This document shows positions 1 to 41,194 of a stretch of DNA of 41,194 bases, one piece after another; within the stretch, counting starts at the first letter, position 1, and every line of letters starts with the position of its first letter. The stretch spans positions 1 through 41,194 of the forward strand of contig NZ_LASA01000089.1 of assembly GCF_001562015.1 (NCBI RefSeq). The letters run 5' to 3'. The position numbers and the translations under genes were made by a program. Below the pieces are notes generated by a model. That model ran no database searches. It was given only the letters and a program-made list of their open reading frames with translations, and was not told the origin of the DNA. The stretch comes from Endozoicomonas arenosclerae (GTDB taxonomy: Bacteria > Pseudomonadota > Gammaproteobacteria > Pseudomonadales > Endozoicomonadaceae).

Positions 1-451
1 GGATACCCCGGTGAGCAGGAGGGCTTAGTTCTCCAGTGACTACCAGAACCGAGCAGAATTCCCCGGCCATGCCAAAACCCTGCAGCAGTCTCATCAATAC
101 CAGCAGCAAAGGAGCCAGAATACCTGCGGTCTGAACATCAGGCAGACAGCCAATCCCAAACGTACCCAATCCCGTAGTAAAGCTGCATAGCAACAGGGCT
201 GTTCGCCGATTGGTTCTATCACCAATCCAACCAATAATCAGGGCGCTGACAGGCCTGATCAACATACTGGTGGCAAAAACTGCGAAAGTCTGTATCAGGG
301 AAACCAGCCGGTTATCAGCGGGGAAAAAGAGCGTGGAAAGCACCGGGGTCATCAAACCGTAAACAATATAATCAAAGTACTCGATCACATTGCCGGACAG
401 CATGCCTGTCAACTGAGTTGGGGTCAGAGACCTTGATACTCGCGCTTTCAT
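1..451 (-). CDS. MFS transporter, metabolite:H+ symporter (ProP/MHS-like), N-terminal part
   Basis: The reading frame starts at the ATG complementary to 449-451 and runs off the left edge, so about 150 N-terminal residues are visible. The hallmark of the MHS branch of the major facilitator superfamily is present: GNVIEYFDYIVYG near residue 19, matching the family pattern GNxxEWFDFxxYG. The loop 2-3 motif follows as RPVSALIIGWIGDRTNRR, and then RLLQGFGMAGEF as in other members. Several hydrophobic helices are evident. The family imports small solutes such as osmolytes or organic acids with protons across the inner membrane; the substrate cannot be told from this part. The gene is divergent from the polyamine operon. 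An AGGAAAG sequence lies a little far upstream of the ATG. Family assignment is firm, function is open. Confidence 0.85.
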   Translation of the reverse strand, partial: MKARVSRSLTPTQLTGMLSGNVIEYFDYIVYGLMTPVLSTLFFPADNRLVSLIQTFAVFATSMLIRPVSALIIGWIGDRTNRRTALLLCSFTTGLGTFGIGCLPDVQTAGILAPLLLVLMRLLQGFGMAGEFCSVLVVTGELSPPAHRGI

Positions 452-629
452 TCTGTTCAGCTCTTTCCTGTTAGAGAGAACAGAGTAGTCAATAGCTACC
501 CATTCGCGGCTTGAAATCTACTGACAGATAAAATCCCCTCTATCCGGTGAACTTTCCTAAAGCCCAAGACTCAAAATCTGCGATCCCTCCAAAGGCTGAC
601 CCTGACATGGATTAATTGTGCCTCAGGGG

Positions 630-658
630 TTGTCATCTGGGCATTTCGAGGGTTTAAT
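630..658 (+). promoter_or_regulatory. Predicted sigma70 promoter of the spe operon
   Basis: A TTGTCA element (630-635, one mismatch to TTGACA) and a TTTAAT element (653-658, one mismatch to TATAAT) are separated by exactly 17 bases. It is the best promoter-like pair I found upstream of speE. Transcription would begin near 665, leaving a leader of about 420 nucleotides before the speE start codon. Confidence 0.5.
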
Positions 659-759
659 TCGCGCACTCAAAACAAGCTTGCCCTATTGAACTTCCTATCG
701 AAATTCAAAGGGCTATAAACGATCCCAATACTGAGGAACATATGGTTCTCAAGGCCTGA

Positions 760-807
760 ACCGTGTGCTGATTCGGCGGTAATTATCCGCTGATATAACC
801 ACACGGT
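760..807 (+). promoter_or_regulatory. Stem-loop in the spe operon leader
   Basis: ACCGTGTG at 760-767 pairs perfectly with CACACGGT at 800-807. Inside lies a second short stem, GCGG (776-779) with CCGC (787-790). The structure ends about 12 bases before a GGAG Shine-Dalgarno-like site that serves a small ORF. It could be an attenuator or a ligand-responsive element, or a protein-binding site. Function is inferred only from position. Confidence 0.35.
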
Positions 808-831
808 GACTACAGATTTAGGAGCACTACA

Positions 832-972
832 TTGACAAAAGCTATGCTGTTTTACTGCGACCTCCCGGGTTGCAGCCTGTCAGATTATCCCTCCAGGTGC
901 CCGGATTCTGTATGCCTGTTCCTCAATCGGCTCAAGGGTCGTACCTCTGGCCAGAGTGAATCCCCTTTATAA
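832..972 (+). CDS. Possible 46-residue leader peptide or small protein upstream of speE
   Basis: A TTG start at 832 lies 8 bases after a GGAG site and opens a 46-codon ORF ending in TAA at 970-972. An internal ATG (codon 5, 844) is an alternative start. The product is short and cysteine-rich (five Cys) and has no signal peptide or membrane segment. It sits inside the predicted leader of the polyamine operon, after the stem-loop at 760-807 and 111 bases before speE. Polyamine genes in other bacteria can be controlled by upstream ORFs (for example speFL ahead of speF in enterobacteria), but this peptide does not look like SpeFL. It may be a chance ORF. Confidence 0.3.
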   Translation: MTKAMLFYCDLPGCSLSDYPSRCPDSVCLFLNRLKGRTSGQSESPL

Positions 973-1083
973 AAGGTTTCCATTCGCTGCTGGTTCTCAT
1001 TTCCAGACTCTCTCTATCCTGTCCTGGCAACTGGCTGGTGGACCTTCCCGTTATTGAAGGTCAGTTTTAGAAGGAAAAGCATC

Positions 1084-1962
1084 ATGCTGAAAGACAACAC
1101 ATACCTTGAGACCCTCTATGATGGCTACGGCCAGAGCTTTTCCGTAGACGAGATGCTGTTCGAGCAGAAAACCGAACATCAGCATCTGGTCATTTTCAAC
1201 AACAAAATGTTTGGCCGCATGATGGCACTGGACGGTGTCATCCAGACCACTGAAAAAGATGAGTTCATCTATCACGAGATGATGACTCATGTACCGATTC
1301 TGACTCACGGCAATGCCAAGCGTGTTCTGATCATTGGTGGTGGTGACGGTGGCATCCTGCGTGAGGTGCTGAAGCACAAGAATGTTGAACACGTCACCAT
1401 GGTGGAAATTGATGGTGCCGTCGTCGATATGTGCAAAAAATGGCTGCCCAACCACTCTGCCGGTGCTTATGAAGACCCTCGCGCTAACCTCGTAATCGAC
1501 GATGGCATCAACTTTGTCAGCGACAGCGAGAAGACTCCGGATGGCAGCTTTGACGTCATTATTTCTGACTGCACAGACCCCATTGGTCCCGGTGAAGTCC
1601 TGTTCTCATCGGACTTCTACGCAGGCTGCAAACGTCTGCTGAAAGATGGCGGTATCTTCGTAGCCCAAAATGGCGTCTGCTTCATGCAGCTGGATGAAGT
1701 TGAGACCACCACACGCCGTCTTGGTCACTATATGGAAGACTGCTACTTCTACAGTGCAGCCGTTCCTACCTATGTTGGCGGCATCATGACCTTTGCCTGG
1801 GGGTCAGATAACCCACAAGCACGTAATGTTTCGCTGGAAACGGTGACTGATCGTTTTGAAGCTTGTGGTATTGAAACCCGTTATTACACACCCGCTATCC
1901 ACAAGGCAGCCTTTGCTCTGCCCAGATACGTAGAAAAGGCGATACAGAAGGTCAATGACTAA
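1084..1962 (+). CDS. speE: Spermidine synthase
   Basis: A 292-residue cytosolic aminopropyltransferase that moves the aminopropyl group of decarboxylated S-adenosylmethionine to putrescine. The sequence follows E. coli SpeE along its whole length. The dcSAM-binding glycine-rich motif [14 protein letters not shown] is present, as are the acidic VEID strand end, the IDDG segment and the catalytic-loop sequence [12 protein letters not shown], with [14 protein letters not shown] near the end. I chose the ATG at 1084 because AGAAGGA lies just upstream and because homology begins there; a TTG at 1054 in the same frame would add ten unlikely residues. The gene is first in the operon and overlaps speA by 8 bases, so the two are probably translationally coupled. 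Confidence 0.95.
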
Positions 1963-3904
1963 TCCTTTATCCGGTGAACCGTTGATTGAAAGTGGCTGGA
2001 GCGTTGAAGAATCACGTTCCACCTACAATGCCCGCTACTGGAGCCAGGGCTATTTCGATATCAACGACAATGGCGAAGTAGTTTACTTGCCCAAGGGCAG
2101 GCCTGCTGTCAGCCTGAACAATATTGCCGCCCAACTGGTTCGCAAGGGTGCCTCTCTGCCTGTTCTGGTTCGATTCCCGGAAATTCTTCACGACCGGGTT
2201 AATACTCTGTGTGATGCCTTTAACCAGGCCATTGGTGAGTACGGTTACCGCAATGATTATCTGGCGGTATACCCCATCAAGGTTAATCAGCAAAGAGCCG
2301 TGGTTGAAGAGATCCTTGAGAGTCAGGCGGCCAGACAGGATCGTCAGCTGGGACTGGAAGCAGGCAGTAAGCCAGAACTGCTGGCTGTATTGGCTATGGC
2401 CAACAGAGCCAGTTCCGTCATTGTCTGCAACGGCTACAAGGACAGGGAATACATTCGTCTGGCCCTGATCGGTGAAAAACTAGGACATCAGGTTTATATT
2501 GTTCTGGAAAAAATCACCGAACTGGAAATGATCCTGAAGGAAGCCGATGAACTGGGCGTCAAACCCAGATTAGGCCTAAGAGTCAGACTCGCTTCCCAGG
2601 GTAAAGGCAAATGGCAGGCCAGTGGTGGTGAAAAATCCAAGTTTGGTCTGTCCGCCAGCCAGGTTCTGAATGTCATCAACCGGCTCAAAGACAGTGGCAA
2701 TATGGACTGTCTGCAGCTGCTGCATTTCCATCTGGGTTCCCAGATGTCGAATATTCGCGATATCCGCAAGGGCATCAGCGAGTGTGCGCGTGTTTATGCT
2801 GAGCTTTATCGACTGGGTGCACCTATTCACTGCCTGGACGTGGGCGGTGGTCTGGCTGTTGATTACGAAGGTACTCGCAGCCAAAGCACCTGCTCCATGA
2901 ATTACAGTCTTCAGGAATATGCGAACAATATCGTTTATACCCTGGGCGACCTGTGCGCTGAACAGGAAATTCCTGTTCCAAGAATTATTTCCGAGTCCGG
3001 TAGAAATCTGACGGCTCACCATGCGGTACTGATCACTGATGTAGTCGGTGTTGAGAGTTATGAGCCAGAAGAGCCAGAAGCTCCCAGTAAAGACGCACCA
3101 CAACTTCAGCACAACATGTGGCGTTCCTGGCAGGACCTGGTGAAAGGCGTTGAACAGAGAGCCCTGGTTGAACTGTTCCACGACACACAAAGCGACCTTT
3201 CTGAAGTGCACACCCAGTTCGGGATGGGACTGCTGGATCTGGAACAAAGAGCCTGGGCAGAAAGCATAAACCTGCGCATCTGCTATGAGCTGTCCAAGAG
3301 GTTGTCTCACAAGAATCGGTCTCACAGACCGCTGATTGATGAGCTAAGTGAAAAGCTGGCGGACAAGTTCTATGTGAATTTCTCTCTGTTCCAGTCGTTG
3401 CCTGATGCCTGGGGTATTGATCAGGTGTTCCCGGTGCTGCCTCTCTCTGGATTGAATCGTCCACCCGAGAAGCGTGCTGTCATGCTGGATATTACCTGTG
3501 ACTCCGATGGCACTATTGATCAATATGTTGATGGGCAAGGTATAGAAACCACACTGCCGGTGCCTGAATGGCATCCGGACAAGCCCTACATGATTGGTAT
3601 TTTCCTGGTGGGTGCATATCAGGAAATTCTTGGTGATATGCACAACCTGTTTGGCGACACCGACACTGTATCCGTCCGTGTTACCGACCTGGGACTGCTT
3701 GAAATATTTGATTTCCAGTCCGGTGATACCGTTGAAGATGTTTTGAGGTACGTGAATCTGAAACCGGAAAGCTTTCTGCACACCTACCAAAAGCTGGTGG
3801 AGGAGTATCTGCCAGAATCCAGCCGCGCAACTGTGCTGGAAGAACTGGAAGCAGGCCTGAAGGGCTACACCTACCTTGAACACCTGGGAGGAAATGAGCT
3901 GTGA
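1955..3904 (+). CDS. speA: Biosynthetic arginine decarboxylase
   Basis: A 649-residue PLP enzyme that converts arginine to agmatine and CO2 (E. coli SpeA has 658 residues). The PLP-binding lysine is K109 in VYPIKVNQ. Other fold III decarboxylase signatures are [10 protein letters not shown], the glycine-rich phosphate loop [20 protein letters not shown], and the C-terminal [11 protein letters not shown] with the catalytic cysteine. The N-terminal [23 protein letters not shown] segment is typical of the SpeA branch rather than ornithine decarboxylase. The ATG overlaps the end of speE, and the stop codon overlaps the start of the next gene as TGATG. Together with speB downstream it defines the agmatine route to putrescine. 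Confidence 0.96.
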
Positions 3905-4833
3905 TGTTCTTCGAAGGCTCTGAGAAAAAAGTGGAAGTCATTACAGCGGCTGAAGCGGGTTCCCTGCGTGGGCTGGGTAAAGACTTCTGGTCAGGGGTTG
4001 TGGCCAAGGCTCAGGCTGAAATCCTGACCACACTCAGCAATGATTATTGCGACGCTTACCTGCTATCCGAGTCCAGCCTGTTTGTCTGGGAAGATCGTTT
4101 TCTGATGCTGACCTGCGGTACAACCACCCTGGCCGATGCATTCCTGTATTTCCTCGATCACGTGGCCGATGAGCATATTCTGTTTGCCAGCTTCCAGCGC
4201 AAGAACGAATATCAGTCACATCTGCAGAAAACGTCTTTTGAAGAAGATATCAACCGCATCCAGTCCGAGCTCAAGGGCACGGCATTCCGCCTCGGCAGTC
4301 TGGATAGCCACCACAACTATATCTTCCATCTGGATCGTCCTTATACGCCCGAGGTGGATGATCAGACCAGCGAACTGTTGATGTATCATATCAAGGGCGA
4401 AGGGGCTCAATATCTGCGCAGTGAAGGTCAAACCATTGAAGGTATACGCAAGTTGCTGAGGCTGGACGAGATACTACCCGGCTTTGAGTTGAGTGACTGG
4501 CTGTTTGAGCCTTTTGGTTATTCTCTGAATGCCATCAAGGGTGACCGTTACGCCACCTTCCATATCACACCTCAGGAAGAGAGCTCTTATGTGAGTTTTG
4601 AAACCAACCTGAATATGGAAGACACCGCCATTCTGGAAAAACTGCTGGAAGCTCTGCGTCCGGGCAGTTGGGACCTGATTGGCTTTAATGCACCCGCACC
4701 GCTGCGGGAAAATGGCGAATTCAGTTGTCTGACAGAGTGCCTTCTGCCTCTCAAGTGTGGTTATGATATGAGTTTCAATCATTACCAGCACAAAGAGCAG
4801 CGCCCGGTACAAGCCGTGGAACTGACAGGATAA
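3904..4833 (+). CDS. speD: S-adenosylmethionine decarboxylase proenzyme, eukaryotic type
   Basis: The product makes decarboxylated SAM, the aminopropyl donor for SpeE, using a self-generated pyruvoyl group. It does not resemble E. coli SpeD or the short Bacillus/archaeal form, but matches human AMD1. FFEGSEK (residues 2-8) matches human [15 protein letters not shown] contains the self-cleavage Glu56-Ser57 pair, TCGTT the catalytic Cys71, GYSLN Ser207, and FHITP His220; SYVSFETNL is identical to the human block. The spacing Ser57-Cys71 equals human Ser68-Cys82. Differences are one residue fewer between Ser207 and His220, and Gln224 where human has Glu247, a substrate-ribose contact as I recall. 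Length is 309, against 334 in human. ATG 3904 overlaps the speA stop; GTG 3901 is an alternative at better distance from GGGAGG. The symbol denotes function, not homology to E. coli speD. Confidence 0.93.
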
Positions 4834-4837
4834 GATC

Positions 4838-5764
4838 ATGACTACGCTGACAAAAAGGGAAGACCATTCCCTCTACGCCAATGCCTTTGGCTTTCTGCGA
4901 CAGCCTCTGGATTTTGATCCTGCACAGTCCAGTGCTGACGTCATCATTACCGGCATCCCTTTTGACCTGGCTACAACAGGTCGCAGTGGCAGTCGCTTTG
5001 GCCCTGAAGCCATTCGAAAAGCTTCTGTGAATCTGGCCTGGGAGGGCAAACGCTGGCCCTGGTTTTTCAATCTGAAAGATCACCTCTCTGTGGCTGACTG
5101 TGGCGACCTGGTGTTTGAATGCGGCAACGCTCAGGATATGAGCGATACCCTGTTCAAACACGCTGACCAGCTACTGGCTGCAGGCAAAAAGATGCTGACT
5201 TTTGGCGGAGACCACTTCGTAACCCTGCCATTGCTTAGAGCCCATGCAAAACATCATGGTCCTCTGGCACTGGTGCACTTTGATGCTCATACCGACGACT
5301 ATGATCTGGGCGGCAAGTTCGACCACGGAACCATGTTTCATCATGCTCAGGTTGAAGGGTTAATTGACGCCTCCGCTTCAACCCAGATTGGCATTCGTAC
5401 CACTTACGACCACAAGAACACGCCTTTTAATGTTCTTGATGCCAGCTACGTGAACAGTGGCCGGGTGGAAGAGATTGTCAGGAAAATACACGATACAGTG
5501 GGTAATCGCCGTGTTTATCTGACCTTTGATATCGACTGCCTGGACCCAGCCTATGCACCGGGTACAGGAACGCCTGTTTGTGGCGGACTGACCTCGGACA
5601 GAGCTCTGCACTTGCTGAGAGGCTTAAAGGGTCTGGATATTGTCGGAATGGACGTCGTTGAAGTCGCACCGGCTTATGATCATGCCGATATCACCGCTCT
5701 GGCTGGCGCCACTATTGCTCTTGAGATGCTTTACCTTCAGGCATCAAAATTAAAAGCTATCTGA
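4838..5764 (+). CDS. speB: Agmatinase (agmatine ureohydrolase)
   Basis: A 308-residue member of the arginase/agmatinase family, predicted to hydrolyse agmatine to putrescine and urea in the cytosol. The dimanganese ligands are visible: GGDHF (His126), DAHTDDYD (Asp149, His151, Asp153) and [16 protein letters not shown] (Asp231, Asp233). The gene starts 4 bases after the speD stop with AGGATAAG as ribosome-binding site. It closes a four-gene operon that leads from arginine through agmatine and putrescine to spermidine. Arginase or another ureohydrolase is possible from sequence alone, but the adjacent speA makes agmatinase much the best reading. Confidence 0.93.
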
Positions 5765-5779
5765 CAATATGTTCATCGA

Positions 5780-5813
5780 GGGCTGAAGTGTCAATATTGA
5801 TGCTCAGCCTTTT
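5780..5813 (+). terminator. Rho-independent terminator of the spe operon
   Basis: GGCTGA (5781-5786) pairs with TCAGCC (5804-5809), with further inner pairing between GTGTCAA and TTGATGC, and TTTTAATTCTTT follows. It lies 16 bases after the speB stop codon. Confidence 0.7.
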
Positions 5814-5880
5814 AATTCTTTCGGAGTGAGGAAACTTTCTCAATATGTAGTTATAGACTCATTATGGCATTAATGGGCCA

Positions 5881-5905
5881 GGCTCTGTTCAAACTAAATG
5901 TTGTT
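5881..5905 (+). repeat. Left terminal inverted repeat of the IS1595-like element
   Basis: A 25-bp repeat with 24 matches to the reverse complement of 6977-7001. The transposase stop codon (5889-5891) lies inside it. Confidence 0.88.
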
Positions 5906-6920
5906 TTGCCCAGCGTATAGAAATTTGATCTAAAAAGCTTTCTTCTGAGAATGTCAGAGTCTTTTCCCGAGTCTTAAGATATCGCTTCCAGCCTAGGTAT
6001 CGAGAAAGGTATTTCGTTGCCACTCCCTTGAAAAAACCATTGATCCAGCGTTTCAGTTCACTGTGATAAGCATTCACCGTCTGGATATGAAAAATGCCTT
6101 CCTTGACGTACTGACCCGCATTGGTCACCAGTGTTTTTACGGTGACATTCAGCTTCTCTGCCAGACTATCGTGTGACATGTGACCATCAAGACACATCGT
6201 ACTGCCTGCCTGGACTCTGCCGCTTAGATGTGAAGTCAGTTCCTCAGTGCAGACGTGCTTAAGAACAGCGTCGACAACATGGTGGTTCCGGTCACAGGCC
6301 ACCATCACAGGAATTTTCTTAACGGGAGCTGCTGACCCATCTTGAACTCCGGCCAGTTTTTTTCTGGCACTCATGCCGCCACGCTTGCGGGCAGGAACCT
6401 CAAGCTTTCGCTGCCCCTTGTGTGATTCGCGGAAAAAGGTTTCATCTTCTTCCAGAATGCCTGAGAGCTGTCCGTAGGCATCGGACTCAACCACCGCCAT
6501 CAAACGGTGCCGTAAATGAAAAGATGTGTTCAATGAAACACCGCACTTGGCTGCTGCGGGACGCAGCGTAGTGCTTCCATCCATACACTCAAGATACTGA
6601 TCCAGTTTATCTCTGACGCGCAGGTGAGCCAGAGGGGACTTGGTCAGGGCATTGAAGGTACGTTGACACTGCTTGCAGCGATAGCGTTGGTGCCCGGCAT
6701 GGACTCCCCAACGCTTGACTGACTCAGAGTGACAATGGGGGCAAACGGGATTCTGGTCAAAGTAATACTTGAGTCTTTCCAGCAGACGGGATTGACCTGA
6801 CACCTCCTGCTTATCATAAGAATCGAGTGGCGGCGAAAGCGTTTTATGAAGGATGGTAATCTGCTCAGGAGACATTACGGGTATAGACTGCAGAACGTCT
6901 TGAAACTGTTCGGATTGCAT
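5889..6920 (-). CDS. IS1595-family (ISXO2-like) transposase
   Basis: The product has an N-terminal zinc ribbon of the form CPHC...CKQC (Cys60, 63, 82, 85) that is typical of IS1595 transposases, followed by a DDE/DDN-type catalytic domain. Visible catalytic-region motifs are EEDETFF, a central MVACDRNHHVVDAV, CLDGHMSHD, and VNAYHSELKRWINGFFKGVA, with the family ending KYLSRYLGWKRYL. The third acidic position appears to be Asn, as in other IS1595 members. I prefer the ATG at 6920 because GGAG lies 8 bases upstream and a TATACT element at 6963-6968 would place transcription start close to the earlier ATG at 6953, which has no ribosome-binding site. The frame is intact, so the element may be active. 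Confidence 0.9.
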   Translation of the reverse strand: MQSEQFQDVLQSIPVMSPEQITILHKTLSPPLDSYDKQEVSGQSRLLERLKYYFDQNPVCPHCHSESVKRWGVHAGHQRYRCKQCQRTFNALTKSPLAHLRVRDKLDQYLECMDGSTTLRPAAAKCGVSLNTSFHLRHRLMAVVESDAYGQLSGILEEDETFFRESHKGQRKLEVPARKRGGMSARKKLAGVQDGSAAPVKKIPVMVACDRNHHVVDAVLKHVCTEELTSHLSGRVQAGSTMCLDGHMSHDSLAEKLNVTVKTLVTNAGQYVKEGIFHIQTVNAYHSELKRWINGFFKGVATKYLSRYLGWKRYLKTREKTLTFSEESFLDQISIRWAKQHLV

Positions 6921-6976
6921 GGCCGGAACTCCACATCGCACGACAAATTTCATGCTTTTGCAGTATAGATCATATT

Positions 6977-7001
6977 AACAACATTTAGTTTGAACTGAGC
7001 C
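6977..7001 (-). repeat. Right terminal inverted repeat of the IS1595-like element
   Basis: Partner of 5881-5905 with one mismatch at the sixth base from the outer end. It lies just upstream of the transposase promoter region, where a TATACT-like element reads on the minus strand at 6963-6968. Confidence 0.88.
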
Positions 7002-7049
7002 AGACTCAGGCTTTGTATAAATTTAAATTTTGTGCCTTGTAGAGGCTTA

Positions 7050-7568
7050 TTATGAAAAGGTAATCAGGTATTTGTCCCAGATGTTCTTTAAAAAAGTTTT
7101 TTCTGCATCTGACATTAAATCAGAGTCAAGCCAATCAAAATACATTTCTTTCAATGTTTCTAATGTGCAAGGATAAGACTCTCTAAGAAAATCATGATCA
7201 CCAGAGATAATATAAAATCTATTAAGTTGATCCTTGAAATATATAAATTCAAAATCAATCGAAGTCAAACATAGATACTGATTGCTATATTTTACATTCA
7301 ATTCAAGTATTTTTTCTTTTGAAGTCTCAAAAACAGAGCACGTTGTCCTCCCTTCAAATTCAAAAGCTATACTAATTATTTTTCTTTTTATATTCTTTTG
7401 AATAGCACTTGAAACCCACTCTGCCTCCATTGGATTAATAAAATCTGCAATAGGTAAACACTCCCAACCATTTCGTTTTAGCTTCATTGGTAATATCATG
7501 TAATCTTTATCTAACCAATCAGCCATAAATTTTTTTGAGAGTTCAAATAACTCTTGATCATCAATCAT
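7050..7568 (-). CDS. Putative immunity protein paired with the upstream secreted protein
   Basis: A 172-residue, acidic, aromatic-rich soluble protein with no signal peptide or membrane segment. I do not recognise the family. It is much richer in A+T than the core genes around it, a common sign of recent transfer. The ATG at 7568 overlaps the upstream stop codon as ATGATTGA and has GAGG about 7 bases upstream, so it was preferred over the ATG at 7592, which has no ribosome-binding site. The 8-base overlap with a gene whose C-terminus looks like a polymorphic-toxin end is the usual layout of a toxin followed by its immunity gene. The role is inferred from this layout only. Confidence 0.6.
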   Translation of the reverse strand: MIDDQELFELSKKFMADWLDKDYMILPMKLKRNGWECLPIADFINPMEAEWVSSAIQKNIKRKIISIAFEFEGRTTCSVFETSKEKILELNVKYSNQYLCLTSIDFEFIYFKDQLNRFYIISGDHDFLRESYPCTLETLKEMYFDWLDSDLMSDAEKTFLKNIWDKYLITFS

Positions 7569-9615
7569 ATCTAACCTCAATTCCTCGACCATTCTCAGGA
7601 TTTCTAATTTCTAATGTTGGACGCCCATCAGAGCTACCAGGTCTCACAGTAACACTATGCCCACTTTCAAGTGTCCCCGTCTTACCATTACCGTATTGTG
7701 TTCTAATTTCTTTAACATCTGATGGTCTGAAAGACTCGAAATCACTATTAGCCTTTTTAAAACCTCCATGACTTATTCTCAACTCTGTCCTACCTTTTGT
7801 CACCCTCCCTACTTTGGTAGAACTTAAAAAATCTTTGATTATCTTTGGCAATCCAGAACTTAAAGTTTTCAGCTTCCCCCCTGGCCCGGCCATGGCCAGA
7901 TAAACTTCTCCTACCGTGTGGGCAAAGTCATCCAGTGGTGCTTGGGGAAAACCCAGTTTCGGGCAGTCTTCAGTACGACAATGACCTTGTAGTAACGGCT
8001 GGATACTCTCTAGCTCTGCCTGCAAACCCTCTATTCGATCCCTCAGGTTGCTTTTTGCCTGAAGGTGCTCTTCATACTCTTCAACCAGCTCTGCTTTTTC
8101 TGTTTTTAGTTCAGATTTTTGTTGTGAAATAAGACTTAACTGCCTCTGGCAGTCATTCAGTAATGCTTGTGAGGCACTTTTTGCCTCACGACACTGTGCA
8201 TTCTGTTGTGAGGCGGATGATTCCAATCCCAAACATCTGACTTTCCATGCGTTTAAAGCATTACGACGCTGGTCACAAATCCTGCTCCAATAGCCTGCCT
8301 CTGACTGCCAGATATTGTATTCATCCTTCCATTTTCCGTGCTCAGATAACCATAAACCCTCTGTGACTGCCCATTGCCAACAGCCGTGATTTGGAACGTC
8401 AAAAGGGTAACAAATTCGGTTTTGTCCATTGGGGCAGGGATAATTCCATCCAATACAACGCCGCCACCACTCCAGCAGCGTATTCTTTCTCTCAGCTTTT
8501 ACTCTATTTCTATAGCTTACTATCCGGTTTCTTTCTGCAGTCAGATCATTCCGCTTATTGCATTCAATGATACCTGTAGCATGGTTACGATCATACTCAT
8601 CGTTACAAGCATTAATCAGTTGATTATTGACCCTTAAAATTTCCTGACAGCGATTATTTTGCTCGTCATGAAGTCTGAATCTTTCTTCGCACAGATCCAG
8701 AGCTGCCTTTTCATGCTCTTCGAGCTCCGCATATTGCATCCGCAAGTCATCATGCCGATCTTCTATGGTTTTTAGTCGAGTAAGCAACCTGTCAACTTCT
8801 TCCTGAATTGTGGGCATTTCACCTGCTGATGCAAAAAGCTTCATTCCCAAAAAACTACGGCCAGACCCGATATCTTGAGCCTTTTCCAGAGGAGCAAACT
8901 TTTGTTTCAGTAATGCACGGTATAGTTTTAAAAGCCGTGTTTGCTCGGGTTCAATCTGTGATTCTGACAGATACCGATCAACCTCGGACCAACCCAAAAA
9001 GGGTTGCCGTATCTTCAACAGAGCAGTCAGAAAATGCTTTAGTGGCTCAGAAGGAGGCTCTTCTAATGAAAGTATCCCTTCAGTTAAAATATCCTTTTGC
9101 ACCAACAGTTTTTCATAAAACCATGGATAAGCCGATTCTTCAGGAAGGTCTTCTATTCTCTTCTCAAGGTATTCCTGAAGCGTTTCCTTCAACCAGCGTT
9201 CTTCCTGATCAAGGATTTTCAGATAGACCTGAATACTTTCAGGAACTGGCATCCCCAAACTGCTTAATCGGGAAAATAAAACTTTGCTGCTGACCAGCCG
9301 AGAGGAAGGCAATATCAACAAATACAATGCAGCTACACTGTCGAAAACTCCTGGATGATCCGGATAGGTTTCAATCAACCTTTCAAGATCAGAGAGCAAA
9401 GACACTTCCTTCTGTGTTTTACTACCAAGTGCTTGTAAATCACTAACCCAAGGAGCACTGTCCTCCGTGGAAAAATCCAATAGGCTGCCTTGGAGTCCTT
9501 CAAGTTTGTAATGTTGAGATTCATCAGCAAAAACAGCCTGACCTGAGCAAGCCAAAAATAAGGTCAGACAACTTGAGAGAATAAAGTAATACGCAGGTAC
9601 TTTAAGCTGTTCCAC
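7561..9615 (-). CDS. Secreted Cys-rich coiled-coil protein with polymorphic-toxin-like C-terminus
   Basis: From a GTG at 9615 (AAGGGAA upstream) the 684-residue product begins with a signal peptide: positive start, hydrophobic stretch, cleavage likely after AVFA near residue 30. A TTG at 9681 would extend it by 22 residues but would bury the signal. The N-terminal third is helical and resembles tandem-helix repeats; the middle (about 275-575) is coiled coil with many cysteines and tryptophans (for example WWRRCIGWNYPCPNGQ). The last 40 or so residues, with VTVRPGSSDGRPTLEIRNP and GRGIEVRYD, resemble short C-terminal modules I have seen at the ends of RHS or CDI-type toxins, but I cannot name the family. 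A probable immunity gene overlaps its end. No secretion-system marker is visible, so delivery is unknown. Confidence 0.6.
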   Translation of the reverse strand: MEQLKVPAYYFILSSCLTLFLACSGQAVFADESQHYKLEGLQGSLLDFSTEDSAPWVSDLQALGSKTQKEVSLLSDLERLIETYPDHPGVFDSVAALYLLILPSSRLVSSKVLFSRLSSLGMPVPESIQVYLKILDQEERWLKETLQEYLEKRIEDLPEESAYPWFYEKLLVQKDILTEGILSLEEPPSEPLKHFLTALLKIRQPFLGWSEVDRYLSESQIEPEQTRLLKLYRALLKQKFAPLEKAQDIGSGRSFLGMKLFASAGEMPTIQEEVDRLLTRLKTIEDRHDDLRMQYAELEEHEKAALDLCEERFRLHDEQNNRCQEILRVNNQLINACNDEYDRNHATGIIECNKRNDLTAERNRIVSYRNRVKAERKNTLLEWWRRCIGWNYPCPNGQNRICYPFDVPNHGCWQWAVTEGLWLSEHGKWKDEYNIWQSEAGYWSRICDQRRNALNAWKVRCLGLESSASQQNAQCREAKSASQALLNDCQRQLSLISQQKSELKTEKAELVEEYEEHLQAKSNLRDRIEGLQAELESIQPLLQGHCRTEDCPKLGFPQAPLDDFAHTVGEVYLAMAGPGGKLKTLSSGLPKIIKDFLSSTKVGRVTKGRTELRISHGGFKKANSDFESFRPSDVKEIRTQYGNGKTGTLESGHSVTVRPGSSDGRPTLEIRNPENGRGIEVRYD

Positions 9616-9697
9616 TGATTCCCTTTCAAGAGCATTGATAATAAGAATCTTGAAAAGTAGATCAGCCTGAACAAACTGCAAATCTAATGGAGACTTC

Positions 9698-9872
9698 CGA
9701 GTAACTTACCCTTCAGGGCATGGTATTGCTGGGTTTGTATTTTTGAAAACATCGTACCTGCAAGCGTCTGGTTGGGACGTAAGTTACTCGTAGATGTTAA
9801 TCCGCCATGGCGGCTTGTGGCTCTTCTGTGTAAACCAGTTGTTATAGACTGGCTATAACGCCTGATAAGGCG
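9698..9872. repeat. Cluster of inverted repeats, possible structured RNA or mobile-element remnant
   Basis: This non-coding stretch holds several nested or adjacent inverted repeats. CGAGTAACTTAC (9698-9709) pairs with GTAAGTTACTCG (9779-9790) across 69 bases. CCGCCATGGCGG (9802-9813) is a perfect 12-bp palindrome. GTTATAG (9841-9847) pairs with CTATAAC (9853-9859), in competition with CCAGT (9835-9839) and ACTGG (9848-9852). CGCCT (9859-9863) pairs with AGGCG (9868-9872). A 66-codon ORF on the minus strand covers the region but shows no protein-like features. Confidence 0.5.
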
Positions 9873-9896
9873 GGGGAGTGTCACAAACAGTCAAAA

Positions 9897-10562
9897 CTAA
9901 ACAAACTGCTCATTGGCAGCTTGTCTGGCAGGAAGCTGCCCCATAACTCTGATGACTTCCAGCTTGTCTGAACACGAGAGCAGTGCAGGGTGTGAGCCCG
10001 GTTCTCCTTCCGGAATCGGCTGGCCAATCTTGCGGTAAAATTCTACCCAGTAGGGAAAAATTTCCCCGGTTTCCAGATCTCGAAATCCCATGGGGGTTTC
10101 CGGAAATACTGGCTTCCCTTGGTTGGCTGAGCGGAAAGCTTCCAGGACCAGAGCGCTGCAATACCAGGCTCGATTACTTATATCAGAATGAGCATGACTG
10201 TCTGGTGAAAAATGACTGTTGTAGGGGATGTGCAATTGCTCATCGGCAAAAGCCAGAGCTTTATCAACCAGAGGCTGCCAGGCTGATTTCAGTCGAGCTA
10301 CCAGAATACAGGGACGACCCAGACCATCACAAACCGACTTATCAATAAACTGGGTCAGTGTCGCTTTCTGAACCCGTGGCATTACGGCCTCAACCAACTC
10401 CCCATCTCCGCTGAACAGAGCCACATGATTCAACGCCATACCACTGTATCCAGCAAAGATCCGGCTGATGATCCACTCCAGCTCACCGCCCTTGCGGAGC
10501 TGAAACAGGAGATCACCTTTTTGCAGGTCAAGGTCAGGTAGTGAGTTTTGCTGCTGTATCAT
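9897..10562 (-). CDS. YiiX/YebB-like permuted NlpC/P60 cysteine hydrolase
   Basis: A 221-residue protein with the circularly permuted papain-like fold of the YiiX/Peptidase_C92 group. The opening motif is LQKGDLLFQLRKGG. The catalytic His is expected at H46 in LNHVALFSGDGELVEA, and the catalytic Cys at C135 in WYCSALVLEAF, with the helix after it typical of the family. No signal peptide is visible, so it is probably cytosolic. Related proteins act on amide or lipid-amide bonds, but the substrate here is unknown. It lies downstream of aroE on the same strand, separated by 165 bases that include an inverted repeat, so co-transcription is uncertain. Confidence 0.75.
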   Translation of the reverse strand: MIQQQNSLPDLDLQKGDLLFQLRKGGELEWIISRIFAGYSGMALNHVALFSGDGELVEAVMPRVQKATLTQFIDKSVCDGLGRPCILVARLKSAWQPLVDKALAFADEQLHIPYNSHFSPDSHAHSDISNRAWYCSALVLEAFRSANQGKPVFPETPMGFRDLETGEIFPYWVEFYRKIGQPIPEGEPGSHPALLSCSDKLEVIRVMGQLPARQAANEQFV

Positions 10563-10673
10563 AGTGTTGAATCTACTTTCCGGAACCGGAGAGTAATCCC
10601 ATAGAAATTCATGATTATTGAATAAACACCAGAAAAAATAGCAGACATTTCACCTTGGCACTGGAGAGTTACC

Positions 10674-10716
10674 CCTGAAAACCGTAGATCCTCAAAGAGA
10701 ATGAATGGTTTTCAGG
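10674..10716 (-). terminator. Inverted repeat after aroE, possible terminator
   Basis: CCTGAAAACC (10674-10683) is the perfect complement of GGTTTTCAGG (10707-10716), with a 23-base loop. It lies 11 bases past the aroE stop. No T-run follows on the minus strand, so intrinsic termination is not assured. Confidence 0.4.
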
Positions 10717-10727
10717 TTTAAGGCGTC

Positions 10728-11564
10728 TCAACTGCCGGAGAGTTCACTTCTCAGGGCATTCAAAACCGGAGTTGTTTCAGGACGAACACCTCTCCAGATG
10801 GCAAATTGCTCAGCTGCCTGCTCTACCAGCATACCCAGTCCATCAATCACTTTTCCAGTACCATGGTCTAGAGCCCACTGGTTGAACACTGTGTGAGTGG
10901 CAGAATACATCATGTCATAGCAGCAGGTTTCTGGAGCGATCACCGAAGCGGGTACTGGCGGTAAATCACCATGAAGACTGGCGGAAGTGCCATTAATAAT
11001 GATATCGAAATGACCTTCCACCTCTGAAAAGCCAGAAGCTTTAACCGACTTATCAGGGAACAGGCCGACCAGGGTTTCTGCTTTGCTGACAGTCCGGTTG
11101 GCAATAACCAGCTCGGATGGCTTCTGGGCAAGAATCGGCTCAAGAACACCTCGTACGGCTCCACCAGCACCCAGAATGAGTACTCGTGCTCCTTTGATAG
11201 CAACACCGTTGTTAACCGTCAGATCCTGAACCAGACCGAGTCCATCAGTATTGTCACCATTGAGAACACCTTGCTCATCCACCCAGAGAGTATTCACTGC
11301 ACCTGCTTTTTCCGCCCGTGCTGTTCGATTTACAGAGAGCTGCCAGGCCTCCTCCTTAAAAGGAACCGTCACACTCAAACCAAGGTAGCCGCCATTATCA
11401 AAAAAGCGTTTTACCGCTTCTTCGAAGTCATTGACCGGCACCAGTTGAGTGTTATAACTCAGCCTGTGTCCTACGGATTCAGCAAACATGGCGTGAATTC
11501 TGGGCGACTTGCTGTGTTCAATGGGATTACCCATCACAGCATAATGATCAACAGGTATAGCCAT
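10728..11564 (-). CDS. aroE: Shikimate dehydrogenase (NADP+)
   Basis: A 278-residue cytosolic enzyme reducing 3-dehydroshikimate to shikimate in aromatic amino acid synthesis. It matches E. coli AroE throughout. The substrate site shows VMGNPIEHSKSP, VTVPFKEEA with the catalytic Lys, GAVNTLW and GDNTDGLGLVQDL. The nucleotide fold has ILGAGGAVRGVL followed by ANRTVSKAE, whose Asn-Arg-Thr favours NADP. The end carries DGLGMLVEQAA. The ATG at 11564 was chosen because AGGA lies 9 bases upstream and homology begins here; a TTG at 11591 is in frame but lacks support. In related genomes hemF lies next to aroE; here about 2.1 kb of toxin-antidote genes separates them. Confidence 0.95.
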   Translation of the reverse strand: MAIPVDHYAVMGNPIEHSKSPRIHAMFAESVGHRLSYNTQLVPVNDFEEAVKRFFDNGGYLGLSVTVPFKEEAWQLSVNRTARAEKAGAVNTLWVDEQGVLNGDNTDGLGLVQDLTVNNGVAIKGARVLILGAGGAVRGVLEPILAQKPSELVIANRTVSKAETLVGLFPDKSVKASGFSEVEGHFDIIINGTSASLHGDLPPVPASVIAPETCCYDMMYSATHTVFNQWALDHGTGKVIDGLGMLVEQAAEQFAIWRGVRPETTPVLNALRSELSGS

Positions 11565-11658
11565 TCTTTTTTTCCTGGAGAATACAGCCAAACGAATAGT
11601 CTCAGCACTTTAGAGGATGTAGTAAGAAAATGGGAGTGGAAAACGTCAAAGAACTCTC

Positions 11659-11704
11659 TTCTAAACCACACTCTGTATGGAACGGTGCCGAGTGTGGTTT
11701 AGAA
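11659..11704. repeat. Perfect 15-bp inverted repeat upstream of aroE
   Basis: TTCTAAACCACACTC (11659-11673) pairs without mismatch with GAGTGTGGTTTAGAA (11690-11704) across a 16-base loop. It lies between the 3' end of the Imm11-like gene and aroE. Neither strand shows a T-run after it. It may be a terminator-like hairpin, a protein-binding site or the remnant of a small mobile element. Confidence 0.55.
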
Positions 11705-11769
11705 TGGGCGCAAACACCTGTGGTTTTCTGGCTTGAGCAGTATTCAAACAAATCTCTCAATAATAGAAG

Positions 11770-12321
11770 TCAAGGAGCTCCAGACAGGTCATGGCTGAAT
11801 CTCAAACCTTGTAAGCCTGTATCTTCACAGACTTGCTTAAACTGCTCATTACAAAACACGCCCATATAGTTATCGAACTCAACTCTGAATAGTGGAAAGC
11901 CTTGCAACTTCTGCTCATTAAAAGCAATCCAGTCTATCTCACCCCATTCATTTTTTTTGCAGAGATTCAGATCCAGAGCGTCATCAGCCAAGGTCAATAC
12001 ATTGAAGATATAACCGTGTTCCTTGTTGTATGTGACAGGTAAAAACTCACCGCAAGAGTCAATTAGAGGCAGCAGAGCAGCATGACCTTTCTGGTTGATG
12101 AACAGTCGACCATAACGTTGTGAAATATCAGGTAGGTCAGATACTTTCCCAGCAGATGAACTGTAAAACTCTATTTCCATGGTTTGCCAACACTCCAGGT
12201 AAGAGATGGGGCTTTCATCCATATGGAATAAAGTATCGTCACCCAAGGCTCGGCGAGACTCTTTACTGTCGATGTTGAACCAGAGAAAGTTTTTAACATC
12301 GGGTCGAAGGGAATAAATCAT
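11770..12321 (-). CDS. Imm11-like (DUF1629) immunity protein
   Basis: A 183-residue soluble protein. The C-terminal block, FPLFRVEFDNYMGVFCNEQFKQ followed by TGLQGLRF, fits the Imm11/DUF1629 pattern, in which proteins of this size end in an hxRh...hhhs..hk.....ltGhxF region. Imm11 members are commonly found beside nuclease-type polymorphic toxins, and here the gene follows an AHH nuclease with an ATGA overlap at 12318-12321, indicating translational coupling. It would bind and neutralise that toxin in the producing cell. Family call rests on pattern memory and context. Confidence 0.7.
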   Translation of the reverse strand: MIYSLRPDVKNFLWFNIDSKESRRALGDDTLFHMDESPISYLECWQTMEIEFYSSSAGKVSDLPDISQRYGRLFINQKGHAALLPLIDSCGEFLPVTYNKEHGYIFNVLTLADDALDLNLCKKNEWGEIDWIAFNEQKLQGFPLFRVEFDNYMGVFCNEQFKQVCEDTGLQGLRFSHDLSGAP

Positions 12322-12923
12322 ACCGGTAGACCAACACCTTTTTTGTTCATAACGTAACTGGGTTGAGAACCCGCTTGAATTCGAGTTTCAACCATCTTTA
12401 ATACTGACCTGAGTTGTTCATCAGTTCGTGTGGCTCTTAAATTAATGATGCTGTTGAGCCAGTGATAGTAGTTAAATCGATGAATTCTGCTATGAGGAAT
12501 TGCATGTCTTAGCCTTCGTGGCATTAGAGACAGAGCCGCAGTGTTTTCAGGTAGCCAGCAACCATTATCGGGGTCATCAATTCTTATCTTTACCCAGGCC
12601 AGTACAGCTCTTAATCGAGCTGCATCCTTGTGAGATCCCGAAATAATGGCATGAGCATGGCAGTTTTTGTGGGGCTTGGGGTCACCTGATATTGTCAGAT
12701 ATTCAGCAAGTCTTTTCGACTGGTGCTCTTCATCCTCCAATTGATCGATAGTCATATTTTTGGTCGCTGAACGGTAGCGATCAAGTTGACTTTCAACTTG
12801 GGCAAGATTGCCCACAGCCTCAAGATCTGCAACTTTCGGATTCTTAATGGAAGCGAACTTGTTAATCGCTTGCTCAACCCTGTCTTTTTTGTAATAGGGC
12901 TTCTGATTCTCAACTTCGGGCAC
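12318..12923 (-). CDS. AHH-family nuclease toxin
   Basis: A 201-residue protein starting at GTG 12923 with a strong AGGAAAGGAA site upstream. The second half matches the AHH branch of HNH/ENDO VII nucleases: CHAHAIISGSH (residues 88-98), then ARLRAVLAWVKIRIDDPDNG and WLPEN, then RHAIPHSRIHRFNYYHWLN. The classical Ala-His-His is Ala90-His91-Ala92 here, so the third position differs. The first 80 residues are helical and charged, and there is no signal peptide, RHS, PAAR or other delivery domain, so it is either a stand-alone cargo effector or a detached toxin domain. The Imm11-like gene follows with a 4-base overlap. Both lie between hemF and aroE, a foreign insertion in a core order. Confidence 0.75.
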   Translation of the reverse strand: MPEVENQKPYYKKDRVEQAINKFASIKNPKVADLEAVGNLAQVESQLDRYRSATKNMTIDQLEDEEHQSKRLAEYLTISGDPKPHKNCHAHAIISGSHKDAARLRAVLAWVKIRIDDPDNGCWLPENTAALSLMPRRLRHAIPHSRIHRFNYYHWLNSIINLRATRTDEQLRSVLKMVETRIQAGSQPSYVMNKKGVGLPV

Positions 12924-13121
12924 AACGAATTCCTTTCCTGTTTACCGCGTCATGGCAGAGTCTAACAGAGCTAAATCGAGTTATACCAGAAGCAATTGCT
13001 AACATGACCCTAGAGAAAAAATCAGAGCTTTATGTCTGCGTAAAGACAGAACTAAAACCTAAACGTTCATTTCATACTGGATGAGACTGTCACTTGAACA
13101 AACAAGATAAAATGCTAATCT

Positions 13122-13140
13122 GTATATTCTCTAGATATAC
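13122..13140. promoter_or_regulatory. Palindromic operator of the type II toxin-antitoxin pair
   Basis: GTATAT (13122-13127) and ATATAC (13135-13140) form an inverted repeat with a 7-base centre, 12 bases before the antitoxin ATG. Ribbon-helix-helix antitoxins normally repress their own operon by binding such sites. A TTGAAC at 13094-13099 and TAATCT at 13116-13121 could be the promoter, though the match is weak. Confidence 0.5.
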
Positions 13141-13151
13141 GGATTAATCTT

Positions 13152-13382
13152 ATGGCTATGAAAATAAAGAACGTCCGTTTTGATCAGAATGATCTGGATC
13201 GGCTCGACAAGCTTGCAGCCATTCATCAAAAAGACGTTTCAACACTTATTAGAGAAGTTGTTACAGACTATATCGATGCAGAAGAGTGGCAACTCCAACA
13301 AGTCGAAGAGACGGTTGATGCAGTTGAGTCGGGCGCAATGGAAACGATTTCTCTGGAGCAGTTTTTAAGAGAGGAACGTTAG
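13152..13382 (+). CDS. Ribbon-helix-helix antitoxin (ParD/RelB/CopG-like)
   Basis: A 76-residue protein. The first 45 residues fit a ribbon-helix-helix fold: strand KIKNVRFDQNDLDRLDKLA, then HQKDVSTLIREVVTDYI as the second helix. The C-terminal 30 residues are acidic (EEWQLQQVEETVDAVESGAMETISLEQF), as expected for the toxin-binding tail. The toxin gene follows after 3 bases. ATG 13158 is an alternative start. It likely binds the palindrome at 13122-13140 to autoregulate the pair. Confidence 0.88.
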   Translation: MAMKIKNVRFDQNDLDRLDKLAAIHQKDVSTLIREVVTDYIDAEEWQLQQVEETVDAVESGAMETISLEQFLREER

Positions 13383-13385
13383 TCT

Positions 13386-13652
13386 ATGAAGGTCAGGCTG
13401 TCAGTTGCTGCCAGAGACGACTACCGAAAAATTGCCACTTATCTTGATGAGCACTGCCCGGCTGTCACCGATCGGATTCTCGATACCTTGAAGTTTAATT
13501 TAGACCGCTTGCAAGATCATCCGATGGCGGGCAATAAAGTAGGCCGCTATCGAAAAATACAGGTGGTAGGTACGCCTTACGTGATGTACTACCTCCTGAC
13601 AACCAGTGAATTACTGGTTGTCAGAATCTTTCACGAAAAGCAAAAGAGGTGA
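13386..13652 (+). CDS. RelE/ParE superfamily toxin
   Basis: An 88-residue basic protein with the RelE/ParE fold signatures: LSVAARDDYRKIATYLDEH at the start, DRLQDHPMAGNKVGRYRKIQV in the middle and MYYLLTTSELLVVRIFHEKQKR at the end. The R-I-F/L-H-x-x-x-x ending (VVRIFHEKQKR) is typical of ParE-like members, whose targets are gyrase for ParE or ribosome-bound mRNA for RelE; sequence alone does not decide between these. The upstream RHH antitoxin makes it a complete type II pair. The stop lies 22 bases from the convergent hemF stop. Confidence 0.9.
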   Translation: MKVRLSVAARDDYRKIATYLDEHCPAVTDRILDTLKFNLDRLQDHPMAGNKVGRYRKIQVVGTPYVMYYLLTTSELLVVRIFHEKQKR

Positions 13653-13674
13653 GGCTCAAGCTGCAGTAGCTAGC

Positions 13675-14673
<999 letters not shown>

Positions 14674-14685
14674 TCAGAACCAGTA

Positions 14686-15231
14686 TCAACCGGCTCTGAT
14701 CACTTGCCCTGTTTGGAGATCACGAATTTCAGAAGGTTCAGACTGAGGACCGGTTTCACCGGTAACAATCAGGTTCACCTGATCACCCATGTGTTCCTGA
14801 ACCTGTTGTTCGCTCATCAGAGGAGGTTCTCCTGCACGATTGGCAGAAGTTGATACCAGTGGATGCCCTGCCTGCTCACAAAGCATTTTAACCACTGGAT
14901 GGGCACTGACCCTGACGGCTACCGTATCGAACTTTCCACGAATCCAGTCCGGTGTCCATTGCTCAGGATCAGGCAGCAACCAGGTGTAAGGACCTGGCCA
15001 GCTGGCTGAAAGGGTTTCACGCTGTGCTTCACTAAGTTGCGATAACAGAGGCTGAATCTGCTCCTGGGAAGAGGCGATTAGTATCAAACCTTTCTCAACA
15101 GGGCGGTGCTTGATGTCCAGCACACGATAAACCGCTTCCCGGTTCCAGGGGTCACATCCGAGCCCCCAGACCGCTTCTGTAGGGTAAGCAATAACGCCAC
15201 CCTGCTCGATAACAGCCTGAAAATTAGACAT
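14686..15231 (-). CDS. tsaC: Threonylcarbamoyl-AMP synthase (Sua5/YrdC family)
   Basis: A 181-residue protein that makes threonylcarbamoyl-adenylate from threonine, bicarbonate and ATP for the t6A37 modification of ANN-decoding tRNAs. The family signatures are GGVIAYPTEAVWGLGCDP, IKHRPVEKGLILIASS, a Trp-Pro-Gly-Pro-Tyr-Thr segment WPGPYTWLLP, VAVRVSAHP and LVSTSANRAGEPP. Length and the absence of a C-terminal Sua5 domain fit the short TsaC form. It is encoded between purK and hemF on the same strand. Confidence 0.95.
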   Translation of the reverse strand: MSNFQAVIEQGGVIAYPTEAVWGLGCDPWNREAVYRVLDIKHRPVEKGLILIASSQEQIQPLLSQLSEAQRETLSASWPGPYTWLLPDPEQWTPDWIRGKFDTVAVRVSAHPVVKMLCEQAGHPLVSTSANRAGEPPLMSEQQVQEHMGDQVNLIVTGETGPQSEPSEIRDLQTGQVIRAG

Positions 15232-15308
15232 TGAGTTTCATCAACTTAGCCAGCGAACAGCGGATTTTAGCAGGGCTAAACACCCACTGCTAGCTGGTGC
15301 AGCTCATC

Positions 15309-16436
15309 TCAACTCCGGTCTGCGAACTCATGCAAAGCAGGGAAGGCGCCTTTATCCAGCACTTTCGCCAGTTCACACAGTTTGCTCTGCAAACCTTGTT
15401 GGTCATCACTGCAAACGTTGATATGGCCCATTTTCCGGCCAGGCCTTTTCTCTTTGCCGTACCAGTGAATGTGACAACCTTCCATAGCCATTACCGCTTC
15501 TGGAATGGTGTCTTCCCCCAGGATATTAATCATGGTGGTTTCACGGATGAGGCGAGTGCTGCCAAGTGGCAAATGACAGATCGCACGCAGATGGTTCTCG
15601 AACTGGCAGGTTTCAGAACCCTGCTGGGTCCAGTGCCCTGAGTTGTGAACTCTTGGTGCAATTTCATTCACCAGCAAAGTGCCATCGACGTCAAAGAATT
15701 CCAATGCCAGAACACCCACGTACTCGAGACTGTCAGCTACTGCTGTAAACATCTGCTTTGCCTGTTCCTGCAGACCTTTATCATCAATAGCAGTAGAAAG
15801 ACTCAAAACGCCGTTGGTATGGACATTCTCTGCCAGAGGGTAAACAGCAACGGAGCCATCTTTACCCCGTGCCCCCACCAGCGAAACTTCACGACCAAAA
15901 GGTACAAACTCTTCAGCGACAATGGCCTGATTATCAGAAGCAGCTATGCACTCAGCCATTTCTGACCAGATAGCATCAGCCTGCCCAACATCCTTCAATC
16001 GCCACTGTCCCTTACCGTCATAGCCTCCCAGAGCACTCTTCAGCACCATGGGCACACCTACGTGTTCAATAGCCTGCTTGAAGTCGTCCTGATTCTGGAT
16101 CACAAAGTACTTGGCATTTTTCACGCCAGCACCGTCCAGCAGCTTTTTCTCGATACGGCGATCGCCACCCGCCTTGATAGCTTCTGTAGAAGGGAGGAAT
16201 TTACCGCTCTTTTCACAGATCGCCAGAATATCGAGAGGGATGTGCTCAAACTCTGCGGTGATGACATCGGCCTGCCTGATAGCCGATTCAAGGTCATCAC
16301 CTCCTGACATTTGAGTTAAGGGGTGAACCACTGACTCACTGCCTACATCATAAGCAGTGATTTTAATGTTCAGCGGTGCGCCAGCCAGCGACATCATACG
16401 AGCCAGCTGACCTGCCCCCAGCACTAAAACATGCAT
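15309..16436 (-). CDS. purK: N5-carboxyaminoimidazole ribonucleotide synthase
   Basis: A 375-residue ATP-grasp enzyme that carboxylates AIR to N5-CAIR in de novo purine synthesis. The N-terminal nucleotide-binding turn is [13 protein letters not shown]. Typical PurK segments follow: [19 protein letters not shown] for the ATP loop, [31 protein letters not shown], and [18 protein letters not shown], ending with [19 protein letters not shown] 16436 is preferred to the TTG at 16439. It starts 4 bases past the purE stop, so the two form an operon with purE first. Confidence 0.96.
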
Positions 16437-16440
16437 CAAA

Positions 16441-16926
16441 TTAATCCTCAGCCGGATTGGGATTTGCCAGAACAGTATCGGTTTGTTCTTTGCGGAAAGC
16501 TTCTACTTTAGCCATGACCGCCTCATTGTGCGTCCCGAGGATCTGGGCCGCCAGGATACCCGCATTTGCAGCACCCGCTTCGCCAATAGCCAGAGTCCCT
16601 ACGGCGATGCCTTTGGGCATCTGGGCAATGGAGAGCAGAGAATCCATGCCTTTCAGAGCTTTGGACTGAACCGGTACACCCAGAACAGGCAGGCTGGTAA
16701 ACGCTGCAGCCATACCCGGCAAGTGAGCAGCACCTCCAGCACCTGCAATAATGACCTTGATGCCCCGATCTTTCGCGCCAGAGGCATAGTCAGCCAACAG
16801 CTGTGGGGTGCGATGGGCAGAAACCACTTTGGTTTCGTAACTGACACCAAACCGGTCCAGCATTTCTGCTGCCAGTTTCATTGTTGGCCAGTCTGACTTC
16901 GACCCCATGATAATGCCGACTTCCAT
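16441..16926 (-). CDS. purE: N5-carboxyaminoimidazole ribonucleotide mutase
   Basis: A 161-residue class I PurE that rearranges N5-CAIR to CAIR. The sequence carries [13 protein letters not shown] for phosphate and substrate binding, VVSAHRTP with the catalytic-region His, [13 protein letters not shown], and LPVLGVPV. The pairing with purK directly downstream shows that the two-step bacterial route is used. AGGAG stands 7 bases before the ATG. A TATAAT element about 48 bases upstream is a likely -10 box. No clear PurR-type operator was seen. Confidence 0.96.
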
Positions 16927-16973
16927 CTCAAACTCCTGTAAGCCGTGTGATTCTTGGTAGATGATTCGGGTAG

Positions 16974-16979
16974 ATTATA
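16974..16979 (-). promoter_or_regulatory. Candidate -10 element for purEK
   Basis: The minus strand reads TATAAT exactly, 47 bases before the purE ATG. No convincing -35 hexamer stands at 16-18 bases. Further upstream, AATGAGC and GCTCATT (near 16996-17057) could form a loose hairpin in the gap after dprA. Confidence 0.4.
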
Positions 16980-17075
16980 AGAAGAGTTGTACCAATGAGC
17001 GAATAAGCATTAAAAAATCCTTTAATAATCTTTGAACCCGCCGGTAAATGCTCATTTTTTGTTCAGAAAAACGCC

Positions 17076-18206
17076 TTATCCTGTCCTGATATAACCTCCG
17101 GGGACCGATTCAATGAATCCTTCCAGCTCCATTTCGGTGAGTATCACCGAGGCTTCATCAAAGGAAAGACCCGACACCTGACAGATCAGATCAACACTTA
17201 CTGCTTCTCCATTCATGCTTTCCAGGATGACTCTCTGGACGCCGGATAAATCCGTACTGATGGCCTCAGGCTCTGAAGACTGTTCCAAAAGAGGTCTGAG
17301 ATAGCTTTGCAGCTCAACCAGAATGTCTTCTGCTGACTCCACCAGAACCGCGCCTTCCCGAATCAATTTATGGCACCCTCGGCTGAGAGGATTCGCAACA
17401 GCACCGGGTACGGCAAAAACTTCACGCCCCTGTTCGGCAGCCAGCCTTGCTGAAATCAGTGAACCACTGTTGAGAGCCGCCTCTACCACCAGCACACCTA
17501 ATGAGAGGCCACTGATAATGCGGTTTCTTCTTGGGAAGTGTCCGGGATTCGGTGCTGTACCGAGTGGAAACTCGCTAACAACCGCTCCCTGCATGGCTAT
17601 AGCCTGATAAAGATCGCCATGACTGCGGGGATAAACGACATCAACTCCTGTCCCCAGCACGGCAATGGTGCTGCCATAACTGCCTATAACCCCCTGGTGG
17701 GCTGCAGCGTCAACGCCAAGAGCCATACCACTGGTGATCACCAACCCTTTTCTGGATAGCTCCATCGCCAGTTCCTGTGCCAGCCTTCGAGCCAGAGGAG
17801 TAGGTCGTCTACTGCCAACGACTGCTAGCTGGGGTTCTTTCAACAGGTCAACATTGCCAATGACATAAAGCAGGGGAGGAGGGTCAGTCAACTCTTTGAG
17901 AGCAGGAGGATATTGAGGTGACTGCAGGGTAATGATGTGGTGCGCCTTGCTGGATTCCAGCCAGTGCTGGCAATACTGCAGGCGATCAATAATGTCAGGG
18001 GTTTCCGGATTACCGGAAATCTTTGCTGCCAGCTTTTCCGGCAGGCCCATTCTCAGCTCTTGATAGGAAGCCGATAATATAGCGTCTGCAGTACCAAATT
18101 CCCGGATCAGGGCATTGAACCGAACCGCGCCCAACCCGGGCTGAAACGAAAGCAGCAGCCATTTTCGTAGCTGCTGCCAATTTGAGTCATGTTGCTGCTG
18201 AGTCAT
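17076..18206 (-). CDS. dprA: DNA-processing protein DprA/Smf
   Basis: A 376-residue cytosolic protein that binds incoming single-stranded DNA and loads RecA during natural transformation. The N-terminal part is a SAM-like helical region. The Rossmann-like core carries LAVVGSRRPTP (residues 127-137), ITSGMALGVDAAAH (157-170), VVYPRSH, FPRRNRIISGLS and REVFAVPGAVANPLSRGCHKLI. The last 60 residues resemble a winged helix. The start has GAGG close to the ATG. It follows the LysM gene by 6 bases, and the pair tsaP-dprA is conserved in pseudomonads as I recall. Confidence 0.96.
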   Translation of the reverse strand: MTQQQHDSNWQQLRKWLLLSFQPGLGAVRFNALIREFGTADAILSASYQELRMGLPEKLAAKISGNPETPDIIDRLQYCQHWLESSKAHHIITLQSPQYPPALKELTDPPPLLYVIGNVDLLKEPQLAVVGSRRPTPLARRLAQELAMELSRKGLVITSGMALGVDAAAHQGVIGSYGSTIAVLGTGVDVVYPRSHGDLYQAIAMQGAVVSEFPLGTAPNPGHFPRRNRIISGLSLGVLVVEAALNSGSLISARLAAEQGREVFAVPGAVANPLSRGCHKLIREGAVLVESAEDILVELQSYLRPLLEQSSEPEAISTDLSGVQRVILESMNGEAVSVDLICQVSGLSFDEASVILTEMELEGFIESVPGGYIRTG

Positions 18207-18212
18207 TGCACC

Positions 18213-19241
18213 TCAAGGGCTTTTCAGGGTGTCTCCCACACCTATTTCTTCATAGGCAGTCAGCACAATACCATAGCTCACTTTTTCGAAAGGACGATAA
18301 ATCATGATCATGCCGGCCTTTTCAGGAGGAAGCTTGACCATCTCACCACTGACCTGATCCTTCACCATCAGATTCTTGTAGGCATTGAGAATGTCACCCT
18401 GACGCAGACCTTCGCGGATACCGCGATTAATAATCACACTGTTGAACTGACCGACTTTCTTCACGCCTTCAACCACAGAGACAATTTTGCCTTCAACCGG
18501 AGCATCGGGTGCTCTTGGAAAAAAGGTAGTTTGCAGACTGAAAGAGTCAGCGGGTAACACTTTATCGCCCGGTCTCACTTCCTGCTGGCTGCTTTTGATG
18601 TTCAGGCTGGCGATGCCGTTATCCACTTTCTGCAAAGAGGCACCGGCGACTTCATGGCCAATAATGCCGAGCACTTCACCACTGTCAGGATCCGTCAGAA
18701 CTTCTCCAGAACGCACGATGTCCAGATTTTTGTCCAGAGAGCCAATGCGTCCACGGGCATAAACCTTGTCACCGGCACCGGTAATAATTCTTTCCTGACG
18801 GGATGCGAATACATAAGGCGCACCACTCAACTCCTGCTTGGAGGCAAATACCCGACTGCTCTTGAGAAAGGCATCAATAGAGCTGAGAGGAATCGCTGGA
18901 ATAGCCGCTTCAGCAGGTAGAGTTCTCACCTTCGGGCTGAGCTTGATGGTTCTGCCGCTTTCGCCACGACGGACAATCGTCAATCTTGGACGGCCATCAA
19001 TGTAGACCAGACTCACCAGGTCGCCCGGAAAAATAAGGTGAGGGTTATGAATCTGGGGGTTGGCGTGCCAGATTTCAGGCCACAGCCAGGGGCTTTTCAG
19101 GAAACGGTTGGAAATTTCCCAGAGCGTGTCCCCTTTTTTTACCAGGTAATCCTGGGGAGAATCTGATTTGATCGGACTCTCGTAAGCCATCCCTACTGAC
19201 GACAGGCAGAGCAGAAGAACGCCCAGTACTATGCTTCTCAT
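18213..19241 (-). CDS. tsaP: LysM-domain periplasmic protein, TsaP-like
   Basis: A 342-residue exported protein. A signal peptide covers about residues 1-19 (LGVLLLCLSSVGMAYE). A LysM domain follows at about 32-78 (YLVKKGDTLWEISNRFLK...NPHLIFPGDLVSLVY) and should bind peptidoglycan. The remaining 250 residues are beta-rich with a conserved-looking IINRGIREGLRQGDILNAY segment. TsaP, which anchors the type IV pilus secretin to the cell wall, has this architecture, and its Pseudomonas homologue (PA0020, as I recall) sits next to dprA and def, as here. The gene symbol therefore rests on architecture and synteny; no pilus genes are in the window. Confidence 0.8.
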   Translation of the reverse strand: MRSIVLGVLLLCLSSVGMAYESPIKSDSPQDYLVKKGDTLWEISNRFLKSPWLWPEIWHANPQIHNPHLIFPGDLVSLVYIDGRPRLTIVRRGESGRTIKLSPKVRTLPAEAAIPAIPLSSIDAFLKSSRVFASKQELSGAPYVFASRQERIITGAGDKVYARGRIGSLDKNLDIVRSGEVLTDPDSGEVLGIIGHEVAGASLQKVDNGIASLNIKSSQQEVRPGDKVLPADSFSLQTTFFPRAPDAPVEGKIVSVVEGVKKVGQFNSVIINRGIREGLRQGDILNAYKNLMVKDQVSGEMVKLPPEKAGMIMIYRPFEKVSYGIVLTAYEEIGVGDTLKSP

Positions 19242-19518
19242 TGGTTCCCGATCCCTTGCACTTGTTGTTGGTTTTATTCCAGCAGTTTACCAACTGGCCC
19301 TGTCTTCGGGCAATCCAACTCTTCAACATGAAGAGAATACACCCGCAGAATTGTGACTTAACCTCTATTTTGCTCAGCTGCTGGCTGACGAATAGCCAAA
19401 GCAGTGGCAAGACTGATTAATTATTGTTCTCGACCAGCCGCCTGCTTTCTAAAACCGTCTCAGGATTTGCCAGGCCGTCTATGCTTGCGAGTTCTATGAA
19501 TAAAAAGATCGTTTCAGA

Positions 19519-21351
19519 ATGAGATTCTTCAGTTTGTTTCTCAGTCTTTTACTCTTGGGTGGACCCGTTCTCTGCCAGCCGGTGATTTATAAATCCCATG
19601 GTTTATCACGATTTAATGACCTGAAGTACCCAGCTGACTTTTCTCATTTTGAATATGTTAACCCCGAAGCTCCCAAGCGGGGTGAAGTCAGCCTTTTTGC
19701 CCATGGTACCTTTGATTCCCTTAACCCTTATGCACCACAAGGTAATACGCTTTCAGGTCTGCCTTCTTACGCTTACATGCGCTATGGCTTCACCGAGCTG
19801 AACGAGCCTCTTATGGTAGGTTCGGGTCAATATGCACCTTCCGGTGATGAGCCAAGAGCAGCCTATGGGCTGATTGCAGAAAGTGTTGAGTACCCTGAAA
19901 ACAACCAGTGGATTATTTTCCATCTCAGACCCGAAGCCCGATTTCACGACAACCATGAAATCACTTCAGAAGATGTTGTTTTTTCCTTTGAAACACTGAG
20001 AGAGAAGGGCAGCCCGAAATATAAAATGCAGCTGGATTCTATTGCTTCAGCTGAAGCCCTGGGCAAGAGAAAAGTGCGTTTCAACTTCAAACAGCCTGGG
20101 TCTCGCCAACAGTTATTCCATGCTGCTGAACTCCCCGTATTACCTGCTCACTTCTGGAAGAATAAGGCCATCGATAAATCCACTCTAATGCCTCCTTTGA
20201 ACAGCGGTCCCTACCGGGTCAGCCATGTAGAGCAAGGGAAACTCATTGTTTTCTCAAGGGTAAAGGATTACTGGGGCAAGGATCTTCCCGTCAACAAAGG
20301 GAAATATAATTTTGATACCGTCACTTTGTATTTTTACCGGGATCTTCAGGTCGCTCTGGAAGCGTTCAAATCAGGTACCCACGATCTTCATCTGGAAGTC
20401 ATCGCCAAAAACTGGCAGTACGCCTATGACTTCCCGGCGGTAAATGATGGACGCATTAAAAAGCGGAAGATTCCACACCAAATGGCTTATGGCAGTAACT
20501 TTTTCTTTTTCAACACCCGTCGTCCACAATTCAAGGATGTCAGGGTTCGCCAGGCCATCACCCAGCTGTTTGATTTTGAATGGACTAATCGGGTGATCTT
20601 CCATAATGCCTATCACCGCTCCTATTCCTACTTTCCGAATACACCTTTGGGCTCCAGGGGCATACCCACACTCTCTGAGCAAAAAGTGCTGGCAAATTAT
20701 CAGTACACAATACCGAATCAGATCATGCATCAGGCCTTTTCGCTTCCCGAAACGTCTGGCGAAGGAGAGATAAGGACCCAAAGAAGAAAGGCTCTTGCCT
20801 TGCTGAATGAAGCAGGCTGGTCCCTGAAAAATAATCAGCTGATTAACAACACTACTCAACAACCTTTTGTTTTTGAGTTTATCGATGACTCCCACAGCTC
20901 AGAACGCTACCTCTTACCCCTGAAGAAAAATCTGGAATCTGTGGGCATCACCATGAAATTTACCGTTCTCGATGCCAGCCAGTATTACGGCAGAGTAAGA
21001 GCCCGCGACTTCGACATGATTGAGCAGGTATTACCTCAAAGCCTCTCACCGGGTATGGAACTGATGGATTACTTCCATTCATCCAAAGCCAGTGACAACA
21101 GCTCCCGAAACCTTGCCGGTATTGATCACCCCGTCATTGACCAACTTCTTCAGAAGCTGACTGAAGTGGACTCACAGCAAGAACTTCAGGCCTTAACTCG
21201 CTCTCTCGACCGGGTACTGCTGTGGCATTTTTATGGCATCCCTAAATGGCATTCGACCTTCATGAGAGTCGCTCACTGGGACAAGTTTGCCTGGCCTGAA
21301 AAACGACCGGATTACACCACCAGTTTCAGTACCTGGTGGCAAAAAGACTGA
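19519..21351 (+). CDS. YejA-like extracellular solute-binding protein (ABC peptide uptake)
   Basis: A 610-residue periplasmic binding protein of SBP family 5. Residues 1-20 form a signal peptide (FFSLFLSLLLLGGPVLC). Homology to E. coli YejA runs end to end: FSHFEYVNPEAPKRGEVSLFAHGTFDSLNPY, RPEARFHDNHEITSEDVVFSFE, LNSGPYRV, YDFPAVNDGRIKK, FNTRRPQFKDVRVRQAITQLFDFEWTNR, YSYFPNT, and LWHFYGIPKWHSTFMRVAHWDKF. YejA delivers peptides (and microcin C in E. coli) to the YejBEF permease. No permease or ATPase gene is adjacent, so it must share a transporter encoded elsewhere. It is divergent from tsaP. Confidence 0.88.
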   Translation: MRFFSLFLSLLLLGGPVLCQPVIYKSHGLSRFNDLKYPADFSHFEYVNPEAPKRGEVSLFAHGTFDSLNPYAPQGNTLSGLPSYAYMRYGFTELNEPLMVGSGQYAPSGDEPRAAYGLIAESVEYPENNQWIIFHLRPEARFHDNHEITSEDVVFSFETLREKGSPKYKMQLDSIASAEALGKRKVRFNFKQPGSRQQLFHAAELPVLPAHFWKNKAIDKSTLMPPLNSGPYRVSHVEQGKLIVFSRVKDYWGKDLPVNKGKYNFDTVTLYFYRDLQVALEAFKSGTHDLHLEVIAKNWQYAYDFPAVNDGRIKKRKIPHQMAYGSNFFFFNTRRPQFKDVRVRQAITQLFDFEWTNRVIFHNAYHRSYSYFPNTPLGSRGIPTLSEQKVLANYQYTIPNQIMHQAFSLPETSGEGEIRTQRRKALALLNEAGWSLKNNQLINNTTQQPFVFEFIDDSHSSERYLLPLKKNLESVGITMKFTVLDASQYYGRVRARDFDMIEQVLPQSLSPGMELMDYFHSSKASDNSSRNLAGIDHPVIDQLLQKLTEVDSQQELQALTRSLDRVLLWHFYGIPKWHSTFMRVAHWDKFAWPEKRPDYTTSFSTWWQKD

Positions 21352-21411
21352 TCACTCAATTTTGACCTGACTGGCCGATACCAGCCTTAGAACCCAGACC
21401 CTGGCAGAATT

Positions 21412-21825
21412 ATGGAAATTACACTCGAAAGCTCTCAGTCAATGCATCAATCAGAATCCAACCGGCAGCTGTTTCAATGGGCTTTGAATGAGCTGGAGCA
21501 AAAAGGGTATTCCAGTAAAGTTTCTAACCGGATGGTCCAGAGGATGATGACTCGTCTGAACGGCAAGAAAGCCGACTTTATCCAATGGGTCAGCCTCAGG
21601 CCGGTTTATACAGAATCTCACTACCATAAGCAGAACAAGAGCCGGATGTTTGTCCAGCAACAGTTAAGCCGGATGGTGGTGAGAATATTGCTCAAAAAAG
21701 GTTACCCAAAGCAGTCTGCTTGCCACCTGGCCTATCGGTTGATACGCCATGGAGGAGGACCAGAAAACTGTGACGTTAAAGAAGTCATCAAAGCCACAAG
21801 ATCCTGGCCCACGCTTAAAACCTAA
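21412..21825 (+). CDS. Unrecognised 137-residue basic protein
   Basis: A helical, basic, soluble protein with no signal peptide or cysteine motif. It has a possible repeat structure: segments EQKGYSSKVSNRMVQRMM and LKKGYPKQSACHLAYRLI share a K-G-Y-x-x-(K/Q)-x-(S/A) pattern, which may be two copies of a short helical unit. I considered RecX, which also has tandem three-helix units, but could not align its motifs. It starts 60 bases after the yejA-like gene on the same strand and overlaps the convergent DUF885 gene by 4 bases. It is probably a real gene because frame, size and spacing fit, but its function is unknown. Confidence 0.6.
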   Translation: MEITLESSQSMHQSESNRQLFQWALNELEQKGYSSKVSNRMVQRMMTRLNGKKADFIQWVSLRPVYTESHYHKQNKSRMFVQQQLSRMVVRILLKKGYPKQSACHLAYRLIRHGGGPENCDVKEVIKATRSWPTLKT

Positions 21826-23678
21826 CCCCGCTTTTCAGTGACCCAAAGACTGACCTGCTCCTGAAGAACATCCAGAGGCAGAGGACCATTCTTCAAAATC
21901 ACATCATGATATTCACGAATATCAAACTCTGAGCCCAAAATCTTTTTAGCGTCTTCTCTCATCTTGAGGATTTTCAGCATGCCAACTTTATAGGCCGTAG
22001 CCTGAGACGGCATGACAATGTATCGCTCAATGGCTTTTTCAATATCCCGACGTGGGTTCGGTGTATTCAATGCCAGATACTCAATGGCCTGCTCACGGGT
22101 CCAGCGTTTGCTGTGAATACCGGTATCAACAACCAGACGACAAGCTCTCCATATCTCCATGGCCAGACGACCAAAGTCAGAGTATGGGTCCTGGTAAAAA
22201 CCCATTTCCTTGGGAATATATTCCGCATAGAGCCCCCAGCCTTCTATGTAAGCCGTGTACCTGCCAAACTTTCGGAACATAGGCACATCTTCCAGCTCCT
22301 GAGAGATCGCCTGCTGCATATGATGACCGGGAATACCTTCGTGATAAGCCAGAGCCTCCATCTGATAAGTAGGCATCTCTTTCATCTGGAACAGATTGGC
22401 GTAGTACATTCCAGGCCTTGAACCATCGGGAGACGGGCGCTGGTAAAAGGCTTTGCCAGCCGACTTTTCACGGAAAGCCTCCACTCTTTTAACTTGCAAC
22501 CGGGCCTTGGGCTTGGTCAGAAACATCTGATCCAGGGAAGCGTTCATGTCAGCAATGAATTTGATGTTTTCATTTAAGTACTGCTGACGGCCCATTTCAG
22601 TTTCTGGTTTATAAAACTGTGGGTCGCTGCGCATGAACTCGTAAAACGCCTGAAGGTCATCTTCAAAACCGACCTGCTTCATGATGACTCTCATTTCATC
22701 CTGAATGCGTGCTACTTCTGACAGCCCCAGTTCATGGATCTCATCAGCACTGAGTTCTGTTGTAGTCGTCCTGTTCAAAGCATTGAGGTAATAAGCATCA
22801 CCGTCTGGCAGTTTCCAGACACCATCTTTGTCGTCTGATTGAGACTCCAGCTTCTCCAGGGTAACGATCAGTTTCTCGTAGGCAGGCCTGACATGATTCA
22901 CCAATGCCTTTTCAGCTTCTGCTAACAACTGCTGCTTTTCTTCTTTGGGAAGATCCAGAGCAGAAACCTTACGGGTAAAGTCAGCCAGCAATGTCCCGGC
23001 TTCACCTTGTTCAAAGGGTGCCCCCTTCAAAATATTCTTTGAGTCACGAATGACATGGGGATAAACAAAACGTGGTGCCAGAATGCCCTTGCCAGCCCGA
23101 ACATTGAGACCATCAATCAGTTGATCAAAGTAAGTAGTCACTGCTTTCAGTCGAGCGATGTAAGCCTCTGCATCAGCCTTGTCTGTCACCTGATGCTGGT
23201 TTATTAACAGTGCGGGCATCTGGGCATGGACGCCAAACATCTGGTTAACGGGGTAGTTATACAAACGCCATTGATAGTCAGCAATTTCATTTTCCAGACT
23301 GGAGACTGCCAGCCGGTAACTCAGCAATGTTTGAGGATCGAGAGCATCAGGGTTGATACTGCTTTGTATTCTCTTTAACTGCTCAATGTTCAATTGATGA
23401 AATTGTTCATTTCCTGTTTCACTGATGTCATCCCACTTATCCTGATCTTTTTTAATGCCCAGCATGGTCTGGAAGTTAGGACTCTGCATTGCTCTTTCCA
23501 AAAAGAGCTCGTCAAAAAGCTGGTTGGCTTTCTCGGATTCAGAAAGAGCCTGCTGCTCAATGTCTGAGTGTGCCGTTTTGCCATGAGTGGAAGATGTTTC
23601 AGGGGTCTGCAGGGTAGAGCAGCCTGTAGCCATTACCATGGTGACAGCAATAGCCAGAAGTGTTTTAGTTTTTTGCAT
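21822..23678 (-). CDS. DUF885 family putative metallopeptidase, lipoprotein
   Basis: From ATG 23678 the 618-residue product starts with a lipoprotein signal (KTLLAIAVTMVMATGC); the lipid-modified Cys would be residue 20. A GTG at 23738 would add 20 residues before the signal and was rejected. The DUF885 signature, an HExxxHxxQ zinc motif (HEGIPGHHMQQ), is followed by a downstream Glu in YIEGWGLYAEYIPKEMG, and the C-terminal RRDIEKAIERYIVMPSQATAYKVGMLKI and KNGPLPLDVL are typical. It should act in the periplasm, anchored to a membrane, on unknown peptides. The gene converges with the small gene on the plus strand. Confidence 0.88.
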   Translation of the reverse strand: MQKTKTLLAIAVTMVMATGCSTLQTPETSSTHGKTAHSDIEQQALSESEKANQLFDELFLERAMQSPNFQTMLGIKKDQDKWDDISETGNEQFHQLNIEQLKRIQSSINPDALDPQTLLSYRLAVSSLENEIADYQWRLYNYPVNQMFGVHAQMPALLINQHQVTDKADAEAYIARLKAVTTYFDQLIDGLNVRAGKGILAPRFVYPHVIRDSKNILKGAPFEQGEAGTLLADFTRKVSALDLPKEEKQQLLAEAEKALVNHVRPAYEKLIVTLEKLESQSDDKDGVWKLPDGDAYYLNALNRTTTTELSADEIHELGLSEVARIQDEMRVIMKQVGFEDDLQAFYEFMRSDPQFYKPETEMGRQQYLNENIKFIADMNASLDQMFLTKPKARLQVKRVEAFREKSAGKAFYQRPSPDGSRPGMYYANLFQMKEMPTYQMEALAYHEGIPGHHMQQAISQELEDVPMFRKFGRYTAYIEGWGLYAEYIPKEMGFYQDPYSDFGRLAMEIWRACRLVVDTGIHSKRWTREQAIEYLALNTPNPRRDIEKAIERYIVMPSQATAYKVGMLKILKMREDAKKILGSEFDIREYHDVILKNGPLPLDVLQEQVSLWVTEKRG

Positions 23679-24124
23679 TGTGGGGTACACAAGTAAGAGT
23701 GAGTTATTGTTATTTTTCAGCTCGGATTCAGAGTCCACATCATCTAAACGACATCATAAGATTTTCAGTAGCTCAAAGCTGACTCGACACCTATTTCACT
23801 CCCACCCAAAAACTTTGTCCAGCAGTTGCCGAACTTCATCCGTTAACTGTGAGACAAACCTTCATTACCGAATCCCTTCCAAACTCATTTATCTGCATAG
23901 CAAATGCCCGGCAATCTAATCATTTACCGCCATATCGACGCTTGAAACCCAGATATCGCCACCTGGATTAATCACCATTTTGAAAATAAAACACTTGAAA
24001 ATGGAACGATCGCACTTAAAACTACCTATATACCTAAAAGAAATTTAAAATTAGTTTTTAATCAGCAGAATTGGACCCATGGAGCCAAAGCTGCATTTTT
24101 ATAGACAAACAACTTGAGAATCTG
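23679..24124. other. Intergenic region between the DUF885 gene and def
   Basis: A divergent spacer of 446 bases that is A+T rich in its last 130 bases. It contains an inverted repeat CCATTTT (23975-23981) with AAAATGG (23998-24004) and two direct copies of TTGAAAAT (about 23980 and 23995). Promoters for both flanking genes must lie here, but no pair of hexamers stood out. No RNA gene was recognised. Confidence 0.4.
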
Positions 24125-24634
24125 ATGGCGCTTCTGGAAATCCTCCAATACCCCGATGAAAGACTTCGCACCATTGCTGAGCCAGTGGCTGAAGTAAACG
24201 ACGAAATTCGTAAAGTCGTGGACGACATGCTGGAAACCATGTACGACTCCAAGGGTGTTGGTCTGGCTGCCACTCAGGTCGATATCCACCTGCGAATCGT
24301 AGTGATGGACTTCTCCGACGATGGCAACGAGCCACTGGTTCTGATCAACCCATCGTTTGAACCTCTGACGGATGAACTGACCGACCTGTCTGAAGGCTGC
24401 CTGTCAGTACCCGGATTCTTTGAATTGCTGGATCGACCTGCTCAGGTTCGCCTGACAGCTCTGGACAGAGACGGCAATCAGTACTCCAAGGATATGGACG
24501 GCCTTCCCGCTGTCTGCGTACAGCATGAACTTGACCATTTGAATGGCAAACTGTTTGTAGATTACCTGTCTCGCCTGAAGCAGGAGCGCATCCGTAAAAA
24601 GCTGATTAAAAACAAGCGTCTGGCTACCGCTTAA
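24125..24634 (+). CDS. def: Peptide deformylase
   Basis: A 169-residue cytosolic iron/zinc enzyme that removes the formyl group from new proteins. All three motifs are present: GVGLAATQ (residues 44-51), EGCLSVPG (90-97, metal Cys92) and QHELDHL (133-139, metal His134 and His138, catalytic Glu135). ATG 24125 is where homology to E. coli Def starts ([13 protein letters not shown]); the in-frame upstream extension has no counterpart. With fmt and rsmB it forms the classic def-fmt-rsmB block, here followed by trkA as in E. coli and Pseudomonas. A hairpin and 208 bases separate it from fmt. Confidence 0.97.
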
Positions 24635-24646
24635 CCTCTCTTTTTA

Positions 24647-24681
24647 CTCCCGGAAGAAGCTGAAAACCACTCTTCCGGGAG
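24647..24681 (+). terminator. Hairpin between def and fmt
   Basis: CTCCCGGAAGA (24647-24657) is perfectly complementary to TCTTCCGGGAG (24671-24681), loop 13 bases. It begins 12 bases after the def stop. No T-run follows, so it may only slow transcription or protect mRNA ends. Confidence 0.45.
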
Positions 24682-24842
24682 CCGTATTAAGCGGATATTA
24701 AACTGACTTTCGCTCCTCGTTGATTTACTCAGCTCCTCACTTTATCTATCATCGCCCCTTGGAGCCTGTCGGACTTATGTTTTCGAGCATGAATCCAACA
24801 ACCTCCTTTCCCCATCGTTCTGTCGAGCCTTTAGAAAACCCA

Positions 24843-25808
24843 ATGAAAAGCCTTCGTATTGTCTTTGCCGGTACCCCGGAATTTGCCAGCGCCCACCTTC
24901 AAGCGGTTCTGGACAGCCAGGCTGTGAAGGACAACCAGCATGAAGTGGTTGCAGTTTATACCCAGCCGGACAGGCCGGCAGGACGGGGAAGAAAGCTCAA
25001 GCCGAGCCCGGTGAAAGAGCTGGCGCTGCAGCATGATATTCCCGTATTTCAGCCTTTATCCCTGAAAAAGGATGAAGAAGCTCGTGAACAGCTGGCGGCA
25101 CTCAAGCCAGATCTGATGATTGTGGTTGCCTACGGCCTGATTCTGCCGAAAAGTGTTCTGGATATTCCAACCTACGGCTGCATCAATGTTCATGGTTCTA
25201 TTTTGCCAAGATGGCGTGGTGCTGCACCTATCCAGCGCGCTATCGCTGCAGGCGATGAAGAGTCCGGCGTAACCATAATGCAGATGGATGAAGGACTGGA
25301 CACGGGCAATATGCTGATCAAAGCCTGCTGCCCGATTAACACCACCGACAAATCTTCCGACTTGCATGATCGTCTGATCGAAGTGGGACAGCCTGCTCTG
25401 ATAGAAGCCGTTAACGCTATTGCAGAAGGCAGCCTTACGGCAGAAAAACAGGATGACAGTTGTGCCTGTTATGCCCATAAAATGAGCAAAGAAGAAGCCC
25501 GGATCGACTGGAGCAAACCCGCCGCAGATCTTGATTGTCTGGTCAGAGCATTCAACCCATGGCCAGTAGCCACAACAGAACTGGAAGGCAACGCTATTCG
25601 GGTTTGGGAAGCTGAACGGGTTGAAGGTACCAGCCAGGAAGCTCCAGGCACTCTGGTTAAAGCAGACAAAATGGGTCTGGATATTGCAACAGCAGAGGGT
25701 ATTCTCCGCCTGACCAATGTGCAGCTTTCTGGCAGTCGCGCCATGTCAGTACAGGACCTGCTTAACAGTCGCAGGGATATGTTTGTACCCGGGAAAAAAT
25801 TCAGCTGA
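24843..25808 (+). CDS. fmt: Methionyl-tRNA formyltransferase
   Basis: A 321-residue cytosolic enzyme that formylates initiator Met-tRNA with 10-formyl-tetrahydrofolate. The sequence has [16 protein letters not shown] at the start, [14 protein letters not shown], the catalytic-region [34 protein letters not shown], and the C-terminal tRNA-binding domain with AFNPWPVA. I start it at ATG 24843, where homology begins, although no good ribosome-binding site is visible. In-frame upstream ATGs (24777, 24789) and a TTG (24720) would add up to 41 residues with no counterpart in the family. The stop overlaps the rsmB start by one base (TGATG). Confidence 0.95.
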
Positions 25809-27127
25809 TGGCAAAACAATCTTCCGTTCGACTGGCTGCCGCCAAAGTAATCAGTCGTGTAGTCTCCGGTGAATCCCTGAGTCAGGTGCTGCCTGAATAT
25901 CAGGAGTGCCTGCGAGATAAAGATCAGCCTCTCTTGGCAGAGCTTTGCTATGGGACACTTCGCTACTACTTCCGTCTCGATAGCTGGCTCAGTTCATTGA
26001 TGGACAAGCCTCTCAAGACTAAAGAACAGACCATACACAGTCTGATACTGGTTGGGCTCTATCAGCTGTTTTACACGCGTATTCCCGCCCATGCCGCTAT
26101 TGGAGAAACGGTTCAGGTCACTCGTATGCTGGGGAAAGCCTGGGCCAGAGGTCTGGTTAATGGGGTATTGAGAACAGCGCAGCGTCAGGAAGAAGAGCTT
26201 CAGGCCCTCTCTGATACTGACGACATTTGTCTCACAGCACATCCACAGTGGCTTATCGGAAAGATCAAAAAAGCATGGCCTGAACACTGGCAGGATATAG
26301 CTCGGGCTAACAACCAGCCGCCACCGATGACCCTGAGGGTCAATGAACAACACATCAAGCGTGACCGTTATCTGAAGAAGCTTCTGGACGACTGCATTCA
26401 GGCTTCTCCTTCACTGGTATCTCCCCAGGGAATCACTCTGGCCAGAGCCACCTCTGTCGATCAGCTGCCCGGCTTTTCTGACGGCGTTGTCAGTGTTCAG
26501 GATGAATCGGCCCAGCTTTCAGGCAACCTTCTTTCAGTCAAGGAAGGTGATCGGGTTCTGGACGCCTGCTGTGCTCCAGGAGGAAAGACCTGCCAGCTGC
26601 TGGAAATGAATCCTGGCATTGAGTTGGACGCTCTGGATGTCGATGAGAAGAGACTCACCCGAGTCCAGGAAAACCTTGATCGCATTGGTCTCAAGGCCAA
26701 ACTGATGACCGGTGATGGTACCCAGCCAGAGCAATGGTGGGATGGGCAGCCCTATGACCACATACTTCTGGACGCTCCTTGCTCTGCAACCGGTGTAATT
26801 CGCCGCCACCCGGATATTAAACTGCTTCGCAAACCAGAAGATATTGATGCCCTGGCAGAACTTCAAGGCAGGATTCTTAATACCATGTGGTCATTGCTGA
26901 AGCCCGGTGGCACACTGCTGTATGCAACCTGTTCTATTATGCCTGCAGAGAACAGCAAACAGATCGAAGCCTTTCTCCAGCAGAGTGAAGATGCCGAGTT
27001 GTTGCCTCTTCAGGGAGAGTGGGGACTCGATACCGGTTTTGGCCGGCAGATTCTGCCCGGATCAGGCGACGGCTTCTTTTACAGCCTGCTGAAAAAAGTG
27101 CCCACAGCAAAAGAAGAAGGCCAGTAA
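25808..27127 (+). CDS. rsmB: 16S rRNA (cytosine-967-C5)-methyltransferase
   Basis: A 439-residue SAM-dependent methyltransferase that modifies C967 of 16S rRNA. The N-terminal NusB-like helical domain spans about residues 1-140. The catalytic domain shows [17 protein letters not shown] for SAM binding, [39 protein letters not shown] with one catalytic-pair Cys, and [20 protein letters not shown] with the other. Length is close to E. coli RsmB (429). Translation is probably coupled to fmt through the one-base overlap. trkA follows after 5 bases. Confidence 0.96.
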
Positions 27128-27132
27128 AGACT

Positions 27133-28506
27133 ATGAAAATCATCATTCTCGGTGCCGGACAAGTCGGTGGAACCCTGGCGGAAAACCTGGCCAACGAAGA
27201 AAACGACATCACGGTAGTGGATACCAATGGTGAACGGCTCAGGGAACTACAGGATCGCATAGATATCCGAACCATTCAGGGTATGGCGTCTTTTCCTTCT
27301 GTACTGAAACAGGCGGGTGCTGACGATGCCGATATGCTGGTGGCCGTCACCAACAGTGATGAAGTGAATATGGTTGCCTGCCAGATTGCCTACACCATGT
27401 TCCACACCCCATCCAAAATTGCCCGGATACGTCAGGCTGCTTACCTGAACAAGGAAAACCTGTTCGGTGATGACGCCCTGCCCATTGATGTATTGATCAG
27501 CCCCGAACAGGTTGTGACCAATTACATCCGCCGCCTTCTGGAACGACCCGGAGCACTGCAGGTTCTGGACTTTGCCGATGGCCGGGCTCAGCTGGTGGCC
27601 ATGAAAGCTTATTATGGCGGTCCACTGGTAGGCCAGGAACTGCGCTACCTCCGTGAACACATGCCTAACGTTGATACGCGTGTTGCTGCTGTCTTCCGTC
27701 GGGGCAAGGCCATCATGCCCAAGGGCACAACCGTCATTGAAGCTGATGACGAAGTGTTCTTCATTGCTGACCGTCGACATATCCGCGCGGTTATGAGTGA
27801 ACTGCAACGACTGGATGACGATTACAAGCGGATCATCATTGCCGGTGGCGGTAACATTGGCCTGCGTCTGGCCCAGTCAGCTGAAAATGATTTCAAGGTG
27901 AAAATCATTGAGCAGAATATGGAACGTTGCCAGTTCCTGTCAGAAACGCTGACCAAAGCCATGGTCTTCAACGGCAATGCATCCGATAAGGAATTGCTGA
28001 TTTCAGAGAATATTGAAGAGACGGATATTTTCTGTGCCCTGACCAACGATGACGAAGCCAACGTGATGGCAGCCATGCTGGCCAAGCGATTGGGTGCTCG
28101 TAAAGTTATGGCTCTGATCAACAATCCAGCCTACGTAGACCTGGTTCAGGGAGGCGAAATTGATATTGCAATTTCACCTCAACAAGCCACTATCGGCAGC
28201 CTGCTCAAGCATGTCCGTCGAGGCGATGTGGTGAATGTGCACTCATTGCGTCGCGGTGCAGCAGAGGCTATTGAAGCCATTGCCCATGGTGATGAAAACT
28301 CTTCAAGGGTAGTGGGTAAAACGGTACAACAGGTAGAGCTGCCACCGGGTACAACGATCGGAGCTATTGTCAGAAACGATGAGGTACTGATTGCACACGA
28401 CACTACTCGCATAGAATCTGGCGATCATATCATTCTGTTCCTGACCAACAAGAAACGTATCCACGAAGTAGAGCAACTCTTCCAGGTTGGACTGGGCTTC
28501 TTTTAA
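27133..28506 (+). CDS. trkA: Trk potassium transporter NAD-binding subunit
   Basis: A 457-residue peripheral membrane protein that gates the TrkH channel in response to nucleotides. It has two RCK halves, each with a Rossmann motif: [16 protein letters not shown] at the start and [16 protein letters not shown] near residue 235, each followed by a TrkA_C domain. The length is one residue less than E. coli TrkA. ATG 27133 was chosen over an upstream in-frame start at 27019, which overlaps rsmB coding sequence and lacks homology. Its channel partner trkH is encoded next, 241 bases downstream. Confidence 0.96.
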
Positions 28507-28537
28507 AAGATACCTTCCCAATCAGCTATTGATCGAA

Positions 28538-28575
28538 GAAAATCATTTCATCTTGTTAGGGATGAAATGATTTTC
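28538..28575. terminator. 15-bp perfect hairpin between trkA and trkH
   Basis: GAAAATCATTTCATC (28538-28552) pairs without mismatch with GATGAAATGATTTTC (28561-28575), loop of 8. It begins 31 bases after the trkA stop. The T-run forms part of the stem rather than following it. It may terminate or attenuate transcription between the two Trk genes. Confidence 0.5.
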
Positions 28576-28747
28576 GCGGTAAAATAGCGCCAGCGGTTTC
28601 CTTTTTCTCTTTAATAGAAGCTTGCACCGCAGACTTCATGCTTCAGCAACTGGGGGGTTGTAATGGAGCATTGATGGTCTTTACACGTAACGATAACTGA
28701 ATCAGACAGCATGGCCGTTGTCTGTATAACTAGAAAAACAGGGGCTT

Positions 28748-30196
28748 ATGCGGTTTTCTGTCATTTTACCCGTCCTGGGTATTCTTTTGATGCTGTTCAG
28801 CTTCTCCAGTCTACCGCCTCTGGCCGTAGCACTGATCTATGGAGAAGCAGAAGTTTCACTGTTTTTGTACACATTTTTTCTGACCTTCCTGATCGGTTTC
28901 TTTCTCTGGTTCCCATTCAGAAAGATCAAATCCGACCTGCGCACCCGTGACGGTTTTATTATTACCGTCCTCTTCTGGGTCGTTCTGGGGGGAATGGGCT
29001 CCCTGCCTTTATTGCTGATGACAGATCCAGCTCTGAGCGTAACGGATGCAGTGTTTGAATCTATGTCAGGATTGACTACGACCGGGGCGACAATCCTCAC
29101 CGGTATCGATGATCTCCCCAAATCGATTCTGTTTTACCGCCAGCAGCTTCAGTGGCTGGGAGGCATGGGTATTATTGTCCTGGCTGTAGCCATTATGCCC
29201 ATGCTGGGAATAGGGGGGATGCAGCTTTACCGGACAGAAACTCCAGGACCTATTAAAGACAACAAACTGACCCCCCGTATCAAGGAAACGGCGAAAGCTC
29301 TCTGGCTGCTTTATCTGACACTGACGGCAGTCTGTGCTCTGGGTTATTGGTTAGCGGGCATGAATCTTTTTGATGCGATAAGCCATAGCTTTTCCACCAT
29401 AGCCATTGGCGGCTTTTCTACCCACGATGCCAGTATTGGCTATTTTGAGTCACCCCTGATCAATGCCACAGCCACTTTCTTTATGCTGGTAGCCGGTATC
29501 AACTTTGCCCTGCATTTCTTCGCTTGGCGCAATAAATCCACTCACCATTACTGGAAAGATCCTGAGGTCCGGGCTTACCTTTTGATCCTTTTGGTGGTCT
29601 CTTTCATTACCGTTGCGGGTCTCTACTTCTCTGGCACTTATGATCTTGCCGACTCTCTGGATCACGGGATTTTTGAAGTAGTCTCCGTTGCGACCACAAC
29701 GGGTTATGCCACCAGCGGCTTCTCAGCCTGGCCAACCTTCCTGCCTCTTTTGCTGTTTATGACCAGTTTTGCCGGAGGATGTGCAGGATCAACGGCGGGT
29801 GGTATGAAAGTGATTCGTGTACTGCTGATTTTTAAACAGGGAGTAAGAGAACTTCGTCGTCTGGTTCATCCCAACGCTATTTTCTCAATAAAGCTGGGCG
29901 GCAAACCCGTTCACAGTAGAGTGGGTGAAGCGGTCTGGGGATTCTTTGCGACCTATGTTTTCCTGTTTGCCGTGATGATTCTGGCTGTCATGGCTACGGG
30001 TGTGGATCTGACTACAGCCTTTTCAACTGTAGCTTCCAGTATGAATAACCTGGGTCCGGCATTGGGCGAAGCGGCTGATAACTACGACTCACTGCCCGAT
30101 ACCGCAAAATGGATTTTGTGTTTTGCCATGCTTCTGGGTCGTCTGGAAATTTTCACCCTGCTGGTATTGTTTACTCCCACATTCTGGAAGTATTGA
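28748..30196 (+). CDS. trkH: Trk potassium uptake channel subunit TrkH
   Basis: A 482-residue inner-membrane protein (E. coli TrkH has 483) with about ten or more hydrophobic helices. The four selectivity-filter segments are visible: SGLTTTGATIL, FSTIAIGGFSTHD, SVATTTGYATSGFS and ASSMNNLGPALG. The intramembrane-loop region shows GCAGSTAGGMKVIR. It forms the potassium pathway and binds TrkA. AGGGG stands just before the ATG. A strong terminator follows, so trkH ends the transcript. Confidence 0.96.
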   Translation: MRFSVILPVLGILLMLFSFSSLPPLAVALIYGEAEVSLFLYTFFLTFLIGFFLWFPFRKIKSDLRTRDGFIITVLFWVVLGGMGSLPLLLMTDPALSVTDAVFESMSGLTTTGATILTGIDDLPKSILFYRQQLQWLGGMGIIVLAVAIMPMLGIGGMQLYRTETPGPIKDNKLTPRIKETAKALWLLYLTLTAVCALGYWLAGMNLFDAISHSFSTIAIGGFSTHDASIGYFESPLINATATFFMLVAGINFALHFFAWRNKSTHHYWKDPEVRAYLLILLVVSFITVAGLYFSGTYDLADSLDHGIFEVVSVATTTGYATSGFSAWPTFLPLLLFMTSFAGGCAGSTAGGMKVIRVLLIFKQGVRELRRLVHPNAIFSIKLGGKPVHSRVGEAVWGFFATYVFLFAVMILAVMATGVDLTTAFSTVASSMNNLGPALGEAADNYDSLPDTAKWILCFAMLLGRLEIFTLLVLFTPTFWKY

Positions 30197-30202
30197 GACT
30201 CC

Positions 30203-30237
30203 GTGCAGCCTGGTTTTCCAAACCGGGCTGCACTTTT
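30203..30237 (+). terminator. Rho-independent terminator of trkH
   Basis: GTGCAGCC (30203-30210) pairs with GGCTGCAC (30226-30233), then a T-G wobble and GGTTT/AAACC continue the stem to a 3-base loop; TTTT follows at 30234-30237. It sits between the convergent trkH and giant-protein genes. Confidence 0.85.
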
Positions 30238-30239
30238 CA

Positions 30240-33200
30240 TCAAACATCAGTCACAGCTGGGAACCTTTTCTCTAAATCAATCAAAATCTGCTCACCAAAA
30301 ATCCTGATTAAAGCGTTAGCCAGACTTTCTACTCCCATCGCATCAATGAATTGAGCCAATAAATTAGCCACTCTTTGTTCCAGAGCAGTGGGTTCCAGTG
30401 CCGAACTTTCTGCAGAAGGAAGAGTGAGAGCAAAGACTTTTAGATCTTCTTCAAACTCCTTATAGTCTCCACCAAAATCCGTTTCAATATAGTGACTGAT
30501 CAGACTAATAAATTGTTCATCTTGTGAATAAGCGGAGAGATACGCTCGCACCCTCTGACTTTGTAAGGCAGAAGCTCTTGATCTCTGTAGTAGCTGCAAT
30601 TCAGGCTGACTATCACGCCTTCTATGATCAATTCGATGCCTTGTCGTCTCAGGAGCACTTAATGTGTGCTCATGGAAACCTACTGGACCCCGTCGGCTTT
30701 CAGGCACTGAAAGTTGGGTATGAAAACCAGGATTAGGAAAAGGTAATAGATTTCCCGGAGAGGTTTCTGAATCGAGCAACCCCATTAACTCTCTGCTGCC
30801 ATGTTGACCGTTAGAGTTTTGATCCGAGTCAGGTGACGAAACCAGTATGTCAGGGGGCGATACCGAACCGGCAGGATAGTCAGTTAATCGATCATTTGCT
30901 CGACCTCGTGAGTAATCCCTCATAGTGCCATCCCTGCTAAATTCTCTGAGCCCATTCATGCTTGAATCCAGGTCAGGCCGGCTAATAGCTCTCCACATTT
31001 TGCCCAGCCAGGCTGGTGGCCTCAGATAGTCAGAAACTCTTCTATTGGGACTGGAAGACGGAGATGAATCTTGCGACGATTTAACTCCCAGCTTATTAAT
31101 GGCGCCTTCAGAGCCGTATTTCGCGTTTCTTCTCAAACCATGCCTTCTTTGTCCTTCAGAAGTTCGTCTTTGTCGGGTATCCAGCAGATTTTCCTGACTC
31201 CTGGATTCCTCGTGATCCAAAGCGGAGGGATCCGATGGATCACTTAAACGCCGTGTCTCTTCCTGCGATAGTTGACTGAGTTTTTCTGTGACCGTTAAGG
31301 TGGCATGGCTCACCATCATTTTGACCGACTCAAACAGGTGATTGAGATTGTCTCGTGCCAACTCTGGTAAAGCTCTGGCCTGTTTGTATAAAGCCCCTCT
31401 GATATCAACGTCGTATGATATAGCTTCCAGTTCTTCTGATGCCTGAAGATAACGAACTCTTTCCCTCTCGAGTTCTTCTTCTGTTTGTCGAGAAACTGAT
31501 TTCATTCTCGCCAACTGTCTTTCCAGCTCTATTAAGCGCGCCCTGTAGTGCTCGGCTTGCTGATGAACCAGGGCATACTCCCTGGCAGCGAGAGACTCGG
31601 GTACAAAACGTTTTACTGTACTTTCAAAGTGCTTCTTTTCTGCATCCAGAAGCTTTTTGTATTCCCATTCAACACTGGCCATAATATTTTCAAGCCGCTT
31701 GTAATGCTCCTGAAATCTGGACCAGCTTCTTAAATTTGCCTGCTCTATCTCAATCATTTGAGCATTGATATCCTGCCACATCTTATCAATGGCTTTAGCT
31801 CTCTCCTCAGACCATTCGACTGTTTTTTCACTCTGAGCCAAATCCCGATCAAAACGTTTTTGGAGGTCTCCCGATTTTTTATCACTGGCTCCTACCCGAC
31901 TGATCATTCTCTCTCTGAAATTCGAAGTGCGCTCTTTCACCTTTCTTTCCAGCTCTTCACGGCCCTCTTCAAGCGCATCATCCCGGACATGGCCTCTAAA
32001 GCTAAAACCACTGTATTCAAGCTTTAGCTGCTGACCTGTAATCTGGAATTCATACTCCATAGTGACGGTAAACATTCCATCCAGCTGCTTCTTGCTATCA
32101 GGTACCACCCAGGTATCAAATTCTTTATGAAAGATCAGTTTTAACCGTCCACTTGAGGTCAGCTCGACCAATACTGGTGTTGCCGAATCAATAGTATCCT
32201 CCCGGTTGGATGGGCTGATCATCCATCCTCCAGGCATCAGGAAATCCAGAAGATTATCCCGCCCCAATAAACGGTCAGTTCCGAAAACGGCGCCTCTGAG
32301 CGAGTTGGGAGAATCCTGATTCAGAACCATATAGAGAAGGACTTCCAGACCAGGCAACTGAGGGTCAAGAATTTCAGGCAATTCACAAACATTAGCCACT
32401 CTGGCAGCTGTCTCTATTCCAGCACTCACAGCCGACTCAGCTCGTAGCTGGGCAATCTGTCTATCAAGCTGTAGTCTTCTGTCTCCTGATGCCCTGTTTC
32501 TTTCAGCTTCCAGTTCAGTAATATCGACCTTTGGAAAACGCTTTCTGACATCCCTTATCAGACTGGCAGTATTCCCCAAGCTATAACTTTCGGCTTCCTC
32601 TCCCTCTGTAAGATATCTGAAAATGATCGGCAGTCGCTGACCGTCTCTCGCACACTGTTCTCGCCATCGACGAATCTCCTCCTCAGAAAAAGAAAGCCTT
32701 TCCGATTCGGTCAGAGACAGTATCCGGGTATGCAACTCAAGTCGTTTAAGCCGCTCTCTTAGCAAGCCCATAAAGGGTGATTGTTCATTGTAAATGACGC
32801 TATTGTGGGAAAAGCTTACAACCAGATCGGTTGAGTGCTGAGGGCTGGGTACTGAGATCTGTAGGTCCTGCCTTCCCATATTCAAATCTGCAGCCATACT
32901 TAGCATCTGCTCAGCATCCTGCTCTGTGAACAGCTTCATCACTTCCCGGGTTAAATAGGCATAACGACCATAATCCAGAATCAGTTTGACCAGCTCATCC
33001 AGTCCAATGGTTTCCCAGTCTTGCTGGAGATGACTGTAGGCTTTTTCCTCTTTGAAGAGCTTGATCAGACTCTCACGAAGCGCTATTTGTTTTTGCTCGA
33101 AGTTCTCAATACCTGTTCCGAGGATGGACAAGAGGCTGGCTATAAACTCTTCCTGATTACCTTCTTTAACCAGATGGTAACTGGAAAAAAGATCTGCAAG

Positions 33201-34811
33201 AAAAGATGTGTGTAAAGGATTCTGAATCAGAAAACCGTCATGACCTGTGGTGGATAGTTCTTCCGTGGTCCCGTCTCCATTCGGATCCTGATTGCCATCA
33301 GAAGCATGATCATTACTCCCTGTGTTATTCGGATCGGAATCAGGCTGCTCTTCTTCCCCTTCATCTTCATCATCATCACTGCTCGGGGGTGGCGTTGGGG
33401 AAGTCTTTTCTTTTCCATCCATATCAACGGGCTCTTCGTCAAAATCCGCAAGATCTGCGGTCAAAACATCTAGCCTGTTGGAAAGAATCTTTCTCAGTGT
33501 TTTCTCCCAGTATGAAGAAGTACCTTCCAGAGCCATTAGACGCTCAAGAACATCCCGCTTTTTCTTTTCTATATACTTTCTTCGCTCCTCAAGGGTCATT
33601 CCCTGCATGCGGATATGTTCTTCCAGCGCATCCACTTCTTCCTGTACTTTTTCTTCAATAGCAGGACGGAACGTTTCTAGCTCCGCCATATAAGCCTGCA
33701 TGAGTCCCCATTTCAGTTTTCTGCCAGAGATGTTTGGAGTCAGATATCGCAGTCTCGCCAGTATCTCTCCACCCAGTGATTGAGGCCGGCTACTAACAGG
33801 AGCGGACTGGTTTAGAGCTCTCTCAGTTTGTACTCTCTGGAGTTCATCAAGATCAGCCAGTATTAAAAGAATAATTTCTCTGAAAACGACAGCCGCTGGA
33901 GTATTCGCCACAGAGTCCAGAAGCCCATTCTGCTCAAGCCTATCCAGATAGTCCCTCAAGAGGTTCCGATAATGCATGAGTTCGCCAAGAGTCATATTCT
34001 CCATATCGGAGAGATCAAGACCTACCTCTGTCAAACCTGAGTCACCCACCAGTGAAAGCAGGTCGAGCACTTCTATCAGAACAGCTTGAATCTGTGCATT
34101 ATGGGTAAAATCAATAACGGATAGTTCTGGGGGAAGGTTTTCAACTACCGGAGCAGCAGGTTGATAGAGTTCATCATTGCCAAGGAAAATGTCGGGATCT
34201 GGAGTAGCCACAGAAGCCCCTGGCAGACCGGGAATAAATACCCTTCGCCCCGGCATCATTTCCTTCATGATATCCTGTTTTTTCAGGATCTCTTCCGGGC
34301 TTTTGGGGAAACCTCTGCCACTCCATTTTCTAGGATCGTATTTTATAGAGTTACTCGATAAAGCGGAGCTTCCAGCTTGAGACCAGTCACTGATAACCTT
34401 AAGAAATCTGAGAGTAAAAGGTAATTTAACAAGCTCGTAGAGCCATTGAGAAACATTACCCGAGAAGCTCGTTACTTCCAGAGCAATGAAAGCCTTGAAA
34501 TGAAAAACATAATCCGACTGTTGAGTTGCAAGCCCAGTTCGACATTCTGCAAAAAGGTTTTTCGAAATCGGAAAGAACATCTCATCCTCTGAGCTGACTT
34601 CACTTTCGGATTCATTACTCAGCGCTTCTGATTCTATAACAGCCTCTTTAACTGCAACCAGATCACAGGCGTAAGTGCTTTGAACCTCTCCTTCCCCAAG
34701 GCTGATTTCAACATAGCTGGACTCTGTATTATTTATGCTGCTCATGAGGGTGGCAGGCAGAGCAGTACATCCCAGTAAACCCAGCTTTATCCATAAAATT
34801 CGTGGCGTCAT
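30240..34811 (-). CDS. Unrecognised 1523-residue exported coiled-coil protein
   Basis: I recognise no known family. Residues 1-25 look like a signal sequence (KLGLLGCTALPA); LLGC could be an imperfect lipobox at Cys15. Residues 225-450 are helical and charged. A low-complexity acidic linker (about 457-520, DDDEDEGEEE) follows, then another helical part. Residues about 810-940 look like a beta-rich domain (for example GRLKLIFHKEFDTWVV and FTVTMEYEFQI). A long coiled coil runs 945-1190, a Ser/Pro/Arg-rich probably disordered tail 1190-1415, and a helical C-terminus 1420-1523. No repeats, transmembrane barrel or toxin motif is evident. It stands alone, convergent to trkH and divergent from glyQ, in a place where related genomes have no such gene as far as I remember. 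A surface or host-directed role is possible but unproven. Confidence 0.75.
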   Translation of the reverse strand: MTPRILWIKLGLLGCTALPATLMSSINNTESSYVEISLGEGEVQSTYACDLVAVKEAVIESEALSNESESEVSSEDEMFFPISKNLFAECRTGLATQQSDYVFHFKAFIALEVTSFSGNVSQWLYELVKLPFTLRFLKVISDWSQAGSSALSSNSIKYDPRKWSGRGFPKSPEEILKKQDIMKEMMPGRRVFIPGLPGASVATPDPDIFLGNDELYQPAAPVVENLPPELSVIDFTHNAQIQAVLIEVLDLLSLVGDSGLTEVGLDLSDMENMTLGELMHYRNLLRDYLDRLEQNGLLDSVANTPAAVVFREIILLILADLDELQRVQTERALNQSAPVSSRPQSLGGEILARLRYLTPNISGRKLKWGLMQAYMAELETFRPAIEEKVQEEVDALEEHIRMQGMTLEERRKYIEKKKRDVLERLMALEGTSSYWEKTLRKILSNRLDVLTADLADFDEEPVDMDGKEKTSPTPPPSSDDDEDEGEEEQPDSDPNNTGSNDHASDGNQDPNGDGTTEELSTTGHDGFLIQNPLHTSFLADLFSSYHLVKEGNQEEFIASLLSILGTGIENFEQKQIALRESLIKLFKEEKAYSHLQQDWETIGLDELVKLILDYGRYAYLTREVMKLFTEQDAEQMLSMAADLNMGRQDLQISVPSPQHSTDLVVSFSHNSVIYNEQSPFMGLLRERLKRLELHTRILSLTESERLSFSEEEIRRWREQCARDGQRLPIIFRYLTEGEEAESYSLGNTASLIRDVRKRFPKVDITELEAERNRASGDRRLQLDRQIAQLRAESAVSAGIETAARVANVCELPEILDPQLPGLEVLLYMVLNQDSPNSLRGAVFGTDRLLGRDNLLDFLMPGGWMISPSNREDTIDSATPVLVELTSSGRLKLIFHKEFDTWVVPDSKKQLDGMFTVTMEYEFQITGQQLKLEYSGFSFRGHVRDDALEEGREELERKVKERTSNFRERMISRVGASDKKSGDLQKRFDRDLAQSEKTVEWSEERAKAIDKMWQDINAQMIEIEQANLRSWSRFQEHYKRLENIMASVEWEYKKLLDAEKKHFESTVKRFVPESLAAREYALVHQQAEHYRARLIELERQLARMKSVSRQTEEELERERVRYLQASEELEAISYDVDIRGALYKQARALPELARDNLNHLFESVKMMVSHATLTVTEKLSQLSQEETRRLSDPSDPSALDHEESRSQENLLDTRQRRTSEGQRRHGLRRNAKYGSEGAINKLGVKSSQDSSPSSSPNRRVSDYLRPPAWLGKMWRAISRPDLDSSMNGLREFSRDGTMRDYSRGRANDRLTDYPAGSVSPPDILVSSPDSDQNSNGQHGSRELMGLLDSETSPGNLLPFPNPGFHTQLSVPESRRGPVGFHEHTLSAPETTRHRIDHRRRDSQPELQLLQRSRASALQSQRVRAYLSAYSQDEQFISLISHYIETDFGGDYKEFEEDLKVFALTLPSAESSALEPTALEQRVANLLAQFIDAMGVESLANALIRIFGEQILIDLEKRFPAVTDV

Positions 34812-34965
34812 AAAATCTTTCTATTGAGGGCTTATCAACCCGAATTGATATCACTCCAAGGAAAGTAGTTCAGACGCCAGATTCAGTTTGTTTTTTGGAC
34901 GGTTATATTGTTTTGATTTGTAATCAACGCTCATTCATATTTATCAAAAGCATTCTTTAGAAAAG

Positions 34966-35061
34966 TTATTCACATCTACTAACAACTTATCCACATTATT
35001 TTCACTCTTTTTTTTATCCACTGCCCAGTATTCTCTGAGACCTTTGAGAAGGTTATTCACA
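34966..35061 (+). promoter_or_regulatory. Cluster of four DnaA-box-like sites
   Basis: TTATTCACA (34966-34974), TTATCCACA (34987-34995), TTATCCACT (35014-35022, one mismatch) and TTATTCACA (35053-35061) all read on the plus strand within 96 bases. Three match the consensus TTATNCACA exactly. A T-rich and A-rich stretch lies to the left (about 34885-34960) and could be an unwinding region. The site may be part of a replication origin, a DnaA-titrating site or a DnaA-controlled promoter for glyQS. Confidence 0.6.
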
Positions 35062-35113
35062 ACACCTCCATTTCCAGAGGCCCAGAACGGTATCCGCCCT
35101 TTAGTCAAAGCGG

Positions 35114-35119
35114 TATAAT
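35114..35119 (+). promoter_or_regulatory. Candidate -10 element upstream of glyQS
   Basis: A perfect TATAAT lies inside the inverted repeat GCGG-TATAAT-CCGC (35110-35123). No good -35 hexamer is present, so activation by a bound protein, perhaps DnaA at the boxes just upstream, is possible. A leader of about 165 bases would result. Confidence 0.35.
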
Positions 35120-35216
35120 CCGCTGCTGTTTCTAAAAAATGCCATCTTTCTTATATGCACAGTGGGCTTTTTTATGCTCATGCTGTCAGTGGTATTGCAA
35201 GCGCCCGGGCTTAAAT

Positions 35217-35232
35217 TGTCGAAGCTTCGACA
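35217..35232. promoter_or_regulatory. Perfect 16-bp palindrome in the glyQS leader
   Basis: TGTCGAAGCTTCGACA is its own reverse complement. It lies 61 bases before the glyQ start, just after a smaller palindrome GCCCGGGC (35203-35210). It may be an operator for a dimeric regulator or an RNA hairpin. Confidence 0.45.
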
Positions 35233-35292
35233 GGCTGTTGACTGCCGGGATAGAGGAATAAAGCCTAATTTGAGCCTCCATGAGGTAGTACT

Positions 35293-36258
35293 GTGACTTC
35301 TCAAAGCACGCCTGATATCAAGACATTTCAGGGCCTGATTATGGCCCTCCAACAGTTCTGGGCTCGCCAGGGCTGTGTGGTTTTACAGCCGTTGGACATG
35401 GAAGTAGGTGCAGGCACCTTCCACCCAGCCACATTCCTTCGTGCCATAGGTCCGGAAAACTGGAACGCCGCCTATGTGCAGCCCAGCCGCCGTCCAACCG
35501 ATGGCCGCTACGGCGAAAACCCGAACCGCCTCCAGCATTACTACCAGTTTCAGGTGGTGATGAAACCTTCTCCTGACAACATTCAGGAGCTCTATCTGGA
35601 CTCCCTCAAAGAGCTGGGTATTGATCCACTGGTTCACGATCTTCGCTTTGTAGAAGATAACTGGGAATCCCCAACGCTGGGTGCCTGGGGTCTGGGTTGG
35701 GAAGTCTGGATGAACGGAATGGAAGTCACTCAGTTCACCTATTTCCAGCAGGTAGGTGGTATTGAGTGTTACCCCGTTACCGGTGAAATCACCTATGGTC
35801 TTGAGCGTCTGGCCATGTACATCCAGGGCGTAGACAACGTTTATGATCTGGTCTGGACTGAAGGTCCCCAGGGCACAGTGACCTACGGTGATGTTTTCCA
35901 TCAGCAGGAAGTTGAAATGTCGACTTTCAACTTTGAGCATGCTGATACCAAGGAACTGTTCCACCAGTTCAACTTCTATGAAGGCGAATCCAAGCGTCTG
36001 GTAGAAGCCGGTCTGCCACTGCCTGCTTATGAGTATGTGCTGAAAGCGTCTCATACTTTTAACCTGCTGGATGCACGTCATGCTATCTCGGTAACAGAGC
36101 GTCAGCGTTTCATTCTGAGAGTCAGAACCCTGGCCAGAGCTGTAGCCAAAGCTTACTTTGATGCTCGCCACCAACTGGGCTTCCCATTAGCCAGTGACGA
36201 TATCCGTGCAGAAGTCCTGGCCAGCCTGGAAGACAGCAAGACACAGGAGAAGAAGTGA
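35293..36258 (+). CDS. glyQ: Glycyl-tRNA synthetase alpha subunit
   Basis: A 321-residue class IIc catalytic subunit that activates glycine and charges tRNA-Gly with GlyS. It matches E. coli GlyQ (303 residues) closely: [28 protein letters not shown] in two parts, [72 protein letters not shown], and [20 protein letters not shown] near the end. The start codon is GTG with GAGGTAG 7 bases upstream. The stop overlaps the ATG of glyS, so the two subunits are translationally coupled. Confidence 0.97.
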
Positions 36259-38339
36259 TGAGTCAGAAAGATTTCCTGGTCGAGCTGGGTACTGAGGAAC
36301 TGCCTCCAAAAGCTCTGAAAAAGTTATCCAATGCTTTTACTCAAGGCATTATCGATCGTCTGAAGAATGCTCAGCTGTCTTTCGACAGCTTTGAAGCGTT
36401 TGCCGCACCTCGCCGTTTAGCCCTGTTAGTGAAAGGTTTGGATACTGCTCAGCCTGATCAACAGCTTGAGCGCCGTGGTCCTGCTGTTAAAGCGGCCTTT
36501 GATGCTGAAGGCAAGGCAACCAGAGCCGCTGAGGGCTTTGCCCGTTCAAATGGTGTTACTGTCGATCAACTGGAAAAACTGGAAACCGATAAAGGTGCCT
36601 GGTTGGTCTACCGTGCTGTTCAGCAAGGTTCTGCAACAACTGAACTGCTGCCTGAAATTGTCAGCCAGTCTTTGAATGAACTGCCGATTCCCAAGCGTAT
36701 GCGCTGGGGAGCTCGTCGCACTGAATTTGTTCGGCCTGTGCACTGGTTAGTCATGCTGATGGGAGAGCAGGTGATTGACTGTGAAATTCTGGGCCTGAAG
36801 TCAGGCAGTCAGACTCGCGGGCACCGTTTCCATGCTAACCAGCCTATGACCATCAGTCAGCCAGCAGATTACCAGAGCCTGCTGAAAGAACAGGGTAAGG
36901 TTATGGCTCTTTTTGAAGAGCGCCGTGACATCATCAAAAATCAGGTCACCGAAGTTGCTTCCAAACTGGGCGGTGAAGCGGTTATTGATGAAGATCTGTT
37001 GGATGAAGTGACCGCTCTGAATGAGTGGCCAGTCGCTCTGTCTGGACGTTTTGATGACGAATTCCTGGAAGTACCGGCTGAAGCTCTGATCTCTTCTATG
37101 AAAGAACATCAGAAGTATTTCCATGTGGTTTCAGGGGAAGGAAAACTTCTTCCCCATTTTATAACCATTTCCAATATCCAGAGTCAGCAGCCGGAACATG
37201 TAGTATCCGGTAATGAACGGGTAATCCGTCCACGTTTAGCAGATGCCAAATTTTTCTTCGATACGGACAAAAAAACCAGTCTTGAAGCACGCAGGGAAAC
37301 CCTGAAACCCATCGTCTTCCAGGCTGACCTGGGATCGCTGTTCAATAAAACCGACCGCATTGCAAAATTGGCAGGTTTCATCGCCAAACAGGAAGGTGGG
37401 CAGGAACCGTTAGCGGTTCGAGCTGGAGAACTCTGCAAATCCGACCTGACCTCCGAAATGGTTCTGGAATTCCCGGAACTGCAAGGCATCATGGGCCAGT
37501 ATTACGGCGCAAATGACGGAGAAGCAGAAGAGGTTTGCCAGGCTCTGAATGAACAGTACATGCCGCGATTTGCCGGCGATGAACTGCCTTCAAACCTGAC
37601 CGGATGTGCCGTTGCCATTGCCGACAAGATCGATACCATCACCGGTATCTTTGGCATCAATCAGCCACCTTCAGGTAACAAAGATCCGTTTGCCCTGCGC
37701 AGAGCCACTCTGGGTGTGCTGAGGATTATTGTTGAGAAGAAGCTGGATCTGGATCTGCGCGATCTGATCAACCAGGCTATAGAAGGCTATAAGTCTCAAG
37801 GCGTGGAACTGCCTGCAGGAGAGAAGCTGACTGAAACAGTTCTGGACTTCATGCTGGAGCGCTTCCGCTCCTGGTATCAGGATGAACAAATTCCTGTAGA
37901 AGTATTCCTTTCTGTTAAAGCACTTAAGCCTTCACGCCCATTCGACTTTGATCAGCGTGTTAAAGCAGTACACAGCTTTAGCCAAATGACGGAAGCTGAA
38001 ACTCTGGCTGCAGCCAACAAGCGTGTATCTAACATTCTGGCTAAAGCCGGTGACCTGGTGATTCCTGACTCTGTAGATCCTGCTTTGATGGCAGAAGCTG
38101 CTGAGAAGGATCTGGCTGCTGCGCTGGCAGACAGTAAAGAGAAGGTGGCACCGATTCTGGAGCAAAGGCAGTACGCTGTAGCCATGGAAAATCTGGCACC
38201 ACTGAAGGACTCTGTTGACCGCTTCTTTGATGAGGTTCTGGTTAACGCAGAAGACCAGCAGGTGAGGCTGAACCGTTATGCGCTTCTCAAGCAATTGCGC
38301 AGCCTGTTCCTGCATGTTGCAGACATTTCGTTACTGTAG
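36258..38339 (+). CDS. glyS: Glycyl-tRNA synthetase beta subunit
   Basis: A 693-residue partner of GlyQ that binds tRNA-Gly. It begins with the family motif DFLVELGTEELPPKAL and continues with APRRLALLV, RRGPAVKAAFD, PIPKRMRWG, NEWPVALSGRFDDEFLEVP, SMKEHQKYFHV, RPRLADAKFFFDTD, and the HD-like middle ending GNKDPFALRRATLGVLRI. The last 100 residues fit a DALR anticodon-binding domain. ATG 36258 overlaps the glyQ stop (TGATG) and lies 5 bases after AGGAG; GTG 36255 is too near the site. A strong terminator follows. Confidence 0.97.
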   Translation: MSQKDFLVELGTEELPPKALKKLSNAFTQGIIDRLKNAQLSFDSFEAFAAPRRLALLVKGLDTAQPDQQLERRGPAVKAAFDAEGKATRAAEGFARSNGVTVDQLEKLETDKGAWLVYRAVQQGSATTELLPEIVSQSLNELPIPKRMRWGARRTEFVRPVHWLVMLMGEQVIDCEILGLKSGSQTRGHRFHANQPMTISQPADYQSLLKEQGKVMALFEERRDIIKNQVTEVASKLGGEAVIDEDLLDEVTALNEWPVALSGRFDDEFLEVPAEALISSMKEHQKYFHVVSGEGKLLPHFITISNIQSQQPEHVVSGNERVIRPRLADAKFFFDTDKKTSLEARRETLKPIVFQADLGSLFNKTDRIAKLAGFIAKQEGGQEPLAVRAGELCKSDLTSEMVLEFPELQGIMGQYYGANDGEAEEVCQALNEQYMPRFAGDELPSNLTGCAVAIADKIDTITGIFGINQPPSGNKDPFALRRATLGVLRIIVEKKLDLDLRDLINQAIEGYKSQGVELPAGEKLTETVLDFMLERFRSWYQDEQIPVEVFLSVKALKPSRPFDFDQRVKAVHSFSQMTEAETLAAANKRVSNILAKAGDLVIPDSVDPALMAEAAEKDLAAALADSKEKVAPILEQRQYAVAMENLAPLKDSVDRFFDEVLVNAEDQQVRLNRYALLKQLRSLFLHVADISLL

Positions 38340-38394
38340 ATTGCGCTCAGGGCTGTCTTTGTTACAGAAATCCTGATCAAAGCTTGATACAGTG

Positions 38395-38420
38395 AGTGCG
38401 GCATTTATGCCGCACTTTTT
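38395..38420 (+). terminator. Rho-independent terminator of glyQS
   Basis: GTGCGGCA (38396-38403) pairs with TGCCGCAC (38408-38415) around a 4-base loop; TTTTT follows at 38416-38420. The region from here to gmhB (38421-38619) turns A+T rich and contains a 9-bp inverted repeat TGTTTCTGT/ACAGAAACA (38537-38545, 38565-38573). Confidence 0.88.
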
Positions 38421-38619
38421 ATTTACATGGACGTAACGTATCCCAGAAATGCAAGACTACAGGAAGTAGAAGTTAGGGCGAAGCAGGATGCCCGAGACGT
38501 GGAGCAATTTCTGGGTCTATGTACCGAAAATTACTCTGTTTCTGTATCTTCCTTTTCATTAAGAACAGAAACAAAGTATTTTTCTTTCGCTTTAGATATG
38601 GAACAAGTTTCCTTTAATT

Positions 38620-39165
38620 ATGAGCAAACTGATCATTCTTGACCGTGATGGAGTCATTAACCATGACTCTGATAACTACATTCGGACGGTAGATGAATGG
38701 ATACCTTTACCGGGTAGTGCGGAAGCTATAGCCAGACTGAGTAAAGCAGGCTATACCATCGCTGTAGCCACCAACCAGTCTGGCCTTGCCCGTGGGTATT
38801 TTTCAGAAGAGACACTTCATGCCATGCATCAAAAAATGCAGGATCTTGTCTCTTCTGAAGGCGGAAAGATTGACTGTATTAAGTACTGCCCTCATGGCCC
38901 AGACGATCAGTGCAACTGCAGAAAACCACTGCCGGGTCTGATTGAACAGATTTCAGAAACACTGGGGTTACCTGCTGAGTCTTCCTGGATGGTAGGAGAT
39001 TCTCTGAGAGATCTTCAAGCCGGTCAGGCGATGGGATGTAATGTGGCTCTGGTAAAAACGGGCAAAGGTGTCAGGACTCTGAACAAGGGAGAGGGCCTTA
39101 ATGGTGTCCCTGTATTTGAAGACCTGGCAGCATTTACTAACTTTATTCTCAACGAACCTTCCTAA
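38620..39165 (+). CDS. gmhB: D-glycero-beta-D-manno-heptose-1,7-bisphosphate 7-phosphatase
   Basis: A 181-residue HAD-superfamily phosphatase in the ADP-heptose pathway for LPS inner core. The nucleophile motif is LDRDGVINHDSDNYI (Asp8, acid/base Asp10). Motif II is VATNQSGLARGY. The GmhB zinc loop is CPHGPDDQCNC (Cys90, His92, Cys98, Cys100). The last motif is MVGDSLRDLQAGQAMG. No clear ribosome-binding site precedes the ATG; an ORF of 71 codons (38427-38642) overlaps it by 23 bases and could in principle couple translation, but that ORF looks unconvincing. plsC follows after 87 bases. Confidence 0.95.
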   Translation: MSKLIILDRDGVINHDSDNYIRTVDEWIPLPGSAEAIARLSKAGYTIAVATNQSGLARGYFSEETLHAMHQKMQDLVSSEGGKIDCIKYCPHGPDDQCNCRKPLPGLIEQISETLGLPAESSWMVGDSLRDLQAGQAMGCNVALVKTGKGVRTLNKGEGLNGVPVFEDLAAFTNFILNEPS

Positions 39166-39252
39166 CCGAAGCAGGAATGAGTAATCGTTATACTGGCTTG
39201 TTTCCCTCGTCACTGACTGCCGGTATTCCAAGATAAACAAGATAGGTTATAA

Positions 39253-39984
39253 ATGTCATTCGTCGTACAATCCATAAGAACAGCGTTATTTTATTTTCTG
39301 CTGGCTACATTTACTGTTCTCTGGTCCACTGTACTGGTTTTTGTTGTTCCCTTTGTTCCCATGAATACGCGCCATAAGGTGTTGGTAAAGTACTGGGCAG
39401 TTATTGCCATGGGTCTGGCCAGATTTATCTGTGGGATAAGGTATGAAATTCATGGCAAAGAAAACATTCCGGATACTCCCTGTGTCTTGATCAGTAACCA
39501 CCAAAGCACCTGGGAAACCTTTTTCCTGCAGACAACCTTCAGCCCCCAGGCCCAGGTCATCAAGAAAGAACTATTGAAGATTCCATTCTTTGGCTGGGCA
39601 TTCAGACTCATCAAACCGATCGCCATCAATCGTAATGATCCCAGAGCGGCATTAACTGATGTAGTAGAGCAGGGCACTTCAGCTTTGCATGAAGGTCGCT
39701 GGGTTTTGATTTTCCCCGAAGGCACCCGTAACCCCAATGGCAAGCTGGGTAAGTTTTCAAGAGGTGGTGTAAACCTGGCTAGAAAAGCAGAGGTTAGTGT
39801 ATTACCTATTGCCCATAACGCCGCAGTTTGCTGGCCCATGGACAGCTTTTTGAAGAAACCTGGCACCATTCAACTTCATATAGGGCCGGTTGTTGAGACC
39901 AAAGACAAAACTGCTCTTGAGATTAATAACGAGACCAGGGATTGGATTGAGGGAGCATTGGAGAGAATGAATCGTGCATCCTGA
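39253..39984 (+). CDS. plsC: 1-acyl-sn-glycerol-3-phosphate acyltransferase
   Basis: A 243-residue inner-membrane enzyme that makes phosphatidic acid. One or two hydrophobic helices (about residues 10-36) precede the catalytic domain. The acyltransferase block is SNHQSTWETFF, giving His83 and a Glu88 where most family members have Asp (HX4D); this HX4E variant occurs, as I recall, in related gammaproteobacterial sequences. FPEGTR (154-159) is the glycerol-phosphate-binding motif. The GmhB-PlsC adjacency is the arrangement near dnaA in pseudomonads. AGG stands 7 bases before the ATG. Confidence 0.93.
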   Translation: MSFVVQSIRTALFYFLLATFTVLWSTVLVFVVPFVPMNTRHKVLVKYWAVIAMGLARFICGIRYEIHGKENIPDTPCVLISNHQSTWETFFLQTTFSPQAQVIKKELLKIPFFGWAFRLIKPIAINRNDPRAALTDVVEQGTSALHEGRWVLIFPEGTRNPNGKLGKFSRGGVNLARKAEVSVLPIAHNAAVCWPMDSFLKKPGTIQLHIGPVVETKDKTALEINNETRDWIEGALERMNRAS

Positions 39985-39998
39985 TGGATGCTGAATGT

Positions 39999-40031
39999 TC
40001 TTTCATCACCAGAGTCTCTGGTGATGAAAGA
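39999..40031. terminator. Hairpin between convergent plsC and gmhA
   Basis: CTTTCATCACCAGA (40000-40013) pairs perfectly with TCTGGTGATGAAAG (40017-40030), one more T-A pair outside, loop GTC. No separate T-run follows on either strand. Its place between converging genes suggests a shared terminator. Confidence 0.6.
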
Positions 40032-40046
40032 GAGACAGAGTCAGCC

Positions 40047-40625
40047 TTATTCAGCCATATGCTTTTCGATCAGCTGGATCATAATATGAATGGCTTTGAT
40101 ATGGATTTCCTGAATCCGGTCGGCATAACCAAAATGTGGAACCCGGATTTCAACATCCGCTAAACCGTCCATTTTTCCACCGTCTTTCCCTGTCAACAGA
40201 ATCACTTTCATCCCTTTCTTGCGAGCCGCTTCAATGGCTTTCAGAATATTACCTGAGTTGCCACTAGTGCTGAGGCCAAACAACACATCCCCTTCAAACC
40301 CGACACCTTCCAGGTATCGAGAGAACACATACTCATAGCCATAATCATTGGAAACACAGGAAAGGTGACTGACATCTGAAATGGCAATGGCAGGGTAGGC
40401 CGGGCGATTATCCCGATAGCGACCGGTCAGTTCTTCAGCAAAATGCATCGCATCACAATGGGAACCACCATTACCACAGGAGATTACTTTCCCCCCCTGC
40501 TTAAAGGATTCTGCCAGCAGGCTTGCAGCCTTGTCGATGGCATCAATACAGGTTTCATCATTGAGAAAGCGCTCCAGAACCTGCTGGGCTTCTTCGAGTT
40601 CTGCACGTATTACTGAGTGGTACAT
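40047..40625 (-). CDS. gmhA: Sedoheptulose-7-phosphate isomerase
   Basis: A 192-residue SIS-domain enzyme, the same length as E. coli GmhA, that makes D-glycero-D-manno-heptose 7-phosphate, the first step toward ADP-heptose. SIS and active-site motifs are [27 protein letters not shown] (in two parts), [46 protein letters not shown] and [17 protein letters not shown] 40625 is where homology begins; an upstream in-frame start at 40682 adds 19 unrelated residues. DiaA, a related SIS protein that binds DnaA, is an alternative, but identity to GmhA looks too high. It shares the pathway with gmhB two genes away. Confidence 0.93.
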
Positions 40626-40823
40626 GGCTATCAACTGTAGAATCAGAAGCCCCAAGTATACTGCATGATGGCAAGTCACCATAGGCAGCGGCTGGGCTAT
40701 TACTAAATGCTTAATTAGTTTTACTTTATAGCTAAAAGGCTGATCTGTTTATGTTTTTATAAGAGCAAGAACTATACTGAATCCAGCTCCTTTTCACAGC
40801 ACCCCAAACAACCTCTTCCTCAC

Positions 40824-40845
40824 AGAGAGTTCCACTCTCTCTTTT
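40824..40845 (+). terminator. Small hairpin with T-run in the leader of the last gene
   Basis: AGAGAGT (40824-40830) pairs with ACTCTCT (40834-40840), loop of 3, then CTTTT. It stands 34 bases before the ATG of the secreted protein and could act as an attenuator. A TATACT at 40773-40778 is a possible -10 box upstream. Confidence 0.35.
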
Positions 40846-40878
40846 CACACCTCACCCATAAACCATCAGGTTCTCATC

Positions 40879-41194
40879 ATGTATAGACGAAGCACTCTTT
40901 CAATCTTTCTTGCCAGTTCTGTCTTTGTTATAGGGTCATTTAGTCTGCCATCCAGTTATGCTGGTGAAACATTTAAATGGGTAGAACACAGTTATGATCA
41001 CGGCAGTGATTACCGAGCAGTCATTGATATCAGTGGTTGCAATTTGGAGAAGCGTAGTGACCAGCCCTCAACAGAAAAAGAAGATGATTGGACATATTCT
41101 TTCAGTCTCAAAGGAGCTACCGCAACCAAGGTTTTCAGTCGAAGCAGAGCTGATATCAAGCCTAGTTACAACCTCAGGCTGAATGACTATATGT
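40879..41194 (+). CDS. Unrecognised secreted protein, N-terminal part
   Basis: The frame opens at ATG 40879 (CAGG 8 bases upstream) and runs off the right edge; about 105 residues are visible. Residues 1-30 form a signal peptide: RRSTLSIFL start, hydrophobic core, cleavage likely after SSYA. The mature part is polar and beta-prone with one Cys in ISGCNLEKR. I do not recognise a family. It is separated from gmhA by a divergent spacer of about 250 bases. Confidence 0.7.
   Translation, partial: MYRRSTLSIFLASSVFVIGSFSLPSSYAGETFKWVEHSYDHGSDYRAVIDISGCNLEKRSDQPSTEKEDDWTYSFSLKGATATKVFSRSRADIKPSYNLRLNDYM

What the first reader, a model, noticed from the sequence alone, without database searches (positions are those of the whole stretch)
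3904..4833. Eukaryotic-type SAM decarboxylase inside a bacterial polyamine operon
The sequence shows human AMD1-like blocks (FFEGxEK, LSESS self-cleavage site, TCGTT, GYSx[14 protein letters not shown]). Bacteria usually carry the unrelated-looking short SpeD or E. coli-type SpeD. The gene is embedded between speA and speB with overlapping or 4-base junctions, so it works in the bacterial pathway. I infer gene transfer from a eukaryote or an old bacterial branch of this family; I recall scattered bacterial members but cannot check their number.
Basis: partly seen in the sequence, partly recalled or inferred. Interest (0 to 1): 0.72.

Follow-up and report, generated by a model that had tools for sequence, protein, structure and literature searches.

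The report
Eukaryote-type SAM decarboxylase in bacterial operon
This marine bacterium appears to make spermidine with the human-type form of a key enzyme in place of the usual bacterial one; the enzyme type is already known in some bacteria, and here it looks like part of an old, widespread bacterial branch rather than a fresh gift from a eukaryote.

Summary
Window 3904-4833 (+) encodes a 309-aa class 2 ("eukaryotic") S-adenosylmethionine decarboxylase: PF01536 177.9 bits, cut-off 22.2; predicted fold matches human AMD1, TM 0.86/0.85. Self-cleavage site and checked catalytic residues are kept. It lies in a tight speE-speA-SAMDC-speB operon, most likely of an Endozoicomonas; its genome has no class 1 SpeD match. 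It most likely supplies decarboxylated AdoMet to SpeE for spermidine (inferred). Bacterial class 2 enzymes are already in print (PMC10407285, citing Li 2019): a member of a known kind. What the tools add is breadth: 67 of 290 genomes of the Bdellovibrio phylum, 60 of 295 of the Shewanella order, 10 of 10 of the own genus, largely excluding class 1 SpeD. In the best trees the window's clade lies among Bdellovibrionota sequences, not beside the three eukaryotes, and its SpeE has another history. But an AU test does not reject a direct eukaryote link (p 0.141) and the root is unknown, so transfer from a eukaryote is neither shown nor excluded. Open: whether eukaryotic AMD1 itself came from bacteria.

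The parts
1084..1962 (+). speE, spermidine synthase (ATG 1084 after AGGA; the ORF list's TTG 1054 seems less likely)
   Evidence: TIGR00417 358.4 bits, PRK00811 397.6 bits (scanned from 1054); sequence; SpeE tree: groups with gammaproteobacterial SpeE
1955..3904 (+). speA, biosynthetic arginine decarboxylase
   Evidence: PRK05354 883.8 bits, TIGR01273 851 bits
3904..4833 (+). class 2 (eukaryotic-type) S-adenosylmethionine decarboxylase proenzyme, 309 aa
   Evidence: PF01536 177.9 bits; human AMD1 E 1.6e-34; AlphaFold2 pLDDT 91.9, TM 0.86/0.85 to human 1jl0
3904..4071 (+). predicted beta chain, residues 1-56, ending LSE
   Evidence: alignment with human E67/S68; cleavage inferred, not shown
4072..4830 (+). 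predicted alpha chain, residues 57-309; Ser57 (codon 4072-4074) would become the pyruvoyl group
   Evidence: Ser57 in 81 of 81 rows, window included, and in 148 of 148 distinct bacterial rows
4573..4575 (+). codon of Gln224, at the place of human Glu247 (substrate-binding)
   Evidence: Q in 77 of 81 distinct long-form gammaproteobacterial rows (window included), 24 of 40 Bdellovibrionota rows, 0 of 17 short forms
4838..5764 (+). speB, agmatinase
   Evidence: PRK02190 464.0 bits, TIGR01230 295 bits

Best explanation
The gene is a working class 2 AdoMet decarboxylase that stands in for the usual class 1 SpeD, most likely in an Endozoicomonas. Proposed mechanism: the proenzyme cuts itself between Glu56 and Ser57; Ser57 becomes a pyruvoyl group; the enzyme decarboxylates AdoMet; SpeE of the same operon transfers the aminopropyl group to putrescine, which SpeA and SpeB make from arginine through agmatine; the product is spermidine. 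Because the human putrescine-site residues (E15, D174, T176, E178, E256) are kept while K80 is not, I expect some putrescine stimulation (weak inference). Evolution (inference): this lineage most likely took the single gene from another bacterium, of a Bdellovibrionota-like branch, into an existing gammaproteobacterial spe operon. Shown here: family, predicted fold, operon, absence of a class 1 SpeD match, distribution, tree shape. Inferred: cleavage, activity, regulation, direction of transfer.
For: PF01536 177.9 bits against 22.2; no PF02675 match in the protein. Predicted structure pLDDT 91.9, best PDB match human AMD1. E67, S68, C82, S229, H243 equivalents kept in 148 of 148 distinct bacterial rows. 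Sole AdoMet decarboxylase found: 1 PF01536 and 0 PF02675 in the own genome, with PF02675 found in 8 of 14 control genomes. Canonical SpeE in the same operon; the only other synthase-domain match in the own genome is weak (23 bits). PF02675 absent from 47 of 49 other class 2 genomes; in 290 Bdellovibrio-phylum genomes the two families co-occur in 7 against 29.8 expected, Fisher p 2.3e-11, relatedness not corrected. In that phylum speE lies directly downstream of the class 2 gene in 37 of 40 loci examined. Tree without the short form, rooted on eukaryotes: the window's clade is nested through starred branches 97/84, 97/88, 98/93 and 99/98, with one unstarred (90/41) between them. Window SpeE groups with Shewanella, Grimontia and Ferrimonas SpeE, apart from Bdellovibrionota SpeE (100/100).
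Against: No biochemistry. The protein scores 131.6 against the TIGR00535 equivalog cut-off of 233.15; the 10 other bacterial members tried also stay below it (best 188.9). Human E247, a substrate-binding residue, is Gln; K80 is Leu. AU tests do not reject eukaryotes beside the window's clade (p 0.141), human inside bacteria (p 0.371) or eukaryotes with the short form (p 0.28). Only three eukaryotes were used, all on long branches; no outgroup could be used.
Confidence: 0.83

Rival explanations
1. Direct transfer from a eukaryote into the gammaproteobacterial lineage, as the first reader proposed and as is published in general form for bacterial class 2 genes.
For: PMC10407285 (passage read) states that phylogenetic analysis indicates bacterial class 2 genes came from a eukaryotic source, citing Li 2019. 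AU does not reject eukaryotes next to the window's clade (p 0.141).
Against: The best trees put supported Bdellovibrionota branches between eukaryotes and the window's clade; the bacterial family is deep and broad; the three eukaryotes form one side of a branch, 99/95.
Confidence: 0.22
2. The enzyme serves a polyamine-independent path: decarboxylated AdoMet for a membrane-protein/spermidine-synthase-like fusion in a DUF350 operon, as I recall from the abstract of Li 2019.
For: 16 of 50 class 2 genomes (Shewanella, Parashewanella, Paraferrimonas) have no canonical SpeE but a synthase domain in a frame of 578-620 aa; one such region read here holds DUF350, that frame, DUF2170 and PspA (Pfam names only the synthase half, the membrane-like half is by eye).
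Against: The window's genome has canonical SpeE overlapping speA, and no second strong synthase frame (its only other hit scores 23 bits).
Confidence: 0.06
3. The enzyme has a changed substrate (arginine or ornithine), as class 1b homologues did (SpeDA, SpeDC).
For: Such changes are widespread in class 1b (PMC10407285, abstract and passages); E247 is replaced by Gln.
Against: It is the only AdoMet decarboxylase candidate and lies beside a canonical SpeE; arginine decarboxylase is already in the operon; the other AdoMet-site residues F7, L65, E67, F223 are kept in the window.
Confidence: 0.04

Closest known systems
Human AMD1 / class 2 AdoMet decarboxylase (PF01536; PDB 1msv, 1jl0)
   Same: Two-domain predicted fold, E-S cleavage motif, catalytic Ser, Cys, Ser and His, putrescine-site residues; 34% identity over 259 aligned positions
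   Different: 309 aa against 334 for the human chain 1jl0; Gln for Glu247, Leu for Lys80; below the TIGR00535 cut-off
Bacterial class 2 AdoMet decarboxylases (Li et al. 2019, Biochem J; not held; cited in PMC10407285)
   Same: Same family, in bacteria
   Different: I could not read which bacteria that paper covers; the passages seen in the two held papers that use the class 2 name (listed) do not mention this operon or a Bdellovibrionota branch
Class 1a/1b SpeD (PF02675)
   Same: Same reaction (established knowledge); related domain fold (2iii, 1vr7)
   Different: No PF02675 match in this protein or genome

Membership tests
Class 2 AdoMet decarboxylase (PF01536) | Profile score above the curated cut-off | tested here: met
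   177.9 bits against 22.2
Class 2 AdoMet decarboxylase (PF01536) | Fused two-domain fold | tested here: met
   Predicted model only, TM 0.86/0.85 to human
Class 2 AdoMet decarboxylase (PF01536) | Glu-Ser self-cleavage site and catalytic Cys82, Ser229, His243 | tested here: met
   E56, S57, C71, S207, H220; the roles of Cys82, Ser229 and His243 are recalled
Class 2 AdoMet decarboxylase (PF01536) | Pyruvoyl formation and AdoMet decarboxylase activity | not testable with these tools
   needs expression
TIGR00535 equivalog (adenosylmethionine decarboxylase as NCBI defines it) | Score at or above 233.15 bits | tested here: not met
   131.6 bits; not filed under this equivalog
Human-type substrate site | Glu at position 247 | tested here: not met
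   Gln224 in the window; Glu in human, Arabidopsis, potato, T. brucei rows
Class 1 SpeD (PF02675) | Profile match | tested here: not met
   no match at E 0.001 in the protein or the genome

The most novel reading that the evidence does not exclude
Class 2 AdoMet decarboxylase is not a eukaryotic invention that leaked into bacteria but an old bacterial enzyme, most diverse here in Bdellovibrionota as a class 2-speE pair; the eukaryotic AMD1 gene descends from that bacterial branch. The best unrooted tree puts eukaryotes among Bdellovibrionota rows (84/87), but the root is not known.
Probability: 0.25. Interest if true: 0.72.

Novelty: new member of a known kind. Interest (0 to 1): 0.36.

Why it matters
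The gene itself is one more bacterial class 2 enzyme. What would matter is the wider family: the printed view (PMC10407285, passages) is that class 2 appears to be a eukaryotic invention and that bacteria took it from eukaryotes. A deep bacterial branch with a stable class 2-speE pair makes the opposite direction testable, and bears on where an essential eukaryotic enzyme came from. It also gives a natural series (Glu or Gln at 247, K80 lost, putrescine site kept or lost) for studying how putrescine control arose.

Tried and rejected
Rooting with class 1b: hhalign of six class 1b sequences against class 2 groups, and of N against C halves, gave probabilities of at most 21% and no usable ranking. 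PF02675 frames of about 260-300 aa in Bdellovibrionota looked like possible two-domain intermediates; 20 were fetched and read, and by eye they are E. coli-like class 1a SpeD. Viral, phage and plasmid carriers: no match (a pattern scan with this one protein, so near relatives only, tblastn); the library of viral structures gave no full-length match (TM by query length at most 0.27 in the rows shown). My first one-clade test of gammaproteobacterial rows left out four such rows that lie inside, so I set it aside and repeated it with all 32 (p 3.5e-5). Contamination as the source of the window gene: rejected, 10 of 10 genomes of the genus carry it. No Rfam hit and no tRNA in the window; promoter-like and terminator-like sites were no more than in shuffles.

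Full report
What is there. It matches Pfam PF01536 at 177.9 bits against a cut-off of 22.2 and no other Pfam family at E 0.001. Among solved structures it matches human, T. brucei and potato AdoMet decarboxylase. NCBIfam TIGR00535 matches at 131.6 bits, below its equivalog cut-off of 233.15; ten other bacterial members tried also stay below it (best 188.9).

Operon. speE (1084-1962), speA (1955-3904), SAMDC (3904-4833) and speB (4838-5764) follow on one strand with overlaps of 8 and 1 bases and a 4-base gap; the partners pass NCBIfam cut-offs. Of the 80 loci fetched, 17 have all three partners nearby, 62 have speA, 34 have speE and 11 have none (tblastn hits above 100 bits, up to 6 kb each side; some loci are cut by contig ends).

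Fold and residues. AlphaFold2 with an alignment of 34 sequences gave pLDDT 91.9. Foldseek's best match is human AMD1 (1jl0, TM 0.86/0.85, 30% identity); class 1b SpeD (2iii, 1vr7) also matches over about 120 residues. The residue counts use an alignment of 157 rows, 153 bacterial and 4 eukaryotic; five bacterial rows are second copies of another row, leaving 148 distinct. Residues at human E67, S68, C82, S229 and H243 are the same in all 148. The putrescine-site residues E15, D174, T176, E178 and E256 are all kept in the window and mostly in long forms (for example D174 in 64 of 81 long gammaproteobacterial and 38 of 40 Bdellovibrionota rows); the short forms mostly lose 174, 176 and 178. T. 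brucei differs at 176 and 178 and the plants at 174. K80 is hydrophobic in all 148 bacterial rows and in T. brucei. E247 is Gln in the window, in 77 of 81 long gammaproteobacterial rows and in 24 of 40 Bdellovibrionota rows, and Glu in 17 of 17 short forms. E247 as a substrate-binding residue is from passages of PMC3686867; D174 and E15 in the putrescine site from passages of PMC5201418; the other roles are recalled. PDB titles name D174N, E178Q and E256Q mutants, with and without putrescine.

Has it replaced SpeD? The own genome has one PF01536 and no PF02675 match (PF02675 rings in 8 of 14 control genomes). I could give 50 of the 80 loci; 49 of their genomes were held; 47 of 49 lack PF02675. 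One exception, G564, has a 542-aa protein with a C-terminal SpeD domain; the other, G601, has a SpeD domain joined to membrane-like segments (Pfam names only the SpeD part). In 290 genomes of the Bdellovibrio phylum PF01536 occurs in 67 (two of them, G850 and G884, only as short pieces), PF02675 in 129, both in 7 (29.8 expected; Fisher p 2.3e-11; relatedness not corrected). Six of those 7 have PF02675 frames of 352-386 aa; two of the six were read (L213, L214) and both join a SpeD domain to membrane-like segments.

Distribution. PF01536 is in 10 of 10 genomes of the genus, 5 of 194 of the order, 1 of 369 of the class (the own genome), 10 of 398 of the phylum (7 of 213 genera), 60 of 295 of the order of Shewanella frigidimarina (two of them with stop codons inside), 67 of 290 of the Bdellovibrio phylum and 2 of 5 of the phylum of a Myxococcales MAG; the own genome or the centre genome is counted each time. 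The 1 of 369 and the 10 of 398 are both even samples and differ; eight of the ten are the own genome's class fellows, so the class sample probably missed the positive families. None was found in viral contigs, plasmids or phages. In the Bdellovibrio phylum speE lies directly downstream on the same strand in 37 of the 40 loci examined (40 of the 67 positive genomes: the tool's best 20 and 20 that I picked); two of the three misses are short loci that end at the gene.

Two uses. Of 50 class 2 genomes including the own one, 34 have a canonical SpeE (199 bits or more with PF01564); 16, all Shewanella, Parashewanella or Paraferrimonas, have a synthase domain only in frames of 578-620 aa at about 105-122 bits, besides weaker hits. 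One such region holds DUF350, that frame, DUF2170 and PspA, which fits the polyamine-independent role that I recall from Li 2019. The window's genome is of the canonical kind.

Trees. 91 of 157 rows (bacterial redundancy cut at 68% identity, potato left out) gave a tree in which human, Arabidopsis and T. brucei form one side of a branch (99/95) attached among Bdellovibrionota (84/87), and the window lies in a 22-row clade (98/98) within a 31-row clade (98/96) that has Bdellovibrionota rows at its base. Without the short form and L138 (77 rows, rooted on eukaryotes) the window's clade is nested in Bdellovibrionota through four starred branches (97/84, 97/88, 98/93, 99/98) with one unstarred (90/41) between them. 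Long-form gammaproteobacterial rows are not one clade (AU p 3.5e-5), so at least two acquisitions are likely: the Colwellia type and the Endozoicomonas-Shewanella type. Bdellovibrionota as one side of a branch is rejected (p 0.0017). Against my reading: AU does not reject eukaryotes beside the window's 29-row clade (p 0.141), human inside bacteria (p 0.371), or eukaryotes with the short form (p 0.28). The eukaryotic rows are few and long-branched.

SpeE tree. In 51 rows (those of the 91 with a SpeE in the DNA held, and the window) Colwellia-type SpeE falls among Bdellovibrionota SpeE, while the window's SpeE groups with Shewanella, Grimontia and Ferrimonas SpeE behind a long branch (100/100; its bootstrap had not settled). 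So the Colwellia type seems to have taken the decarboxylase-speE pair, and the window's lineage the decarboxylase alone, put into an existing operon (inference).

What is known. PMC10407285 (passages) says that some bacteria encode class 2 AdoMetDC, acquired from a eukaryotic source (citing Li 2019, Biochem J 476:2579), and that class 2 appears to be a eukaryotic invention. Li 2019 is not held; I recall its abstract as reporting functional bacterial class 2 enzymes of limited distribution. The listings for the class 2 name (2 papers), for AdoMetDC with Bdellovibrio (no listed paper holds both terms; 0 papers) and for Endozoicomonas with polyamines showed no title or abstract start on this operon; the library lacks most subscription papers, so this does not show that it is unpublished. 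Also seen as passages only: PMC9992855, PMC12803844, PMC12467396, PMC11107197.

Verdict. A real class 2 enzyme in a bacterial operon, a new member of a known kind. The eukaryote-donor story is not shown for this gene; an inter-bacterial route is better supported but not proven. The family-wide question of direction is the interesting part.

Noticed in passing
L228:1401-3026 (+), genome of L002, Endozoicomonas sp. ISHI1: A 542-aa protein with a secretion-signal-like start (by eye), a long part that I did not search and a C-terminal class 1b-like SpeD domain (PF02675 123 bits; read), in a genome whose polyamine operon uses class 2.
   Followed up: partly
L114-L130 (256-288-aa class 2 forms): A short class 2 subfamily in the Shewanella order that mostly lacks D174, T176 and E178, with no spe gene matched in the flanks held (up to 3 kb). 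In one search, L114, L116 and L120 follow a similar membrane protein (PF07885 ion channel in L114 and L120); L126, L128 and L130 lie by signalling-like genes (by eye). Function unknown.
   Followed up: partly
L213, L214 (Bdellovibrio-phylum genomes): Frames of about 360 aa joining a class 1b-like SpeD domain to membrane-like segments (by eye like the first half of the Shewanella synthase fusion in L223), in genomes that also hold class 2.
   Followed up: partly
L040 and L103: Class 2 genes of Myxococcales-like genomes fall inside the mainly gammaproteobacterial 22-row clade: a later transfer or, for the MAG, contamination.
   Followed up: no
L008: Titled Salinisphaera sp. G21_0, but its SAMDC and SpeE pair with the window's; the name may be wrong.
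   Followed up: no
window 5889-6953 (-): IS1595-type transposase (PF12762 58.8 bits), convergent with the operon, its end 124 bases after speB.
   Followed up: no
window 30240-34811 (-): A 1523-aa frame without any Pfam match at E 0.001.
   Followed up: no
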